Source: Pelagibius sp. (GTDB lineage: Bacteria; Pseudomonadota; Alphaproteobacteria; Kiloniellales; Kiloniellaceae). Taken from it: a stretch of DNA of 64,000 nt. The stretch is from assembly GCA_028280305.1 (NCBI GenBank), contig JANQMC010000024.1, positions 62,001 to 126,000 on the forward strand, read 5' to 3'. The translations under genes were made by a program, and so were the position numbers. Every line of letters starts with the position of its first letter. The stretch's first letter is position 1. Shown here piece after piece: positions 1 to 64,000 of the stretch. Under the pieces are notes generated by a model that saw nothing but the letters and a program-made list of their open reading frames with translations, was not told the DNA's origin and ran no database searches.

Positions 1-104
1 GCGTCGCGCTGGGGCTCCGCCGTCTCAGCGGCCGCTTCCGGGGTCACGCCGGTTGCTTCGGCCAGATCGCCCAGATCACTCAGGGTTTGAGTCTCATCGG
101 CCAT
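1..104 (-). CDS. rpsI: 30S ribosomal protein S9, N-terminal fragment (cut by window edge)
   Basis: Only the first 34 or so codons are present. They read MADETQTLSDLGDLAEATG and continue into an acidic, alanine-rich stretch, matching the acidic N-terminal extension of alphaproteobacterial S9. The conserved S9 core lies beyond the edge. The ATG follows the rplM stop codon by two bases, the usual rplM-rpsI order, so the two are surely co-transcribed. The call rests on this context as much as on the short peptide. Confidence 0.8.
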   Translation of the reverse strand, partial: MADETQTLSDLGDLAEATGVTPEAAAETAEPQRD

Positions 105-106
105 GC

Positions 107-571
107 TTACTGGCTCCTCTTGTTCTTCGCATTCATCGCCGCGAGATCGAGCGTCTCGGGCTGCTGAGCCTCATGGGGATGCTCACCGCCGACGTAAACC
201 TTCAGGTTCCGCATCTGCTGCCGGCCAAGGCTGTTGCGCGTGATCATGCGCTCCACCGCCTTGATCACCACCCGCTCCGGATGGTCGCCATCCAGAACCT
301 GGCCCGCGGTGCGCTGCTTGATGCCGCCCGGATGGCCGGTGTGCCAGTAGTAGATCTTGTCGGTCGTCTTCTTGCCGGTCAGCTTGACCTTCTCGGCATT
401 GATGATGATGACGTTGTCGCCGCAGTCCATGTGCGGCGTGAAGCTCGGCTTGTGCTTGCCGCGCAGGATCTTGGCCACCTGCGAGGCCAAACGGCCGAGG
501 ACGAGCCCATCGGCATCGATCAGAAACCACTTCTTCTCGATATCCGACGGTGTGGCGGAAAAGGTTTTCAT
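107..571 (-). CDS. rplM: 50S ribosomal protein L13
   Basis: This is a 154-residue L13, an early-assembling large-subunit protein that binds 23S rRNA. The family core is plain: [16 protein letters not shown] near the N-terminus, [15 protein letters not shown] around residues 40-55, and [10 protein letters not shown] followed by the R-rich helix to [11 protein letters not shown] start at [10 protein letters not shown] rather than an in-frame codon four residues upstream, because that is where family members begin. The gene leads the rplM-rpsI operon, whose promoter should lie in the 216 bases to its 5' side. Confidence 0.97.
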
Positions 572-614
572 CGTGCCAATCACTGTCCGAATGAATAGGA
601 GATGGAGCGTCGGC

Positions 615-717
615 CCGGGCCGGCTCCGAAGGCCGGTTTTTATGAGGCGGGAGGTGTTCTGTCAATCGCAAAAAGCGCCGTTGTGCGAATAGGTTAGATT
701 TACGGTATTATAATACC
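615..717 (-). promoter_or_regulatory. Putative rplM-rpsI promoter/leader with hairpin and palindrome
   Basis: Two structures stand out upstream of rplM. Positions 620-636 form a CCGGC/GCCGG stem whose minus-strand loop contains a UUCG-like turn, so it would be a leader hairpin of the L13 mRNA. Positions 704-717 are a perfect 14-base palindrome, GGTATTATAATACC, containing TATAAT on the minus strand and so a possible -10 box. I see no convincing -35. The assignment is an inference from position and symmetry. Confidence 0.35.
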
Positions 718-787
718 TCACTGATAACTCATTCACAAAGAAAGAGAATTCTTAACCACCCCGCGCACCCCTGCAAAGCCCCAGGAA

Positions 788-1225
788 TCAGCCCTTTGGC
801 GGGATCGAATAGGTCGCGGTAACGTGGGAAATCGGTGCTTCCTGGCCTCCGGAGGTCAGAAAGACCTCCCCGACCGCCAGACGTTTGCCCAGCTTGATGA
901 GCCGGCAGTCGGCCTGGATATCGCCGGGCAGCGGCTTGTGCAGAAAATTGATCGAAAGACTGGTGGTCACCGCCAGGGGTACGTTACCGATGGCCCCGAG
1001 GACGGCGGCATAGACCGCGAAATCGCCCAGCGCCATCTGCGCGGGCCCGGAGACGGTACCGCCGGGGCGCACATGGTCCGCACTGGCGGGCAGCCGCGCC
1101 CTTGCCGTGCCGTAGCCGATTTCCTCGGTGACGAAGCCGTATATCTTCTGAAAAGGGGCCGACTCGTCGAGGAGCCGATTGAACTCCTCCAGGGTGATGC
1201 GGGGGGCCTGGCTTGAGTAGTCCAT
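788..1225 (-). CDS. PaaI-type hotdog-fold acyl-CoA thioesterase
   Basis: The 145-residue protein has the PaaI/thioesterase-superfamily pattern: an N-terminal helix, then HVRPGGTVSGPAQMALGDFAVY around residues 51-72. There the GG.VSGP turn and the following acidic residue form the usual active site. The hydrophobic strand AVTTSLSINFLHKPLPGD follows. It should hydrolyse a small or aromatic acyl-CoA; the substrate cannot be read. I start at MDYSSQ because a GGAAG ribosome site precedes it. A longer in-frame version would translate into the palindromic repeat upstream. It stands alone between rplM and the repeats. Confidence 0.8.
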   Translation of the reverse strand: MDYSSQAPRITLEEFNRLLDESAPFQKIYGFVTEEIGYGTARARLPASADHVRPGGTVSGPAQMALGDFAVYAAVLGAIGNVPLAVTTSLSINFLHKPLPGDIQADCRLIKLGKRLAVGEVFLTSGGQEAPISHVTATYSIPPKG

Positions 1226-1262
1226 CTGGATGACGTCTTCCTTCTTGGATATCCTGTCCTGG

Positions 1263-1320
1263 ATCGGATCATGTTTTGACGGAACCACTTCGTGGTTGCG
1301 TCAAAACATGTGAATCCGAT
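1263..1320. repeat. Long imperfect inverted repeat A (58 bp)
   Basis: The arms run inward from ATCGGAT (1263-1269) and ATCCGAT (1314-1320). They continue as CATGTTTTGACG (1270-1281) against CGTCAAAACATG (1299-1310), then AACCAC (1283-1288) against GTGGTT (1292-1297) around a 3-base loop. Only one base pair and a 3-base bulge break the stem. There is no T-run, so it is not a standard terminator. It lies 38 bases upstream of the thioesterase start, next to repeat B. Confidence 0.8.
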
Positions 1321-1333
1321 CGGCATCAAATAG

Positions 1334-1398
1334 TTAGAGCAGATTCACCGGGTTGGATGAATCGCTCACGCGATTCATCCAACCCGGATCTGCTCTAA
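1334..1398. repeat. Long inverted repeat B bounded by TTAGAGCA/TGCTCTAA (65 bp)
   Basis: TTAGAGCAGAT at 1334 is mirrored by ATCTGCTCTAA ending at 1398. The inner arms CCGGGTTGGATGAATCG (1348-1364) and CGATTCATCCAACCCGG (1371-1387) pair perfectly around a CTCACG loop. The structure resembles the short palindromic interspersed elements of many alphaproteobacterial genomes. It sits between the thioesterase and the crotonase-like gene, 13 bases from repeat A. Copy number elsewhere cannot be judged from this window. Confidence 0.8.
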
Positions 1399-1478
1399 GA
1401 GAACTCTAATACCGCTTGATAACACACCTGCGAAAGCGCCAAAGTCTCCCCGCTTTCCAGAACCCGCGAGAGGTCCCC

Positions 1479-2285
1479 ATGCCAGCCGAAGCCGCACCAG
1501 CGAGCGAGCCCCCTCTTCTCCTTCGTTCCGACAGTGGCGGGATCGCCCGCCTGACCATGAACCGACCCCGGCAGTACAATGCTCTGTCCATGGCCTTGAT
1601 GACCGAACTGCAGGCCACTCTCGACGAGATCGCCGAAGACTCCTCCGTTCGCGCGGTGATCATCGAAGGTGCCGGCAAAGGCTTCTGCGCGGGCCATGAC
1701 CTGAAGGAGCTGCGCGCGCAAAGCGGCGACCGGGCCTTCTATCAATCCGTCTTCAAACAGTGCAGCAAGCTCATGATCAGGCTGACCAACCTGCCGCAGC
1801 CGGTCATCGCCAAGGTGCATGGCATCGCCACGGCTGCGGGCTGCCAGATGGTGGCGACTTGTGATCTGGCGGTTGCCGATGCGGCGTCGCACTTCGGCAC
1901 CCCAGGGGTCAATATCGGCCTGTTCTGCTCAACGCCGATGGTCGCGCTGTCCCGCGCCGTCCCGCGCAAACAGGCCATGGAGATGCTGTTGACCGGCGAG
2001 ATGATCGATGCCGAGACCGCCGTCGGTCTGGGCCTGATCAACCGGGCCGTCGCGGCGAGCGACCTGGAGAGCGAAACAGAGCGCCTGGCCGCGAAAGTGG
2101 TCGCCAAGTCCCCGCTGACCGTGAAGATCGGCAAGGAAGCCTTCTACCGACAGGTCGAGTACGGCCTGGTGGAGGCCTATGCCTACACAAGCGAGGTCAT
2201 GACCACCAACATGCTGGCGCGCGATGCCGAAGAGGGGATCGATGCCTTTATCGAGAAGCGCCGGCCCGAGTGGCAAGGCCGCTAG
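1479..2285 (+). CDS. Crotonase-fold protein, ECHDC3-like (annotated-type enoyl-CoA hydratase)
   Basis: The 268-residue protein has the crotonase fold: NRPRQYNALS near residue 30, the oxyanion segment GFCAGHDLKEL around 68-78, and HGIATAAGCQMVATCDLAVA near 115-135. The pattern matches the ECHDC3 branch. The two catalytic glutamates of true hydratases (in GGGCE and in P-E-I) read Gln and Gly here, so hydration of enoyl-CoA is doubtful. The fold and CoA binding look intact. Start: ATG preceded by GCGAGAGG. It is followed after 51 bases by the MscS gene on the same strand, possibly one transcript. Confidence 0.8.
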   Translation: MPAEAAPASEPPLLLRSDSGGIARLTMNRPRQYNALSMALMTELQATLDEIAEDSSVRAVIIEGAGKGFCAGHDLKELRAQSGDRAFYQSVFKQCSKLMIRLTNLPQPVIAKVHGIATAAGCQMVATCDLAVADAASHFGTPGVNIGLFCSTPMVALSRAVPRKQAMEMLLTGEMIDAETAVGLGLINRAVAASDLESETERLAAKVVAKSPLTVKIGKEAFYRQVEYGLVEAYAYTSEVMTTNMLARDAEEGIDAFIEKRRPEWQGR

Positions 2286-2336
2286 ATAGCCGCCCGCCCC
2301 CCTTCAGTCAGTCAACGTTAGAAAGCCTTTCGCCCT

Positions 2337-3509
2337 ATGCAGCAGTTGCAAGAGTTCTGGGCCCTGGTCCTGGATGTCTGGAACCAGGGATTCCTTGGGA
2401 TCGAAATCAGCCGCCTGCTGGGCGCGCTGGGCATCTTCCTGCTCTTCCTGATTTTCCGCCGTCTCTTCACGAAGTTCGTTCTGGCCCGCCTGAAGCGGCT
2501 CGCCAAGCGAACCGACGGGCAGTTCGACGACGAACTGATCGCCGCCCTGGAGCAACCGGTCCGTTTCATCCCCGTGGTTATGGGCGCCTTCTTTGCGGCG
2601 GAGTATCTGGGGCCCGAAGGTACATTCGAGCTGATCGTCGACAACATCCTGCGCTCGCTTGTGGTGCTGGCGATCTTCTGGGGCTTCTTCAACGCAGTCG
2701 GCCCTCTCTCCTTCCTGTTCAGCCGGTTGGAGCGCATCTTTACCCGACCGATGATCGAATGGCTGGTGAAGGCCATCAAGATCGGCATTGTCTTCATCGG
2801 GGTTGCCACGGTCCTGGAGATCTGGGGCATCGAGGTCGGACCGATCATCGCCGGCCTTGGCCTGTTCGGCGTTGCCGTCGCGCTTGGGGCCCAGGATCTT
2901 TTCAAGAACCTGATCGCCGGCATTCTGGTCCTCGCGGAAAAGCGCTTTCATCCGGGTGACTGGATCCGGGTCGACGGCGTGGTCGAGGGCACCGTGGAGA
3001 CCATCGGGTTTCGCTCGACCCGCGTGCGGCGCTTCGACAAGGCCCCGGTCTTCGTTCCCAATGCCAAGCTCTCAGACAACGCCGTCACCAACTTCAGCGC
3101 CATGACCCATCGGCGCATCTATTGGAAAATCGGCGTCGAGTATCGAACCACGGTTCCCCAACTGCGCGAGATCCGCGACGGCATCGAGAGCTATGTTCTG
3201 GACAACGATGATTTTGCGCCGCCCAACGAAGCCTCGACCTTCGTACGCATCGACAGCTTCAACGACTCTTCCATCGACATCATGCTCTACTGCTTTACCA
3301 AGACCACCAACTGGGGCGAGTGGCTGGAGATCAAGGAGAAGCTGGCCTACCACATCATGGAAGTGGTCGAGGGCGCAGGCAGCGGCTTCGCCTTCCCCAG
3401 CCAGTCGCTCTATATCGAAAGCCTGCCCGACGACCGGCCCGAGACTTTCGTGCCGCCCACAGAGAGCCGAAGCGGCCAGGACCCGATCCCAGATAGAGCT
3501 TCAGACTGA
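2337..3509 (+). CDS. MscS-family mechanosensitive ion channel
   Basis: The 390-residue inner-membrane protein has about four or five transmembrane segments, among them residues 28-45, 103-123 and 143-160. The last is the glycine/alanine-rich pore helix PIIAGLGLFGVAVALGAQDLFKN (about 169-191), the MscS signature. A cytoplasmic beta domain follows (PGDWIRVDG, then FVPNAKLSDNAVTNFS) and a soluble C-terminal region to residue 390. It should release solutes on osmotic downshift. It is longer than E. coli MscS (286) because of an extra N-terminal membrane region. Three bases separate it from the next gene, implying co-transcription. Confidence 0.9.
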   Translation: MQQLQEFWALVLDVWNQGFLGIEISRLLGALGIFLLFLIFRRLFTKFVLARLKRLAKRTDGQFDDELIAALEQPVRFIPVVMGAFFAAEYLGPEGTFELIVDNILRSLVVLAIFWGFFNAVGPLSFLFSRLERIFTRPMIEWLVKAIKIGIVFIGVATVLEIWGIEVGPIIAGLGLFGVAVALGAQDLFKNLIAGILVLAEKRFHPGDWIRVDGVVEGTVETIGFRSTRVRRFDKAPVFVPNAKLSDNAVTNFSAMTHRRIYWKIGVEYRTTVPQLREIRDGIESYVLDNDDFAPPNEASTFVRIDSFNDSSIDIMLYCFTKTTNWGEWLEIKEKLAYHIMEVVEGAGSGFAFPSQSLYIESLPDDRPETFVPPTESRSGQDPIPDRASD

Positions 3510-3512
3510 GCC

Positions 3513-4016
3513 ATGACCCACAGTCTCGCCTACACCAACAAAGAGCTGCTCGCCATCCTGCAGGAAACCAAGACCATCGCCATGGTCGGGGCCTCTCCGA
3601 AATGGAACCGGCCCAGCTTCTTTGCGATGAAGTATCTGCAAGAAAAGGGCTACCGGGTGATTCCGATCAATCCCGGGGTGGCAGGCAAGGAGATCCTGGG
3701 CGAGAAGGTCTACGCCTCCCTCGCCGAAATCCCCGGGAAGTTCGAGATGGTCGACATCTTCCGAAACTCCGCGGCGGCCGGCCCCATCACCGAAGAGGCA
3801 ATCGCCGTCGCTGTGGACAAGGGTATCAAGGTGATCTGGATGCAACTCGGCGTGATCAATCATGAAGCCGCCGAGAAAGCCGAGGCTGCCGGCCTGACCG
3901 TGGTCATGGACCGCTGCCCCAAGATCGAGTTCGGCCGCCTCAATGCCGAACTGTCCTGGGGCGGCTTCAACTCCGGCATCATCTCCGCAAAGCGCCGCAG
4001 GGTCCGCCTCTCATGA
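3513..4016 (+). CDS. CoA-binding (YccU-like) Rossmann-fold protein
   Basis: The 167-residue protein is a single CoA_binding domain: IAMVGASPKWNRPSFFAMKYL near residues 22-42, then YRVIPINPGVAGKEILGEKVYASLAEIP, and VIWMQLGVINHEAAEKAEAAGLTVVMDRCPKIE near the C-terminus. The family binds CoA or its thioesters in the manner of succinyl-CoA synthetase alpha, but has no established reaction. It starts 3 bases after the channel gene and ends 13 bases before an O-acetylhomoserine sulfhydrylase, so a link to thioester or sulfur metabolism is likely but inferred. Confidence 0.85.
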   Translation: MTHSLAYTNKELLAILQETKTIAMVGASPKWNRPSFFAMKYLQEKGYRVIPINPGVAGKEILGEKVYASLAEIPGKFEMVDIFRNSAAAGPITEEAIAVAVDKGIKVIWMQLGVINHEAAEKAEAAGLTVVMDRCPKIEFGRLNAELSWGGFNSGIISAKRRRVRLS

Positions 4017-4029
4017 GAAAGAGTCCGGC

Positions 4030-5319
4030 ATGAAAAAGACCAAGACACCGGGTTTCGAGACACGAATGATCCACGCTGGCACCCAGCCGGAACCGGTGAC
4101 CGGCGCCCGGCAGACGCCGATCTTCCAGAACACCTCCTACGTCTTCCATGACGCCGACCACGCTGCCTCGCTATTTAATCTCCAAACTTTCGGCTTCATC
4201 TATTCGCGCCTGACCAACCCGACCGTCGCGGCTCTGGAAGAACGCCTGGCGAGCCTGGAGGGCGGACGCGGGGCGACCTGCTGTGCCTCGGGACACGCAG
4301 CGCAGATCCTGGCGTTCTTTGCCATTATGGCACCGGGCGACCGCTTCGTCGCGTCGAACCGGCTTTACGGCGGCTCAATCACGCAGTTCGGCAAGACCTT
4401 CAAGAAGTTCGATTGGCAGGTCGACTTCGTCGACGTCGATAACCCTGAGAACGTCCGCAAGGCCATCGGCCCGAAGACCAAGGCGATATTTGTCGAGAGC
4501 CTCGCCAATCCCGGCGGCGTGGTGAGCGACCTTGAAGCCCTCTCGGCCATTGCCCAAGCGGCGGAGATTCCGCTGATCGTCGACAACACCATGGCGACGC
4601 CTTATCTCTGTCGTCCCTTCGAATGGGGCGCGGATCTGGTGGTGCACTCGACCACCAAATTCCTCTCGGGCAACGGAACGTCCGTCGGCGGTGCCGTTGT
4701 CGACTCAGGCCGTTTCGACTGGGCCAAGAGCGGGAAGTTCCCGGGCCTGGCCGAACCGGAACCGGCCTATCACGGGCTCAGTTTTTACGAGACCTTCGGA
4801 GACATGGCCTTCACCATGCAGGCCCACGCCGTCGGCCTGCGCGACCTCGGCGCAACCATGGCACCGATGAACGCGTTCCAGACACTGCTCGGTACAGAAA
4901 CGCTCAGCCTGCGCATGGAGCGTCACTGTGCCAATGCGAAAACCGTTGCCGAGTTTCTGGAGAACCACGAAGCGGTGGACTGGGTTTCCTGCGCTGCCTT
5001 GCCGGCCAGCCCCTATCACGATCTCGGCCTGAAGTATCTGCCGTTGGGTGCGGGCTCTGTCTTTACCTTCGGGGTCAAGGGCGGTTACGAAGCCGGTGTG
5101 AAGGTGGTCGAGAGCTGCGAGCTTTTCTCGCATCTTGCGAACATCGGCGACAGCCGCTCCCTCATCCTGCATCCGGCATCGACCACCCACCGCCAGCTAA
5201 CCGAAGAACAGCGCGAAGCCGCCGGTGCCGGCCCAGCGGTGGTGCGCCTCTCGATTGGCCTGGAGACGGTGGAAGACCTCATCGACGACCTTGGCAAGGC
5301 GCTCGCGGCCACCGTCTAG
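4030..5319 (+). CDS. O-acetylhomoserine aminocarboxypropyltransferase (paralogue 1)
   Basis: This 429-residue enzyme belongs to the Cys/Met-metabolism PLP family. The Schiff-base lysine is K210 in VVHSTTKFLSGNG, and the phosphate-binding SGHAAQ lies near residue 87. Length and the TRMIHAGTQPEPVTGARQTPI opening fit O-acetylhomoserine sulfhydrylases, which make homocysteine or methionine from sulfide or methanethiol, rather than 390-residue cystathionine enzymes. It sits in a run with the CoA-binding protein. No riboswitch precedes it, unlike the second copy at 35679. The start ATG follows GAAAGAGTCCGGC. Confidence 0.88.
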   Translation: MKKTKTPGFETRMIHAGTQPEPVTGARQTPIFQNTSYVFHDADHAASLFNLQTFGFIYSRLTNPTVAALEERLASLEGGRGATCCASGHAAQILAFFAIMAPGDRFVASNRLYGGSITQFGKTFKKFDWQVDFVDVDNPENVRKAIGPKTKAIFVESLANPGGVVSDLEALSAIAQAAEIPLIVDNTMATPYLCRPFEWGADLVVHSTTKFLSGNGTSVGGAVVDSGRFDWAKSGKFPGLAEPEPAYHGLSFYETFGDMAFTMQAHAVGLRDLGATMAPMNAFQTLLGTETLSLRMERHCANAKTVAEFLENHEAVDWVSCAALPASPYHDLGLKYLPLGAGSVFTFGVKGGYEAGVKVVESCELFSHLANIGDSRSLILHPASTTHRQLTEEQREAAGAGPAVVRLSIGLETVEDLIDDLGKALAATV

Positions 5320-5440
5320 TTCGGCCAGGCCGGCTCGAACCGCCGTCTACAACTGCAGTCCAAAGGACCGCAGAAAGCGGCTTGGGATATCGTGAAGCAG
5401 AAGCTTGTGACGCGCTGTCCGAAGCGCGCCCGGGCCCGCG

Positions 5441-5842
5441 CTACTCCGCGCCGTAGCAGGCTACCTCGACAAGGTTGCCGTCGGGATCGCGGAAGTAGAC
5501 GGAGCGCATATCCCCCTGGGCACCTACGGTGGAAACTGGTCCGCGCTCGATGCCGATTCCCCAGCTGCGCAACCGCCTTGCCACCTCCTCTGTCGGCACC
5601 GAAGCGATAAGGCAGAAGTCGGCCGAGCCGGGTACCGGCACCGCCGCCTTGGGCTCGACCGGCGAGGGATTGGGATGAAGATTGATTTTCTGACTGCCGA
5701 AGTGCAGCGCTACCCTTCCTTCCCCGAAGTCCACGCGACGCATCCCGAAAACCGTTTCATAGAAGGCACAGGTCTCGTCAATGTCGCGGACGGTCAGCAC
5801 AAAGTGATCGAGGCGGTCGAGTTCCAAAGGTGTGGAAGTCAT
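5441..5842 (-). CDS. VOC (glyoxalase-fold) family protein
   Basis: A 133-residue vicinal-oxygen-chelate protein. Two beta-alpha-beta-beta-beta modules are visible: LDRLDHFVLTVRDIDETCAFYETVFGM at the start and FCLIASVPTEEVARRLRSWG in the second half, ending VYFRDPDGNLVEVACY. His13 and Glu in LVEVA are the probable metal ligands, with the His in ALHFGSQKINLH between them. It resembles the single-domain STM3117-like subgroup. Substrate is unknown. It converges on the sulfhydrylase gene across about 120 bases that show no clear terminator. Confidence 0.82.
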   Translation of the reverse strand: MTSTPLELDRLDHFVLTVRDIDETCAFYETVFGMRRVDFGEGRVALHFGSQKINLHPNPSPVEPKAAVPVPGSADFCLIASVPTEEVARRLRSWGIGIERGPVSTVGAQGDMRSVYFRDPDGNLVEVACYGAE

Positions 5843-5888
5843 AGACGGGTAACAACTCTCTTTAACAACAGGTACTGGTCAGAACGAA

Positions 5889-7088
5889 CTATTCGGCGGG
5901 GACCGCTACAACGGCCTGTGGCGGTTTGTTTGGCAGAAACAGGGCGACGAACGCTGCTGCGGCGGCGGCCAGCGCCAGGATCATGTAGAGCCAGACGTAC
6001 TCTCCGCTGCTGCCTTCGACCCAGGATGCGAGGAGGATCGCGGGGTTCGCGATCGAGAAGGCGAGCACGAACTTCACGCCATAAGCCAGGCTGCGGTGAC
6101 GCTGCGGTGTATAGCGGGCCAGCAGCATGTTCTCCGCGGGCAGCGCGGCGGCGCTCAAAAGCACCGTCAGGATCGCCAGGGCAATCAAGGGCGCCGACAC
6201 GGCGGTGGCGATAAAGGCCATGACCGGAATCTGAAAGACGAAGGCGCTGAGATAGATGAGCTTCAGCGAAAAACGATCCGCGAGCCAGCCGCCGACAAGC
6301 TGCATCACACCGCCGGCGGTATAGACCACCGCGACCAGCACACCGATGCCGAAGGCACCCTCCCCCGTCAGATCGCGCATGCGAAGATCGAACATCTTCG
6401 GCAGCGACGCCTGGGTGGCATGGAACATCAGGCCCATCACCGACATGGTCAGCAGCAGGATTGCAAAGACCTTGATCATGTCCTGGCGCGCCGGCGGCGG
6501 ATCACGTGCCTCTTCGGGCCCGCCTTCGGTGACCCATCCCCGGCGCAGCGCCACAACAAGGACGAGCCCGGTCACCAAACAGATGATACCAGGCAGGATG
6601 AAGGCGGCCCGCCAAGAGATGGCGTCGATGAGAAAACCCGCAATCAAGCCGGCGGAACCGACGCCCAGAGATCCGAAGATGCCGTTCACGGCCAGGGCCA
6701 TGCCACGCTTCTTGGCGTTGCGCACCAGCCAGGCGATGCCGACGGGATGATAGATCGAACTGAAAAGGCCGATTGCGGTCAATCCCAGCATCAGGGCGCT
6801 GGCAGAGTCGACAAGACCGCAGACGATGCCCGAGATCCCCAGGCCGATGAAATAGACGGCCATCATGCCGGAGGCGGACCAGCGGTCCCCCAACCAACCA
6901 GCCGGCAGCGCCGCCAGACCGACGAGAAGCGATCCGAGGGCCCAGAGCTTTATCAATTCGTGATTGGGAATGCCCCAGTCGATTTCCAGCGACAGGGCGA
7001 TGACGAAGTAGAACGCAGTGAAGAGGTGCATGTAGGCATGGCCTAAGCACGAAAAAGACAGCGCCAGTTGCGCTGATCCAGCCTTCAT
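5889..7088 (-). CDS. Major facilitator superfamily transporter
   Basis: A 399-residue, 12-helix MFS protein of the inner membrane. The loop 2-3 signature is recognisable as GWLGDRWSASGMMAVYF near residues 63-80, and the second half repeats it as GGWLADRFSLKLIYL. The length is normal. The substrate cannot be read; the fold suits a small-molecule exporter or organic-acid carrier. The start ATG has a GGAGAAG site immediately upstream. It lies between the VOC gene (minus) and a divergent small gene, with about 200 bases of 5' space that should hold its promoter. Confidence 0.85.
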   Translation of the reverse strand: MKAGSAQLALSFSCLGHAYMHLFTAFYFVIALSLEIDWGIPNHELIKLWALGSLLVGLAALPAGWLGDRWSASGMMAVYFIGLGISGIVCGLVDSASALMLGLTAIGLFSSIYHPVGIAWLVRNAKKRGMALAVNGIFGSLGVGSAGLIAGFLIDAISWRAAFILPGIICLVTGLVLVVALRRGWVTEGGPEEARDPPPARQDMIKVFAILLLTMSVMGLMFHATQASLPKMFDLRMRDLTGEGAFGIGVLVAVVYTAGGVMQLVGGWLADRFSLKLIYLSAFVFQIPVMAFIATAVSAPLIALAILTVLLSAAALPAENMLLARYTPQRHRSLAYGVKFVLAFSIANPAILLASWVEGSSGEYVWLYMILALAAAAAAFVALFLPNKPPQAVVAVPAE

Positions 7089-7286
7089 GGCTTCTCCCCG
7101 TCAACTCCTTGGAATGTCTGTATACACTGATAACTAATTCGGCAAGCAGGCGGCATGCAAGGCAGCTATGCGGCCCCAGACACAGCAATGCGATTAGACC
7201 GCTGCCCCTTTTGCGCCGCAATCGAACACGCCGGGGCCATGATCCCGCCTCTTCCTTGCCATCATGTCCCTGCAGGCTTCAAGGCG

Positions 7287-7487
7287 ATGAAAAAGCATGA
7301 GCCCAAGCCCGGCAAGGGCGGAAAGGATAAGATGATTGCAGGAAAAGAGGCTTGCCAAACCCCCACCGCACCTTTGGAAGGTGCACCGGGAAAGGGCGAC
7401 CCGAAGGCCGCGATCGACCTGGAAAGGCTGGTCTGGGACCCGGAATACCGCAAAGCGATGCGCCACCTGCTCCAGCGCAAAGACTAA
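7287..7487 (+). CDS. Small hypothetical protein
   Basis: A lysine/glycine-rich N-terminus (MKKHEPKPGKGGKDKM) leads to a better-ordered C-terminal helix, IDLERLVWDPEYRKAMRHLL. I recognise no family. The conserved-looking WDPEYR end is what persuades me it is real. The start is uncertain: the frame is open upstream to 7155. An internal ATG at 7332, with AAGG at 7322-7325, has the best ribosome site and would give a 51-residue product. Its stop codon overlaps the cutA stop on the other strand. Confidence 0.5.
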   Translation: MKKHEPKPGKGGKDKMIAGKEACQTPTAPLEGAPGKGDPKAAIDLERLVWDPEYRKAMRHLLQRKD

Positions 7488-7819
7488 TTTCCTAGCGACA
7501 GCGCCCCAGCGGTCTCCGCGTCGATCCAGTCGAGAAAGGCAGGATTGCCGCCGGTAAGGGGAATCGAGACGACACAGGGGCAGTCATAGCTGTGCAGTTT
7601 CGATACCGCCTCGGTCAGAGCCTGGACCAGGTGTTCCGGCGCCTTTAGCAGAAGCAGGGTCTCCTCCCCCTCCTGAACCTCGCCTTCCCACCAGAAAATC
7701 GGATGTATGGCCGGAATGATATTCGCGCAGGCGGCAAGGCGCGCCTTAACCATCGCGCGGCCTATCGTCCGCGCTTCCTCGACATCTGACGTCGTGACGT
7801 AGACCAGACAAGCAGCCAC
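7484..7819 (-). CDS. cutA: Divalent-cation tolerance protein CutA
   Basis: The 111-residue protein covers the whole CutA family: VYVTTSDVEEARTIGRAMVKARLAACANI at the N-terminus, then IHPIFWWEGEVQEGEETLLLLKA, and LHSYDCPCVVSIPLTGGNPAFLDWI at the end. CutA forms very stable ferredoxin-like trimers related to PII proteins. A role in copper tolerance was proposed, but its true job is unsettled. It starts with GTG and is transcribed toward the small gene above, the two stop codons overlapping. Confidence 0.92.
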   Translation of the reverse strand: MAACLVYVTTSDVEEARTIGRAMVKARLAACANIIPAIHPIFWWEGEVQEGEETLLLLKAPEHLVQALTEAVSKLHSYDCPCVVSIPLTGGNPAFLDWIDAETAGALSLGN

Positions 7820-7888
7820 GGCCCAGGCTCCCGATTCGCTTTCTCAGTCAAGCTAGCTTACCATAGAGGCTTAGCAGGGAGAGTGAGC

Positions 7889-8215
7889 ATGGCCGATTTG
7901 TCCCCCACGGCCCATGCGCTCGAACCAAAGCGGCGGCGCAGCCGTCCGACGGTAACCCAACTTGCCTGGTTGCGGCGCGGCCTCAATCAGGCTGGCGGTA
8001 AGTTGCCGTTGTTCGATCGCTATGGTCAAAGATACGACAGCCGAACGATCCGAAGCTGTATTGAGCAGGGTTGGGCGGAACCTTGGTTCAACAATCCGAC
8101 CAAACCTGACTGGCTGATCTGCAAGCTTACCGAGGCCGGCAAAGAGGTCGCCGGCACGGCGGCCGAAAGAGCTTCGCCGGAGATCCGGGAACTGGTCGAA
8201 GACCTGTTTAGCTGA
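7889..8215 (+). CDS. Hypothetical protein, possible winged-helix DNA-binding
   Basis: A 108-residue protein with a basic start (EPKRRRSRPTVTQLAWLRRGL). The central segment YDSRTIRSCIEQGWAEPWFNN and the ending WLICKLTEAGKEV read like a winged-helix module, as in PadR or MarR wings where L-T-E-A-G-K precedes the last strand. I cannot name a family. The ATG is chosen because AGGGAGAG sits six bases before it; an in-frame GTG two codons earlier is too close to that site. It converges on the HerA-like gene. Confidence 0.6.
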   Translation: MADLSPTAHALEPKRRRSRPTVTQLAWLRRGLNQAGGKLPLFDRYGQRYDSRTIRSCIEQGWAEPWFNNPTKPDWLICKLTEAGKEVAGTAAERASPEIRELVEDLFS

Positions 8216-8254
8216 AGGCAGGCTTGCGGACAGGCCCGAAAGCAGAAGCCCGCT

Positions 8255-9931
8255 TCAGCGGATCTGTTTGCGCCAACGCTCGATGGTGTCGGGAATGAAG
8301 CCGTTGAGCCCCCGCTCCTCCTTCCAATGCTCGGAGAAGCTTGCCGTGTCGCTGTGTGGGCGCTTGTCTTCCGGCAGGTCGTCAAAGCGGATGCGCATCG
8401 GCAGGACGGCACCCTCGCCCACCACCACGGCCTGTTGATTCCGCAGCGCCGGCAAGCTGGCCAGCATGCCCTCCGCGCTCTCCGGCAGAGCCCGCCGCAC
8501 GAAGTCCTGGTCCTTCTGATTGCCCATACGCAGTGCAAAAAGCGTGCTGCACTGGGAGATGATGGTCTCAGAAAGCTCAGAGGGACGCTGCGAGACAAGG
8601 CCGAGGGAAAGTCCGTACTTTCGGCCTTCCTTGGCGATGCGGGAAATCACCCGCCGGGTCGGCTCAAAACCAATGCTCTCGTCCTCGGGGATATAGCGAT
8701 GCGCCTCCTCGCAAACCAGAAGCACCGGGACGGAAGCGTCGCGCTCGCTCCAAATCGCAAAGTCGAAGAGGGTTCGGCAAAGCAGCGATATCACCACGTC
8801 GACGATCTCAGACGGGACCCCTGCCAGATCGAATGTGGTCAGCGGCTTGCCTTCCACCGGCACCCGGATGATACGCGCCAGAACATCCGGCAGCGTGTCG
8901 CGCACGGAAAGCCCGGAGAACATGAAGGCGTAGCGCCGGTCCGCCCGCAGGTTTTCAATGCGGGAGCGCAAACGCAGGTAGGGCTTTGCCTGTTCGGCCT
9001 TCTGCAACTGCCCCATTGCCGCTTCGATGTTCTGGAGCAGGGCGCTCAACGGATAGGGCGACGGCGTATCGACGGTGAGGTAGCGCTTGGCCTCGTCATC
9101 TTCCGCGGTGGCGCGCTTCGCGTTCAGGATCGCGTCCTTAAGAATGAAGGCCTCGGATGACCTGTTGGCGTCGTCGCGGCTGCACATCACCTCGACCATC
9201 TCTTCAAAGTTCAGCAGCCAGTACGGCAGTTGCAGGGTCTCCGGCGTAACCACCTCGGCCAGCCCCTTGAAGGCCTTCGCATATTCGTTATGGGGATCAA
9301 GCAGGACCACGTGGCCGAAGGGGTGTTCGGAAAGGATGGCATGCAAAACCGTGGCCACCGCACAGGACTTGCCCGAGCCGGTGGTGCCGAGGATGGCAAA
9401 GTGCTTACCCAAGAGATCGTCGGTCACCAGGTAGGCCGGCAGTGTTTCGTCCTGGTGAAGCGTACCGATCCGCACATTCGACCCACGCGGGCGCTTGTAG
9501 ATCTGCTGGAGTTCCTCTGACGTCGCGGCAAAGATCGGCTCGCCAAGCCCGGGATAGTTCGAGACGCCGCGCAGCAGATCGAAACTCTCCCCGCTCTCTG
9601 CATCCTGCCCCTCCGCCAGGAGGTATTCGCCGAAGAGATCGATCTCAACGACCCACTGCTCGCCCAAAGAAGGCGACGGCGAGGGATTGCCGGTCGAAAG
9701 CGAAGAGACGATGCCGAAGGCAACGGAGCGCGGGGTCGGCATCTTCAACAGAGCGCCGATCTGAACCGCTTCATTCAGTTTTGCCGCCGATTCCGCATCG
9801 GGCCCGACCGAAACCAGGCTACCGGTGATCTTGGCGCCGCTCACCGAGACGATGTGTCCAACCTTCATCGCCGTGCCAGCCGACTTCGCCGGAGTTGCCG
9901 AAGCCTGTTCCAGATTCTCAACCGCCTGCAT
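8255..9931 (-). CDS. HerA-like (DUF87) hexameric ATPase/helicase
   Basis: The 558-residue protein opens with a small beta-barrel (HAS-barrel-like: VGHIVSVSGAKITGSLV, residues 24-40). The P-loop is GTTGSGKS at 182-189, and HVVLLDPHNEYAKAF follows as the DPHxEY element of HerA/FtsK-type ATPases. The Walker B segment VLLVCEEAHRYIPED and the LGLVSQRPSEL sensor region come later. HerA proteins translocate duplex DNA, usually with the NurA nuclease in end resection, or act within defence loci. No NurA, SIR2 or other nuclease lies beside it, so partner and role are open. Confidence 0.85.
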   Translation of the reverse strand: MQAVENLEQASATPAKSAGTAMKVGHIVSVSGAKITGSLVSVGPDAESAAKLNEAVQIGALLKMPTPRSVAFGIVSSLSTGNPSPSPSLGEQWVVEIDLFGEYLLAEGQDAESGESFDLLRGVSNYPGLGEPIFAATSEELQQIYKRPRGSNVRIGTLHQDETLPAYLVTDDLLGKHFAILGTTGSGKSCAVATVLHAILSEHPFGHVVLLDPHNEYAKAFKGLAEVVTPETLQLPYWLLNFEEMVEVMCSRDDANRSSEAFILKDAILNAKRATAEDDEAKRYLTVDTPSPYPLSALLQNIEAAMGQLQKAEQAKPYLRLRSRIENLRADRRYAFMFSGLSVRDTLPDVLARIIRVPVEGKPLTTFDLAGVPSEIVDVVISLLCRTLFDFAIWSERDASVPVLLVCEEAHRYIPEDESIGFEPTRRVISRIAKEGRKYGLSLGLVSQRPSELSETIISQCSTLFALRMGNQKDQDFVRRALPESAEGMLASLPALRNQQAVVVGEGAVLPMRIRFDDLPEDKRPHSDTASFSEHWKEERGLNGFIPDTIERWRKQIR

Positions 9932-10149
9932 CGTTTCGCCCTTTTTCCAGTGGCTCTCGTAAAGAGCCCAGCAGAAGCGATCATCGCAGCGAGATGTTAA
10001 GCAATAACAAAGGGATGAACTTTAGGGAAATTCTCTAAGTCACCGGCATTTAAGGATTTTAAACCATAGGCGGGATAGTTTTGACGGATCAGCCCGGGGC
10101 AGCCCAAGGCGGCTCCGAATTCATCCTCCGAGGCAATGGAGATACCCAG

Positions 10150-10926
10150 GTGTTGCCCCGTTTCCGCCTTCGCACCGGTACCCTTGCGCCGCTCGCCCTC
10201 GCCCTCAGCCTCTCCGGTTGCCAGGCGATGTATGACGACACAAAGGGCTGGGCCAATCGGGTGGAAGCGTCTTTGATGAAAGCGGCCAAGGATTTCGGGA
10301 ACAACCTCAGCGAAGCACAGAGCCGCCCCCCAACCGGGGTCGAGTGGGTCGGTGATGAGGCCACCGTCTCCCCGGCTACAGGCAAACCACAAGGCCTGGT
10401 GGAAGAAGCTGCGGCAGCAATGGCGGCGCCCGAAGAGGCGGTCACAGCCGCCGACGAAAGCAAAGCGGCCATCGCCTCTGACTCTGCCCCTGTGCCAGCA
10501 CCCCCGCCGAGCGGGCAGCAGGCCCCAGAAGCCATGGACCCGACCGGGCCCATGGCAGAGGCCAAACCGGCCTCCCCCCCGCGGCCTAAGCTGAAACCTG
10601 CAAAACCGCCTGAAAACGCAGAAAAGAAGACTCCCGGCGCACCAAAGGCGGCGGATTCGTCGAAGGCGCCGATGGTAGTCCACCTCTCCTCCCTGCGCTC
10701 GGAAAAGGCGGCAAAGAAGGAATGGGAGGCCCTGAAGCAGGCCTTTCCAGAGCAGCTCTCCGCCATGAGCCCCCGTTTCGCCCGAACCGAAATCGCCCAG
10801 CGCGGGACCTTCTACAGGGTGCTGGCGGGCCCGCTGCCTTCCAAACAGGCCGCAAAGCAGCTCTGTGGCGCCCTTAAGGCCAAGAAGCAGTACTGCCAGG
10901 TAATGAGCGCGCCGCCGTCGGCCTGA
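10150..10926 (+). CDS. SPOR-domain lipoprotein
   Basis: The 258-residue protein starts with a lipoprotein signal: a basic stretch, a hydrophobic run, and the lipobox SLSGC near residue 25. A long proline/alanine/lysine-rich linker follows. Residues 175-255 form a SPOR-like domain, MVVHLSSLRSEKAAKKEWEA through YRVLAGPLPSKQAAKQLC. SPOR domains bind denuded septal peptidoglycan, so a role in division or envelope upkeep is likely. The frame is open back to a TTG at 10081. I take the GTG at 10150 because GGAGA lies eight bases before it and it puts the signal peptide at the N-terminus. Confidence 0.75.
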   Translation: MLPRFRLRTGTLAPLALALSLSGCQAMYDDTKGWANRVEASLMKAAKDFGNNLSEAQSRPPTGVEWVGDEATVSPATGKPQGLVEEAAAAMAAPEEAVTAADESKAAIASDSAPVPAPPPSGQQAPEAMDPTGPMAEAKPASPPRPKLKPAKPPENAEKKTPGAPKAADSSKAPMVVHLSSLRSEKAAKKEWEALKQAFPEQLSAMSPRFARTEIAQRGTFYRVLAGPLPSKQAAKQLCGALKAKKQYCQVMSAPPSA

Positions 10927-10933
10927 CCCCCCA

Positions 10934-10973
10934 GTCGTCCCTCAGGGTCGTCCCTCAGGGGTCGTCCCTAAGG
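10934..10973. repeat. 13-bp tandem repeat, three copies
   Basis: GTCGTCCCTCAGG occurs at 10934-10946 and 10947-10959, then with one extra G and one mismatch (GTCGTCCCTAAGG) at 10961-10973. The last copy contains the stop codon of the YdcF-family gene on the minus strand. It occupies almost all of the 41-base convergent gap. It looks like slippage; no function is evident. Confidence 0.75.
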
Positions 10974-11756
10974 TGCAGGCAACATGGTTTCGGTCCTGCC
11001 GGTCACGTAGTAAGCCAGCAGCCCCAGCCACTCGTGCAGCGCCACCGAGGCAAGCCTCAGCGAGCTGTCCGGCTCCCGCGGCCAGACCAGCCGGCCCGGT
11101 TCCGTACGGAAATCCACCGGATGGGGCAGCACTGTAAGGCCCGCTGCCCGGAAGCTCGCCACCGCGCGGGGCATGTGAGAGGCCGAGGTAATCAACAGCC
11201 AGGGGCGTTCGTCCTGGCCGGCGAATTCTGCGGTCAGACGCGCATTCTCGGCCGTATTGCGGGATCTTGCCTCAAAGCGGACCTGGGCCATGGGCAGGCC
11301 CTGTTCCTCGAAAAACATCCGCGTGATCTCCGCCTCGTTCAGGCCGCGCGGGTTCAAACGTCCGCTGTAGCCCGTCACGATCAACGGTCGCTCAGGCATG
11401 GCGCGGTGAAGAGCCATCGCCGTGGTCAGGCGCTCCACCGCCCCGTTGAGGGCCGGCTGACCGCGCGCCGCCACAAGCCCGCCGTCATCCGTGGCACCAC
11501 CGAGAACGATAATCCCGGCGACTTGAGGCCCCGATGCCGCGCCGGCAAATCGGTCCTCCAAGGTGCGCATAGCCAGTTCCGGCAGGGGCGTCAGCATGAT
11601 CAAGCCCCCGTAGAGAACGACAAGAAGGACGCAGAGGCGTTGCATCGTCTTCCAGCCAAGCATCCGGAAAAACACGCCGCAGAGCAGCAGGAAGATCAGG
11701 GAATGCAGAGGCTTCAAAAGAAACCAAGCTATCTTGGAAACTAAGAAAAAGCTCAT
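10968..11756 (-). CDS. YdcF/ElyC/SanA family (DUF218) membrane protein
   Basis: The 262-residue protein has two N-terminal transmembrane segments (about residues 5-30 and 38-56), followed by a periplasmic DUF218 domain: IIVLGGATDDGG, the segment RLTTAMALHRAMPERPLIVTGYSGR, then SRNTAENARL and LLITSASHMPRAVASFRAAG. E. coli ElyC and SanA of this family affect peptidoglycan precursor use and envelope integrity, possibly through the lipid carrier. The biochemical activity is unproven. It converges on the SPOR-domain lipoprotein gene, and both are envelope-related. Confidence 0.85.
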   Translation of the reverse strand: MSFFLVSKIAWFLLKPLHSLIFLLLCGVFFRMLGWKTMQRLCVLLVVLYGGLIMLTPLPELAMRTLEDRFAGAASGPQVAGIIVLGGATDDGGLVAARGQPALNGAVERLTTAMALHRAMPERPLIVTGYSGRLNPRGLNEAEITRMFFEEQGLPMAQVRFEARSRNTAENARLTAEFAGQDERPWLLITSASHMPRAVASFRAAGLTVLPHPVDFRTEPGRLVWPREPDSSLRLASVALHEWLGLLAYYVTGRTETMLPAP

Positions 11757-11889
11757 ATCTATTTGATTTCAATAGAAAGCAAAGCACTGCCGATCTTGCT
11801 GTGGAGCGGCATGAGGCGTCAAACCCCGACCCTGCCTGCCAGCGTGCAGGCACAAAAAAAGCCGCAATGACAAGCGGCTCTCAATGAAA

Positions 11890-11966
11890 TGGTCGGAGCG
11901 GCAGGATTTGAACCTACGACCCCCACACCCCCAGTGTGGTGCGCTACCAGGCTGCGCTACGCTCCG
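11890..11966 (-). tRNA. tRNA-Pro(GGG)
   Basis: On the minus strand the acceptor stem CGGAGCG (5' end at 11966) pairs with CGCTCCG at 11894-11900, followed by A73 and an encoded CCA at 11890-11892. The D-loop reads AGCGCAGCCTGGTAGCGC, and the T-loop has GGTTCAAATCC. The anticodon loop reads CTGGGGGTG, giving anticodon GGG. The 77-base length is normal. It lies downstream of the merR-like gene. Confidence 0.96.
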
Positions 11967-12058
11967 CCAATTCATTGCTGCGCGACCTCCCGCGCGGCCT
12001 TTGTATAGCCGTGGATCCGAGGGTTGGCAATGCCCGGATCATTGTCTTCGGCGTCCCC

Positions 12059-12463
12059 TTAACGAGCCTTCTTGAGCAGGGCGCTCAACTCGCTGAGTTC
12101 CGCAATGATCGCCTGGATCTCTTCAGCCTTGCCAGCATCCCCAGCTCCGGCGGAAGCCGTGCCGGCCGCCGGGGCGGTGTCGGCTTCGGCCCCGTCTTCC
12201 TTGGCGCGCCCCTCCCGCAGGAGCTTCTGAACCCCCTTGATCGTATAGCCTTCGCTGTACAGCAAATCCCTGATCCGGCGCAGCAAGGCAATGTCTTCAG
12301 GGCGGTAGTAGCGGCGGCCGCCACCGCGCTTGAGCGGGCGGACCTGGCTGAACTTGCCCTCCCAAAAGCGCAGGACATGCTGCGGCACATCCAGCTCTTC
12401 GCTGACCTCACTGATGGTCCGAAAAGCGGATGCTGACTTACCGGCAGAACGACTGGCTTGCAT
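12059..12463 (-). CDS. MerR-family transcriptional regulator
   Basis: The 134-residue protein has an N-terminal MerR winged helix: [25 protein letters not shown] (residues 14-38), [23 protein letters not shown], and a second helix pair ending in [11 protein letters not shown]. The tail is alanine-rich and closes with a leucine-rich helix likely to dimerise. There is no metal-binding cysteine set. It follows ihfA by 34 bases on the same strand, a common alphaproteobacterial arrangement whose target genes are not established. Confidence 0.9.
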
Positions 12464-12497
12464 GCTGATCCTATACTGTTCAGCGCCTTGAAAGACT

Positions 12498-12821
12498 CTA
12501 GTGCGCGGCTTCGCTGACCGTGTTGCTCAGCGAATCGTTGATCCGATTCTTTAGAACATGCGACGCACGGAACACCAGCACGCGTCGGGGTAAGATCGGA
12601 ACTTCTTCACCGGTTTTGGGATTGCGACCGATACGCTCCCCCTTTTCCCGGACCGAGAAGCTGCCGAAAGACGAGAGCTTCACCATCTCGCCCCGCACCA
12701 AAGCGTCCGAAATCTCGTTAAGGACCGATTCGACCAAATCGGCGGACTCGTTGCGCGACAGCCCGACCTCCTGATAGACGGCCTCACTTAAATCCGCTCT
12801 GGTAATTGTCCCTCCGGCCAT
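12498..12821 (-). CDS. ihfA: Integration host factor subunit alpha
   Basis: The 107-residue protein is a full IHF-alpha/HU family member: [63 protein letters not shown] with the DNA-bending arm, and a C-terminal helix. IHF bends DNA at promoters, including those of sigma-54 and flagellar genes. The ATG has an AGGAGG ribosome site. The CGTCAATTGACG palindrome at 12865-12876, about 44 bases upstream, could be a regulatory site. It lies between fabH and merR in the conserved cluster. Confidence 0.93.
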
Positions 12822-12966
12822 GCCCCCCTCCTATGCTTTTCTGATTCTTAAGACACTAACGCAACGTCAATTGACGGTCAATTATGCAGGGAATACCGTA
12901 GGATGCGACTAATTTTTGACGCAGCTTGACAACCTGGGGAATTCAGGGCTTGGCGCGGACGCCGGA

Positions 12967-13944
12967 TCACCAGCGAACCAGAGCCGAGCCCCAGGTAAAG
13001 CCGCCGCCCATGGCTTCCATCATCAGAAGGTCGCCGGACCTGATACGCCCGTCGCCGACGGCCTCATTCAGGGCCAGCGGGATGGAAGCGGCGGAGGTGT
13101 TGGCATGACGGTCGACCGTTACAACGACCCGGTCGCTGGGCAGATTGAGCCGTTTGCCCATGGATTCGATAATCCGGATGTTCGCCTGGTGCGGCACCAG
13201 CCAATCGACATCTCCCGGCGTCAGCCCATTGGCCTCCAGGGCCGCATCCACGGCCTCGGCCATGCGGACCACGGCATGGCGGAAGACCTCCCGGCCCTCC
13301 ATACGCAGGTGTCCGACCGATTGAGTGGAAGAAGGCCCGCCATCGACGTAGAGCGCGTCGTGGTGGCTGCCGTCGGAGTACAGATGGGTGGACAGGATTC
13401 CTCTGTCCTTGCCGTTGGCCGGGCCGTCCTGCTTGATCCCTTCCAGCACCACGGCCCCCGCCCCGTCGCCGAAGAGCACACAGGTCGAGCGGTCTTCCCA
13501 GTCGAGGATACGCGAAAAGGTCTCGGCGCCGATCACCAGGGCCTTCGAGGCCTGGCCGCTGCGCAGAAAGTTGTCCGCTACCGAAAGCCCATAGACGAAA
13601 CCGCTGCAGACCGCCTGAACATCAAAGGCCGCACCGCCGGCCATGCCGAGGCCGTATTGAATGCGGGTCGCGGTCGCCGGAAAGGTTTCATCCGGAGTCG
13701 ACGTGGCGCAGACGATCAGATCGATGGCATCCGCCGCCACGCCGGCCTGGGCCAGCGCCTCTTTCGCCGCCGCGAGCCCCAGATCCGAGGTCATTTCGCC
13801 TTCCGCCGCGATATGACGCTGGCAGATGCCGGTGCGCTGGCGAATCCACGCGTCGTCGGTATCGACGCGCTTTGACAAGTCGGCATTGGTGACGACTTGT
13901 GAGGGCAGATAGGCCCCACAGCCAGTGACAAGGGATCGGAACAT
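12967..13944 (-). CDS. fabH: Beta-ketoacyl-ACP synthase III
   Basis: The 325-residue enzyme condenses acetyl-CoA with malonyl-ACP to start fatty-acid synthesis. The catalytic triad is visible: Cys in [10 protein letters not shown] (near 110), His in [11 protein letters not shown], and Asn in [14 protein letters not shown]. The start is either the GTG that shares a base with the plsX stop or the ATG one codon later; I use the ATG. The overlap implies translational coupling with plsX, the enzyme of phosphatidic acid synthesis that supplies the same lipid pathway. Confidence 0.95.
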
Positions 13945-13946
13945 CA

Positions 13947-14993
13947 CTAGACGGCAGCCACTTGTGCTTTGTCGGGGCCGCGATCCAACAACGCCAGGTC
14001 CGAACGGATTTTCTCGATGATGCCGTGCCGGTGCATATCCACCGCGACGCCGATGGCGTTGGCAAAGCCCAGAGCATCGGTTCCGCCATGGCTTTTCACG
14101 GCAATGCCGTTCAATCCCAGAAACATCGCCCCGTTGTACCCGCGGGGGTCGACCCGTTCGCGCAGCTTGCGCATGGCGGGGCGGGCCAGCAGGTAGCCGA
14201 GACTGGCAAGAATCGATGATCGGAAGGTGTGGCGCATATACTCATTGATCAGCTTGGCCGTTCCCTCGGCCGTCTTAAGGGCGACGTTACCGGTGAAACC
14301 GTCCGTCACAATGACATCGGCGGTGCCTTTGGCGATGTCGTCGCCTTCCACGAAACCGAGGAACTCGCCGGGAATGGCGCTTTCACGCAGGATGGTATTG
14401 GCTTCCTGCAAAGCTTCGTGACCTTTGGTGTCTTCGGACCCGACGTTCAAAAGCGCGAAGCTGGGCTGAAGCAGACCGAGCACCGAACGGGCAAATGCGT
14501 TGCCCATCACCGCAAAATCGACCAGATTCTCGGCGTCGCAATGCACATTGGCGCCAAGATCGAGCATCACCGACTCGCCATGCATCGTCGGAAAGAAAGA
14601 GGCGATGGCCGGCCGGTTGATCCCCGGCAGGGTCTTCAGCACGAACTTCGCCATGGCCATCAGGGCGCCGGTATTCCCCGCCGAGACAACACAGTCGGCC
14701 TCGCCGGCCTGAACGGCATTGATCGCCAAGCGCATGCTGGAGTTGCGGCCCGAGCGCAGCGCTATCGAAGGTTTTTCCTCGCTGCTCACCACATCGTCGG
14801 TATGCAGCAGGGTGGTCACCGCCTTCAGGCCCTTCTTGCGCTTCAGGAGCGGTTCAACCTCGGACTTCCGTCCAAACATCAGGAAGCGCACTTCAGGGAA
14901 GCGTTCACGCGCAATATTGGCGCCACGAACCACCATATCCGGTGCCGCGTCGCCGCCCATGGCATCCAATGCGATCGTAACCGCCTTGCCCAT
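13947..14993 (-). CDS. plsX: Phosphate acyltransferase PlsX
   Basis: The 348-residue soluble protein converts acyl-ACP to acyl-phosphate for PlsY. Family landmarks are [18 protein letters not shown] at the N-terminus, [10 protein letters not shown] around residue 103, and the segment [19 protein letters not shown]. Length is normal for the family. It lies between rpmF and fabH in the widely conserved DUF177-rpmF-plsX-fabH order, with 57 bases to rpmF and a one-base overlap with the GTG alternative start of fabH. Confidence 0.96.
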
Positions 14994-15050
14994 AGGCCCG
15001 CTCAGCTCCGCCTGCGGTCAACTGCCGGAAACAGTCGCACAGGCCGGGCC

Positions 15051-15233
15051 TTAGATGCTCTCCGCATCCGCAACTTCGCGGCCGTCATAGTAACCGCAGG
15101 CAGCGCAGACATGGTGCGGGCGCTTCAACTCGCCACAGTTGGGACACTCATGATAGTTGCTAGCTGCAAGGGCATCGTGGGCCCGCCGCTGGTTGCGCCT
15201 GGACTTGGAGATTTTACTCTTAGGAACTGCCAT
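15051..15233 (-). CDS. rpmF: 50S ribosomal protein L32 (zinc-ribbon form)
   Basis: A 60-residue L32 with the typical basic start [19 protein letters not shown]. It has two intact CxxC pairs (CPNC and CAAC), so it is the zinc-binding form of the protein. It sits at the C-terminal edge of the large subunit near the exit tunnel. It is 110 bases downstream of the DUF177 gene and 57 bases before plsX, in the arrangement that couples ribosome and lipid genes in many bacteria. Confidence 0.96.
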
Positions 15234-15343
15234 GATTCTCGTCTTTCTTCATCAGGCTAGGCTTGCCTTCACAAGCGACTACTTAGCCAATCTCAGCCTC
15301 TTCATCAAGCAAAGCCAGGATCTCGAGGCAAAGGTAACCTAAC

Positions 15344-15889
15344 CTATCGTTTACTCTTCAGCACCTTCAGTGCGGCGAAGGGGCTGGTCTCCCCCTCGTC
15401 TTCAGATGGCCGGTAGCGCTCCGGAAGCTCCGCACCCGCGGCACGCGGGTATGGATCCAGCGAAACAGCCAATTCCTGCACCACCAACTCGCCGAGGTCG
15501 ATTCCCTCCCCGGGCAGCGGCTCGGGCGGGTCATCAGCCTCAGGATCCACCAAAACTTCACTCTCAACCTTCGTTCCGGCCACCAGCGTCCGATAAGACG
15601 CCTGAAAGTCGCCGGAAAGCGACTGATGCACCGGTTCCAGGGTTACCACACAGGCCTGCGTAAGCTCTGCAGCCCAGCGACCGTCGACGACGATCAAGCC
15701 CCCAAGCCCCGGCGACAACCGGCAGTCGGCGCTCAGGCTATCAAGACCCAGCAGCCCCAGGCGCGCTGAAACCAGCGCCCTCTCCTCAACCGTCGCCTCT
15801 ATGCGCTCGGCGACCTTGTGTTCGCCAAGCCGGTCCAAGGTCACAATCCTTGAGAACTCGCTCGTCGCCTTCGCGGTTGATCCGCCCAT
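15344..15889 (-). CDS. DUF177 (YceD-like) protein
   Basis: The 181-residue protein matches the DUF177 family by its acidic C-terminal part (GEGIDLGELVVQELAVSLDPYPRA) and the closing SPFAALKVLKSKR, both seen in alphaproteobacterial members. In E. coli and plants YceD-type proteins influence 23S rRNA processing or accumulation. That role is transferred by family, not shown here. The ATG has a GGAGGGCTGCC site. It stands directly ahead of rpmF, the diagnostic neighbourhood for this family. Confidence 0.88.
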   Translation of the reverse strand: MGGSTAKATSEFSRIVTLDRLGEHKVAERIEATVEERALVSARLGLLGLDSLSADCRLSPGLGGLIVVDGRWAAELTQACVVTLEPVHQSLSGDFQASYRTLVAGTKVESEVLVDPEADDPPEPLPGEGIDLGELVVQELAVSLDPYPRAAGAELPERYRPSEDEGETSPFAALKVLKSKR

Positions 15890-15990
15890 GGCAGCCCTCC
15901 GTCTCCAGCGTCAAAAAGCGGCGCACCATAGGGTTTGGGAAGGCCCGGGTCAATCCCCTTAAAAGGCCGCAAATCCGGTGCTTTCAGCCG

Positions 15991-16533
15991 CTAGGGGGCG
16001 GCGAATCCGACCTTGCCGCGACGCAGGGCCGCCCCGTCCTGATCATCCAGCGCCGCAGCCTGCGCCGTCACGTATTTCGCAAGGTCGGCAGGGTCGACCG
16101 CGCCGCTCGGCAAGGTACCGTAAACATTGCGCAGGAGGGCCGCCGACAAATCATCTTCGCCTTCCGCGCCCGGGTCGTCCAGGGCCGCTTCGTAGGCGGC
16201 CAGGCGCCCGGTAAAGCCCTCTGCCATGCGCTGCACCCGCTTGCCGACCCCCAAATCACCAGCCCCCATCTCCCTCAAGGAACGGTCCATATCGGCGTAG
16301 AAAGCTTCCTGAAGTGCGCCCGCCAACATCTCGCCCTCCGGAAAGTCCCGTTTCAGGCGGCGCAGGACCAAAACCATATGGAGGACGATGGACTCAAACC
16401 GGCCATCGACGCTGTCGGGAATCTTCATATCCGCGAACAGCGCCGGCCTGCGTGCCTGCTCGACGATTTCGCCGTAAAGCGTCCAGGCGATGTCCTCATC
16501 TGGCTTAGTTCCGAAAAATCGCTTGAAAATCAT
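15991..16533 (-). CDS. Ubiquinol-cytochrome c chaperone (CBP3-like)
   Basis: The 180-residue protein has the conserved WTLYGEIVEQARRPALFADMKIPDSVDGRFE region and the following HMVLVLRRLKRD helix of the CBP3/UQCC1 family. This family helps cytochrome b of the bc1 complex to fold and assemble in mitochondria and their bacterial relatives. I prefer the start MIFKRFFG to one three codons upstream, though neither has a strong ribosome site. It is divergent from bamE across 126 bases and 101 bases upstream of DUF177, a standard alphaproteobacterial order. It implies an aerobic bc1 chain. Confidence 0.88.
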   Translation of the reverse strand: MIFKRFFGTKPDEDIAWTLYGEIVEQARRPALFADMKIPDSVDGRFESIVLHMVLVLRRLKRDFPEGEMLAGALQEAFYADMDRSLREMGAGDLGVGKRVQRMAEGFTGRLAAYEAALDDPGAEGEDDLSAALLRNVYGTLPSGAVDPADLAKYVTAQAAALDDQDGAALRRGKVGFAAP

Positions 16534-16659
16534 ATAGAACACGGAAATTCGAGGGAACGATCAGTCTCGGGTCTGCCCTGAGCAGCCCTATTTTGGGGCT
16601 TGAAATGGCACCACCTGACGGTTTAATCAAGCTGTTCGGGGTCAAATGAGAGGTTTATC

Positions 16660-17136
16660 GTGATCGCAACGAAGGAGCAGTCCCTGCGCCGGCGGGTTTT
16701 CGCTTTGCCAGCCTTGGCGCTGACGGCAGCTTGTCTGGGCCTGGCGGCTTGCGGCGGACCGGTTCAGGTTCGCGGCAATATGCCCGATGTGGAGGACGTC
16801 GCTGTCCTGGAGCCGGGGGTTCACAGCCGCCAGGATGTTGCGGATCTCCTCGGATCGCCCTCCACCGTTTCCACCTTCCAGGACCGCAAGTGGTACTACA
16901 TCGGCCAAAAAACCCAGGAATTCGCCTTCCTGAAGCCTGAGGTCTTGGACCGCAAGGTTCTCGTCGTGACCTTCGACGAAGCGGGTTACGTCGACCAAAC
17001 CACAAGTTATTCGCTTGCCGACGCTCAGGAAATCCAGCCCGTCGAGCGGATCACGCCGACGGAAGGCAAGGATCTGACGCTGTTGCAGCAGTTGTTCGGC
17101 AACCTGGGACGCTTCGGCGGTTCAGGCTCCAACTAA
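16660..17136 (+). CDS. bamE: Outer-membrane assembly lipoprotein BamE (SmpA/OmlA)
   Basis: The 158-residue lipoprotein has a basic, hydrophobic signal ending at the lipobox LAAC near residue 31. The BamE domain follows: LEPGVHSRQDVADLLGSPSTVSTF, the WYYIGQKT strand, and LVVTFDEAGYV. BamE supports BamA in outer-membrane protein insertion. The GTG start has GAGAGG seven bases before it. It is read away from the CBP3 gene and ends at a strong hairpin shared with hppA on the other strand. Confidence 0.93.
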   Translation: MIATKEQSLRRRVFALPALALTAACLGLAACGGPVQVRGNMPDVEDVAVLEPGVHSRQDVADLLGSPSTVSTFQDRKWYYIGQKTQEFAFLKPEVLDRKVLVVTFDEAGYVDQTTSYSLADAQEIQPVERITPTEGKDLTLLQQLFGNLGRFGGSGSN

Positions 17137-17173
17137 GCCCGCGGCCAAGGCCGGCGATCAGACACAAAAAAAA

Positions 17174-17204
17174 GGCCCCGGAAGCGTGCTTCCGGGGCCC
17201 TTTT
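17174..17204. terminator. Bidirectional intrinsic terminator (bamE / hppA)
   Basis: A perfect 12-bp stem, GGCCCCGGAAGC (17174-17185) and GCTTCCGGGGCC (17188-17199), with a two-base loop. It is flanked by eight A on the left and CTTTTACTTTT on the right. The A-run acts as the U-run for the minus-strand hppA transcript, so it can serve both convergent genes. Confidence 0.9.
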
Positions 17205-17220
17205 ACTTTTGGCGCAGCAG

Positions 17221-19320
17221 CTAGTGCGCCAGGATCGCCAGCAGAAGCAAGGCCACGATGTTCGTGATCTTGATCATCGGATTGACCGCCGGCCCTGCGG
17301 TATCCTTGTAGGGATCGCCGACCGTGTCACCGGTCACAGCAGCCTTGTGGGCCTCTGAACCCTTGCCGCCGTGATTGCCGTCTTCGATGTACTTCTTGGC
17401 ATTGTCCCAGGCACCGCCGCCGGCAGTCATCGAGATGGCGACGAAAATGCCGGTGACGATGACACCCAGCAGCATGGCGCCCACGGCACTGAGAGCCGCA
17501 GCCTGTCCGCCAATGAGCAGGATGACGAAGTAGAGCACCACCGGTGAAAGGACCGGCAGCATTGAGGGGATGATCATCTCCTTAATGGCTGCCTTCGTCA
17601 GAAGGTCCACGCAGGTGCCGTACTCGGGCTTGCCGGTGCCTTCCATGATCCCGGGGATCTGCTTGAACTGCCTGCGGACTTCGATCACCACCGAACCCGC
17701 CGCACGGCCAACCGCCGTCATGCCCATGGCCCCGAAGAGATAGGGCAGAAGACCGCCGATGATGAGGCCGACCACCACGTAGGGATTGGACAGCGAGAAG
17801 TCGACCGGCGCGCCCGGCTGAATAGAGCCTTCCGATACGAAGAGCGCCAGATCCGAGGTATAGGCCGCAAAGAGCACCAGGGCACCGAGGCCGGCCGACG
17901 CAATGGCGTAACCCTTGGTCACCGCCTTGGTGGTATTGCCGACCGCGTCCAGAGCGTCGGTGGTCTTGCGGACCTCATCCTCCAACTCCGCCATCTCGGC
18001 AATGCCGCCGGCGTTGTCGGTCACCGGGCCGTAAGCATCAAGCGCAACCACCATACCGGCAAGAGCCAGCATCGTGGTCACCGCAATGGCGATGCCCAGC
18101 AGACCGGCCAGCAGATAAGTGGCAATGATGCCGGCGCAGATGATCAGAGCCGGCACCGCCGTCGCTTCCATCGAGATCGCCAAGCCCTGAATGACGTTGG
18201 TGCCGTGGCCGGTCACTGAGGATTCGGCGACGGAGCGGACGGGACGGTATTCCGTACCGGTGTAGTACTCCGTGATCCAGATGATGGCGCCGGTCACGAC
18301 CAGACCGATGATGCCGCAGATGTAGAGGTCGAGACCATCAAAGGTAACGCCACCCGCGTTCATCACCGTATCCATGCCGACCACGTGGTCGGTTACCGGC
18401 CACAGCAACACCGCCGAGAGAACCGCTGAGGCGACAAAGCCCTTGTAGAGCGCCCCCATGATGTTCTGGGAGGATCCGAGCTTCACGAAGAAAGTCCCGA
18501 TGATCGAGGTGACGATGCAGGCCGCGCCGACGGTCAGCGGATACATCACCAATGAGGAGATGTTCGGGTCGTTGACGGCAAAGATGGTCGCCAGAACCAT
18601 GGTGGCGACCACTGTCACGACGTAGGTTTCGAAAAGGTCGGCAGCCATGCCCGCGCAGTCGCCGACATTGTCGCCGACGTTATCGGCGATCACCGCCGGG
18701 TTGCGGGGATCGTCTTCCGGAATGCCGGCTTCGACCTTACCCACCAGATCGGCGCCGACGTCGGCGCCCTTGGTGAAGATGCCGCCGCCGAGACGTGCGA
18801 AAATCGAAATCAACGAAGCGCCGAAGCCGAGGGCCACCAGGGCAACCGAGATTTCACGCTCGCCCACCCCCATGACCAGCAGCACGGCGTAGTAGCCGGC
18901 AACGGCCAGAAGGGCCAGACCAGCAACCAGCATGCCGGTGATGGCGCCGGAGCGGAAGGCAATAGACAAGCCTTCGGCCAAACCGGTGCGCGAAGCCTCC
19001 GCCGTACGCACGTTGGCCCGGACAGAGACATGCATGCCGATATAGCCGGCGGCACCGGAAAGCACGGCACCGATCAAGAAACCAATGCCATCTTTGATAC
19101 CGAGAACGACGGACAGGAGAACAAAGATCACGACACCGACGATGGCGATCGTCCGGTACTGGCGGTTCAGATAGGCTTTCGCCCCCTCCTGCACCGCAGC
19201 GGCAATTTCCTGCATGCGGGCGTTTCCGGCGGAGGCTGAGAGCACCGACATGGTAGCCCAGCCACCGTAGACCAGGGCAAGCAGCCCGCAGCCGATGACC
19301 ACGTACAACTCGTTCGACAT
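17221..19320 (-). CDS. hppA: Membrane-bound proton-translocating pyrophosphatase (K+-independent type)
   Basis: The 699-residue, roughly 16-helix enzyme couples pyrophosphate hydrolysis to proton pumping. The pyrophosphate-binding acidic motifs are present: [14 protein letters not shown] (near 190), [19 protein letters not shown], and [16 protein letters not shown] at the C-terminus. The GNTTKA motif carries Lys where K+-dependent enzymes have Ala, marking the K+-independent class as in Rhodospirillum rubrum. The frame is open to 19743. MSNELYV is the true start, since it has GAGGG upstream and the extension reads as low-complexity and overlaps the next gene. Confidence 0.96.
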
Positions 19321-19507
19321 AAGGAATCCCTCAAGATAGATAGGCCGGTCAGGCGACTGCGACCGAGCGCGAAGACTTAGCTGCCATGCTGCAGCACCCC
19401 AAAATCGCGCGGAAAATGCCAGAATCGCCCCGGGATAGCAACCGCTACTGCGCAGTTCTGCTGGGGCAAATCTTCGCTGGCCGAAGCCTAATGCCGTCCA
19501 AGCCGCC

Positions 19508-20710
19508 CTAGCCGGCGGTCTGCGCCCGCTGACGGGCGAGCCAGAACACCGCCGCGGCGGCAAAAACCACCGGCACGACAACCCCGAGATTGACGGCCTG
19601 CCAGCCGAAAGTGCTGAAAATAGCGCCGGAAGCCAAGGCGGTAACGGCCGTCGTGCCGAAAACCATGAACTCGTTGAAAGCTTGAACCCGGGCCTGTTCC
19701 TCCGGCCTGTAGGTTTCCGTGAGCAGGCTGGTCGCCCCGACATACATGAAGTTCCAGCCGACGCCCAGAAGCACCAGACCGCTCCAAAACTGCAGGAACT
19801 CGACGCCGGTCAGATTGACCACAACGCAGCTGAAAATCAAAAAAGCGCCGATGGTGATGACACGAAGCACCCCGATTCGCTCAATGATATGCCCGGTCAC
19901 GAAAGAGGGCGCATACATGCCGACAACGTGCCATTGAATGACAAAGGCGGCGGTTTCGAAAGGATGGGCGCAGGCGATCATCGCCAGCGGCGTGGAGACC
20001 ATGATCAGGTTCATGGAACCGTAGGCGATCATCGCCGAGAGAACAGCCACGATAAGTGCCGGCTGGCGCAGCACCTCCCTCAGCGGGCGCCCCGCCGCCT
20101 TCTGCTTCCGTGTCAAAGGCGGCGGCAGGTCTACAGCCTGGACCAATACGAGGCCGATGAAGGCAAGGGCGGCGATGGCGGCGTAGCCGCCGGCAAACAG
20201 AATCGGTGCGAAGAGTTCCCGGGTCCATTTTGCCAGTTCCGGCCCGAGGATCGCCGAAGCGACGCCGCCCACCATGACCAGAGAGATTGCCCGGCTTCGG
20301 TGCTCCGCTCCCGCCACCTCTGCCGCGGCGAAGCGATACAGCGCGATGTGGGTGGCAAATCCGCCCAGCAGAGCGGCACCGAGGCAGAAGAGCGAAAAAC
20401 TGGAGATGATGACGGCCTGACAGGCGACGATCCCGCCCGCAACGCCCAGCAGACCACCGAGGGTAAAACCAGCACGCCGGCCGAACCGGCCCATGAACAG
20501 AGACGCGGGAATTGTGAAGGCCGCCGTAGCCACGAACTGGATGGCCAAGGGGAACGTGGCCAGGGTCGGATCGGGAGCCAGGCCACTGCCCACCAGCGCG
20601 GTGATGGTTATCGACAGGGCAAGGCAACTCATGCCCAGGGCCTGACAGACCGCGAGCAGAATCACGTTGCGCATCATCGGTCGGCGCGCGGGCAACGAAG
20701 CTTCTTCCAT
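19508..20710 (-). CDS. Major facilitator superfamily transporter
   Basis: A 400-residue MFS protein with 12 predicted helices. The loop 2-3 element is [17 protein letters not shown] near residues 74-90. The acidic-basic connector [15 protein letters not shown] precedes helix 11. The substrate cannot be deduced. It is separated from hppA by 187 bases, and no operon partner is obvious. The start is [15 protein letters not shown]; the internal ATG at residue 12 or 13 is possible, since the first eleven residues are only a polar leader. Confidence 0.85.
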
Positions 20711-20817
20711 GGCCCCAGTGTAGCCACGGCGCCCGGGGAGACTAGCCTTCTTTCAGCATAGCTGATCTCTGCGTCGGGATGCCGCACCGGCAGAGGGGCC
20801 GGGCTGCAAACAGGACC

Positions 20818-21318
20818 TCAGGCCGCATTGGGCTGGCGCCGTTCCAGTTCCCGGATCAGAACCTCGGCCACGACCCCCTCCCCCAGCAGGCGGTCGCAGA
20901 TTTCGAGAATGCGCTTTTGCACCAGCGGCGACTCGAACCCGGCCTTCCGCACCATCCGCAGCGAATAGAGAGAATGCATTTCCTTCAGAAAAGCATCGCG
21001 AAGACGGGCCATGTTTCGATCGGTGAGATCCTTATCCCAGGCGTCATAAAGCTGCAGTGTCAGTTGCATGGTGACGTGATGTGTCACCTCTCCTTCCTGA
21101 ATCAGCGAGATGATCAGGGGATGGAGCTCCACGAAAACAGGCTCGGGCTTGTTGATCTGAGAGATCAATTCCTCGGTCTTTTGAGCGCCGGGCCCCATGA
21201 GAAACCACCAAGCGCCGCCACCGGCGCCTACCAGAAGCACGACCGCGACCACAATGAGAATGACGACCCGCAAGAGGCTCCGCTCCAAGGTAAAAGGACC
21301 AATCCCGCCGCCATTCAT
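20818..21318 (-). CDS. fliL: Flagellar basal body-associated protein FliL
   Basis: A 166-residue single-pass inner-membrane protein: a transmembrane segment at about residues 17-40, then a periplasmic domain with VFVELHPLIISLIQEGEVTHHVTMQLTLQLYD and DAFLKEMHSLYSLR, both typical FliL. FliL surrounds the MotAB stator and steadies torque under load. It lies 51 bases downstream of thiL on the same strand, away from other flagellar genes; motAB is at 50.9 kb. It may be read through from the riboflavin block or from its own promoter in the AT-rich gap at 21319-21369. Confidence 0.88.
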   Translation of the reverse strand: MNGGGIGPFTLERSLLRVVILIVVAVVLLVGAGGGAWWFLMGPGAQKTEELISQINKPEPVFVELHPLIISLIQEGEVTHHVTMQLTLQLYDAWDKDLTDRNMARLRDAFLKEMHSLYSLRMVRKAGFESPLVQKRILEICDRLLGEGVVAEVLIRELERRQPNAA

Positions 21319-21369
21319 AAGGGGGGCGAGTAAAGATGCCGTTAAGCATTAACCAATTGAAAAGTATAT

Positions 21370-22359
21370 CTAAAAATGAGTCCAGCCGGCTGACCCCAAG
21401 GATAGCGGACGCAATGCGGCATCAAGGACGGTCAGGCCGGCTTCGGCCTTCACCCGGCCAATGCGCGTGAGTCTCAGGGACAGTGTCTCGGACAGCCGGG
21501 CTATCTCCGCGCGGCGGTCCGGGGCGGCAGCGAAGAGCAACTCGTAGTCATCACCGCCGGAAACAAGAATCTCAGGCGCCGATCCCAAGCGCGCCAGCCC
21601 TTCCTCAGCCGCCGCCGAAAGCGGCATCGCGTCCAGGCGCAGTTCCGCGCCGACATCTGAAGCCTCCAGCAAATGACCAAGGTCCGCGGCCAGACCGTCG
21701 GAAACATCGAGGGCCGACTCAGCCAAGCCGTCCGCCAGGAGAGCCCGGCCCAAAGCGACCCGGGGCTCCGGACAGCGATAGCGCGCAACGAGCGCTTCGC
21801 GCGCCGCCGGTGACAGCCCGTCGATTCTCCCCTGGAGGATTTGCAGTCCCAGAAATGCATCGCCAAGCGTGCCGGAAAGATAGAGATCATCGCCGGGCCG
21901 TAAGGATGCGCGATCCAGAACCTCGTTCCCTTGAACCCGACCAAAAGCCGTAAGGGAGAGGGTCATGGGCCCTGGCGTGGCCGTTGTGTCCCCGCCCAGC
22001 AGAGCGATGCTGAAAAGCCTTTGATCCCGCGCCAGTCCTTCGCAAAAAGCGGCCACCCAGGCTTCCTGCGTATCCGGCGGCCAGGAGGCCGACAGCAGGT
22101 AGCCCAGCGGTTCCGCCCCCATGGCAGCCAGGTCCGAGAGGCTGACCCGCAGCAGTTTTTGGCCGACGCTGTCCGGCGGGTCATCGGCGAGAAAGTGACG
22201 GTCGGCGACCATGCAATCGACCGTGACCACCAAGCGTTCACCGGCTGCCATATCCAGCACGGCGGCGTCGTTCTTCAGCCCGAAGGCACCCTCAGAGCCA
22301 GTGGAAAGAGGCGCAAGATAGCGCTCAATCAGCGCGAATTCACCGGTGATGCGAGGCAA
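21370..22359 (-). CDS. thiL: Thiamine-monophosphate kinase
   Basis: A 329-residue PurM/ThiL-fold kinase that phosphorylates thiamine monophosphate to the active cofactor. Landmarks are GEFALIERYL at the start, GLKNDAAVLD with the metal-binding Asp (near 30), LGGDTTATPGPMTLSLTAFG (near 125), and VSGGDDYELLFAA toward the end. Translation appears to begin at TTG, 20 bases after the nusB stop, since no ATG fits. nusB-thiL is a conserved pair. No TPP riboswitch is visible. Confidence 0.93.
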   Translation of the reverse strand: MPRITGEFALIERYLAPLSTGSEGAFGLKNDAAVLDMAAGERLVVTVDCMVADRHFLADDPPDSVGQKLLRVSLSDLAAMGAEPLGYLLSASWPPDTQEAWVAAFCEGLARDQRLFSIALLGGDTTATPGPMTLSLTAFGRVQGNEVLDRASLRPGDDLYLSGTLGDAFLGLQILQGRIDGLSPAAREALVARYRCPEPRVALGRALLADGLAESALDVSDGLAADLGHLLEASDVGAELRLDAMPLSAAAEEGLARLGSAPEILVSGGDDYELLFAAAPDRRAEIARLSETLSLRLTRIGRVKAEAGLTVLDAALRPLSLGSAGWTHF

Positions 22360-22379
22360 GGCGCCGCCACCGATCCGGT

Positions 22380-22919
22380 TCAGGAGATGTCCGGCAGCGC
22401 GCCGGCGTCGCCGAACTCTTCCATCCGCAGGATGTGCGCCAAGCGGTCGAGCAGGCCATTCACAAATGATGTCTCGCGGCCATCGAAGAAGGCGTTGGCG
22501 AGATCGACATACTCTGAGACCACCACACGGGCCGGAACCTCCGCGCGCTCCGAGAGCTCAAACGTGGCTGCTCGCAGAAGCGCAAGCAGAAGAATTTCCA
22601 AGCGCTCGACGGTCCAATCGTCGTCCAGCACCGCCGCCAGCATGTCGTCCAAAGTATCCGCCTGCTCGGAAACGCCCTGGACAAGCTGGATCATGAGGTC
22701 GCGATTGACGGCGCCGTGCTTCAGGCCTTCCAGATCCTCATCGACGCGGTGTTTCAGAAATTCGGCAACGACCTGCGCCGCCGGTTCCTTGTTCACGGTC
22801 ATCTGGTAGAGCGCCTGAACCGCAAGCAGGCGGGCGGCGCTGAGGCCCGAGGGTCGCCGATGGCCGGCTTTCCCGCCGGAAGACTTGCTACTGCTTGTCA
22901 CTTGGTTTCGATCCAGCAC
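22380..22919 (-). CDS. nusB: Transcription antitermination factor NusB
   Basis: The 179-residue all-helical protein has ARLLAVQALYQMTVNKEPAAQVVAEFLKHR, the ILLLALLRAATFEL helix, and PARVVVSEYVDLANAFFDGRETSFVNGLLDRLA, the standard NusB core. With NusE (S10) it binds boxA of rRNA transcripts for antitermination. It starts with GTG twelve bases after the ribH stop, the classic ribH-nusB arrangement. The serine/glycine-rich first 25 residues are an extension seen in some alphaproteobacterial forms. Confidence 0.94.
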   Translation of the reverse strand: MLDRNQVTSSSKSSGGKAGHRRPSGLSAARLLAVQALYQMTVNKEPAAQVVAEFLKHRVDEDLEGLKHGAVNRDLMIQLVQGVSEQADTLDDMLAAVLDDDWTVERLEILLLALLRAATFELSERAEVPARVVVSEYVDLANAFFDGRETSFVNGLLDRLAHILRMEEFGDAGALPDIS

Positions 22920-22931
22920 TCAGGGTTTCGA

Positions 22932-23408
22932 TCAGCGCGGAAACAGATGAAAGCGCCGCTTTACGTCCAGCATCGCAAGACAGGCCGCAGCTGCGTCTCC
23001 GCCCTTGTTTTTCTGGTCCACCGCCGCGCGGACCTTGGCCTGTTCCATGTTCTCGCAGGTAAGGATGCCATACCCCAGGGCTAATGTATGGCGGCAGGCC
23101 AAGTCCTGCAGCATCCGGGCACTTTCACCACAGACGTAGTCGTAGTGCGAGGTCTCGCCGCGAATAACACAGCCGAGCGTGACATAGCCGTCAAAGCGCC
23201 GCCGGCCGGCAAAGAAATCCATCGACTTGACCGCCATCTGAACAACCGCCGGCACCTCAAAAGCGCCTGGGACATCGACACGTTCATGGGTCGCCCCCGC
23301 CGCGTCCAGCGCTGCACTTGCACCGGCGTAGAGGGCATCCGCAATACCTTCGTAAAAGCGGCTCTCGACCACCAGAATGTGTGGCCGGTCGTCGATAGGG
23401 TCGCTCAT
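22932..23408 (-). CDS. ribH: 6,7-dimethyl-8-ribityllumazine synthase
   Basis: A 158-residue lumazine synthase, joining the RibBA product (butanone phosphate) with the pyrimidine intermediate. Visible elements are ILVVESRFYEGIADALYAGA, DVPGAFEVPAVVQMA, GYVTLGCVIRGETSHYDYVCGESARMLQ, and the LGYGILTCENMEQA segment, where many enzymes have L-T-x-E-N. The ATG overlaps the ribBA stop by four bases (ATGA), so translation is coupled. Confidence 0.95.
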   Translation of the reverse strand: MSDPIDDRPHILVVESRFYEGIADALYAGASAALDAAGATHERVDVPGAFEVPAVVQMAVKSMDFFAGRRRFDGYVTLGCVIRGETSHYDYVCGESARMLQDLACRHTLALGYGILTCENMEQAKVRAAVDQKNKGGDAAAACLAMLDVKRRFHLFPR

Positions 23409-24553
23409 TCCCCTCCCCCATTTCCAAGCGCGCGCTGGGCAACGATGCGCAGTCCGTAGCCGTCCAGGCCGACCACCGTACGCTTGGTATTGGAAAGCAG
23501 AACCATATCGCGGACGCCCAGGTCCAACAGGATCTGCGCACCGACGCCGTAGTCGCGCAGCTCGCTGCCGGCCTTGGCCTTGCCTTCAAGCCTCGACTTC
23601 AATGATGCCGACAGGGCATCCGCCGAGGGCTCTCGGATCAGAACGACGACGCCCCTGCCCTCTTCGCCGATGATGCGCATGGCCTGTTGCAGGTCACCGG
23701 CCTTACCGCTGGCCTTGTCGCCCAGGATATCGTCAAGGACATTGATCGCGTGCATGCGCACGGGGACCGGGTCCGGGCCGGACAGCTTGCCTTTCCAGAT
23801 CGCCACATGCTCAGCGTAATTGATGGTGTTGACGTAGACCGCGAGATTGAACTCGCCGCCGAAACGGCTCTCGAAGCGACTTTCGAGGCGCCGCTCCACG
23901 AAAGAGTCATGCTGGCGACGATAGGAGATCAAGTCGGCGATGGTGGCGATCTTCAGACCGTGCCGCTGGGCAAAAGCGATCAGATCGTCACGGCGCGCCA
24001 TGGTCCCGTCGTCGTTCATGATCTCGCAGATGACGCCCGAGGGATTGAGACCGGCCAGCCGCGCAAGGTCGACGGCAGCCTCAGTGTGCCCCGCCCGAAC
24101 CAGAACGCCACCGTCGCGCGCCATCAGCGGAAAGATATGGCCCGGCGTCGCAATGTCGTCCGGCCCCTTGCTGGGGTCGATTGCCGTCGCCACCGTATGG
24201 GCCCGGTCGGGCGCTGAGATGCCCGTCGTGATGCCTTCGCGCGCCTCGATAGAGGTGGTGAAGGCGGTCTGATTTCGGGCCTCGTTCTTCCTGGCCATCA
24301 GCGGCAGGCCCAGCTCCTCGATCCGCTGGTGGGTGATCGCCAGGCAGATCAGGCCGCGGCCGTAGCGGGCCATGAAATTGATCGCATCGGGGGTCGCCAT
24401 CTGGGCGGGGATGATCAGGTCGCCCTCGTTCTCCCGATCTTCGTCGTCGACCAGAATGAACATCCGGCCGTTACGCGCTTCCTCGATGATCTCGTCAATC
24501 GGCGAGATCATCTCGCCGAAAGTCAGGCGCCAGGGTTCTTCTGTCTGTTCCAT
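23405..24553 (-). CDS. ribB: 3,4-dihydroxy-2-butanone-4-phosphate synthase with degenerate GTP cyclohydrolase II domain
   Basis: The 382-residue protein has an intact RibB half (residues 14-215): [14 protein letters not shown] at 32-45 and AGHTEAA at 154-160, the metal and substrate ligands. The RibA-like half (about 220-375) keeps the fold and the [16 protein letters not shown] segment. It has lost the zinc site: the region where HSECLTGD is expected reads HAINVLDD. The RCDCG position has no cysteine, and RQEGRGIG is replaced. No cysteine occurs after residue 176. GTP cyclohydrolase activity is therefore unlikely. The gene abuts ribE and overlaps ribH. Confidence 0.92.
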
Positions 24554-25144
24554 CTAAAGCCTTCCGTCCAGCAGACGGTGAACGTAGCGCGCGAGCTGGT
24601 CGATTTCCAGGTTAACCCGGTCGCCGGGTTGCTTGCCGCCCAGCGTTGTCGCCGCGGCTGTGTGGGGGATCAGATTAACCCCAAAACGGCTCCCCTCAAC
24701 CTCGTTCACGGTCAAGGAAACCCCATCCAGCGCCACCGAACCCTTTGGCGCGATGAACTTCGCCAGATCCGGCGGGACCTCAAAGACAATCCGCAGAGAC
24801 CCCTGCTCCGGTTGCTGGGAGATCACGGAGGCAACGCCATCGACGTGGCCGGAGACCAGGTGGCCGCCCAGCTCGTCGCCGAGCCGAAGCGAACACTCGA
24901 AATTCACCTTGGTGCCTGCCCGCCAGTCCCCCAGGGTGGTCTTGGAGAGGGTCTCGGCGGAAACGTCGGCCGCAAACCACCCGGCCCCCTTGTCCACCAC
25001 CGTCAGGCAGGCGCCCGAACAGGCAATCGAAGCCCCCACCGCAATTGCCGTGGTGTCATAGCCGGTGTCGAAGATAAAGCGGGCGTCCGATCGCTGCTCA
25101 ATCGCGCGAAGGGAGCCGAGGTCTGTGACAATACCGGTGAACAT
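24554..25144 (-). CDS. ribE: Riboflavin synthase (alpha subunit)
   Basis: A 196-residue riboflavin synthase with two lumazine-binding repeats: [16 protein letters not shown] at the start of the first, with [11 protein letters not shown], and [16 protein letters not shown] at the second, with [14 protein letters not shown]. It dismutates two lumazines to riboflavin. MFTGIV is the invariant start. The gene lies 42 bases after ribD, and its stop codon touches the ribBA start codon. The gap from ribD is too short for an FMN riboswitch. Confidence 0.96.
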
Positions 25145-25186
25145 TGGATCGATCGTGGTTCGGGGTTCTGGCAGGCCGGTGCCGGC

Positions 25187-26302
25187 TCAATCCTGAGAGC
25201 CAAACAAATCCAAAGTGTCCCGGCCGAGCCGCAGACGTGATGACTGGCGGAACTGAGGCGCCTCGTCAAGCCTGTCGACGCCAAAACCGGCAAGGGCCGG
25301 GATTCCGTCGCCCCCGATAACCATAGGCGCCCGATACCAGGCGAGCCGGTCCACAAGGCCGGCGCTCAGGAGCGCCGCGGCCAGATGCCCGCCACCTTCC
25401 ACCAGCAGGCGGTTGACTCCCCGGCCCGCGAGCCCGGCCAGAGCTTCCGGCAGGGCGCAGTGACCTGAGGCGTCCATCCCCACCCGAAGCACTTCGACAC
25501 CGGCCCCGGCGTAGGCATCGAGCCGCTCAGGCGGGTTGCCTTCGTGGGTGATGAGAAGGGTCGGCACCTCGCCGGCACGCACCACCAGGTCGTGGGTCAA
25601 CGGCAGGCGCAGGCGGCCGTCGATTACAACGCGCAAGGGCGAGACCCGCTGCAAACCCGGCAAGCGTACGTCCAGGCGCGGGTTGTCGACAACCGCCGTA
25701 CCGCTGCCGACCAGAACCGCGTCCGCCTGGGCGCGGAGCAGATGGGCATGGCGGCGGGACAGCGGCCCGGTGATCCATTGGCTCTGCCCGCTGTGGGTCG
25801 CGATGCGTCCGTCTTGAGAGGTGGCCAGCTTCAGGGTGACTTCCGGCCGGTCACGGGTGAGGCGGGAAAAGAACCCGGCGTTCAACGCCTCCGCCTGTTC
25901 CGCACAAAGCCCCAGCTCAACCTGCAGCCCGGCATCGCGCAGCCGTGCGATACCGCGCCCCGCGACACGCGGGTCCGGGTCTTCCAGTGCCGCGACAACC
26001 CGGCTGACCCCGGCATCGATCAAGGCCTCAGCGCAGGGAGCGGTCTGGCCGTGGTGAGAGCAAGGCTCCAGCGTGACGTAGGCGGTGCTGCCAGCGGTGC
26101 GGCCCTGCGCCCGCCGCAACGCTTCTGTCTCGGCATGCGGCCGTCCGCCCGGCTGGGTCCAACCGCGACCGACAATCCTGTTTTCCTTGACCAGAACACA
26201 ACCGACAGCTGGATTGGGGGCGACCCGCCCCTGCCCCCGGGCCGCCAAAGCCAGGGCGGCCAGCATGAAGCCGCGATCGTGGGGGTCAGTCGTCGCCGTC
26301 AC
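25187..26302 (-). CDS. ribD: Bifunctional pyrimidine deaminase/reductase RibD
   Basis: The 371-residue enzyme has an N-terminal deaminase domain with the zinc ligands HAE ([11 protein letters not shown]) and the [11 protein letters not shown] pair, near residues 50-85. A C-terminal reductase domain follows ([23 protein letters not shown], and [14 protein letters not shown]). It performs steps two and three of riboflavin synthesis. I choose the GTG at 26302, which keeps the conserved D-R-G-F-M-L-A-A-L start and overlaps nrdR by 17 bases. The open frame continues to 26404 without similarity, and the first ATG at 26266 would cut the conserved start. Confidence 0.93.
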
Positions 26303-26744
26303 CGAGCTTGCCAACGAATTCTTCGAAATCGCGCGCTTCACGGAAGTTGCGGTAGACCGATGCGAAGCGCACGTAGGCCACCTGGTCCAGGTTGGCGAGC
26401 GCATCCATCACCAGCTCCCCGATCAATTTGGTCGGAATATCCGACTCCCCCGAGGATTCAAGGCGACGGACCATGCCGTTGACGACGCGTTCGAGCCGCT
26501 CGGGATCCACTTTGCGCTTCTGCAAGGCCAAAGACATGGACCGCATCAACTTGTCCCGATCGAAGGGCTCGCGCTTGCCGGTCGACTTGACGACCGTCAG
26601 TTCACGCAACTGCACCCTTTCGAAGGTGGTGAAACGCGCGCCGCAATTCGAGCATTGCCGCCGCCGCCGAATGGCCGAGTTGTCTTCGGTCGGTCGTGAA
26701 TCCTTAACCTGCGTGTCCTCGTTACCGCAAAACGGACAGCGCAT
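26286..26744 (-). CDS. nrdR: Transcriptional repressor NrdR
   Basis: The 152-residue protein has an N-terminal zinc ribbon ([17 protein letters not shown], and C31-C34 in [14 protein letters not shown]) and an ATP-cone domain ([19 protein letters not shown] to [11 protein letters not shown], about residues 49-139). NrdR represses ribonucleotide reductase genes in response to dATP/ATP through NrdR boxes. Its place between glyA and ribD is the standard order in alphaproteobacteria. It overlaps the ribD start, so the two are coupled. Confidence 0.96.
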
Positions 26745-26819
26745 ACTTCCCCCTCTTCTTGGCGGCGCTCACCAGACACTGATGGCGCCGCGTCTTGCTA
26801 TTCTTGGCCGGCCCGGCGC

Positions 26820-28136
26820 TCAAATCACCATGTCCGGGTAAATCGGAAAGCGCGCACAGAGCGCCCGCACATCTTCGCGAACTGCCTGCTCGGTCGCACC
26901 GTTGTTGTCCGGATCGGCCGCCAGACCGTCCAGCACCCGGCCGATAAAAACACCGACCTGACGAAATTCCTCGACGCCAAAGCCGCGCGTCGTCGCAGCC
27001 GGTGTGCCGAGACGGACACCGGAAGTGACGGTCGGCTTCTCCGGATCGAAGGGAATACCGTTCTTGTTACAGGTGATGCCGGCGCGGTCGAGGCTTTCCT
27101 CGGCGACAACCCCGGTGAGGCTCTTGGGCCGTAGATCGACCAGCATAAGATGCGTATCCGTGCCGCCGGTGACGATATCGAAACCCTCGGCTACCATCGC
27201 TTCGGAGAGTGCTTTGGCATTGTCGACGACCTGCTGGGCGTAAGCTTTGAACTCAGGCTTCAACGCCTCGCCGAAAGCCGCCGCCTTCGATGCGATGGCG
27301 TGCATCAGGGGGCCACCCTGCAGACCAGGGAAGGCCGCCGAGTTGATCTTCTTTCCCAGGTCCAGGTCGTTGCTCAGGATCATACCGCCGCGCCCTGCCC
27401 GCAGGGTCTTGTGCGTGGTCGTCGTCACGATATGGGTATGCGGCAGCGGGCTGGGATGGACGCCGCCGGCCACAAGCCCTGCAAAGTGGGCCATGTCGAC
27501 CATGAAGTAGGCCCCGACCTTGTCGGCGATCTCGCGAAAACGGGCGAAATCAATAAAGCGCGGATAGGCGGAGCCGCCGGCGATGATCAGTTTGGGTTTA
27601 TGTTCCAAGGCCAGGCTTTCGACCTCATCGAAATCGATCAGGCCGTCCTCCCGGCGCACGCCATATTGGACGGCATTGAACCACTTCCCGGAAAGATTTG
27701 GTTTGGCGCCATGGGTCAGGTGACCGCCGGCCGAAAGCGCCATGCCCAGGATGGTATCGCCTGGCTTCAGCAGCGCCAGGGCGACGCACTGGTTGGCCTG
27801 CGCGCCGGAATGGGGCTGCACATTCGCGAATTCGCAGCCGAAGAGCTGCTTGGCCCGTTTTACGGCCAGTTCCTCAGCAACGTCGACGAACTCACAGCCA
27901 CCGTAGTAGCGCCGGCCGGGATAGCCCTCAGCATACTTGTTGGTCAGCACAGAGCCCTGCGCCTCCAGCACGGCCAGGGAGACCACGTTCTCAGAGGCGA
28001 TCAGCTCGATCTGGTCCTGCTGGCGGCGGAGTTCGCCGCGGATCGCCTCGGCGAGTTCCGGATCCGTCTCGCTCAGGTGGGCGGAGAAAAAGGTGTCCTG
28101 CTGCGGCAGGCTTTCAGCAGCATTGGCAGCGGTCAT
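26820..28136 (-). CDS. glyA: Serine hydroxymethyltransferase
   Basis: The 438-residue PLP enzyme interconverts serine and glycine with tetrahydrofolate. The Schiff-base lysine lies in [17 protein letters not shown]. Other family blocks are [38 protein letters not shown], and [12 protein letters not shown] start at the ATG in MTAANAAES; a TTG four codons upstream merges with its own GGAG site and is unlikely. It follows rpiB by 31 bases and leads into nrdR 75 bases on. Confidence 0.97.
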
Positions 28137-28167
28137 AGTCGCTTGCAACTCCTCAGCGGTTGATCAA

Positions 28168-28605
28168 TCAACCCAGTTTGGCCACACGCCGGGCATGGCG
28201 CTCACCGGCGTACTCGGTATTCAGGAAGGTACGGACACAGTCCTTGGCCACAACCTCACCAATGAGGCGAGCGCCCAAGGCCAACACATTGGCATCATTG
28301 TGTTCTCTACAGAGGCGCGCAGAGGTCTCATCGTGGCAGAGAGCGGCCCGCACGCCGGCATGCCGGTTGGCGGCAATGGAGATTCCGATACCGGTACCGC
28401 AAACGACGACGCCGCGCTCGGCCTTGCCAGAGGTAACGGCTTCGGCCACCGCCCGGCCGAAATCCGGATAATCAACAGACGTCGTGGCATCATTGGTGCC
28501 GAGGTCCTGGACGTCGTAGCCCGACGCCTTCAGGTCTTCGACCAACTTGGATTTGAGGTCAAAGCCAGCGTGATCGGCCGCGATCGCGATCGACTTCTTC
28601 GCCAT
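28168..28605 (-). CDS. rpiB: Ribose-5-phosphate isomerase B
   Basis: The 145-residue protein is RpiB/LacAB-type: IAIAADHAGFDLKSKLVEDL at the start, VDYPDFGRAVAEAV near residue 45, the catalytic Cys in VVCGTGIGISIAANR, and GARLIGEVVAKDCVRTFL near the end. It interconverts ribulose 5-phosphate and ribose 5-phosphate in the pentose phosphate pathway. It sits first in the glyA-nrdR-rib block, which uses ribulose 5-phosphate as a riboflavin precursor. This matches the usual alphaproteobacterial rpiB-glyA order. Confidence 0.95.
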   Translation of the reverse strand: MAKKSIAIAADHAGFDLKSKLVEDLKASGYDVQDLGTNDATTSVDYPDFGRAVAEAVTSGKAERGVVVCGTGIGISIAANRHAGVRAALCHDETSARLCREHNDANVLALGARLIGEVVAKDCVRTFLNTEYAGERHARRVAKLG

Positions 28606-28801
28606 GATTGATAATGCCCACCTGTCGTCGGAAACCGGCGGACCCTACCATATGTCGCAGTCTGATGAAAAGCCGCCACAAGGTGTCGCGGCGCCGGATT
28701 TGGGAGATTGAGGGTCGTTGATGAGCCAGTTGCCGGTAACCGGCCGCAGGAACGGGAAGGCGTTCAGGAAGGCCCGCCTGCCCGGCGGATCACCCGGTAG
28801 A

Positions 28802-29011
28802 TCAGACCACGAGGCCGCCAGGCTGCCCGGCAGCACGCCGGCGCAGGACATATTCCAGCTTCTGGGCCGCCAGACGTTCGAGTTGCACCTGGCCGGCGGA
28901 GGGGGGGCCGACAATCGAAACTTCCGCCGAGGTCAGTGTGTCGACGGCGGAAACCTTCACATAGCCGCCTACCCTCTGAAACTCAAAGATGATTTCTCGA
29001 GACTGAGACAT
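28802..29011 (-). CDS. Small conserved protein, DUF6898-like
   Basis: A 69-residue protein, MSQSREIIFEFQRVGGYVKVSAVDTLT followed by EVSIVGPPSAGQVQLERLAAQKLEYVL. This closely follows a small family seen in Rhodospirillales and relatives (DUF6898), recognised from memory. It looks like a compact beta-then-helix domain; no function is known. The ATG is six codons inside a TTG-initiated frame and has a weak GGAT site. About 200 bases without a recognisable feature lie between it and rpiB. Confidence 0.6.
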   Translation of the reverse strand: MSQSREIIFEFQRVGGYVKVSAVDTLTSAEVSIVGPPSAGQVQLERLAAQKLEYVLRRRAAGQPGGLVV

Positions 29012-29143
29012 AAATCCATTTTCAATCAACTATGGCAAACAAACCCTTAACAGCGCTTCATTTCAGATCGATGAAGCGATTGTGACGGGTCTGGTCAGCC
29101 CGGCCCCGAACCGCGGAAACCGGGCTGTCCCAACCCGGCGGAG

Positions 29144-29245
29144 ACCCGAAAGCTTCGGAAGGAAGTCGACAAAGGCCCGAACCTTGGGCGCCAGATAGCC
29201 GGACTGCGGCGACACCGCGAAAACTCGGCCGGGCGCGCGCCTGGC
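29144..29245 (-). pseudogene. LysR-type regulator C-terminal remnant
   Basis: On the minus strand this stretch reads [13 protein letters not shown] and then [13 protein letters not shown], the last strand and helix of the LysR effector-binding domain. No DNA-binding or other effector-domain sequence precedes it, and the frame runs straight into the gcdH leader. The 29012-29322 gap therefore holds the tail of a deleted regulator. gcdH homologues often have a divergent LysR gene here, which fits. The rest of the gap shows only the AAAGGAT ribosome site of gcdH. Confidence 0.6.
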
Positions 29246-29322
29246 CGGTGGCTTTTGATGCGACGGCATTTGCGCTATATCAGACAACAAGAGAAGAAAG
29301 CCCAATCCAAAGGATCCGACGA

Positions 29323-30546
29323 ATGTCTCAGGCAATTGCCGCTGCCGGCGGCCCCGCTGCCGTCCCTTCAGAGAAAGCCAAGTTCACCTGGGAAGACCCG
29401 CTGCTGCTCGACGAACAGTTGAGCGAGGAAGAGCGGATGGTACGCGATGCCGCGCGGGCTTACTGCCAGGAAAAGCTGATGCCCCGTATCCTGGAGGCCA
29501 ACCGGAACGAGGTCTTTCATCGGGAGATCATGACCGAATTCGGAGCCCTCGGATTCCTCGGCTCCACCATTCCGGAAACCTACGGCTGCGCCGGCGCCAA
29601 CCACGTCAGCTACGGACTGATCGCGCGCGAGGTAGAGCGCGTCGACTCCGGCTATCGCTCGGCAATGTCTGTTCAGTCCAGCCTGGTGATGCATCCGATT
29701 TACACCTACGGATCGGAAGAGCAGCGGCAGCGCTTCCTGCCTGGCCTCGCCAGCGGCGCCTTGGTCGGCTGTTTCGGTCTTACCGAACCGGACCACGGGT
29801 CCGACCCGGGCGGCATGAAAACGCGGGCGACCAAGACCGGGGACGGCTACCGCCTGAAAGGCGCGAAGATGTGGATCACCAACGCGCCGATCGCCGATGT
29901 CTTCATCGTCTGGGCCAAAGACGATAGCGACACGATCCGCGGCTTCATCCTCGAAAAAGGCATGGCGGGCCTGAGCGCACCGAAGATCGAAGGAAAGTTT
30001 TCGCTGCGCGCGTCGATCACCGGCGAGATCGTGATGGACGATGTTCTGGTCCCGGAAGCAAATCTGCTGCCCAACGTAAGCGGACTCAAAGGGCCCTTCG
30101 GCTGCCTCAACAAAGCGCGTTACGGTATCTCCTGGGGCGCTCTCGGCGCCGCAGAGTTCTGCTGGCATGCAGCGCGCTCATACACGCTGGAGCGCAAGCA
30201 GTTCGGCAGGCCGCTCGCGGCAACCCAGTTGATCCAGAAGAAGCTCGCCGATATGCAGACAGAGATAACCATCGGCCTCCAGTCCGTCCTGCAACTCGGT
30301 CGCCTTCTTGACAGCGGCAAGGGCGCGCCCGAGGCGATCTCGCTATGCAAGCGCAATTCCTGCGGAAAGGCTCTGGATATCGCCCGCCAGGCTCGGGACA
30401 TGCATGGTGGAAACGGTGTTGCCGACGAATACCATGTGATCCGGCATGCGATGAACCTTGAAGCCGTGAACACCTATGAAGGCACCCACGACGTCCATGC
30501 CTTGATCCTTGGCCGGGCGCAGACCGGCATCCAGGCTTTCTTTTAG
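29323..30546 (+). CDS. gcdH: Glutaryl-CoA dehydrogenase
   Basis: The 407-residue acyl-CoA dehydrogenase oxidises and decarboxylates glutaryl-CoA to crotonyl-CoA in lysine and tryptophan breakdown. The FAD/substrate motif [18 protein letters not shown] lies around residue 150, and the catalytic glutamate is in [13 protein letters not shown] near the end. The segments [18 protein letters not shown] and [14 protein letters not shown] are typical of GCDH rather than short-chain enzymes. I start at [10 protein letters not shown], with AAAGGATCC just upstream. A strong hairpin follows. Confidence 0.93.
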
Positions 30547-30570
30547 GAAGTCGGGTATCTGAAAAGCAGC

Positions 30571-30597
30571 AGCCCCGGCCGAAGCGGCCGGGGCTTT
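30571..30597 (+). terminator. gcdH intrinsic terminator
   Basis: GCCCCGGCCG (30572-30581) pairs with CGGCCGGGGC (30585-30594) across a three-base AAG loop, followed by TTTGTG. The stem is perfect and the T-run short. It lies 25 bases after the gcdH stop and 44 bases before the end of the convergent MarR gene, so it may serve both. Confidence 0.75.
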
Positions 30598-30640
30598 GTG
30601 ATACTGCGACGGGTCTTGGCCTCGGTGGAGGCGCAGCGGT

Positions 30641-31108
30641 TTACGCTGCGCTCAAATCCCGGGCGAGGCTTGCGGGGGTGGACCAGAACTGCTGCACGCG
30701 GCGCAGAGCGTGGTTCGCAGCGTCCAGGCCGTCTTCCGTCAGCTGGCTTTCCGCCAGATGGCTTGCGTGCTGATCGAACAGCGCCGACAGCCCGCGGTAA
30801 ACGGCAAGGCCTTTTTCCGAAGGACGCACATGGAAAGAACGACGGTCGTGCGGTGAGCGCTCCTGAATCAGGTAACCGTTCTCGACCATCTTCTTCACAT
30901 TGTAAGAGACGTTCGAGCCCAGGTAATACCCGCGCTGGGTCAGCTCACCGATCGACAATTCCTCTTCGCCGACATTGAACAGGATCAACGCTTGAACGTT
31001 GTTCAAGTCGCGGATGCCCTGACGGTCCAGGTCGGCCTTGATCACTTCAAGACACTGACGGTGCAGCCGTTCGACCAGGCCGATCAGATCGAGATATTTA
31101 GACTTCAC
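30641..31108 (-). CDS. MarR-family regulator, LdtR-like
   Basis: A 155-residue winged-helix protein. The N-terminal VKSKYLDLIGLVERLHRQCLEVIK, the segment NNVQALILFNVGEEELSIGELTQRGYYLGSNVSYNVKKMVENGYL and the wing PHDRRSFHVRPSEKG follow the LdtR group of alphaproteobacteria, known from Liberibacter and rhizobia for control of an L,D-transpeptidase and stress response. I start at the GTG at 31108, with GAGGG six bases before it; the longer frame adds a hydrophobic tail of low credibility. Targets here are unknown, and no ldt gene is nearby. Confidence 0.82.
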   Translation of the reverse strand: MKSKYLDLIGLVERLHRQCLEVIKADLDRQGIRDLNNVQALILFNVGEEELSIGELTQRGYYLGSNVSYNVKKMVENGYLIQERSPHDRRSFHVRPSEKGLAVYRGLSALFDQHASHLAESQLTEDGLDAANHALRRVQQFWSTPASLARDLSAA

Positions 31109-31150
31109 GGTACCCTCGCATGACTCTTTCAACAGAACCCAAATCGCAAT

Positions 31151-31191
31151 AGTAAAGAGGTTAGCCGGAAGCACGTTAAACTTTACTTAAC
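31151..31191. promoter_or_regulatory. Candidate autoregulatory site upstream of the MarR gene
   Basis: The inverted pair AGTAAAG (31151-31157) and CTTTACT (31181-31187) overlaps a second pair, GTTAA (31175-31179) and TTAAC (31187-31191). The sequence is AT-rich within GC-rich surroundings, 43-83 bases upstream of the chosen GTG. MarR proteins commonly bind such palindromes over their own promoter. The role is inferred from position only. The following 180 bases to mmsB show no further structure. Confidence 0.35.
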
Positions 31192-31371
31192 AGATAAGGG
31201 ATTTATCCAATTGATTTTATTGGTTTTTGCATGGATTTCTGAAAATTGTCACAGACTTATACAACCGGATATTGACCCGGCTAAGCGCCAAATGGCTCAG
31301 CGAATCCCAGCTGACGCTTCGGCTGAACCCAGGCCAGTCGGTCTTGCGCGCTGTCGCTCGTTGCGTTGACG

Positions 31372-32268
31372 CTAGTTCGCCGCGCTGCCCCCGATCATCT
31401 TAATGATAGCGGAGTAATCCAGATTGCCGTTTCCGGCGTTCACAAAGAGCGTGTAGAGAGCGGCCGCCTCTGCACCAAGCGGCGTCGCCGCCCCGGCGTG
31501 GCTGGCAGCCGCCTGAGAAAGCTTTAGGTCTTTATGCATCATGGCCGCGGCAAATCCCGGTTGATAATTCCGGTTGGCGGCTGAGGTTTCAACGATACCC
31601 GGTACGGGGTTGTGGTTCAGCATGGCCCAGCAGGAACCGGAAGCGGCCGAGCTGATGTCGAAGAACACCTTGGGATCGAGGCCGAGCTTCTGACCGAGCG
31701 CGAAGGCTTCGGAGATCGCAATCATCGAAATGCCGAGAATCATGTTATTGCAGATCTTTGCCGCCTGGCCGTTTCCGGCACCGCCGGCGTGGACGATGTT
31801 GCGCCCCATGATCTCGAGAAGCGGCTTCGCCCGCGCGAAAGCCTCTTTGGGTCCGCCGACCATGAAGGTGAGCGTTCCGCCCTCTGCGCCGGCAACACCG
31901 CCTGAGACCGGGGCATCGATCATTGCATGTCCCTTATCGACAGCTTCGGCATGGACCTCCCGCGAGGTCGCCACATCAATCGTCGAGCAATCGAGAAACA
32001 GGGTACCCGGCGCCGCTTTCGCAAGAAGCCCTTCATCACCCAGGTAGACCGAGCGCACGTGCTCGCCGGCGGGCAGCATGGTCACAACGGTGTCCACGCC
32101 ACCAAGCATGTCAGTCGGAGCCGCAACAACGGCGATACCGTCACTCCGCGCCGCCTCCTGTGCGGCGGCGACCACGTCGAAACCGGTAATATCGTGGCCG
32201 GCCTTCAGGAGATTCCTGGCCATGGGCAAGCCCATGTTCCCCAGCCCGATGAATCCAATCTGCGCCAT
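31372..32268 (-). CDS. mmsB: 3-hydroxyisobutyrate dehydrogenase
   Basis: The 298-residue NAD-dependent enzyme oxidises 3-hydroxyisobutyrate to methylmalonate semialdehyde in valine breakdown. IGFIGLGNMGLPMARNLLKAGHD is the Rossmann start and family signature. The catalytic Lys lies in GNGQAAKICNNMILG (near 170), and TLTFMVGG precedes it. The start MAQIGF has an AGGAG site; an upstream in-frame codon adds 21 implausible residues. It is the last gene of a three-gene valine operon, 70 bases after the hydrolase. Confidence 0.93.
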   Translation of the reverse strand: MAQIGFIGLGNMGLPMARNLLKAGHDITGFDVVAAAQEAARSDGIAVVAAPTDMLGGVDTVVTMLPAGEHVRSVYLGDEGLLAKAAPGTLFLDCSTIDVATSREVHAEAVDKGHAMIDAPVSGGVAGAEGGTLTFMVGGPKEAFARAKPLLEIMGRNIVHAGGAGNGQAAKICNNMILGISMIAISEAFALGQKLGLDPKVFFDISSAASGSCWAMLNHNPVPGIVETSAANRNYQPGFAAAMMHKDLKLSQAAASHAGAATPLGAEAAALYTLFVNAGNGNLDYSAIIKMIGGSAAN

Positions 32269-32338
32269 GCTGTTCTCCTGCTCGACTACTTGTTGCTTGT
32301 CGGAAAAGTCGGGTCTGCTTCCCGGCGGCAAGGCCGCG

Positions 32339-33403
32339 CTATGCGAAAGTCAGATCCTGATCTCCCAGAGGGCTGAAATGCGCCTCGATCATGTCTGGCG
32401 TAACGGCACTTAGATCGCCCGGCTGCCATTTGGGCTGATGATCCTTGTCGACCAGCACCGCGCGGATCCCCTCGTAAAAGTCCGCCCCGGCCATGAATGC
32501 CTGGCTCAGGCGGTACTCTTCGACCATGGCACTGTCGAAATCCAGCGCCGCGCCCTTTTCGATCTGAGCAAACGTGACCTTCAGGCTCGTCGGCGACTGC
32601 TTGCGAATGATGCGGGCAATCTTGGCCGGCCAATCGCCGGGCTCCGCATCCAGTGCGGCCAGGATCGCCTCGACCGAGGGGGCGGCGAAGCAACGGTCGA
32701 TAGCCTCACGGAATTCCGCCAATGCCGAAGGACCCGGCGTCTCCTTGGCTTCGTCAATCACCTGATCGACCAGGGCCTCGGCATCGCCTGCGGCCCAGTC
32801 AGCCGTCCCAAAGGCATCGACAAGCCCGGGGATGCCTTCGCTGGAGACGAAGTCCGTCGCCAGCCCACAGTAAACCGCATCTGCGGCATCCAGACGCCAG
32901 CCGGTCAGGGCAAGAAACAGTCCGATCCGGCCGGGCAGACGCGGAAGGAAATAGGTGCCACCCACGTCGGGAAACAAACCAATCCCCGTTTCAGGCATCG
33001 CCAGCATTGTTTTTTCGGTCGCCACGCGGTGACTGCCGTGTACGGAGAGGCCGACGCCGCCGCCCATGGTGATGCCATCGATCACGGCAACGTAGGGCTT
33101 CGGAAAGACGTGGATCATCCGATTCAGCCGGTACTCGTCGCGGAAAAACTCCTTTGTCAGACTGCCGCCGTTCCTGCCGGCCTCATAGACCGCGCGAACA
33201 TCCCCACCGGCGCAAAAAGCCCGATCCCCGGCGCCGGTGATCACCACGGCTTTGACGTTCTTGTCATCCCGCCAGGCTTCAAGCTGGGGGATCATGGCCC
33301 GGATCATGCCGAGCGTCAGAGCGTTAAGCGCCTTTGGCCGGTTCAGGGTGATGAAGCCTGTACCGCCCTTCTCCTCAAATTCAATCTCATCTGTCTCAGC
33401 CAT
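32339..33403 (-). CDS. 3-hydroxyisobutyryl-CoA hydrolase
   Basis: The 354-residue crotonase-fold protein is the HIBCH type: GFITLNRPKALNALTLGMI, AFCAGGDVRAVYEAGR, GITMGGGVGLSVHGSHRVATEKT, and PETGIGLFPDVGG with the catalytic glutamate. The extra C-terminal 100 residues (LDFDSAMVEEYRLSQAFMAGADFYEGIRAVLVDKDHQPKW, and so on) are typical of hydrolases rather than hydratases. It frees 3-hydroxyisobutyrate from CoA between the dehydrogenase upstream and mmsB downstream; 26 bases separate it from the former. Confidence 0.93.
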   Translation of the reverse strand: MAETDEIEFEEKGGTGFITLNRPKALNALTLGMIRAMIPQLEAWRDDKNVKAVVITGAGDRAFCAGGDVRAVYEAGRNGGSLTKEFFRDEYRLNRMIHVFPKPYVAVIDGITMGGGVGLSVHGSHRVATEKTMLAMPETGIGLFPDVGGTYFLPRLPGRIGLFLALTGWRLDAADAVYCGLATDFVSSEGIPGLVDAFGTADWAAGDAEALVDQVIDEAKETPGPSALAEFREAIDRCFAAPSVEAILAALDAEPGDWPAKIARIIRKQSPTSLKVTFAQIEKGAALDFDSAMVEEYRLSQAFMAGADFYEGIRAVLVDKDHQPKWQPGDLSAVTPDMIEAHFSPLGDQDLTFA

Positions 33404-33429
33404 ACGGCCTGCCGTCTCCCAAACTGGTT

Positions 33430-34569
33430 CTAATCCTGCAGAAGTTTGCGGGCGATAATGACCCGCATGATTTCGTTCGTACCTTCGAGAATCTGGTGCA
33501 CGCGGACATCCCGCAAAAACCGCTCAACCGGGTATTCGCGAATGTAGCCATAGCCGCCGTGCAGTTGCAGTGCCTCATTGCAAATGTGAAAGGCAGCATC
33601 CGTGGCATAACGCTTTGCCATAGCGCAGTGGAGGGTCCTGTCCGGCGCCTTGGCATCCAACATGCTGGCGCCACGCCAGACCATAAGGCGCGCGGCCTCC
33701 AGTTCCGTCGCCATGTCTGCAAGCTTGAACTGCAGGGCCTGGAACTTGCTGAGGGGCTCGCCAAACTGCCGGCGCACAGTCATATGCTCGCGCGCCGCCT
33801 CCAGGCTCGCCCGAGCGCCGCCGAGAGAACAGGCAGCAATGTTCACGCGACCACCGTCCAGGCCCATCATAGCAAACTTGAAGCCCTCGCCCTCCTGGCC
33901 CAACAGGTTGGCTACCGGCACCCGCGCATCCTCGAAAATCACGGCCGCCGTCGGCTGACTGTTCCAGCCGAGCTTCTTCTCTTTCTTCCCAAATGACAGC
34001 CCCTTGGTCTCTTTCGGAACCACCAAGGCCGAGATCCCCGAAGCGCCCGCCCCCCCGGTGCGACACATCACCAAGTAGACATCACTGGCGCCGCCGCCGG
34101 AGATGAAGGCCTTCGATCCATTGAGAACGTAGTGATCGCCGTCTCTCACCGCAGTGGTCTTCAGGGAAGCCGCATCCGAACCGGAACCGGGTTCGGTCAG
34201 GCAATAGCTGCCGAAATGCTCCATGGTCAGAAGTCTGGGCAGAAATTCATCGCGCAGGGCGCCGGCCGCAAAGCTGTCGATCATCCAGGCGACCATGTTA
34301 TGGATCGAAATGTAGGCTGCCGTGGAGACACAGGCGGCCGCCAACTCCTCGAAAATGAGGGCCGCATCGAAACGCGTCAGACCCGATCCGCCCGACTCTC
34401 CGCGGACGTATATGCCCGCCAAACCCAGCGCGGCAGACTTGCGCAGCGTGTCAACAGGGAATTCGCAATTCTCGTCCCAGTCGGCGGCGAAGGGCGCCAT
34501 TTCCTGGGTCGCAAACTGCCGCGCCATATCCTGAAAGGCACGCTGTTCGTCATTCAGCTCAAAAGACAT
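33430..34569 (-). CDS. Isobutyryl-CoA dehydrogenase
   Basis: The 379-residue acyl-CoA dehydrogenase opens [28 protein letters not shown]. It carries [18 protein letters not shown] (near 130), [20 protein letters not shown] (a feature of the isobutyryl-CoA branch), and the base Glu in [12 protein letters not shown] at the end. It converts isobutyryl-CoA to methacrylyl-CoA in valine degradation. It heads the operon with the hydrolase and mmsB. A methacrylyl-CoA hydratase and mmsA are not adjacent, so they must lie elsewhere. The ATG replaces a TTG four codons upstream. Confidence 0.9.
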
Positions 34570-34689
34570 CGAGAACCGCAAACCGGTGTTTGAAGGGCGG
34601 GAGCACTACCGCGGCGATGATAGAGAGGGTCTTCGGCCTGTCAATCCATGCAACGACCCGCTGGGGAGTCAGATCAAACCTGGGCTTCC

Positions 34690-35223
34690 CTAGGACGAGT
34701 AATCCAGGCCCGCCAAAACCATGTTGAGATCGCCATCCCCCTCCCCCAAGGGCAGAAGGAGCGCCTGCAGCGACTTTTCAGCATCGGCAGCGACAGCATA
34801 GTAGCGGAGGTGAGCGAAAATCGGTTCCTTCAGGTCGGAGACCATTTTGCCAAGATCCATGGCCATGGTTTGAACAGGTTTCTCGCGCTTGTCGCAGTCG
34901 GCCATCAGCCCCAGCGCCGTTTTTCCCTGAATGTTGTGGCCCGCATGATGGACGATGTGGCCGCCAACAAGGCGATAACGAAAGTCCAGGGGGTCCTCAA
35001 GCACTTCGACCAAGAGCAGGTGTTCCAGCAGCGCAGGAATGTCGACCGGATCAATATCGGCCCTTGCCGGAAACCGGTTCCCGCCGCGCCGGGCCTCCCA
35101 GTATCTATGAAGCTCCGACAGGACCTCCGGGCAGGACGTCAACCGTACGCCATTAGCGTCAGTGAAAGCACCGTCATACAACCGAAAGATATTAAGCTGC
35201 GTCTTATTGCTATCTTCAGGCAT
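34690..35223 (-). CDS. PAS-domain protein (PAS_5 family)
   Basis: A 177-residue stand-alone sensor-like domain. After a short polar start it reads LHRYWEARRGGNRFPARADIDPVDIPALLEHLLLVEVLEDPLDFRYRLVGGHIV, the hallmark of the PAS_5 family common in Rhodospirillales. A helix-strand second half follows. There is no output domain, so it probably acts by binding a partner or ligand. It is divergent from the metY leader, with 455 bases between them holding the riboswitch. No operon partner is visible. Confidence 0.85.
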   Translation of the reverse strand: MPEDSNKTQLNIFRLYDGAFTDANGVRLTSCPEVLSELHRYWEARRGGNRFPARADIDPVDIPALLEHLLLVEVLEDPLDFRYRLVGGHIVHHAGHNIQGKTALGLMADCDKREKPVQTMAMDLGKMVSDLKEPIFAHLRYYAVAADAEKSLQALLLPLGEGDGDLNMVLAGLDYSS

Positions 35224-35425
35224 AGTAATCCCATCAGGAGTACCCCTACCTGAGGCAAATTTCTCTTATTAGTTGACGAATACCTTCGGCGAAAATCGGG
35301 ATAGTTGTCGGTCATTTTGGCCGCTCGGTCAACACGGCAATCCACCCCTGGATTGAAATAGTCCACCGACAACACACCGCACAAGGTTCTTGACAAATCC
35401 GGTCCGGAAGCGCTTCCTCATGAGC

Positions 35426-35478
35426 GAAGCGCCGATTTGATCTCAGCTTGCGGGCGCTAAAGAAATGCGGCTAAACGA
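35426..35478 (+). promoter_or_regulatory. SAM-II riboswitch aptamer upstream of metY
   Basis: P1 is AGCGCC (35428-35433) with GGCGCT (35453-35458). The loop has GATTTGA and CAGCTTGCG, and the 3' strand reads AAAGAAATGCGGCTAAA (35459-35475). This is the SAM-II consensus order, including the terminal GCTAAA. SAM-II senses S-adenosylmethionine in alphaproteobacterial methionine genes and forms a pseudoknot with the GCTAAA strand. TTGACA at 35390-35395 is a candidate -35; no good -10 is seen. The 160 bases from PAS gene to this box show no other feature. Confidence 0.85.
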
Positions 35479-35498
35479 GTGGTGAAAACCGCCCGGGC

Positions 35499-35518
35499 AA
35501 GCCGTGGCGGCTTTTTTT
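35499..35518 (+). terminator. Riboswitch-associated intrinsic terminator
   Basis: AAGCCG (35499-35504) pairs with CGGCTT (35508-35513) over a TGG loop and runs into seven T. It begins 20 bases after the SAM-II aptamer, well upstream of the metY start at 35679. The AGCCG arm can also pair with CGGCT at 35468-35472 inside the aptamer 3' strand. The two structures exclude each other, as expected of a ligand-controlled terminator. Confidence 0.75.
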
Positions 35519-35678
35519 GTGCCGCATCTCCAAGCGGGATCGGACTGACCTCCCCAAGAGGTCCGCGGCGATTTGAGGGGTAGCTTGCTCCGCGTCATCA
35601 AAAGCTAAAAAATCCACTCCTGGGTGGGCCCCTCGGGGAAATGACGACACGACGATTTTGAACTGAAAGGGCCCAGAC

Positions 35679-37004
35679 ATGACCGAGTCCCCGAAAACAA
35701 GCGCGAACCCCGAAACCCTGGCACTGCATGCGGGATACCGCAGCGATCCGCAGACCGGGGCCGTGGCAGTGCCGATCTACCAAACGACATCCTACGAATT
35801 TCAGGACAGCGGCCACGCCGCAAATCTTTTTGCGCTGAAAGAGCTCGGCAACATCTATACGCGGATCATGAATCCGACCTGCGATGTGCTGGAACAGCGC
35901 ATCACCGCTATCGAAGGTGGCGCCGCAGCCTTGGCGGTGTCCTCCGGTCAAGCGGCGTCCGCCATCGCCATCCAGAACATCGCCCGTGCCGGCGACAATA
36001 TCGTCAGCTCGACCGATCTCTATGGCGGCACCTGGAATCTCTTCGCCAACACCTTCAACACCTTCGGGATCGAAGTTCGTTTTGTCGATCCCAGCGATCC
36101 CGAGAACTTCCGCCGTGCAACGGATGAACGCACCCGGGCGTACTACGCGGAGACGCTGCCCAATCCCAAGCTGGCAGTCTTTCCCATCGGCGAAGTTGCT
36201 GCCATCGGTGACGAACTGGGCGTCCCTCTTATCGTCGACAACACAGCGGCACCGATCATCTGTCAGCCGCTGAAACACGGCGCCCATATCGTCATCTATT
36301 CGACCACGAAATACATCGGCGGTCACGGTACCTCCATCGGCGGCATCCTGGTCGACGGGGGCACTTTCGATTGGGAGAAGCATGGGGAGAGGTTCCCCCT
36401 GCTGACCCAACCGGATCCGAGCTACCACGGCGCAGTCTGGACCGAGGCTGCAAAGCCGCTGGGGCCGATCGCCTACATCCTGAAAGCCAGAGTCACCCTG
36501 CAGCGCGACCTGGGCTATGCCTTGAGCCCCTTTAATGCGTTTCAGTTCATCCAGGGGCTGGAGACCTTGCCGCTGCGCATCCGCGAGCACAGCCGCAATG
36601 CGACGGCGGTCGCCGAATTCCTGGCCGGGCGCAGCGATGTGATCAACGTCATTCACCCCTCTCAGCAGGACGGAGAAAGCCGGCGGCGCGCGGATGCCTA
36701 CCTGAGTGGGGGCTTCGGCGGTCTGGTTGGCTTTGAACTGGCGGGCGGAACCCAAGCCGGACAGCGCTTCATCGATGCGCTGAAACTGTTCTATCACGTC
36801 GCCAATATCGGCGATGCGCGAAGCCTGGCCATTCATCCGGCTTCCACGACGCACTCGCAACTGGGGCCCGAGGAGCAGCTTGCCACCGGCGTTACCGAAG
36901 GCTACGTCCGCCTGTCGATCGGCATCGAACACATCGACGACATCCTCGCGGACCTCGACCAAGCGCTGACCGCGGCAGGTCAGACTGCCGCCGCCGCCGA
37001 GTAG
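35679..37004 (+). CDS. metY: O-acetylhomoserine aminocarboxypropyltransferase (SAM-regulated)
   Basis: The 441-residue PLP enzyme has the Schiff-base K211 in IYSTTKYIGGHGTS, the SSGQAASAIA phosphate loop, and the opening NPETLALHAGYRSDPQTGAVAVPIYQTTSYEF typical of MetY. It makes homocysteine from O-acetylhomoserine and sulfide. The SAM-II element and terminator upstream make it the methionine-controlled copy, in contrast to the paralogue at 4030. The ATG follows GAAAGGGCCCAGAC. An inverted repeat follows the stop codon. Confidence 0.93.
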   Translation: MTESPKTSANPETLALHAGYRSDPQTGAVAVPIYQTTSYEFQDSGHAANLFALKELGNIYTRIMNPTCDVLEQRITAIEGGAAALAVSSGQAASAIAIQNIARAGDNIVSSTDLYGGTWNLFANTFNTFGIEVRFVDPSDPENFRRATDERTRAYYAETLPNPKLAVFPIGEVAAIGDELGVPLIVDNTAAPIICQPLKHGAHIVIYSTTKYIGGHGTSIGGILVDGGTFDWEKHGERFPLLTQPDPSYHGAVWTEAAKPLGPIAYILKARVTLQRDLGYALSPFNAFQFIQGLETLPLRIREHSRNATAVAEFLAGRSDVINVIHPSQQDGESRRRADAYLSGGFGGLVGFELAGGTQAGQRFIDALKLFYHVANIGDARSLAIHPASTTHSQLGPEEQLATGVTEGYVRLSIGIEHIDDILADLDQALTAAGQTAAAAE

Positions 37005-37015
37005 TGCTTTCGGCT

Positions 37016-37054
37016 AGAGGACCGGCTGCGGCTGCGTGTTGCAGCCGGTCCTCT
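37016..37054 (+). terminator. Probable terminator hairpin after metY
   Basis: AGAGGACCGGCTGC (37016-37029) pairs fully with GCAGCCGGTCCTCT (37041-37054) around an 11-base loop. The stem is strong, but what follows is ATCAAAA, not a T-run. It may be a weak or Rho-assisted terminator, or an mRNA-stabilising hairpin ahead of the next gene. Confidence 0.6.
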
Positions 37055-37088
37055 ATCAAAACACAATCGCAAAAAGCGCGGACGGGAA

Positions 37089-37682
37089 ATGTCAGACGAA
37101 ACCTCAAAGCAAACCGCTTTGATGATCATCGACTTCCAGAAAGCAATCGATGACCCAAAGTGGGGCCGCCAAAACAATCCGGATGCCGAGCGGCAGGCAG
37201 CCGATCTTTTGAAGGCCTGGCGCCGGCACCGCCGGCCTGTGATCCATGTCCAGCATCTTTCCACAGAGGCCGACTCGCCTTATCGCCCCGGCCAGGCAGG
37301 CTGCGACTTCAAAGAAGACCTGGCACCCTGCGCGGGTGAAATCGTGATCCAAAAGCACACCAACAACGCCTTTATCGAGACCGGCCTCGAAGCCGCGCTG
37401 CGGGACCGCAAGATCACCGATCTCGTGATCGCCGGTGTACTGCTGCATAACTCGGTCGATGCGACGGTGCGGATGGCGGCGAACCTCGGCTTCCGGGTCC
37501 GGCTCGTCGAGGATGCGACGAAAAGCTGCGACCTTCGCGACCCCAGCGGTCGGGTCTGGCCTGCGGAGGACGTCCACGCGGTCAGCTTGGCGCAGCTTGG
37601 CGGTGAATATGCCCAAATCGACCGGACCCGGAGCCTCCTGGCGGCCCTCCCGACGCTTGTTGCGGACCCGTCAGCGGCCTAA
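37089..37682 (+). CDS. Isochorismatase-fold protein lacking the nucleophilic cysteine
   Basis: The 197-residue protein has the cysteine-hydrolase fold: ALMIIDFQKA with the first acid D15, VIQKHTNNAF with K89, and VIAGVLLHNSVDATVRMAANLGF in place of G-x-x-T-x-x-C-V. The residue at the catalytic Cys position is Ser122 (codon TCG at 37452-37454), and the preceding Thr is Leu. The canonical covalent thioester route is therefore not available. It may hydrolyse by another route, or bind a ligand. It stands between metY and hemB on the same strand. Confidence 0.85.
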   Translation: MSDETSKQTALMIIDFQKAIDDPKWGRQNNPDAERQAADLLKAWRRHRRPVIHVQHLSTEADSPYRPGQAGCDFKEDLAPCAGEIVIQKHTNNAFIETGLEAALRDRKITDLVIAGVLLHNSVDATVRMAANLGFRVRLVEDATKSCDLRDPSGRVWPAEDVHAVSLAQLGGEYAQIDRTRSLLAALPTLVADPSAA

Positions 37683-37741
37683 ACTGACCAAAAGGTGCTT
37701 TGCCCAAACCGAGATCGAACAAGGGCGCCGAGGAGAGGTTC

Positions 37742-38815
37742 ATGACCGACCAACCGCAAAAAGAAGGCCTGTCCCTTCGTGCTGTCCCGAGTGATGACAG
37801 CACAGCACCGCTAAGCCAACCCGAGAGCCTGGGCGCCTTTCCACAGGTCCGGATGCGGCGCAACCGGCGCGCCGGCTGGGTTCGGCGCATGGTGGCGGAA
37901 AACACCCTCTCCACGGATGATCTGATCTGGCCGATTTTCGTCCATGACGAAGACGGGCGTCTGCCGGTAAACGCAATGCCGGGCGTGGATCGCCTGGGTC
38001 TGGACTGCCTGGTGGATGCCGTCGGCGGCGGAAGCGCGTTGGGCCTCTCCACCATCGCCGTTTTTCCCTACACCGACGATCGTCTGAAAACCTCGGACTG
38101 TCGCGAGGCGGTCAATCCCGAGAATCTCGTCTGCCGTGCCGTGCGCAAGATCAAACAGGCCTTTCCAGAGATCGGCGTCATCTGTGATGTGGCTTTGGAT
38201 CCCTACAATGCCGACGGGCACGATGGCCTGGTGCGGGACGGCGAAATCCTGAACGACCCTTCAGTGGAGGTCCTGTGCGAGCAGGCGCTTATTCAGGCGC
38301 AGGCCGGGTGCGATGTCGTCGCCCCGTCGGACATGATGGACGGTCGTATCGGCGCAATTCGCGAGACGCTCGATGGCGCCGGTTTCACGCAGGTCAACAT
38401 CATTGCCTATGCCGCCAAGTACGCGAGCTGCTTTTACGGCCCGTTCCGCGAAGCGGTCGGATCCGGCACCAGCCTTTCTGGCGACAAAAAAACCTACCAG
38501 ATGGATCCGGCGAACAGTGATGAGGCTTTGCGCGAAGTGGCGCTTGATCTTCAGGAAGGCGCTGACATCGTCATGATCAAGCCGGGGATGCCCTATCTGG
38601 ACATCATCCGGCGGGTAAAGGAACAGTTTGCCGTGCCAACGGCAGCCTATCAGGTGAGCGGCGAATACGCGATGCTGAAGGCAGCGGCGGGGAATGGCTG
38701 GCTGGACAATGACAAAGCAGTCATGGAGGCCTTGATGGCCTTCAAACGTGCGGGCGCAGACGCCATTCTCAGCTATTCGGCGCCTGAAGCGGCAGCGCTT
38801 CTGAAGCGTGGTTGA
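37742..38815 (+). CDS. hemB: Porphobilinogen synthase (non-zinc metal-site type)
   Basis: The 357-residue enzyme condenses two 5-aminolevulinates to porphobilinogen in haem synthesis. The Schiff-base lysines are in YAAKYASCFYGPFR (K226) and VMIKPGMPYLD (K280). The metal loop reads CDVALDPYNADGHDG, with Asp/Ala where zinc enzymes have a Cys triad. This is therefore the Mg2+/K+ type found in alphaproteobacteria and plants. The start ATG has GAGGAGAGG upstream; the frame opens 14 codons earlier without similarity. Confidence 0.95.
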   Translation: MTDQPQKEGLSLRAVPSDDSTAPLSQPESLGAFPQVRMRRNRRAGWVRRMVAENTLSTDDLIWPIFVHDEDGRLPVNAMPGVDRLGLDCLVDAVGGGSALGLSTIAVFPYTDDRLKTSDCREAVNPENLVCRAVRKIKQAFPEIGVICDVALDPYNADGHDGLVRDGEILNDPSVEVLCEQALIQAQAGCDVVAPSDMMDGRIGAIRETLDGAGFTQVNIIAYAAKYASCFYGPFREAVGSGTSLSGDKKTYQMDPANSDEALREVALDLQEGADIVMIKPGMPYLDIIRRVKEQFAVPTAAYQVSGEYAMLKAAAGNGWLDNDKAVMEALMAFKRAGADAILSYSAPEAAALLKRG

Positions 38816-38924
38816 ATCCCGCTAAAAATCGACCAGTTGTATTTTGTACTTGTTGCGGCCCGGCCCTGCAGTGCTGGTTACCCCCCAACAGACAGATGCA
38901 TTCATTCAGATGGAGGATTGGACG

Positions 38925-39587
38925 ATGGCTTTGCAGATAGGCGAAACCGCACCGGACTTTAAGGCAGAGACGACCGAGGGGCCGATCAGTTTTCATGACT
39001 GGATTGGCGACAGCTGGGCGGTTCTTTTTTCCCATCCCAAAGACTTTACCCCGGTCTGCACCACGGAACTCGGCTATGTCGCCAAACTGAAGCCGGAGTT
39101 CGAGAAGCGCAATGTGAAGATCATCGGCCTCAGTGTTGACTCCGTTGACGATCACAATCGCTGGGCCAAGGACATCGAAGAGACCCAGGGCACGGCACCG
39201 AATTACCCGATGATCGGCGACTCCGACCTGGCTGTGGCCAAGCTCTATGGCATGTTGCCTGCCAGTGCCGGTGACAGCGCTTCGGGACGTACCGCAGCGG
39301 ACAATGCGACCGTGCGAAATGTCTATGTCATCGGGCCCGATAAGGCTGTGAAGCTGATGATCACCTATCCAATGAGCACGGGGCGCAACTTTGACGAGGT
39401 CTTGCGCGTCATCGATTCACTGCAACTGACAGCCGAGCACAAGGTCGCCACACCGGTGAACTGGAAGCAGGGTGAGGATGTCATCATCGTGCCGGCCGTG
39501 AATAACGATGCGGCGAAAGAGCTCTTCCCCGAGGGCTGGAACGAAGTGAAACCCTACCTGCGGATCGTAAAGCAACCCAATAGCTGA
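38925..39587 (+). CDS. 1-Cys peroxiredoxin (Prx6-like)
   Basis: The 220-residue peroxiredoxin has the peroxidatic C45 in SHPKDFTPVCTTELG, the HNRWAKDIEET segment, and the C-terminal arm VDWKQG-like region (VNWKQGEDVIIVPAV) that marks the Prx6 class. No resolving cysteine is visible. It reduces hydrogen peroxide and lipid hydroperoxides, probably in the cytoplasm. I start at MALQIGE because GGAGG lies eight bases before it. The gene ends at a strong terminator shared with the hydrolase on the other strand. Confidence 0.93.
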   Translation: MALQIGETAPDFKAETTEGPISFHDWIGDSWAVLFSHPKDFTPVCTTELGYVAKLKPEFEKRNVKIIGLSVDSVDDHNRWAKDIEETQGTAPNYPMIGDSDLAVAKLYGMLPASAGDSASGRTAADNATVRNVYVIGPDKAVKLMITYPMSTGRNFDEVLRVIDSLQLTAEHKVATPVNWKQGEDVIIVPAVNNDAAKELFPEGWNEVKPYLRIVKQPNS

Positions 39588-39606
39588 CGGCACCCAGGCA
39601 CTGTCT

Positions 39607-39641
39607 AAAACGGCCGGCAGATCCATGCCGGCCGTTTTTTT
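39607..39641. terminator. Intrinsic terminator after the peroxiredoxin gene
   Basis: AAAACGGCCGGCA (39607-39619) pairs with TGCCGGCCGTTTT (39626-39638) around a six-base loop, continuing as TTTT into position 39641. The flanking A- and T-runs allow it to work in both directions. It touches the end of the convergent hydrolase gene. Confidence 0.88.
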
Positions 39642-40707
39642 ATCGCCCAGTGACTGCGGCGAAAAAGCGGCCAGTCTCTCTGTCGTGCCAAGTCACCTTG
39701 CTACCGTGACCATGGAAACCGACGTGGCCACCCGCCGGCGGCATTACCAGCGAAAGCGCTTCGTTCTGCGACCAGTCAAAGCGGCGATAGCTGTCCGCCG
39801 GAATCCAGGGGTCGTCGTCCGCATGTAAGACAATAGTCGGCAAAGCAATCTGTGGAAGAAAACGCTGAGCGGAACAGCGGGCGTAATAGTCTTCCGCCCC
39901 GGCAAAGCCGTTCGCGGGAGCAACGACCTGATCATCAAAAGCATAGACCGAACCCGCACTCATTACCGCCTGCCGATGCTTCTCGCTCAAGGGAACGGGT
40001 GCTGCCAGCGCCTCCTCACGCATGCGATCCAGCAGATATCTGTGATAGACCCAATTGCGACCGGCCATGATGCGGCGTTGTGCGGCCTTCAGATCGATCG
40101 GTGCGGAAACACTGGCCGCGCCCTTTACAGGAAAGGCCGCGGCATCTTCAGCCAGGAAACGAAGGAGCAGATTGGCGCCCAGCGAATAGCCGACCAGGAA
40201 GAGCCCCTGATCAAACAGGCTGGGATCGTGGACCTCTAAAGAGACCAGAGCGTCGCGCAGATCAGCGGAGCGCCCGGCATGATACTGCTGGATGCAAAGC
40301 GGTCGCGAAGGCCCCGCTCCGCGCAGGTTCAAGCGCAGAACGCTGTAACCGGCGCCTAACCACTGCCGCGCCGAGGCACGAATGTAGAAACTGTCTTCAC
40401 AGCCTGTCAGGCCATGGACAAGGACGACCAGACCCAACTTCGGCGGCGCCGGTCCGTGGAGCTTTGCAACGAGCCGGTCGCCACTGCCGTCATGCATCGC
40501 CAGTTCGAGGCGGCGCTCGGGCCAAGGGTTGAGATCGATTGCCGGTCGGCGCAGAAAGTTGCGCAGGGTTTGCAGGTCACCGCCGAACCACGGCGCCCGG
40601 GCCCTAAATGTCGAGGGGACATAAGAAGCGGGCGCCAAGGAAGATTCCGTCTCCTGCTTTCGACCGTCATCAGGAGAACTAAGCTTCACGGCTCGACCGC
40701 CAACCAT
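39640..40707 (-). CDS. YheT-family alpha/beta hydrolase
   Basis: The 355-residue protein has the YheT pattern: PWFGGDLQTLRNFLRR at about 39-54, LVVLVHGLTGCEDSFYIRASARQWLGAGYSVLRLNLRGAG, the nucleophile elbow GYSLGANLLLRFLAE with Ser, and IVLHADDDPWIPAD with the acid; the His is in GGHVGFHGHG. The family hydrolyses unknown esters; yeast and human homologues act on lipids. The start overlaps the end of the upstream hydrolase by 22 bases, so the two are coupled. Confidence 0.88.
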   Translation of the reverse strand: MVGGRAVKLSSPDDGRKQETESSLAPASYVPSTFRARAPWFGGDLQTLRNFLRRPAIDLNPWPERRLELAMHDGSGDRLVAKLHGPAPPKLGLVVLVHGLTGCEDSFYIRASARQWLGAGYSVLRLNLRGAGPSRPLCIQQYHAGRSADLRDALVSLEVHDPSLFDQGLFLVGYSLGANLLLRFLAEDAAAFPVKGAASVSAPIDLKAAQRRIMAGRNWVYHRYLLDRMREEALAAPVPLSEKHRQAVMSAGSVYAFDDQVVAPANGFAGAEDYYARCSAQRFLPQIALPTIVLHADDDPWIPADSYRRFDWSQNEALSLVMPPAGGHVGFHGHGSKVTWHDRETGRFFAAVTGR

Positions 40708-41540
40708 TCCAAGACAGGCGCCATCTGTAGCGGATCAAGGAGCGCCGGCGCATGCCCGGAGGCCGGAAACTCCCGTAGTTCCGCTTTCGGGCCACGCCCG
40801 GTCATGGTCTGGGCCGTCTCCGCGGTCAGGAGATCGGAGTCGGCGCCGCGCAACAGCAGTACCGGAGCAGTAATTGCATCCCAAAGGGCCCAGAGGTCAA
40901 CATCGTCGATATCCTGTGCGTGAAACGGCACCGCGATCTTTGGGTCATAGTGAAGATGCAACTGCCCATCGGCCCTGCGCAAAGACGTTTCCGTCAGGTG
41001 TCGCCATTGCGCATCCGTCAAGTCACCAAAACCGCTGTAGACTTGGCGAAAGTACAGCTCCGCCGCTGCGGTGTCCTTGAAGCTCGGATCCTTGCCGAAG
41101 TAGTCGAGAATACGCAGCAAAGCGGCTTTCGGGATAAAGGCTCCAACATCGTTGACGACCATGCGGCGCAGCGCGTTTCCGGGTAAGGCGGCCAGCATCA
41201 TGCCGATCAAACCACCCATAGACGTTCCGACCCAATCCACGGCCCGGCAGTCAAGGCGGGCGATAAGGCTGTTCATATCCGCCAGATATTGCGGGTATCC
41301 GTAATCCATCGGCGCGCGCAGCCAGTCGCTCTCGCCTCTGCCGACAATATCGGGGCAGACAACCCGCCGTCCTGCCGCAGCCAAAGCCATGGCGAGAGAA
41401 TCGAAATCGCGCGCGTTGCGGCCCAGCCCATGAACACAGATGATCGGGACCGGGTGATCCGGCCCATAGATGCGGTAGGAGATCTCATGAAAGCCTGATT
41501 GAGACAGACAATTCAGACGTGCTTTGCGTACCTCCGCCAT
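40686..41540 (-). CDS. Alpha/beta-fold hydrolase
   Basis: The 284-residue protein shows IICVHGLGRNARDFDSLAMALAAAGRRVVCPDIVGRGESDWL, the elbow WVGTSMGGLIGMMLAAL with the serine nucleophile, VLLLRGADSDLL with the acid, and FPASGHAPALLDP with the histidine. The triad is complete. The substrate is unknown; the fold suits a carboxylesterase or small lipase. It is translated first, the overlapping YheT-type gene after it. The start is the ATG at the MAEVRKARL end of a TTG-ATC-ATG run. Confidence 0.85.
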   Translation of the reverse strand: MAEVRKARLNCLSQSGFHEISYRIYGPDHPVPIICVHGLGRNARDFDSLAMALAAAGRRVVCPDIVGRGESDWLRAPMDYGYPQYLADMNSLIARLDCRAVDWVGTSMGGLIGMMLAALPGNALRRMVVNDVGAFIPKAALLRILDYFGKDPSFKDTAAAELYFRQVYSGFGDLTDAQWRHLTETSLRRADGQLHLHYDPKIAVPFHAQDIDDVDLWALWDAITAPVLLLRGADSDLLTAETAQTMTGRGPKAELREFPASGHAPALLDPLQMAPVLEWLAVEP

Positions 41541-41648
41541 GATCAAAGAAGTCCCGGCATCCTATGGTGACGTTGCGCTCCCCATTGGAGCGGTCCGGCA
41601 ACATCTATAGAAAGCCCGGGTTAAGGCGGCAAGGGACAATCTCCCGCG

Positions 41649-43508
41649 CTAAGCGGCCGCACCTCTGTTGACCGCCGGGCCCAGGACAGCCTCGACCTCG
41701 TCGGCATCCAGGCTCTCCTGCGCCTCGAGGCATTTGACCAGGTTCTCCATGGCCTTCCGGTTGGCGCCGATGATAGCGTCCGCCCTTTCAGCCGACCCAC
41801 GCAGGAGATCAGAGACCGCTTTATCCACCTCGTGCGCAGTTGTCTCGCTGAAACGGCGCGGTTGAGCGATCTCACGGCCCAGGAAGGGATGTTCGTCACT
41901 TTGGCGCAGGTCGACCGGCCCGATCTCCTCCGACATCCCCCAGCGCGCCACCATGGCCCGTGCCATCTGAGTGGCCTTCTGGATATCGTCGTCAGCGCCA
42001 GAACTCACGTCGCCGAGCAAGGCTTGTTCGGCACTGCGCCCCGCCAGCAGAACCGTCAGCCGATCCTTGAGGTAGTCGACCGGCAGGGTGTGGCGCTCTT
42101 CCTCCGGCAGCATGTGGGTTCCCCCCAATGCACGGCCGCGCGGAATAATCGTGACCTTGTATATCGGGTCGGCGTGCGGGAGGAAGTGGGCAACAATGGT
42201 GTGACCGGCCTCATGGACCGCCAGGCGGTGGCGCTCGTCGGGGCGAATCGCCAGGCTGCGCACCGAGCCCATCATCACCTTGTCGCGCATCTCGTCGAAG
42301 TGCTGCCAGGTGATGCTGTGAGCATTGCTGCGCGCCGCAGCCATAGCCGCCTCGTTGACCAGGTTCTTCAGATCTGCACCGGAGAATCCGGGCGTCGCCG
42401 CGGCAAGCAGAGACAGGTCGACATCCGGCGCCAGCGGCAACTTTCTTGTGTGAACTTTCAGGATTGCGGCGCGCGCCTCCCGGTCCGGAAGCTCAAGGGT
42501 CACATGTCGGTCGAAGCGGCCGGGCCGCAGCAACGCTGGGTCCAGAACGTCCGGCCGATTGGTCGCCGCCAGCACAATGACCGCTTCGTGGCCGGAGAAA
42601 CCGTCCATTTCCGACAGAATCTGATTTAGGGTTTGCTCACGTTCATCGTTTCCGCCGCCAAGGCCGGTGCCGCGGACTCGGCCCACGGCATCCAACTCGT
42701 CGATGAAAATGATGCTGGGCGCCCTTTCCTTGGCTTCACTGAACATCTTGCGGACACGCGATGCGCCGACCCCCACGAACATCTCGATGAACTCGGACGC
42801 GGAGGTATGGTAGAAAGCGACGTCGGCCTCTCCTGCCAAAGCCCTTGCCAGAAGCGTTTTCCCGGTGCCCGGCGGCCCCATCAGCAGCACCCCACGCGGC
42901 GCCTCTGCGCCCAGTTGGCGGTACCGCTCCGGATCTTTCAGGAAGTCCACCAGCTCGCCGACCTCGCGCTTGGCGGCGTCCTGCCCGGCGACATCATCAA
43001 AGGTGATTTTGCGCACCGCCTTCGATTCCTTCTTTGCCGAGCCGGTGAGAAAGTCCGAGGGGTCGCGCCCGCCAAAGCGTCCGACAAGGTTGCTCTGCAT
43101 CCTCTGCCAGAACCAGATGTAGATCCCCAGAAAAATCAGCCAGGGAAGCAAGCCGACGAGCCAATTGTTTTCATCCCCCTCATCCGGTCGAATCACCAGA
43201 TCGGCCCCGCTTTGCTCAATCAAAGCGAAGAGATCGGGGTCCTGCATCTTCGGAAGAGTAGTGACTATCTGAGATGACTCTTCACCCGCCTGGGAGCTGC
43301 CATTCTCCTTCAAAGATGCGAAAGCCTGGTCGTCATGTATTGTCAGCGCCTCAATCCGGCGCTCCCGCAACAGGCTCTTGAACTCGCTGTAGGCCACCTC
43401 CACGGCGCCGGGCTCCCGAACCGGCGCCTCCCTGAAGTTCAACAGAAAGCCCAGGACCAGCACGCCGACCAGCAGAACCGGCAACCACGTTCTGAGTCCT
43501 TTCGGCAT
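41649..43508 (-). CDS. FtsH-type ATP-dependent membrane zinc metalloprotease
   Basis: The 619-residue protein has two transmembrane helices (about 8-23 and 116-134) flanking a periplasmic domain. Its AAA+ module has Walker A GPPGTGKT at 211-218, [11 protein letters not shown], pore [10 protein letters not shown] and the SRH region [20 protein letters not shown]. The protease has HEAGH at 432-436. It degrades membrane and short-lived cytosolic proteins. It is probably a second FtsH rather than the canonical copy, which in this class usually follows tilS. It is divergent from the penicillin acylase gene. Confidence 0.9.
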
Positions 43509-43817
43509 CGATTGCTACCCCGTTGAGATTATTGGTATTCTTATTGACTACCAGCCGGCAAATTGGGCAACAATGATTCAGCTCAAGTTATGCTTTTGAT
43601 CCTCTTGAGGGTTCATCAGAGCCCGCGTTCTCTTCTCTCGGCGCGGATCTGTCCGGCTGGACGCCTGCCCTGGCCGGATGCTTGCTCCTGTCGTACGAAT
43701 GCCTTAACGGTTGGCGTTGTAAATCGGCCCTACGGCAATCCAATCAATCCACGGCATAAGAGAGTCTAGGATGCAGCAATCCTGCCCCCTTTTTAATCCG
43801 GAATCGATAGGAACAAG
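43509..43817. other. Divergent intergenic region between FtsH-like and penicillin acylase genes
   Basis: These 309 bases carry the 5' ends of both genes. The first 80 bases on the FtsH side are AT-rich (TTGAGATTATTGGTATTCTTATTGACTACC), as expected of a promoter. The remainder is GC-rich with no open frame I trust. I see no clear -35/-10 pair, riboswitch or long inverted repeat. A GATAGGAAC ribosome site stands just before 43818. Confidence 0.5.
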
Positions 43818-46196
43818 ATGCCAAAGCTCTTAAGGGTCGTCTTATGGATGCTCGGCACGATTACGGGCCTTGTCGTCGTGGTTGGCATTGCTGGTTATTT
43901 CTGGCTGCAAGGTTCTCTTCCGACGACCGAAGGCGAGCTATCCCTTCCAGGCTTGACGGCGGAGGTCACCGTCCTAAGAGACCGTGATGGCCTGATCAAC
44001 ATCCGCGCGGAAAACAAGCTGGATCTCTATCGGGGCCTCGGGTTTGTTCACGCGCAGGAGCGCCTTTGGCAGATGGACTTCATGCGCCGAACCGCAAGTG
44101 GGCGCCTTTCGGAGGTTGTCGGCGAAGCGACGCTGGACCTGGACAGATTCTTCCGCACGCTGGGCTTCCGCAAGCTGGCCGAGGCAAACCTCAGCCACCT
44201 GACCCCGGCCACCCGCGCGACCCTGGATGCCTATACCCAGGGTGTGAACGCTTTTCTGGAAACCCGCAGTGGCCCCCTGCCCCTCGAATTCCAGATCCTC
44301 AGGTATGAGCCCGAACCCTGGACGACCGTGGACTCGCTCCTCTGGGGACGCCTTATGGCACTGCGCCTTTCGGAAAACTGGCGCTCGGAGCTCAGCCGGA
44401 CACGCCTGGCCGGGCGCTTCAGTCCGGAAATGATCGCCGCACTCTGGCCGGCCTATCCTGAGGATGCGCCGATGACGCTGCGCGGTCGGGCCGATTTGAT
44501 TGATCAAAGCGTCGTCACACAACTGGCGACCTTGCTGCCGCCCAGCCTGGAGCCGAGCGGCGCTTCCAACGCCTGGGCCGTGGGCGGATCCCTGACCGAG
44601 TCCGGTAAGCCAATCCTCGCCAACGATCCGCACCTCTCGCTCAACGCGCCTGGCACCTGGTTGTTGGCACGCCTGGAGGCGCCCGGTATTACTTTGGCCG
44701 GGGCCACGGCACCCGGCGTTCCTTTCCTTGTTCTCGGCCACAACGAAAGACTGGCCTGGGGCCTGACGACCACCCATAGCGACACCCAGGATTTCTTCAT
44801 CGAGCGGCTTCTGGCCGATGACCCTGACCGCTACGAGTCACCGGAGGGGCCGTTGGCCTTCACCACCCGGGACGAGGTTATCCGTGTTCGAAACGGCGAC
44901 GCCGTACGCCTCATCGTCCGCGAGACCCGGCATGGCCCGGTGATGAGTGATGTGATTCCGGCAGGTTCCGCAGAAACGGGAGCCGTATTGGCGCTGTCCT
45001 GGCCGGCACTGCGGACCGATGACCGCACCGCTGACGCCCTCTACGGCATGAACCACGCCCGCGACTGGGGCGAATTCCAGCTTGCCTTGCGCCAGTTCCA
45101 CTCACCGCAGCAGAACGTCATGTACGCCGATGTCGATGGCAACATCGGGTTTACGGCGCCCGCGCGCGTCCCGGTCCGGCGGGCCGGTAACGGTCAGCAT
45201 CCGGTCCCCGGATGGAACGGCGCCTTCGACTGGATCAGTCTCGTGCCCTTCGAGGAACTGCCCTCGGTGATCAATCCCCGCAGCGATCTTCTGATCAACG
45301 CGAACAACAGGATCGTGCCCGACAGCTATCCGCATCTTATCGCCGTCGACTGGCCGGCCCCCTATCGGGCGGAACGGCTTGCCGCGGTTCTGGACGGCAA
45401 AGAGGGGACGCATACCGTGGCGGACTCGGTGATCCTGCAGCAGGATATTGTCGCCAACGGTGCGAAGCGCATCCTGCCGCGGCTTCTCTCGGTCCCGGCC
45501 GGCGATGAACGAAGCGCTGCCGCTGTCTCGATGCTGCGTGCCTGGGACTACCGCATGCACCGCAACGCGCCGGAACCGCTCATCCTCCAGGCCTGGGTCT
45601 GGGCCCTAGGGCGTAAGCTTCTGGCGGACGAACTGGGCGGCGAATATCGGCAGTTCCTCAATGGCGGCATCTATACTGTCGAACGCCTGATCAGCGAAGA
45701 AAGCCCGTGGTGTGACGATATCACTACGGAGATCGCGGAAAGCTGCGACAACCAGATTGAGGCAGCCCTCGATCTGGCGCTGGACAGCCTCTCCGCACGC
45801 TTCGGCAGCGACATGGCGCAGTGGCGCTGGGGAGAGGCTCACAGCGCACGCTTTCCCCATCCGGTCCTGAGCCGGATTCCGGTTGTCAGTACGCTTTTCG
45901 CACAGAACGTGGAAACCGACGGCAGCGACGACACCATAAACCGCGCCTCCGCAAGGCTTGGAGGGGCTGAAGACAGCCTTTTCGAGAACGTTCATGGGGC
46001 CGGTTACCGGGCGGTTTATGATCTGGCGGATCTCAATAACTCGCGTTTCATGATCGCCACGGGACAGTCGGGCAACCCTCTCTCCGACCTCTATGGCAGC
46101 CTGTCCTATCGTTGGCGCGACGGCCTGAACGTGTCGCTGGCCCCGGAAACCTGGGCGGTCGCAGAACAGCTAAAGCTAATACCGCGGCCAGAATAA
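43818..46196 (+). CDS. Penicillin acylase-family (Ntn) amidase
   Basis: The 792-residue protein has an N-terminal membrane anchor (about residues 7-30) and the family N-terminal segment LTAEVTVLRDRDGLINIRA with GLGFVHAQERLWQMDFMRR. The autoproteolysis site SNAWAV has the nucleophile S250, followed by NDPHLSLNAPGTW. The beta subunit region includes NRIVPDSYPH, NNSRFMIATGQSGNPLSDLYGSL. Members cleave acyl-homoserine lactones, cephalosporins or acyl amides; the substrate is not readable. The anchor places the enzyme in the periplasm. It is divergent from the FtsH-like gene. Confidence 0.92.
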   Translation: MPKLLRVVLWMLGTITGLVVVVGIAGYFWLQGSLPTTEGELSLPGLTAEVTVLRDRDGLINIRAENKLDLYRGLGFVHAQERLWQMDFMRRTASGRLSEVVGEATLDLDRFFRTLGFRKLAEANLSHLTPATRATLDAYTQGVNAFLETRSGPLPLEFQILRYEPEPWTTVDSLLWGRLMALRLSENWRSELSRTRLAGRFSPEMIAALWPAYPEDAPMTLRGRADLIDQSVVTQLATLLPPSLEPSGASNAWAVGGSLTESGKPILANDPHLSLNAPGTWLLARLEAPGITLAGATAPGVPFLVLGHNERLAWGLTTTHSDTQDFFIERLLADDPDRYESPEGPLAFTTRDEVIRVRNGDAVRLIVRETRHGPVMSDVIPAGSAETGAVLALSWPALRTDDRTADALYGMNHARDWGEFQLALRQFHSPQQNVMYADVDGNIGFTAPARVPVRRAGNGQHPVPGWNGAFDWISLVPFEELPSVINPRSDLLINANNRIVPDSYPHLIAVDWPAPYRAERLAAVLDGKEGTHTVADSVILQQDIVANGAKRILPRLLSVPAGDERSAAAVSMLRAWDYRMHRNAPEPLILQAWVWALGRKLLADELGGEYRQFLNGGIYTVERLISEESPWCDDITTEIAESCDNQIEAALDLALDSLSARFGSDMAQWRWGEAHSARFPHPVLSRIPVVSTLFAQNVETDGSDDTINRASARLGGAEDSLFENVHGAGYRAVYDLADLNNSRFMIATGQSGNPLSDLYGSLSYRWRDGLNVSLAPETWAVAEQLKLIPRPE

Positions 46197-46273
46197 GGGC
46201 TCTGAAGCCGGCCGGTGGAGGCCCACCGCCGGCACAGCACAAGCGGGACGGCACGGCAGATGGAAGGGCGACC

Positions 46274-47503
46274 ATGACAACGACCTTGGAAGAGATTCGC
46301 AGTGCCGCCGACCGGCTTCGGGGACAGATCGTCAGAACGCCACTTGTGCGTGCAGGCAGACTTTCCGAGCAGCTTGGTTGCGAGCTCTTCCTGAAGCTGG
46401 AGAACCTTCAGCACACCGGTTCCTTCAAAGACCGCGGCGCCTACATCCGGCTGACCAATCTCTCGAAGGACGAGGCCAAGCGCGGCGTCATCGCCATGTC
46501 CGCCGGCAATCACGCCCAGGGAGTCGCCTATCACGCTCAACGTCTCGGCATTCCGGCGACGATTGTCATGCCTGAATTCGCCCCCTTTTCAAAAGTCGAG
46601 CGGACCCGCGCCTTTGGCGCCCGCATCCTGCAGACCGGCGACACCCTGGATGCTTCAGCCGAAGCGGCCTATCAGATTGCCGAAGAGGAGAACCTGACTT
46701 TCGTCCATCCCTTCGACGATACGGATGTGATCGCCGGACAAGGGACCGTAGGGCTGGAAATCCTGGAGGACTGCCCGGATGTCGAGGCCATTGTCGTCCC
46801 CATCGGCGGCGGCGGCCTGATGTCGGGAGTCGCGACGGTTGCCAAGGATGCCAATCCTTCGGTTCAGATGATCGGCGTGGAGAGCGAACTGTTCCCTTCC
46901 ATGTCCGACTCGATCAAGGGCGTGAAAACCATGACCGGCGGCCAAAGCCTGGCCGACGGTATTGCCGTCAAGGTCCCAGGAAAGCTGACGCGGGCGATTA
47001 TCGACAAGCTGGTTGACGACATTGCCATCGTTGCCGAGAGCGATATCGAAAGCGCCATCCAGCGCCTGGCGGAAGAGCAAAAGCTGATCGCCGAAGGCGC
47101 CGGTGCGGCGGGGGTCGCCGCCCTCCTGGCAAACCCGGAGCGCTTCGCCGGCCGCAAGGTCGTCGCCGTTATCTGCGGCGGCAACATCGATCTCAAGCTT
47201 CTCTCAAGCATTCTGACCCGGGGCTTGATTCGCGACGGGCGCATGGTCCGGCTCCGGATCGGCATCATCGACCGTCCCGGCGTTCTCGCCCGGATCGCCA
47301 GTCTGATCGGCAAGACGGGCAGCAATATCATCGAGGTATACCACCAAAGGCTGTTTTACGACGTGCCGGCGAAGCAGGCTGAGGTCGACGTCGTGCTGGA
47401 AACCCGCAATTCGGAGCATGTCGGCGAGGTCGTTTCCAGCCTCAAAGCCGACGGCTTTCCCACCCGCATTCTGTCCGATATCTCAGCCCAGGGAACCCAG
47501 TGA
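46274..47503 (+). CDS. ilvA: Threonine ammonia-lyase with ACT domain
   Basis: The 409-residue PLP enzyme has Lys52 in GSFKDRGA, AMSAGNHAQGVAYHA, the glycine loop PIGGGGLMSG, and ICGGNIDLKLL closing the catalytic part. Residues about 325-400 (RLRIGIIDRPGVLARIASLIGKTGSNIIEVYHQR) form one ACT domain for allosteric control. It deaminates threonine to 2-oxobutyrate, the isoleucine precursor, and perhaps serine. The ATG follows GGAAGGG; the open frame extends 54 codons upstream into the preceding gene. It opens the run ilvA, CBS, CGL. Confidence 0.93.
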   Translation: MTTTLEEIRSAADRLRGQIVRTPLVRAGRLSEQLGCELFLKLENLQHTGSFKDRGAYIRLTNLSKDEAKRGVIAMSAGNHAQGVAYHAQRLGIPATIVMPEFAPFSKVERTRAFGARILQTGDTLDASAEAAYQIAEEENLTFVHPFDDTDVIAGQGTVGLEILEDCPDVEAIVVPIGGGGLMSGVATVAKDANPSVQMIGVESELFPSMSDSIKGVKTMTGGQSLADGIAVKVPGKLTRAIIDKLVDDIAIVAESDIESAIQRLAEEQKLIAEGAGAAGVAALLANPERFAGRKVVAVICGGNIDLKLLSSILTRGLIRDGRMVRLRIGIIDRPGVLARIASLIGKTGSNIIEVYHQRLFYDVPAKQAEVDVVLETRNSEHVGEVVSSLKADGFPTRILSDISAQGTQ

Positions 47504-47619
47504 CTGTTCTTTGACAGCCGGCAAGGCACCCGGACCCTTGCGGCCCGCCGCCTAATCCCGTAGGGGATAGAGCCAAGAAGCTCTAGAGCCGTCGCTGTTC
47601 TATTCGGGAGGAATCGACA

Positions 47620-49002
47620 ATGGCCCCAAACGGCGCCGTCTTTCACAGCGTCATGGACCGTATCGGCAACACGCCGATGATTGAGGTCACCAAGATCGAC
47701 ACCGGCCCCTGCCGCCTCTTCCTGAAGCTCGAAAGTGAGAATCCGGGCGGTTCGATCAAAGACCGGATCGGCAAATCCATGATCGAGGCGGCGGAACAGG
47801 AAGGAACCCTGAAGCCGGGCGGCAAATTGATCGAAGCCACCGCCGGCAATACGGGCCTCGGGCTTGCCCTGGTCGCAGCGCAGAAGGGCTACCACCTGAC
47901 CCTCGTCGTGCCGGACAAGATGGCACAGGAGAAAATTTTCCATCTGCGGGCCCTGGGCGTTGACGTCATCCTCACGCGCTCGGACGTCGGCAAGGGGCAC
48001 CCTGAATACTATCAGGACATAGCCGCACGCATCGCCGCTGAGACCGGGGCCTTCTTTGTCGACCAGTTCTCTAATCCCGCAAATCCGCTGGCTCATCGAA
48101 CCACCACGGGCCCCGAAATCTGGGAGCAGATGGATCATGATCTCGATGCCATGGTCTGCGGCGTAGGCTCAGGCGGCACGATTACCGGATTGTCGCAATT
48201 CTTCGCCTCAGTTTCCGACAAGACGGAGATGGTGCTTGCCGATCCTGAAGGCTCGATCCTGGCCGATTACGTAAAGACCGGCGTGCTGAAGGATGAGGTC
48301 GGAAGCTGGATCGTCGAGGGTATTGGTGAGGATTTCCTGCCGGACAACTGCGACCTTTCCTCCGTCAAGAACGCCTACGTGATTCCCGACAGCGAGTCTT
48401 TGTCAACGGCGCGGGACCTGTTGCGGATCGAGGGGATCCTCGCAGGATCGTCGTCCGGCACCCTGATTTCCGCCGCCTTGCGATACTGCCGCGAGCAGAG
48501 CGAGCCGAAGCGGGTCGTCACATTCGTCTGCGACAGCGGAAACAAGTACCTGTCGAAGATGTTCAACGACTACTGGATGATCGATCAAGGCTTCATTGAG
48601 CGGCCGCAGAAAGGCGATCTCCGTGATTTGATCAGCCGCAGGCACGACGAGCACGGAACCGTCACGGTCGCACCGGGGGACAACCTCCTCGTCGCCTACG
48701 GCCGCATGAAGCTCTATGAGATCTCCCAACTGCCGGTCATGGATGACGACGGCCAAATTGCCGGCATTATCGATGAAAGTGACATCCTACTGCGGGTTTT
48801 CGGCGCCGATGAGCGCTTCAAGGATCCGGTTTCCAGCGCCATGACCGCGAAACTCGAAACCATCAGTGCAGAACAGCCACTCGATGCATTGCTGCCGATC
48901 TTCGCCCAGGATCGGGTGGCGATCGTCTTCGACGGCGACAGCTTTCTTGGATTGATCACCCGCATCGACCTGCTGAACCACCTCCGCCGACGGATGAAAT
49001 AA
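47620..49002 (+). CDS. Cystathionine beta-synthase with two CBS domains
   Basis: The 460-residue enzyme has the PLP Lys47 in GGSIKDRIG, the ATAGNTG loop, and the GVGSGGTITG phosphate loop near 180. C-terminal residues 330-455 form a CBS pair (VTVAPGDNLLVAYGRMKLYEISQLPVMDD, and SAMTAKLETISAEQPLDALLPIF). There is no N-terminal haem-binding segment of the animal type. It condenses serine and homocysteine to cystathionine. It sits five bases before a cystathionine gamma-lyase gene, so reverse transsulfuration is encoded as a unit. The start has GGGAGGAAT upstream. Confidence 0.92.
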   Translation: MAPNGAVFHSVMDRIGNTPMIEVTKIDTGPCRLFLKLESENPGGSIKDRIGKSMIEAAEQEGTLKPGGKLIEATAGNTGLGLALVAAQKGYHLTLVVPDKMAQEKIFHLRALGVDVILTRSDVGKGHPEYYQDIAARIAAETGAFFVDQFSNPANPLAHRTTTGPEIWEQMDHDLDAMVCGVGSGGTITGLSQFFASVSDKTEMVLADPEGSILADYVKTGVLKDEVGSWIVEGIGEDFLPDNCDLSSVKNAYVIPDSESLSTARDLLRIEGILAGSSSGTLISAALRYCREQSEPKRVVTFVCDSGNKYLSKMFNDYWMIDQGFIERPQKGDLRDLISRRHDEHGTVTVAPGDNLLVAYGRMKLYEISQLPVMDDDGQIAGIIDESDILLRVFGADERFKDPVSSAMTAKLETISAEQPLDALLPIFAQDRVAIVFDGDSFLGLITRIDLLNHLRRRMK

Positions 49003-49007
49003 CCGCT

Positions 49008-50180
49008 ATGCCAGATTCGACCAGAAGCCGAAATCGACCCGCTTTCGCCACGCGCGTCATCCATGCCGGCCAATCTCCCGATCCGACGACCGGCGCGATC
49101 ATGCCGCCGATCTACGCGACGTCGACCTACGTCCAGGAGAGCCCCGGCGTCCACAAGGGCTATGAATACAGCCGTTCGCAGAACCCAACCCGCATGGCTT
49201 ACGAACGCTGCATTGCGGACCTGGAAAGCGGTCAGAAAGGCTTTGCCTTTGCCTCTGGCCTGTCGGCAATCGCGACCACCCTGGACTGCCTGGACAGCGG
49301 CAGCCACATCATCGCGATGGACGATCTCTACGGCGGCAGCTACCGCCTCTTTGAGAACGTGCGCAAGCATTCAGCCGGGCTTGATTTCTCTTTCGTCGAT
49401 CTCTCCGATGCGAATCAGCTGGAAGCCGCCATCCGGCCTGAAACCAGAATGATCTGGGTCGAGACGCCGACCAACCCTCTTCTGAAACTCGTTGATCTAG
49501 AGGCGGTTGCCGCCATCGCAAAGAGGCACGGCCTTATCTGTGCCTGTGACAATACCTTCGCGTCTCCCTGGGTCCAGCGGCCGCTCGAACTTGGCTTCGA
49601 TCTGGTCATGCACTCGGCAACTAAGTATCTGAACGGCCACTCAGACATGGTCGGCGGCGTCTTGGTGGTTGGCGAAAGCCCCGAGTTGGCTGACCGGCTG
49701 ACGTTCCTGCAAAACGCGGTCGGTGCCGTTCAGGGACCTTTCGACAGTTTCCTTGCGCTACGCGGCCTCAAGACTCTGGCCCTGCGCATGGAGCGCCACT
49801 GCAGTAATGCCCAGACGGTGGCGGACTTTCTGGAAGCACACCCGAAGGTCGAGAAGGTCTACTACCCGGGCCTGAAGAGCCACGCTCAGTATGATCTGGC
49901 ACAGCATCAGATGGATGCTCCCGGCGGCATGGTCACCGCCATCCTGAAGGGTGGCCTGGACACAGCCCGACGTTTCCTGGAGCGTGTGGAGGTCTTTGCC
50001 CTGGCCGAAAGTCTCGGCGGCGTGGAGAGCCTGATTGAGCACCCGGCAATCATGACCCATGCTTCGATCCCCGAATCAATCCGTGCCGACTTAGGCATCA
50101 GCGATGGCTTGGTGCGTCTTTCGGTCGGGATTGAAAGCGAGGACGATCTGATCGCAGACCTGCAAAACGCGCTCGCCTAG
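49008..50180 (+). CDS. Cystathionine gamma-lyase
   Basis: The 390-residue PLP enzyme has K206 in VMHSATKYLNGHSDM, the YEYSRSQNPTR substrate loop (near 52), and the ending SEDDLIADLQNAL. The 390-residue length and the partnership with cystathionine beta-synthase five bases upstream favour the gamma-lyase over the synthase. It cleaves cystathionine to cysteine, 2-oxobutyrate and ammonia. Some family members also act on O-acyl-homoserine, so dual activity is possible. The start ATG lies in a tight operon. Confidence 0.88.
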   Translation: MPDSTRSRNRPAFATRVIHAGQSPDPTTGAIMPPIYATSTYVQESPGVHKGYEYSRSQNPTRMAYERCIADLESGQKGFAFASGLSAIATTLDCLDSGSHIIAMDDLYGGSYRLFENVRKHSAGLDFSFVDLSDANQLEAAIRPETRMIWVETPTNPLLKLVDLEAVAAIAKRHGLICACDNTFASPWVQRPLELGFDLVMHSATKYLNGHSDMVGGVLVVGESPELADRLTFLQNAVGAVQGPFDSFLALRGLKTLALRMERHCSNAQTVADFLEAHPKVEKVYYPGLKSHAQYDLAQHQMDAPGGMVTAILKGGLDTARRFLERVEVFALAESLGGVESLIEHPAIMTHASIPESIRADLGISDGLVRLSVGIESEDDLIADLQNALA

Positions 50181-50205
50181 CTCGATACCTTTGAGACCAC
50201 CAACT

Positions 50206-50700
50206 CTAAGCCGGCTGGATCGACTGGCCGATCTGCCGATAGCCGCTTTGATAGTAGACAAGCGGTGACTTCGCATTGTCTATCTGCAGGGTCTCGACCC
50301 TGCCGACGATGATCACATGGTCTCCACCATCGTGAACCGCATCTTTCAGGCAACCCAGATTGGCAAGGCATCCCTTCAGCACCGGCACCTCTGAGGGCCA
50401 GAGGTCATAGTCGACGCCATTCCACTTGTCGGTCGTCGGCGTCGAGAAACGGACCGATAGGTTGTGCTGATCGGCGGACAGGAAATTGATCGCGAACCGC
50501 TCGGCATCGCCAAAGATATCAAAGCTCATCGCCGCCCGGTCCAGGCAAAAGAGGACCAGCGGCGGGTCCAGCGAAACAGAGGCAAAAGAGTTAACCGTTA
50601 CACCGCAGTTTCCCCCGGCGGAATCGCGCGTGGTAACGACGGTGACCCCCGTGGCAAATCGGCCCATGGCCTCACGAAAGGTGAGGGAATTAAAGCTCAT
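50206..50700 (-). CDS. Flavin reductase family protein
   Basis: The 164-residue protein is a flavin-reductase-like FMN-binding domain: FREAMGRFATGVTVVTTRD at the start, VTVNSFASVSLDPPLVLFCLDR, FAINFLSADQHNLSVRFS, then HVIIVGRVETLQI and PLVYYQSGYRQIG. It is typical of the reductase partner of two-component monooxygenases. No monooxygenase is adjacent, so its partner is elsewhere or it acts freely. I choose the ATG of MSFNSL, since the upstream frame adds 24 residues without similarity. It converges on the cystathionine gamma-lyase gene. Confidence 0.88.
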   Translation of the reverse strand: MSFNSLTFREAMGRFATGVTVVTTRDSAGGNCGVTVNSFASVSLDPPLVLFCLDRAAMSFDIFGDAERFAINFLSADQHNLSVRFSTPTTDKWNGVDYDLWPSEVPVLKGCLANLGCLKDAVHDGGDHVIIVGRVETLQIDNAKSPLVYYQSGYRQIGQSIQPA

Positions 50701-50886
50701 ATCATCATCCGGTAAATCACAGAATTCGGCTCGCGCGGCGGATCTTAGTGCCATCCCAGCCCCAAAAGCCACTGCAATCCAGCCATTTATGACGGATAGC
50801 GAAGCAAACTAAACCACTTCTTAACCCAAATCCGCGAACTTCGAAGCTCCTTTGATCGCCAGCCATAGACTACGGATTGGGGCCTT

Positions 50887-51750
50887 ATGGGGCTAATTGT
50901 CGGCACTTTGATCGTCATCGCCTGTACGCTCGGCGGCTATATGGCCATGGGCGGCAAGCTTGGCGTCCTGTGGCAGCCGTTCGAGGTCGTGATCATCGTC
51001 GGCTCGGCCATTGGCGCCTACGTGATCGGCAATCCCGCGCACGTTCTCAAGGCGACGGGCGGTGCCCTCGGCAAGGCCATGAAGGGCTCGCAGTTCAAGA
51101 AAGAGAACTATCTGGAACTGCTGCAGCTGCTCTACCAAATTCTAAAGGTGGCCAAGACGAAGGGCAACCTGGGGTTGGAACAACACATTGAAAAACCGCA
51201 AGAATCTGCTCTTTTTCAGCAGTTCCCCGGTGTTCTGGCCAACGATACCGCGACGACCTTCCTCTGTGACTATCTGCGCATGCTGACTCTCGGTTCCGAG
51301 GACCCGCATGAGATGGAGGCGCTGATGGACGAGGAGTTGGAGCTGGTTCATCATGAGCATTCGGAAGTCGCCCATGCCCTGACCACGATGTCGGACGGCA
51401 TGCCGGCTCTTGGTATCGTCGCAGCCGTGCTGGGCGTCATCAAAACCATGGGATCGATCAGCGAGCCGCCGGAAATCCTCGGCAAGCTGATCGGTGGCGC
51501 CCTGGTGGGCACCTTTCTGGGCGTCTGGATTTCCTATGGTTTCCTCGGTCCCACGGCGGCCAAGGCACAAGCGGTCTACAACGCCGAGATCAAGTTCCTC
51601 CACGTCATCAAGGCGGCGCTCTTGGCGCATATGCACGGTTCTGCGCCCGCCGTATCCGTGGAGTTTGCCCGCAAGGCATTGGTGGGTCATGACCGCCCGA
51701 CGTTCTATGAGGTTGAAGAGGCGGTCGGCGCCCTTCCCCCGGTCAGCTAA
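50887..51750 (+). CDS. motA: Flagellar motor stator protein MotA
   Basis: A 287-residue, four-helix inner-membrane protein. The N-terminal MGLIVGTLIVIACTLGGYMAMGG, the cytoplasmic loop with HEMEALMDEELELVHHEH, and the ALGIVAAVLGVIKTMGSI to LVGTFLGVWISYGFLGPTA helices are MotA of the alphaproteobacterial type. With MotB it conducts protons and drives the flagellar rotor. It precedes motB by 19 bases. The start lies behind a GGGG site, and about 110 bases separate it from the divergent flavin reductase gene. Confidence 0.94.
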   Translation: MGLIVGTLIVIACTLGGYMAMGGKLGVLWQPFEVVIIVGSAIGAYVIGNPAHVLKATGGALGKAMKGSQFKKENYLELLQLLYQILKVAKTKGNLGLEQHIEKPQESALFQQFPGVLANDTATTFLCDYLRMLTLGSEDPHEMEALMDEELELVHHEHSEVAHALTTMSDGMPALGIVAAVLGVIKTMGSISEPPEILGKLIGGALVGTFLGVWISYGFLGPTAAKAQAVYNAEIKFLHVIKAALLAHMHGSAPAVSVEFARKALVGHDRPTFYEVEEAVGALPPVS

Positions 51751-51769
51751 AAAGACGGGGTAGGTCGAT

Positions 51770-52780
51770 ATGGCAGCAGGAGCGAATGATGTCGCCCCGG
51801 TCATCATCATCAAGAAGGTCAAAAAGGTCGGTGGTGGCCACCATGGTGGCGCCTGGAAGGTCGCCTATGCCGACTTTGTGACTGCCATGATGGCCTTCTT
51901 CCTGCTGCTTTGGCTGCTGAATGCAACGACGGAGGAGCAGAAGCGCGGCATCGCAGAATACTTCACCCCCGTCACCGCTTTCGCGCCAGAAAGCGTCTCG
52001 CAAAGCACCAGTGGCTCCGATGGTGTGTTGGGTGGCCAGACCATGACCTCCGAAGGAGCGCTGTCGAACGATACCTCGCCGGTCGGTGTCACCGTCTCCC
52101 TGCCGGGCGCCAGCCAGGAAACAGAGGATCAAGTCGAGGACCCGGTCGAAGACCCGACAGAGGGAAGCAAACCCGGCGAACGCCAGCAGATGGCCAACAA
52201 CCCCGGCGAAGAGACCCAGCCGGTCAGCTCGAATGAAGTCGACCGCCTGGCACAGGAGCTGGAGCAAGAACGCTTTGATGCCGCAGAAGCAGAACTGCGT
52301 CAGGCGATCCAGGCGGTTCCGGACCTGGCCGACTTCGCCAAAAATCTTGTCGTTGACCAAACACCCGAAGGGCTGCGGATCCAGATTATCGACCAGGAAG
52401 GTAAGTCGATGTTTGCATCCGGTTCCGCTGATATGTATCCGCATACGCAACGGTTGCTGGCCCTGGTCACCAACGCGATCGGTAAGCTGGAGAACTCGGT
52501 TGCCATCAAAGGGCACACCGACGCCACGCCCTTTGCATCGGACAACGGGTACTCGAACTGGGAACTGTCGACCGACCGCGCAAACTCAAGTCGGCGGGCT
52601 CTGATTGCCGCGGGCCTACCCGCGGAGCGGATCGTCTCAGTGGTCGGCAGAGCGGATCAAGAGCACTTTATCAAAGACGACCCCTTCTCGCCGCGGAACC
52701 GCCGCATCTCCATTGTCCTCTTGCGACAAGCGGCGGGAAGTGACGAACCGGTCTATCAATCGGACGGCAAGTCGGGCTGA
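51770..52780 (+). CDS. motB: Flagellar motor stator protein MotB
   Basis: The 336-residue protein has a single membrane helix after a basic start, with the proton-binding Asp35 in KVAYADFVTAMMAFFLLLWLL. A low-complexity acidic linker (about residues 85-160) leads to an OmpA-like peptidoglycan-binding domain (SVAIKGHTDATPFASDNGYSNWELSTDRANSSRRAL). It anchors the stator to the cell wall. The linker is long and rich in Glu/Pro/Ser, and resembles other Rhodospirillales MotB. It is paired with motA. Confidence 0.94.
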   Translation: MAAGANDVAPVIIIKKVKKVGGGHHGGAWKVAYADFVTAMMAFFLLLWLLNATTEEQKRGIAEYFTPVTAFAPESVSQSTSGSDGVLGGQTMTSEGALSNDTSPVGVTVSLPGASQETEDQVEDPVEDPTEGSKPGERQQMANNPGEETQPVSSNEVDRLAQELEQERFDAAEAELRQAIQAVPDLADFAKNLVVDQTPEGLRIQIIDQEGKSMFASGSADMYPHTQRLLALVTNAIGKLENSVAIKGHTDATPFASDNGYSNWELSTDRANSSRRALIAAGLPAERIVSVVGRADQEHFIKDDPFSPRNRRISIVLLRQAAGSDEPVYQSDGKSG

Positions 52781-52839
52781 AGCGGGGCCAAGGAAAGCAG
52801 CGCTTGCCGCTATCCTCTCACCTCGACTAGGCTTCCTCC

Positions 52840-53322
52840 ATGCATCAAACAGACAGACCACTGCACCGACCTTGGGTTGGCGCTCCGCCATCGCCGAGCG
52901 AAGCACCGTCTCTCTATGTCGGGCTTCTTCCGCGCCGCTGTCTTGCCTATCTGATTGATATCGTAATCGTCGCCACCATTGGGCTGTGCCTTGGTTTTAT
53001 CCTTGCGGTCATGGGCCTTCTCACACTGGGGCTGCTCAGCCCCTTGGCGGCCATCATCCTGGCTCTTTGGCCGATTGCCTATCATAGCTTCTTCCTGGCA
53101 TCCCGCGGAGCCACGCCTGGGATGCGCCTGTTCGGCCTGGAGGCACGGGCCTGGGAGGGCAGCCCCCTGAATCCTTTGCAGGCGATCATTGTTACAGCAC
53201 TATTCTATGTGACGGTCAGCCTCACAGCATGGTTGATCCTGCTGGTCGCACTCTTCAACGAGCGTGGGCGGACCCTTCACGATATCCTGGCAAACACCGT
53301 CATCATCCGATTAAGGGCTTGA
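52840..53322 (+). CDS. RDD-family membrane protein
   Basis: A 160-residue RDD protein. YVGLLPRRCLAYLIDIVIVATIGLCLGFIL starts the domain, with the Arg-Asp pattern spread as R-R and LID. HSFFLASRGATPGMRLFGLEA forms the central conserved loop, and LVALFNERGRTLHDILANTVIIR closes it. Three or four membrane segments are visible. RDD proteins are loosely linked to transport; function here is unknown. It follows motB by 59 bases. The 189 bases after it, before the ATP-grasp gene, show nothing clear. Confidence 0.85.
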   Translation: MHQTDRPLHRPWVGAPPSPSEAPSLYVGLLPRRCLAYLIDIVIVATIGLCLGFILAVMGLLTLGLLSPLAAIILALWPIAYHSFFLASRGATPGMRLFGLEARAWEGSPLNPLQAIIVTALFYVTVSLTAWLILLVALFNERGRTLHDILANTVIIRLRA

Positions 53323-53511
53323 GCGCCCTTACGCCCTAGATCCATGGAGCCATGCCAGACGTTCGGCACGGCTGTGGTGCATTGAGTGCTGGCTTCACCC
53401 GCGGTTTCCCTGCCATAATTCCGGAAATCACTAAGTTCTGGGTGAATATCCAGGCAGATCAGGGCGGTCACACGGTCGAAGAGGCCGAACAAGGCGCGGG
53501 GAGAAGTACAA

Positions 53512-54969
53512 TTGGGAAATACAGGCGCGGCCGCTTCTGGGCCATTGGTGGCCTATGATCCCGCAGGGTTCTTCTGCGAGATGCTGGGGAGCCAGGATCG
53601 ACCAGCCGAGCACACCCAGGGGATCCGCAAGCTGCTCGGCGCGCTCGATCTCGGTGACCTGCGCGGCCGGGCGCGGGATGCGGAACTGGAGCTCTACAGC
53701 TTCGGAATCACTTTCACGGTCTACACCCAAAAAGATGCCATCGACCGGATACTGCCCTTCGATGTCATTCCAAGAGTGATCTCCGCGGAAGACTGGAAGG
53801 TGATCGAGACCGGCGTCACGCAGCGGGTGACGGCACTGAACCTCTTTCTTTGGGATATTTATCACGACCAGAAGATCCTGAATGACGGGGTCGTTCCCCG
53901 CGAGTTGGTTGAGGGCAATCCAAACTTCTGTCCCGCCATGAAAGATGTCGACGTCACCAAGGGCACCTACGTACACATCAACGGGACCGACCTGGTTCGC
54001 GGCGACGATGGTCGTTTCGTTGTGCTGGAAGACAACGCGCGCTGTCCCTCCGGGGTGTCGTATGTGGTTGAGAACCGGCATCTCATGCAGCGCAGCTTTC
54101 CCGACCTCATGGCGAACATCGGCATTCGTCCGGTCTCGAACTACGGTCAAAAACTGCACGATGCCCTGGTTGATGTGGCTCCGGAGGGCATACCCTCCCC
54201 TCAAGTCGTTCTGCTGTCGCCTGGCACATACAACTCGGCCTACTTCGAGCATATCTTCCTTGCGCGCGAAATGGGTGTTCCCTTGGTAGAGGGAAGCGAC
54301 CTTGTGGTCGAAAACGACCGTGTCTATATGAAAAGCATCGACGGCCTTCATCCCGTCCATGTTATCTACCGGCGCATTGGCGACGACTTTCTTGATCCGG
54401 AGGCCTTCAACCCTGACAGCGTACTTGGCGCCAAGGGACTGATGGCCGCTTACAAGAAAGGAAACGTTACGCTCGCCAACGCGATCGGAACGGGCGTGGC
54501 GGACGACAAGGCCGTTTATGCATACATGCCGAGGATCATTCGCTACTACCTCGACGAAGAAGCGATCCTCTCTAACGTCGACACTCACATCTGCCGGGAG
54601 CCCGAGGGTTTGGCCTACACGCTCGACAACCTTGCCAATCTCGTCGTGAAGCCTGTCGGCGAAGCCGGCGGTTATGGAATCACGGTTGGCCCAAGGGCAA
54701 GCCAGGCGGAGCTGGAGAAGTGCAGAGCGGACGTTCTTGCTGATCCCGCAAACTATATAGCTCAGCCAATGATCAACCTCTCAGTTTGCCCGACTCTTAC
54801 CGACGAAGGCGTCGGCGCCAGACATGTCGACCTGAGGCCGTTTGCCGTAACCGGCCGTTCGACCTGGGTATTGCCGGGAGGTCTCTCACGCGTCGCCCTG
54901 ACTGAAGGATCAATTATCGTCAACTCCTCCCAAGGCGGGGGCTCAAAGGATACCTGGGTTCTTGAGTAG
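53512..54969 (+). CDS. Circularly permuted type 2 ATP-grasp protein
   Basis: The 485-residue protein is of the CP_ATPgrasp_2 (DUF404/DUF407) family. YDPAGFFCEMLGSQDRPAEHTQGIRKLLG opens it. Then FDVIPRVISAEDWKVIETGVTQRVTALNLFL, PSGVSYVVENRH and the C-terminal NLVVKPVGEAGGYGITVGPRAS follow as nucleotide-binding strands. Comparative work predicts such proteins form isopeptide-like bonds together with alpha-E and transglutaminase partners. Here the alpha-E gene overlaps by 8 bases and no transglutaminase is nearby. Translation begins with TTG, preceded by GGGGAGAAG. Confidence 0.88.
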   Translation: MGNTGAAASGPLVAYDPAGFFCEMLGSQDRPAEHTQGIRKLLGALDLGDLRGRARDAELELYSFGITFTVYTQKDAIDRILPFDVIPRVISAEDWKVIETGVTQRVTALNLFLWDIYHDQKILNDGVVPRELVEGNPNFCPAMKDVDVTKGTYVHINGTDLVRGDDGRFVVLEDNARCPSGVSYVVENRHLMQRSFPDLMANIGIRPVSNYGQKLHDALVDVAPEGIPSPQVVLLSPGTYNSAYFEHIFLAREMGVPLVEGSDLVVENDRVYMKSIDGLHPVHVIYRRIGDDFLDPEAFNPDSVLGAKGLMAAYKKGNVTLANAIGTGVADDKAVYAYMPRIIRYYLDEEAILSNVDTHICREPEGLAYTLDNLANLVVKPVGEAGGYGITVGPRASQAELEKCRADVLADPANYIAQPMINLSVCPTLTDEGVGARHVDLRPFAVTGRSTWVLPGGLSRVALTEGSIIVNSSQGGGSKDTWVLE

Positions 54970-55939
54970 ACTCCTCTCGCGCTATGCCGAAGCCATCTAT
55001 TGGATGGCTCGCTACATCGAAAGAGCTGAAAATCTGGCCAGAATTCTGGATGTCAATGAGACATTCAGTAGGGACTCAAGAGGCTGGCAGAACTGGCAGT
55101 CGATCCTGCAGCTCTATCGCGACGAGGAACGCTTCTCCGAGCTCCACGAAGAAGCAGATGCGGACCGCGTCCTATACTTCTACACGCTTGACCAAAGCAA
55201 TCCGACGTCGATCATCTCGGTGGTCAATGCGGCGCGCGCAAATGCACGCACCCTCCGGCCACTCATTTCCACGGAGATGTGGATACAGCTCAACATCTTC
55301 TCCAACACCATCCGGCGCCTGAAACGAGAAGAGCTCACAGAGCCGCGTCTGGCACGCTTTTGCAATTCCGTTAAAGAGGCTTGCCAGACGCATACAGGAA
55401 TCACAGAAGGGACCTTCTATCGCGACGAAGGATGGTTCTTCTATCAGATCGGACGCTGCATCGAGCGCGCAGACCAAACGACCCGTCTCCTCGATGTCAA
55501 ATACCACCTACTCCTACCCAAAGAAGAATCTGTTGGATCGCCATTTGATGTAAGCCAGTGGAACGCCGTACTGCGCTCTGCGGCTGGATATCACGCTTTC
55601 CGCCGCGTCTACCCCAGCGGCCTCAATCAGAATGCGGTCGGCAGCTTCCTCTTGTTCCATTCTCAATTTCCTCGATCGGTAAGGGCCTGCGTGCGCGAGA
55701 TCGATACCCGCCTCACCGAGTTGCGATCGAGGTATCGCCTGAAAGGTGGCAGCAAGGCGCTCGAAGAGTTGGACGAACTCTGCGCAGCTTTGGATGAAAC
55801 CAACATGGACGAAGTTGTAAGCAGAGGCCTCCACGAGTTTATCGACTGGATTCAGGTCCGCTTGATCAGAGCACACGCGGAGCTCGGCACAGCCTTCTTC
55901 GGCTACCCGAGCATGCCCGCAAGTGATGCAGCTGATTAG
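54962..55939 (+). CDS. Alpha-E domain protein
   Basis: The 325-residue helical protein opens MSRLLSRYAEAIYWMARYIERAENLARILDVNETF, the alpha-E signature. The inner helices include GTFYRDEGWFFYQIGRCIERADQTTRLLDVKYH, a repeat of the same Y-x-x-R/ERA pattern. The family has no known enzyme activity and is almost always encoded beside the permuted ATP-grasp protein, suggesting a substrate- or complex-forming partner. It begins with TTG eight bases inside the upstream stop, so the two genes are coupled. Confidence 0.9.
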   Translation: MSRLLSRYAEAIYWMARYIERAENLARILDVNETFSRDSRGWQNWQSILQLYRDEERFSELHEEADADRVLYFYTLDQSNPTSIISVVNAARANARTLRPLISTEMWIQLNIFSNTIRRLKREELTEPRLARFCNSVKEACQTHTGITEGTFYRDEGWFFYQIGRCIERADQTTRLLDVKYHLLLPKEESVGSPFDVSQWNAVLRSAAGYHAFRRVYPSGLNQNAVGSFLLFHSQFPRSVRACVREIDTRLTELRSRYRLKGGSKALEELDELCAALDETNMDEVVSRGLHEFIDWIQVRLIRAHAELGTAFFGYPSMPASDAAD

Positions 55940-55986
55940 ACGCGGCGGGCACAATTGAGCGCACGGGAAGCAGAACGAAAAAGAGC

Positions 55987-56778
55987 ATGAAGCAGGATCG
56001 CACAGCGCGCACGCCGCTCTCCACTGACGAGGAAGGCTTCGGTCCCCTGCAGGAGTTCTATGTGCTTGAGCCGACCCGTTGCCCCTACCTTGAAAACAAG
56101 ATGGAACGGAAGCTGCTGACCGAGATAAGCGGCCCCCTCGCCCAGTCGACCTATGATCGGCTCACGCTTGCCGGCCTTCGGCGCAGCCATCGGTTTGCCT
56201 ACCGTCCGGCCTGCGAAAACTGTAATGCCTGCGTACCGGTCCGGGTTGTCGTCGACCGCTTCCAGGCAAGTAAGTCTTTGCGAAGAATTGCGAGGACCAA
56301 TGCCGATCTTTCGGTGGAGCTCGGTCCCAACAAAACCTCAGAGGAACAGTTTGCCTTGTTCGACCGCTACATCGAATCCCGCCACGGGGACGGCGAAATG
56401 GCCGGCATGGCGGAACAGGAATATCGCTCTATGGTAGAATCGAGTGATATCGATACGCGATTGGCGGAATTCCGTGATTCCAAGGGGCGTCTCGTGGCGG
56501 TGTGTCTGTTGGATTGGTTGGCAGACGGCCCCTCCGCCGTCTATAGCTTTTTCGAGCCGGCAGAAGCTCGGCGATCGCTCGGCACCTTCGTCGTTTTGTG
56601 GCTGATTCGAAGGGCTGAGCAGGCCGCTGCACGGCATGTTTATCTCGGCTACTGGATAGAAAATAGTCGTAAGATGGCGTACAAAACGCGGTTTCAGCCG
56701 CTTGAGGGTCTTGTCGACGGCTCCTGGCAGGTTCTGTCCTCTACGCCCCCTTCATTTGCCGCACCGCCCGAAAATTAG
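55987..56778 (+). CDS. bpt: Aspartate/glutamate leucyltransferase (Bpt/Ate)
   Basis: The 263-residue enzyme transfers Leu (or Arg) from tRNA to N-terminal Asp/Glu, making N-degrons for ClpS/ClpAP. It has the N-terminal cysteine-rich block (CPYLENKMERKLLTEI, then CENCNACVPVRVVVDRF) and the GNAT-like core, RSLGTFVVLWLIRRAEQAAARHVYLGYWIENSRKMAYKTRFQPLEGLV. The four-cysteine set suggests a zinc or iron-sulfur site, as in the family. It follows the alpha-E gene by 47 bases and is probably read with it. Confidence 0.92.
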   Translation: MKQDRTARTPLSTDEEGFGPLQEFYVLEPTRCPYLENKMERKLLTEISGPLAQSTYDRLTLAGLRRSHRFAYRPACENCNACVPVRVVVDRFQASKSLRRIARTNADLSVELGPNKTSEEQFALFDRYIESRHGDGEMAGMAEQEYRSMVESSDIDTRLAEFRDSKGRLVAVCLLDWLADGPSAVYSFFEPAEARRSLGTFVVLWLIRRAEQAAARHVYLGYWIENSRKMAYKTRFQPLEGLVDGSWQVLSSTPPSFAAPPEN

Positions 56779-56924
56779 TCCGAATTTCGTTGCCCTTGGC
56801 TCTATCGGCTTGGTTGCGTCCACGCCTGCCCGCGCTTATTCTCGCGGCACGGTGTTTAGGGTAAGGTCGAAACACTCAATACAAGTCACCTGGAAGACAT
56901 TGATCCAATTCGGGGAGGATAGAC

Positions 56925-58031
56925 ATGAAACGTCGTCAGTTTATGAGGCGCGCAGTTACGACGGCTGCAGCGACAGGCGCCGTCGCGGCCTCAAGCTTGC
57001 CAGCACCTGCGATCTCGCAAGGCCTGATGAAATGGCGCATGCAAACGACTTGGCCTAAGAATTTTCCCGGCCTGGGTACCGGCGCCAACAAACTGGCGGA
57101 GTTCATCGGACGCGCTTCCGGCGGCAAGCTGACGGTCGAGGTGTTTGGCGGCGGCGAGATCGTGCCGCCGTTTGAGACGATGGACGCGGTTTCCAATGGA
57201 ACCATCGAGATGGGGCATGGCGCCCCTTACTACTGGAAGGGCAAAATTCCTGCCACACAGTTCATTGCCTCCATACCTTTCGGGCTGAATGCGCAGGAGC
57301 AGAATGCCTGGATCCAATTTGGCGGCGGCCAGGAACTGGCGGATAAGATTTACAGCGAACTGGGCTGCAAGTTCTTCGCTTCCGGCAATACGGGGGTTCA
57401 GGCCGGCGGCTGGTTCAACAAAGAGATCAACTCTCTGGAGGACTACAAGGGCCTGAAGATGCGCATCCCCGGCCTTGGCGGCGAAGTCGTCAAGGCTGCT
57501 GGCGGCAACGTGGTCAATCTGCCGGGCGGCGAAATTCCTCCGGCCCTGCAGTCCGGCGCAATCGATGCAACGGAATGGGTCGGGCCATACAATGACCTGG
57601 CCTTTGGTCTCTACAAGAGCGCGAAGTTCTACTACTACCCCGGCTGGCATGAGCCGGCCACGCTGCTCGACAACTTCGTCAGCCTGAGCGCCTGGGAGAA
57701 GCTGTCTGACGATTTGAAAGCCGTCATCGCGGCCGCAAATGCCTATGCAAACAGCTACGTGTTGAATGAGTTCGTTGCCAAGAACAACGGCGCACTCAAC
57801 ACGCTGGTCAGCGAGCATGGCGTGACGCTCAAGAAGTTCCCGGACGACGTGCTGAACGCGCTCGGCACACTTGCGGGGACGGTTATTGGCGACCTTGCTT
57901 CAGCGGACAATCTGAGCCGCGAAGTCATGGATTCCATCATCACCTTCCGCAAGCAGTCGATCGCCTATGCGAAAGTCTCAGAGCAGGCGTTCTATAACGC
58001 GCGTGGCCTGCCCTTCAAGTGGGCCGACTAA
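56925..58031 (+). CDS. TRAP transporter substrate-binding protein (DctP), Tat-exported
   Basis: The 368-residue periplasmic protein has a twin-arginine signal, MKRRQFMRRAVTTAAATGA, cleaved near residue 33. The mature DctP fold includes GLKMRIPGLGGEVVKAAGGNVVNLPGGEIPPALQSGAIDATEWVGPYNDLAFGLYK, the substrate-binding segment of 2-oxoacid (TakP-like) members. WHEPATLLDNFV follows. The twin-arginine route is less usual for DctP. It ends at a strong terminator, with the permease genes on the opposite strand beyond it. The start follows GGGGAGGATAGAC. Confidence 0.93.
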   Translation: MKRRQFMRRAVTTAAATGAVAASSLPAPAISQGLMKWRMQTTWPKNFPGLGTGANKLAEFIGRASGGKLTVEVFGGGEIVPPFETMDAVSNGTIEMGHGAPYYWKGKIPATQFIASIPFGLNAQEQNAWIQFGGGQELADKIYSELGCKFFASGNTGVQAGGWFNKEINSLEDYKGLKMRIPGLGGEVVKAAGGNVVNLPGGEIPPALQSGAIDATEWVGPYNDLAFGLYKSAKFYYYPGWHEPATLLDNFVSLSAWEKLSDDLKAVIAAANAYANSYVLNEFVAKNNGALNTLVSEHGVTLKKFPDDVLNALGTLAGTVIGDLASADNLSREVMDSIITFRKQSIAYAKVSEQAFYNARGLPFKWAD

Positions 58032-58076
58032 TCGACAACTGGTTTCGCGCTTAACGGCCGGAATCCAGGCACAAAA

Positions 58077-58110
58077 AAAGAGGCCGGCGGATCATTCCGC
58101 CGGCCTCTTT
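58077..58110. terminator. Bidirectional terminator between dctP and the TRAP permease genes
   Basis: AAAGAGGCCGGCGGA (58077-58091) pairs with TCCGCCGGCCTCTTT (58096-58110) around a TCAT loop. A-rich and T-rich flanks allow it to act on both the dctP transcript and the permease transcript from the opposite strand. Confidence 0.9.
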
Positions 58111-58153
58111 CTCGTTTCAGGCATATATTCTGTTGTAGGTCGCGTCGCTACCC

Positions 58154-59731
58154 TTAGTCGAAGAGTACCGATGGCAGCCAAGTCGCTGTCGCCGGGAACG
58201 TAGCAATCAGGATGAGTCCGAGAATCTGGATCATCACAAAGGGCAGGACACCACGATAGATATCCATCGTCGTTATGCTCGGCGGCGCGACACCGCGCAG
58301 ATAGAACAAAGCGAATCCAAAAGGCGGCGTTAAGAAAGACGTCTGCAGATTCACCGCAATCATGACGCCGAGCCAGATCGGATTCAGACCCATGGCAAGC
58401 AAGATCGGCCCGACGATGGGAACCACCACAAACACAATCTCGATGAAGTCGAGAAAGAAGCCCATGACAAACATGAGGGCCATGACGACAAGCATTGCCC
58501 CGAAGGCACCGCCGGGCATCGCATTCAGGACGTCTGAGACGATCTCTTCTCCCCCCAGGCCGCGGAACACAAGGCTGAATACAGAGGCGCCAAGAAGAAT
58601 GACAAAGACCATGGCAGAGATCTTGACCGTCGTCTGCATGACATCAACGAGGATACCGCTGCGGTAGACTCTGCCGAGGGAAACAATCACCCCAAACACG
58701 AGCGCAAGAATGCACAGGCCCGCGGCAATGGCGGCGGCCAAATCAGTTGCGGGAACCACATCGCGCTGCATTCGAAGGTCAAAAGATGTGACCAGGGGTA
58801 CGAGTGCGACCATACAGCCCGCGGCAAGGTAGACCGGCCAGGGTCGCCCTTCCATCACCGCTCTGCCGGCCAGCAGCAATGCGCCCACGCAACCCATTGC
58901 GGCGGCTTCTGTCGGTGTCGCCACACCAAGAAGGATTGAACCCAACACCAGAACGATAAGAGATGCCGGCGGAATCAGCACGCGCAGGATTCTGGGGCCG
59001 ATCGGTTCGTCGTCTCCCTCCGCCCGCTGCAGCGGCGGGCAGGCCTCCGGGCGTCGCCATGCCGTAAAAAGAATCCAGAGCATGTAGAGTCCGACAAGCA
59101 TCATTCCGGGAAGAAAGGCCCCGGCGAAAAGGTCGACGACCGAAACCGGATCCGGGGCAAAATTGCCGAGAGCCAGTTGCGCTTCTGTATTTGCGCCCTG
59201 CAGGATATCGCCCAGCAGCACCAGAACGATTGAGGGCGGAATAATCTGCCCCAGAGTGCCGGAGGCGCAGATCGTGCCACAGGCAATACGCGGATCATAT
59301 CCGGCCTTCAGCATGGATGGCAGAGACAACAACCCCATCGTAACCACCGTTGCGCCGACAATCCCGGTTGAGGCCGCCAGCAGCATGCCGACAAAGATAA
59401 CGGAAATGCCGAGGCCGCCGCGCAGGCGGCCGAACATCAGGCCCATCGTCTCCAGCAGTTGCTCGGCAATCTTGGATCGCTCGAGCATAACGCCCATGAA
59501 GACGAACAGTGGCACGGCGACCAACAACTCGTTCACCATGACGCCGAAGTAGCGAGACGCCAATCCGCCCAACAGGCGCATGTCAAAGATGCCGAAGCCA
59601 TAGCCGAGGAAGGCAAAGGCCAAGGCTACGCCGGCGAGCGTGAAGGCCACCGGGAAGCCGAGCAGCAGAACCATGCAGGCGGTAGCAAACATGACGAGGG
59701 ACAGAATTTCCCCAAGCAGAACAGGGTCCAT
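58154..59731 (-). CDS. TRAP transporter large permease (DctM), long form
   Basis: The 525-residue protein has about 14 membrane segments and DctM landmarks: LLGFPVAFTLAGVALAFAFL, the core ASTGIVGATVVTMGLLSLPSMLKAGYDPRIACGTICASGTLGQIIPPSIVLVLLGDI, and FIEIVFVVVPIVGPIL toward the end. It is about 100 residues longer than the usual 425 because of an insertion near residues 250-340, as in TakM-like permeases. I start at MDPVLLGEIL. The 59812 start adds 27 residues and would overlap the small permease by 77 bases. It is the second gene after dctQ. Confidence 0.92.
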   Translation of the reverse strand: MDPVLLGEILSLVMFATACMVLLLGFPVAFTLAGVALAFAFLGYGFGIFDMRLLGGLASRYFGVMVNELLVAVPLFVFMGVMLERSKIAEQLLETMGLMFGRLRGGLGISVIFVGMLLAASTGIVGATVVTMGLLSLPSMLKAGYDPRIACGTICASGTLGQIIPPSIVLVLLGDILQGANTEAQLALGNFAPDPVSVVDLFAGAFLPGMMLVGLYMLWILFTAWRRPEACPPLQRAEGDDEPIGPRILRVLIPPASLIVLVLGSILLGVATPTEAAAMGCVGALLLAGRAVMEGRPWPVYLAAGCMVALVPLVTSFDLRMQRDVVPATDLAAAIAAGLCILALVFGVIVSLGRVYRSGILVDVMQTTVKISAMVFVILLGASVFSLVFRGLGGEEIVSDVLNAMPGGAFGAMLVVMALMFVMGFFLDFIEIVFVVVPIVGPILLAMGLNPIWLGVMIAVNLQTSFLTPPFGFALFYLRGVAPPSITTMDIYRGVLPFVMIQILGLILIATFPATATWLPSVLFD

Positions 59732-59735
59732 AATG

Positions 59736-60281
59736 CTAGATGGGCTCCGTTTCCTCGTCTTTGGGCTTGAACTCGGGATGGCCGCCCAGAACCAGCAAGC
59801 TCCGCCCCGCAAGGGACAGCCCCTGAAGACCGGTCAGACAGCAAAAGACCAGGATAACGCTCTTGAGGAGGAATAAGCCGGGAAGCCCCCCTGCCTCGCG
59901 CGACTGCTCCAGCCGAAGCCACGATGCGGTGACGTAGTCAAAGCTAACCAGGAAGACAACCACAATCAGCGGCAAGACCAGCAAGAGCGACCCGACCAGG
60001 TCAACCCAGGCCTTGTAACGGGCGTCATTGGATCGATAGAAGATGTCAACCCGCACATGGCCATTGTGAAGCAGGGTGTAGCCGGCGCCGCACATAAAGA
60101 CGATGCCATGAAGCCAAACGTAGGATTCCTGAAGCCATACCCAGCCAACCGCGTAGACATAACGCAGAATCACGACAGCAAAGGTGATCAGCACCATCAG
60201 CAGCGTCAGCCAAGCGACGCCACGGCCGACATGTTCATTGATTTTGTCAATTAGATTGACGAAAGCTGCCAACCCACTCAC
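59736..60281 (-). CDS. TRAP transporter small permease (DctQ)
   Basis: The 181-residue protein has four membrane segments: WLTLLMVLITFAVVILRYV, GIVFMCGAGYTLLHNGHVRVDIFY, and two more in the second half. This is the usual DctQ topology, with HVRVDIFYRSND as the conserved loop after the second helix. It stabilises the large permease and helps dock the binding protein. The GTG start stands at 60281, with no other upstream choice. Its stop is four bases before the large permease start, in the usual dctQ-dctM order. Confidence 0.9.
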   Translation of the reverse strand: MSGLAAFVNLIDKINEHVGRGVAWLTLLMVLITFAVVILRYVYAVGWVWLQESYVWLHGIVFMCGAGYTLLHNGHVRVDIFYRSNDARYKAWVDLVGSLLLVLPLIVVVFLVSFDYVTASWLRLEQSREAGGLPGLFLLKSVILVFCCLTGLQGLSLAGRSLLVLGGHPEFKPKDEETEPI

Positions 60282-60417
60282 GGATTTTGCTGAGCCCCCT
60301 GAAATAGCCCGATATGTAAACGGGCGCCATCAATCCCTGTTCATTAACTTTTTTCTTGTCTTTGCTAACCGGCTTATAGGCTGTGGAGGCCTGGATAACA
60401 ACGGCAAATCGGCTTAT

Positions 60418-62640
60418 TCAACCGAATTTGTTGGATCGGGCAAAGCCGTTCGGCGGCAGGCGCCCAGCCTGTGACCGCTTGCCAAGCCAAGCGGTCAACT
60501 TCGTCTCCGTCCTGATTCGTCCGGCGCCGGCCACCCAGGTTAAGCCCTCAGCCAGATGGAATGTCTTGGCGTCCGAGAGGCCGCCGTCTTTGTATTTCTG
60601 AAGGATAACGCCCCTGCCCCGGGTCATCTCCGGCAGTTCATCAAGAGGGAAGATGATCAACTTTCGGTTTTCACCGACAACGGCCACATGGTCACCGTCC
60701 ACCGGAGAGCAAACCAGCGCTTCGGCACCTTCCCCTATGTTCAGCACCTGTTTGCCGTTTTTCGTCTGGGCCACCACCTCATCTTCAGGCACCACGAACC
60801 CTCTGCCATCAGATGAGGCGACCAGGAGTTTGCGGCCTGGCGTATGGACCAACAAACCAACGATGTCCTGGTCGTTAGGCAAACCCATCATCAGGCGCAA
60901 AGGCTCTCCAAACCCACGGCCGCCGGGCAGTTTGTCGACGCCGAGCGTGTAAAACCGGCCATTGGTGGCAAAGACAAGCAGCTTGTCCGTTGTTTGGGCG
61001 TGGACAACAAAACGCTCGCGATCGCCTTCTTTGTATTTCGCGTCGGAAACGTCCTCCTGGTGCCCCTTCAAGGATCTGACCCATCCCTTGCTGGAACAGA
61101 GCACTGTCACGGGTTCGCGCTCGACCACGGCTTCCAAAGGAATGACGACTTCGGAGGGCGGAGAACCAATTTCACTGCGCCGTGCGCCAAGGTCACTCTT
61201 CGGCCCAAACTTGGCTTTGATTTCCTTGACCTGATCGCCAATCACCGCCCAACGCCGCTTCTCATTCTTCATCAGGCCTTTGAGATCTTTCTGCTCCTTG
61301 ACCAGAGCGTCATGCTCCTCACGGATCGAGATTTCTTCAAGCTTGCGAAGGGCGCGCAGGCGCATGTTCAAGATCGCTTCGGCTTGAACATCACTAAGCT
61401 TCCAGCGCTTGATCATCTTGGCCTTCGGGTCATCCTCTTCCCGAATGATGCGGATGACTTCATCGATATTGAGGTAGGCAATCAGATAACCGGCGAGCAC
61501 CTCCAGCCGATGCTCGATCTTGTCTAGGCGGAAGAGAGTCTGCCGTTTCAGCACCTCATGACGGTGATCTAAGAATGCACGGAGAACCTCGCGCAGGTTC
61601 ATCACCTTGGGCGTGTTGTCTGCATCCAGCACATTCATGTTCAAGCTGACCCGTGTCTCAAGGTCGGTCTGCCTGAAGAGAGACTCCATCAGCACTTCCG
61701 GATCGACGTTTCTACTTTTTGGCTCCAGAACCAAGCGGATTTCATCAGTCGACTCGTCGCGAATGTCAGCCAGCATGGCCAGCTTTTTTGCCATGAGCAG
61801 CTCGGCAATTTTCTCAATCAGGCGCGACTTCTGAACCTGAAAGGGAATCTCGGTTACGACGATCTGATAGCCGCCGCCCTTGATCTTCTCGCTATCCCAA
61901 CGCGCTCTAAGGCGAAAGCTTCCTTTGCCGGTCTTGTAGGCCGCGACAACGTTCTCTCGCGCCTCCACCAGGAGCCCACCGGTCGGGAAGTCGGGACCCG
62001 GAATGAAATCCACCAGCTTTTCGATGGTTGCATTTGGCGTCTTGATGACATGAAGCAAGGCATCACAGATCTCACCCACATTGTGCGGCGGAATCGACGT
62101 CGCCATCCCAACCGCAATACCCTGCGAACCATTAGCCAGTAGATTGGGAAAAGCGGCCGGCAGCACTGCCGGTTCTTCGGCCTCACCATCATAGGTCGGC
62201 CGAAAATCCACGGTGTCCTCGTCGATACCCTCGAGGAGGGCTGCAGCCACCTCCGTCAGCCGTGCTTCCGTGTATCGCATGGCCGCTGCGTTGTCGCCGT
62301 CGATGTTGCCGAAATTCCCCTGCCCATCGATCAGGGGAAAGCGCAGCGAGAAATCCTGGGCCAAGCGGACCAGCGCATCATAGATTGCCTGATCCCCATG
62401 CGGGTGGAACTTACCGATCACATCGCCGACGACCCGGGCGGATTTCTTGAACCCGGTAGAGGGATCAAGTCGCAGTTGACGCATGGCGAAGAGCAGACGT
62501 CGATGAACGGGCTTCAGGCCATCGCGCACGTCCGGAAGTGAGCGGGCCATAATCGTCGATAAGGCATACGACAGATAGCGCTCCGACAAGGCATCGGAGA
62601 GCTTTACATCACGAATTTGGCCGGAAGCGGAGGAACTCAT
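60418..62640 (-). CDS. parC: DNA topoisomerase IV subunit A
   Basis: The 740-residue subunit has the N-terminal [30 protein letters not shown], catalytic Y123 in [11 protein letters not shown], and the C-terminal beta-pinwheel repeats ([30 protein letters not shown]). With ParE it decatenates sister chromosomes. The quinolone-contact position (E. coli Ser80) is Gln84 in [10 protein letters not shown], common in this class. The start is MSSSASG; four codons upstream give an MCCC tail that is unlikely. parE is not in the window. Confidence 0.96.
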
Positions 62641-62730
62641 ACAGCAGCACACGAATCGGAAGTTGGACCACCAAATATAGTAGCCGAGATACGGACGATA
62701 TCAACAGATCGCGACTTAAGACCGAAGATT

Positions 62731-63987
62731 CTAGAAGCGGTCAACCCTGTAAGGCGCCATATCGATGCCCGGATCGCGCCCCGCGACAAGCTCGGCGATG
62801 ATCTCGCCGGTCCGCCCGGCCAGGCTGAGACCACAGTGCCCATGTCCAAAGGCCAGCAACACGTTGCGGCAGCCAGGGGTCGGGCCGATGACAGGCAGGG
62901 AATCCGGCATGGAGGGTCTGAAGCCCATCCAGCGCGTCTCCCCGCTACGCTCAAGTCCGGGAAACCAGCGGTTGGCATTGTCGTACAGTACCTCTGCGCG
63001 TTTCCAGTTTGGTTCAGCCTTCAACCCACCAAGCTCAACGGTCCCCGCAATTCGCAGGCCGTTTTCGAGAGGCGTGCATACAAACCCCCGCTCGGTGGAA
63101 TAGACAGGTAAGCGCGGACTGACGCCCGGTTCCGGCAGCGTCAGATGATATCCCCGCTCCGTTTCCAGCGGAGGACGCCAGCCGAGCATCTTTGTCAGGT
63201 TTTTTGACCAGGCTCCGGCAGCTATGACCGTTGCGCTGCAGTCTATCCGGCCAGCCTCAGTGAGAACCGCCTTAACAGAGGCTTCCGCCCGGTCAAACCC
63301 GATAACGCTTTCTCGCCGAATCTCGCCGCCTCCCTCCACAAAGGCCGCTGCGAGTTCCTGCACAAAACGAAAGTTGTTCACGGTGTGCGAAACATCCGGA
63401 TAGAAAACGCCTCGGTCAAATATCGGCGCCAGACTTGGCTCCAGTTGCCGCAGTTCTTCTGCTGGCAGGACATCGAATCGAACGCCTCGGCGACGCTGAA
63501 GCTCCAGCATCGGCTGGTAGGCCTGAAAGCCCTTCTGGGTCTCGTAGACCGAGAGCCATCCGGAGCGCTGGATCATGTCCTGAATTCCGGCCATCTCAAC
63601 GAGGGGTTGGTAGGCGGATTGCGCCCCGGTCAGCAGGGCCTTAAGGGCGATCGATATCGCCTCAACATGCTTCGGGCTACTCGCTTGAACAAATTGAAGA
63701 AGCCAGGGCGCAAGCTTTGGAAGATAGCCCCAACGGATCGACAGGGGCCCCAAGGGATCCAGCAACATACCAGGCACTCGGCGCGCCACACCCGGCGTCT
63801 GTACCGGCACCACAGCTTCCTCGGTGATAATCGAGCCATTGCCGAACGACGTCGCTTCGCCGGGCGCTCCACGATCGAGAAGTATCACTCGATGGCCGCC
63901 ACGCAGCAGATAGAGCGCACAGCAAACACCGATGATTCCGGCCCCAACAACGACAACCGGCTGCTCCGCACTGCTCGCCTCGGTCAT
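62731..63987 (-). CDS. FAD-dependent oxidoreductase, D-amino-acid dehydrogenase type
   Basis: The 418-residue DAO-fold flavoprotein starts with the FAD Rossmann motif VVVVGAGIIGVCCALYLLRGGHRVILLDRG. FGNGSIITEEAVVPVQTPGV follows as the DadA-type segment, with YPDVSHTVNNFRFVQELAAAFVEGGGEIRRES as the substrate side. The C-terminal MGFRPSMPDSLPVIGPTPGCRNVLLAFGHGHCGLSLAGRTGEIIAELV binds FAD. It probably oxidises a D-amino acid or N-methyl amino acid and feeds the respiratory chain. The substrate is not known. The start ATG has GGAGAAAGAGG just upstream. Confidence 0.88.
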   Translation of the reverse strand: MTEASSAEQPVVVVGAGIIGVCCALYLLRGGHRVILLDRGAPGEATSFGNGSIITEEAVVPVQTPGVARRVPGMLLDPLGPLSIRWGYLPKLAPWLLQFVQASSPKHVEAISIALKALLTGAQSAYQPLVEMAGIQDMIQRSGWLSVYETQKGFQAYQPMLELQRRRGVRFDVLPAEELRQLEPSLAPIFDRGVFYPDVSHTVNNFRFVQELAAAFVEGGGEIRRESVIGFDRAEASVKAVLTEAGRIDCSATVIAAGAWSKNLTKMLGWRPPLETERGYHLTLPEPGVSPRLPVYSTERGFVCTPLENGLRIAGTVELGGLKAEPNWKRAEVLYDNANRWFPGLERSGETRWMGFRPSMPDSLPVIGPTPGCRNVLLAFGHGHCGLSLAGRTGEIIAELVAGRDPGIDMAPYRVDRF

Positions 63988-64000
63988 GCCTCTTTCTCCG

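Follow-up and report, generated by a model that had tools for sequence, protein, structure and literature searches.

We analysed a window of 64,000 nucleotides of contiguous DNA, which the organisms carrying the nearest metY relatives suggest to come from near the Rhodospirillales. The gene metY of this window is preceded by a leader with two matches to the Rfam family SAM_alpha/SAM-II (RF00521), on the same strand and both 5' of the gene. The features of the locus are listed below with their positions in the window.

35390-35395, + strand: -35 promoter hexamer TTGACA (sequence)
35429-35479, + strand: SAM-II aptamer 1, type 1 (RF00521, 26.5 bits, below the gathering score of 36; conserved across the order)
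35467-35472, + strand: anti-terminator 5' arm GCGGCU, within the aptamer (folding; pairing kept in relatives)
35479-35492, + strand: small hairpin GUGGU/ACCGC (35479-35483/35488-35492), nested in the anti-terminator and occupying the terminator 5' arm
35489-35518, + strand: intrinsic terminator, stem 35489-35510 and U-tract 35512-35518 (folding; U-tract after 50 of 61 type-1 aptamers)
35500-35505, + strand: anti-terminator 3' arm AGCCGU, which overlaps both loop and stem of the terminator (folding)
35564-35615, + strand: SAM-II aptamer 2, type 2 (RF00521, 17.4 bits at 35555-35629; tandem copy conserved)
35614-35627, + strand: P3 hairpin CCACU/GGUGG (folding; mutually exclusive with P2a of aptamer 2)
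35625-35631, + strand: anti-Shine-Dalgarno (anti-SD) segment UGGGCCC, complement of GGGCCCA at 35669-35675 (pair probability 0.93-0.99 in folding)
35628-35634, + strand: GCCCCUC, complementary to GAGGGGU in the loop of aptamer 2 at 35575-35581 (loop/downstream permutation test)
35666-35671, + strand: Shine-Dalgarno (SD) sequence AAAGGG of metY, 7 bases 5' of the ATG (sequence)
35679-37004, + strand: metY, O-acetylhomoserine sulfhydrylase, 441 aa (NCBIfam TIGR01326, 598.9 bits against a cut-off of 495.1)

A position upstream of methionine biosynthesis genes is a feature of SAM-II membership, and here metY starts with an ATG at 35679, as read from the sequence. A consensus scan found no full promoter. 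The -35 hexamer is followed by a weak candidate -10 (CTTCCT, 35413-35418), and a TTGAC -35 precedes the GATTTG of aptamer 1 by 40-46 bases in all of the tandem loci examined (29/29). This conserved spacing agrees with the promoter position given for SAM-II (PMC1273637).

At the gathering threshold, Rfam returned only a tRNA and no SAM-II match in the whole window, because both aptamers score below 36. We therefore used permissive scores and comparative evidence. The window contains a further O-acetylhomoserine sulfhydrylase gene (4024-5316, + strand; NF004650, 684.9 bits against a cut-off of 667) and a cystathionine gamma-synthase/lyase-like gene (49017-50180, + strand), both of the PLP-dependent sulfhydrylase/transsulfuration type. 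A landmark-pattern scan found no SAM-II site beside either of them.

The first aptamer and its terminator

The RF00521 match to aptamer 1 covers 35419-35495 and scores 26.5 bits, at an E value of 5.6e-4 in a search of all 4227 families. The first-pass annotation had placed a SAM-II aptamer ahead of metY on the basis of three landmarks, and we confirmed all of them (GATTTGA 35434-35440, GCTTGC 35446-35451, and GCTAAA 35470-35475) within an aptamer spanning 35429-35479. P1 pairs GCGCC (35429-35433) with GGCGC (35453-35457), P2 pairs GCTTGC with GCTAAA, and P2a pairs CTC (35442-35444) with GAG (35477-35479). In both aptamers of the leader, a five-pair P1 encloses the conserved GATTTGA..GCTTGC loop, and the complementarity of GCTTGC and GCTAAA predicts an H-type pseudoknot of P2 and P2a. 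The P2a strands differ between copies and are pairable in most.

Neither aptamer reaches the Rfam gathering score of 36 (26.5 and 17.4 bits), which is a database cut-off and not a feature of the RNA. The first-pass annotation had proposed that a sub-threshold score would speak against its assignment, and this is formally the outcome. However, this cut-off asks too much in the present lineage: the element is clearly conserved, yet only 19 of 41 relatives have any match above it. Aptamer 1 of the orthologous leader in one congener (G005) scores 37.4 bits, above the cut-off.

An intrinsic terminator follows aptamer 1, as had been claimed, but its stem needed to be redrawn. The hairpin, first placed within 35499-35518, is CCGCCCGG-GCAAG-CCG-U-GGCGG (35489-35510), followed by one C and seven T (35512-35518). 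The stem CCGCCCGG/CCG-U-GGCGG is favoured by folding and its pairing is kept in congeners. A stem AAGCCG/CGGCTT (35499-35513) was rejected, with a probability of 0.00 in both ensembles and its pairing lost in congeners.

The aptamer 3' strand (CGGCT, read at 35468-35472) had been proposed to compete for a terminator arm (AGCCG, 35500-35504). Folding backs this mutually exclusive pairing as GCGGCU/AGCCGU, and it is kept in relatives. A transcript grown to 35505 or to 35510 has the anti-terminator as its minimum-energy fold, and the GUGGU/ACCGC hairpin is part of the minimum-energy fold at all lengths tested between 35495 and 35515. SAM-bound states were approximated by keeping strands unpaired, because the programs we used for folding do not treat pseudoknots. 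With the P2 strands held as a stand-in for bound SAM, the probability of the terminator stem rises from 0.20 to 1.00. Folding of the growing transcript, suggested earlier as a check, thus supports the proposed coupling.

Among relatives, the anti-terminator pairing appears as GCGGCU/AGCUGC (G039) and ACGGCU/AGCUGU (G010), and an RF00521-type leader (L005) has AAAGUCGC/GCGACUUU at the same position. In permutation tests, which were run on representatives and do not fully remove shared ancestry, only 136 of 5000 swaps did as well as the true pairs. Compared with shuffles, only 2 of 25 loci stand out singly; the helix is short and G+C-rich. We consider the statistical support for a conserved anti-terminator pairing, as judged from sequence comparison, to be moderate.

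The second aptamer and the ribosome-binding site

The leader had been described as a single-aptamer switch, which captured aptamer 1 but overlooked a second SAM-II, apparently of a translational type, at 35564-35615. Its P1 (35564-35568/35590-35594) is accompanied by the landmarks GATTTGA (35570-35576), GCTTGC (35583-35588), and GCTAAA (35604-35609) and by P2a (GGGT 35578-35581/ATCC 35612-35615), and it ends 64 bases 5' of metY. Assignment to SAM-V was ruled out, as the RF01826 covariance model gave no match at the metY leader at E up to 10. Core positions are kept in 17 aligned copies, and P1 covaries (CGCGG/CCGCG versus CCCGG/CCGGG).

No U-tract lies 3' of aptamer 2; an anti-SD segment is found there instead. 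A U-tract follows 50 of 61 type-1 aptamers and just 2 of 39 of type 2, and type 2 is therefore not a terminator type. P3 sits between GCTAAA and GCCCCUC, and its 5' arm shares bases with the P2a strand required by a bound aptamer. P3 stems vary widely and are paired in most copies (for instance CCGCA/UGCGG, CGUC/GACG, CCAGG/CCUGG, and CCACG/CGUGG). The pairing of the aptamer-2 loop with the downstream segment survives sequence change (GAGGGA/UCCCUC in L037 and UGGGGC/GCCCCA in G023), and only 20 of 5000 permutations did as well as the true pairs of 20 representatives.

The 3' arm of P3 and the adjoining bases are complementary to the ribosome-binding site. Such complementarity recurs as CGUGG/CCACG in G054-type leaders and as GAUGCUCC/GGAGCAUC in G050; true downstream/ribosome-binding site pairs were beaten or matched by 190 of 5000 swaps, a weak test result. 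As long as the nascent RNA ends between 35640 and 35668 and still lacks the SD, its minimum-energy structure combines the loop pairing with P3. Once the SD is transcribed, the fold that sequesters it becomes the more stable one by 1.5-4.4 kcal/mol. The second switch is therefore probably kinetic. The SD-sequestered fold is also the minimum-energy structure of the full leader without SAM, so that the default state may be OFF or the switch purely kinetic.

Distribution of the tandem leader

We searched 61 genomes of the order with the landmark pattern GATTTG-N2..13-GCTTGC-N14..24-GCTAAA and used the reversed pattern as a control. The pattern matched 110 times and the control 0 times. Tandem pairs, with matches 116-167 bases apart on one strand, were found in 26 of the 61 genomes and in five families of the order. 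Their order is fixed: a long-linker copy with GCTTGCGGGCGC (type 1) always precedes a short-linker copy (type 2). Within the genus, 7 of 8 members have the tandem, the exception (G003) being a genome without a close metY ortholog. Outside the order, the same pair was present in at least four sampled genomes (G096, G130, G257, and G396).

The tandem leader is directly followed by metY in 18 of the 26 genomes and separated from it by one small gene in 7; in G059, there was no metY within the stretch examined. In four loci (L182-L185, from G054, G055, G028, and G040) the leader is followed by a small gene that reads as OsmC-like and then by metY, which suggests a conserved two-gene operon.

Type-2 aptamers, single or behind a diverged first copy, were also seen before sulfate-assimilation-like genes other than metY (L194 from G050, at 249-290 and 1488-1529; L125 from G026, at 621-683). 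By their sequences, the genes that follow are cysH-like and siroheme synthase-like.

An Rfam family on the opposite strand

RF02424 (Bp2_287, 'Burkholderia sRNA') matches the minus strand of the window at 35410-35517, which is the reverse complement of aptamer 1 and its terminator. We rejected the reading of this match as an antisense sRNA. In four genomes with RF02424 matches (L195 at 1501-1673, L196, L197, and L198), three of them above the cut-off, the opposite strand carries GATTTGA..CAGCTTGCGGACGCG..ACAGCTAAAG with a hairpin and T-tract downstream. RF00521 was not detected on these RF02424-matching elements. In L195, the gene after the element, on the strand opposite to RF02424, reads as a MetZ-like sulfhydrylase, and Bp2_Cand287 has been reported beside metZ/metX (PMC3521395). 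From these sequence features, RF02424 appears to describe the complementary strand of a SAM-II-type riboswitch. It may be the putative 'metXZ' element, a pseudoknot-plus-terminator structure that was reported and left unassigned (PMC4239095).

A proposed model of control at two levels

The leader has the anatomy of a tandem with two mechanisms: two SAM-II aptamers, a terminator after the first, and a second aptamer placed to affect access to the ribosome-binding site. We think it likely that it is a tandem SAM-II riboswitch that, at high SAM, turns OFF first transcription and then translation. Our analysis shows both aptamers, the terminator, and the complementarities with their conservation; we infer that SAM binds, which way each switch works, and how events follow one another in the second. 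For the second switch, the direction (OFF with SAM) is taken from pathway logic and the first switch.

Transcription would start just 5' of aptamer 1. At low SAM, GCGGCU (35467-35472) would pair with AGCCGU (35500-35505) while the other arm of the terminator is taken up by the nested GUGGU/ACCGC hairpin, and the polymerase would read through. With SAM on aptamer 1, the P2 pseudoknot would hold GGCUAAA..GAG, the terminator (35489-35518) would form, and termination would release a leader RNA of roughly 95 bases. Aptamer 2 would be present on the transcripts that escape. At low SAM, GAGGGGU in the loop of this aptamer would pair with GCCCCUC beside P3 and thereby keep the anti-SD off the Shine-Dalgarno sequence. 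With SAM, the aptamer-2 loop and the P2a strand would be held in the pseudoknot, P3 would open, and UGGGCCC (35625-35631) would pair with GGGCCCA (35669-35675), blocking ribosomes. Both would be OFF switches of methionine synthesis.

Other readings deserve consideration. Chance resemblance without any riboswitch could be argued from the two sub-threshold RF00521 matches, but the comparative data exclude it: the reversed control pattern gave 0 matches against 110 for the landmark pattern, and the position before metY, promoter spacing, and terminator are all conserved, leaving this reading a negligible probability. It is also improbable that the terminator is constitutive and uncoupled from SAM. 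Such an arrangement would fit the shortness of the anti-terminator pairing and has a precedent in S. meliloti metA, where a terminator follows a SAM-II aptamer with no predictable anti-terminator (PMC9373788); here, however, the pairing survives sequence changes and gives the growing transcript its minimum-energy structure at 35505 and 35510.

Aptamer 1 might work alone, with aptamer 2 as a copy that has decayed or has a structural role, and with the anti-SD pairing as a constitutive brake. The score of only 17.4 bits and the SD sequestration in the ligand-free minimum-energy fold point that way. We see little chance of it, given a core kept in the 17 aligned copies and five families, a covarying P1, and type-2 copies without a type-1 neighbour before other genes (G050). 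A further reading, which we regard as rather unlikely, takes GAGGGGU/GCCCCUC as an extended P2a of the SAM-bound aptamer 2, with P3 as an insertion; SAM would then hold the anti-SD, and the switch would be ON or without SD control. In its favour, the loop/GCCCC pairing is the most constant one of type-2 copies, and the adjacent P2a is weak or absent in L037 and L102. Nevertheless, the adjacent P2a is formable in most copies (GGC/GCC, GGC/GUC, GGC/GCU, and GGGU/AUCC), and an ON response to SAM would oppose both the first switch and pathway logic.

Beyond the two-level OFF switch at metY, we propose with somewhat under even confidence that type 2 is a distinct translational subtype, widespread in the order and missed by the Rfam cut-off. 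Its SD-like loop GAGGGG would rival the real ribosome-binding site for a single anti-SD strand that overlaps the P3 3' arm. In a tandem, a type-2 aptamer would always stand behind a terminator-type copy.

Comparison with known SAM-II systems

The first-pass annotation held that SAM-II riboswitches act mostly on translation. This is at odds with the literature, which has described them since 2005-2007 as mostly terminator-linked (PMC1273637, PMC2258182). SAM_alpha was reported only in Rhizobiales and Rhodobacterales, with none among Rhodospirillales (PMC4239095). Our results carry the SAM-II regulon far into a further order of Alphaproteobacteria, in which it often escapes standard thresholds. 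Its tandem leaders are natural cases in which one metabolite would act on one gene at two levels through two related aptamers, and it is therefore directly measurable whether doubling brings sharpness or economy.

The first switch resembles S. meliloti metZ, a published SAM-II/terminator case with a leader RNA of about 100 bases (the RZ sRNA; PMC9373788), where a second aptamer is not described. The predicted second switch shares the SAM-II core and translational control with metX SAM-II, a rare translational SAM-II with a crystal structure (PMC6061858). For metX, the proposal is that a short P2a itself covers the SD directly, whereas we propose a separate anti-SD segment.

The best known relative is the SAM-II/SAM-V tandem, which also combines a terminating SAM-II with a downstream SAM aptamer that controls translation. 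It differs in that the second aptamer here matches SAM-II and not SAM-V, and in that the SD lies about 60 bases 3' of GCTAAA and not in P2a. In the full-length RNA of the Pelagibacter tandem, the SAM-II aptamer was reported not to respond to SAM (PMC11508383), and the same might apply to the metY leader.

Tandem SAM-II doublets are known from 44 cases, and in some of these a terminator comes first and control of the ribosome-binding site second (PMC9481103). The arrangement of the metY leader is thus already known in kind, and it is a good, well-conserved example with no difference in kind; here, both aptamers fall below the gathering score and belong to two subtypes in a fixed order. The present analysis adds that the two SAM-II subtypes are widespread in this order of bacteria and, in tandems, keep a fixed order, and it offers a specific, testable model of the second platform.
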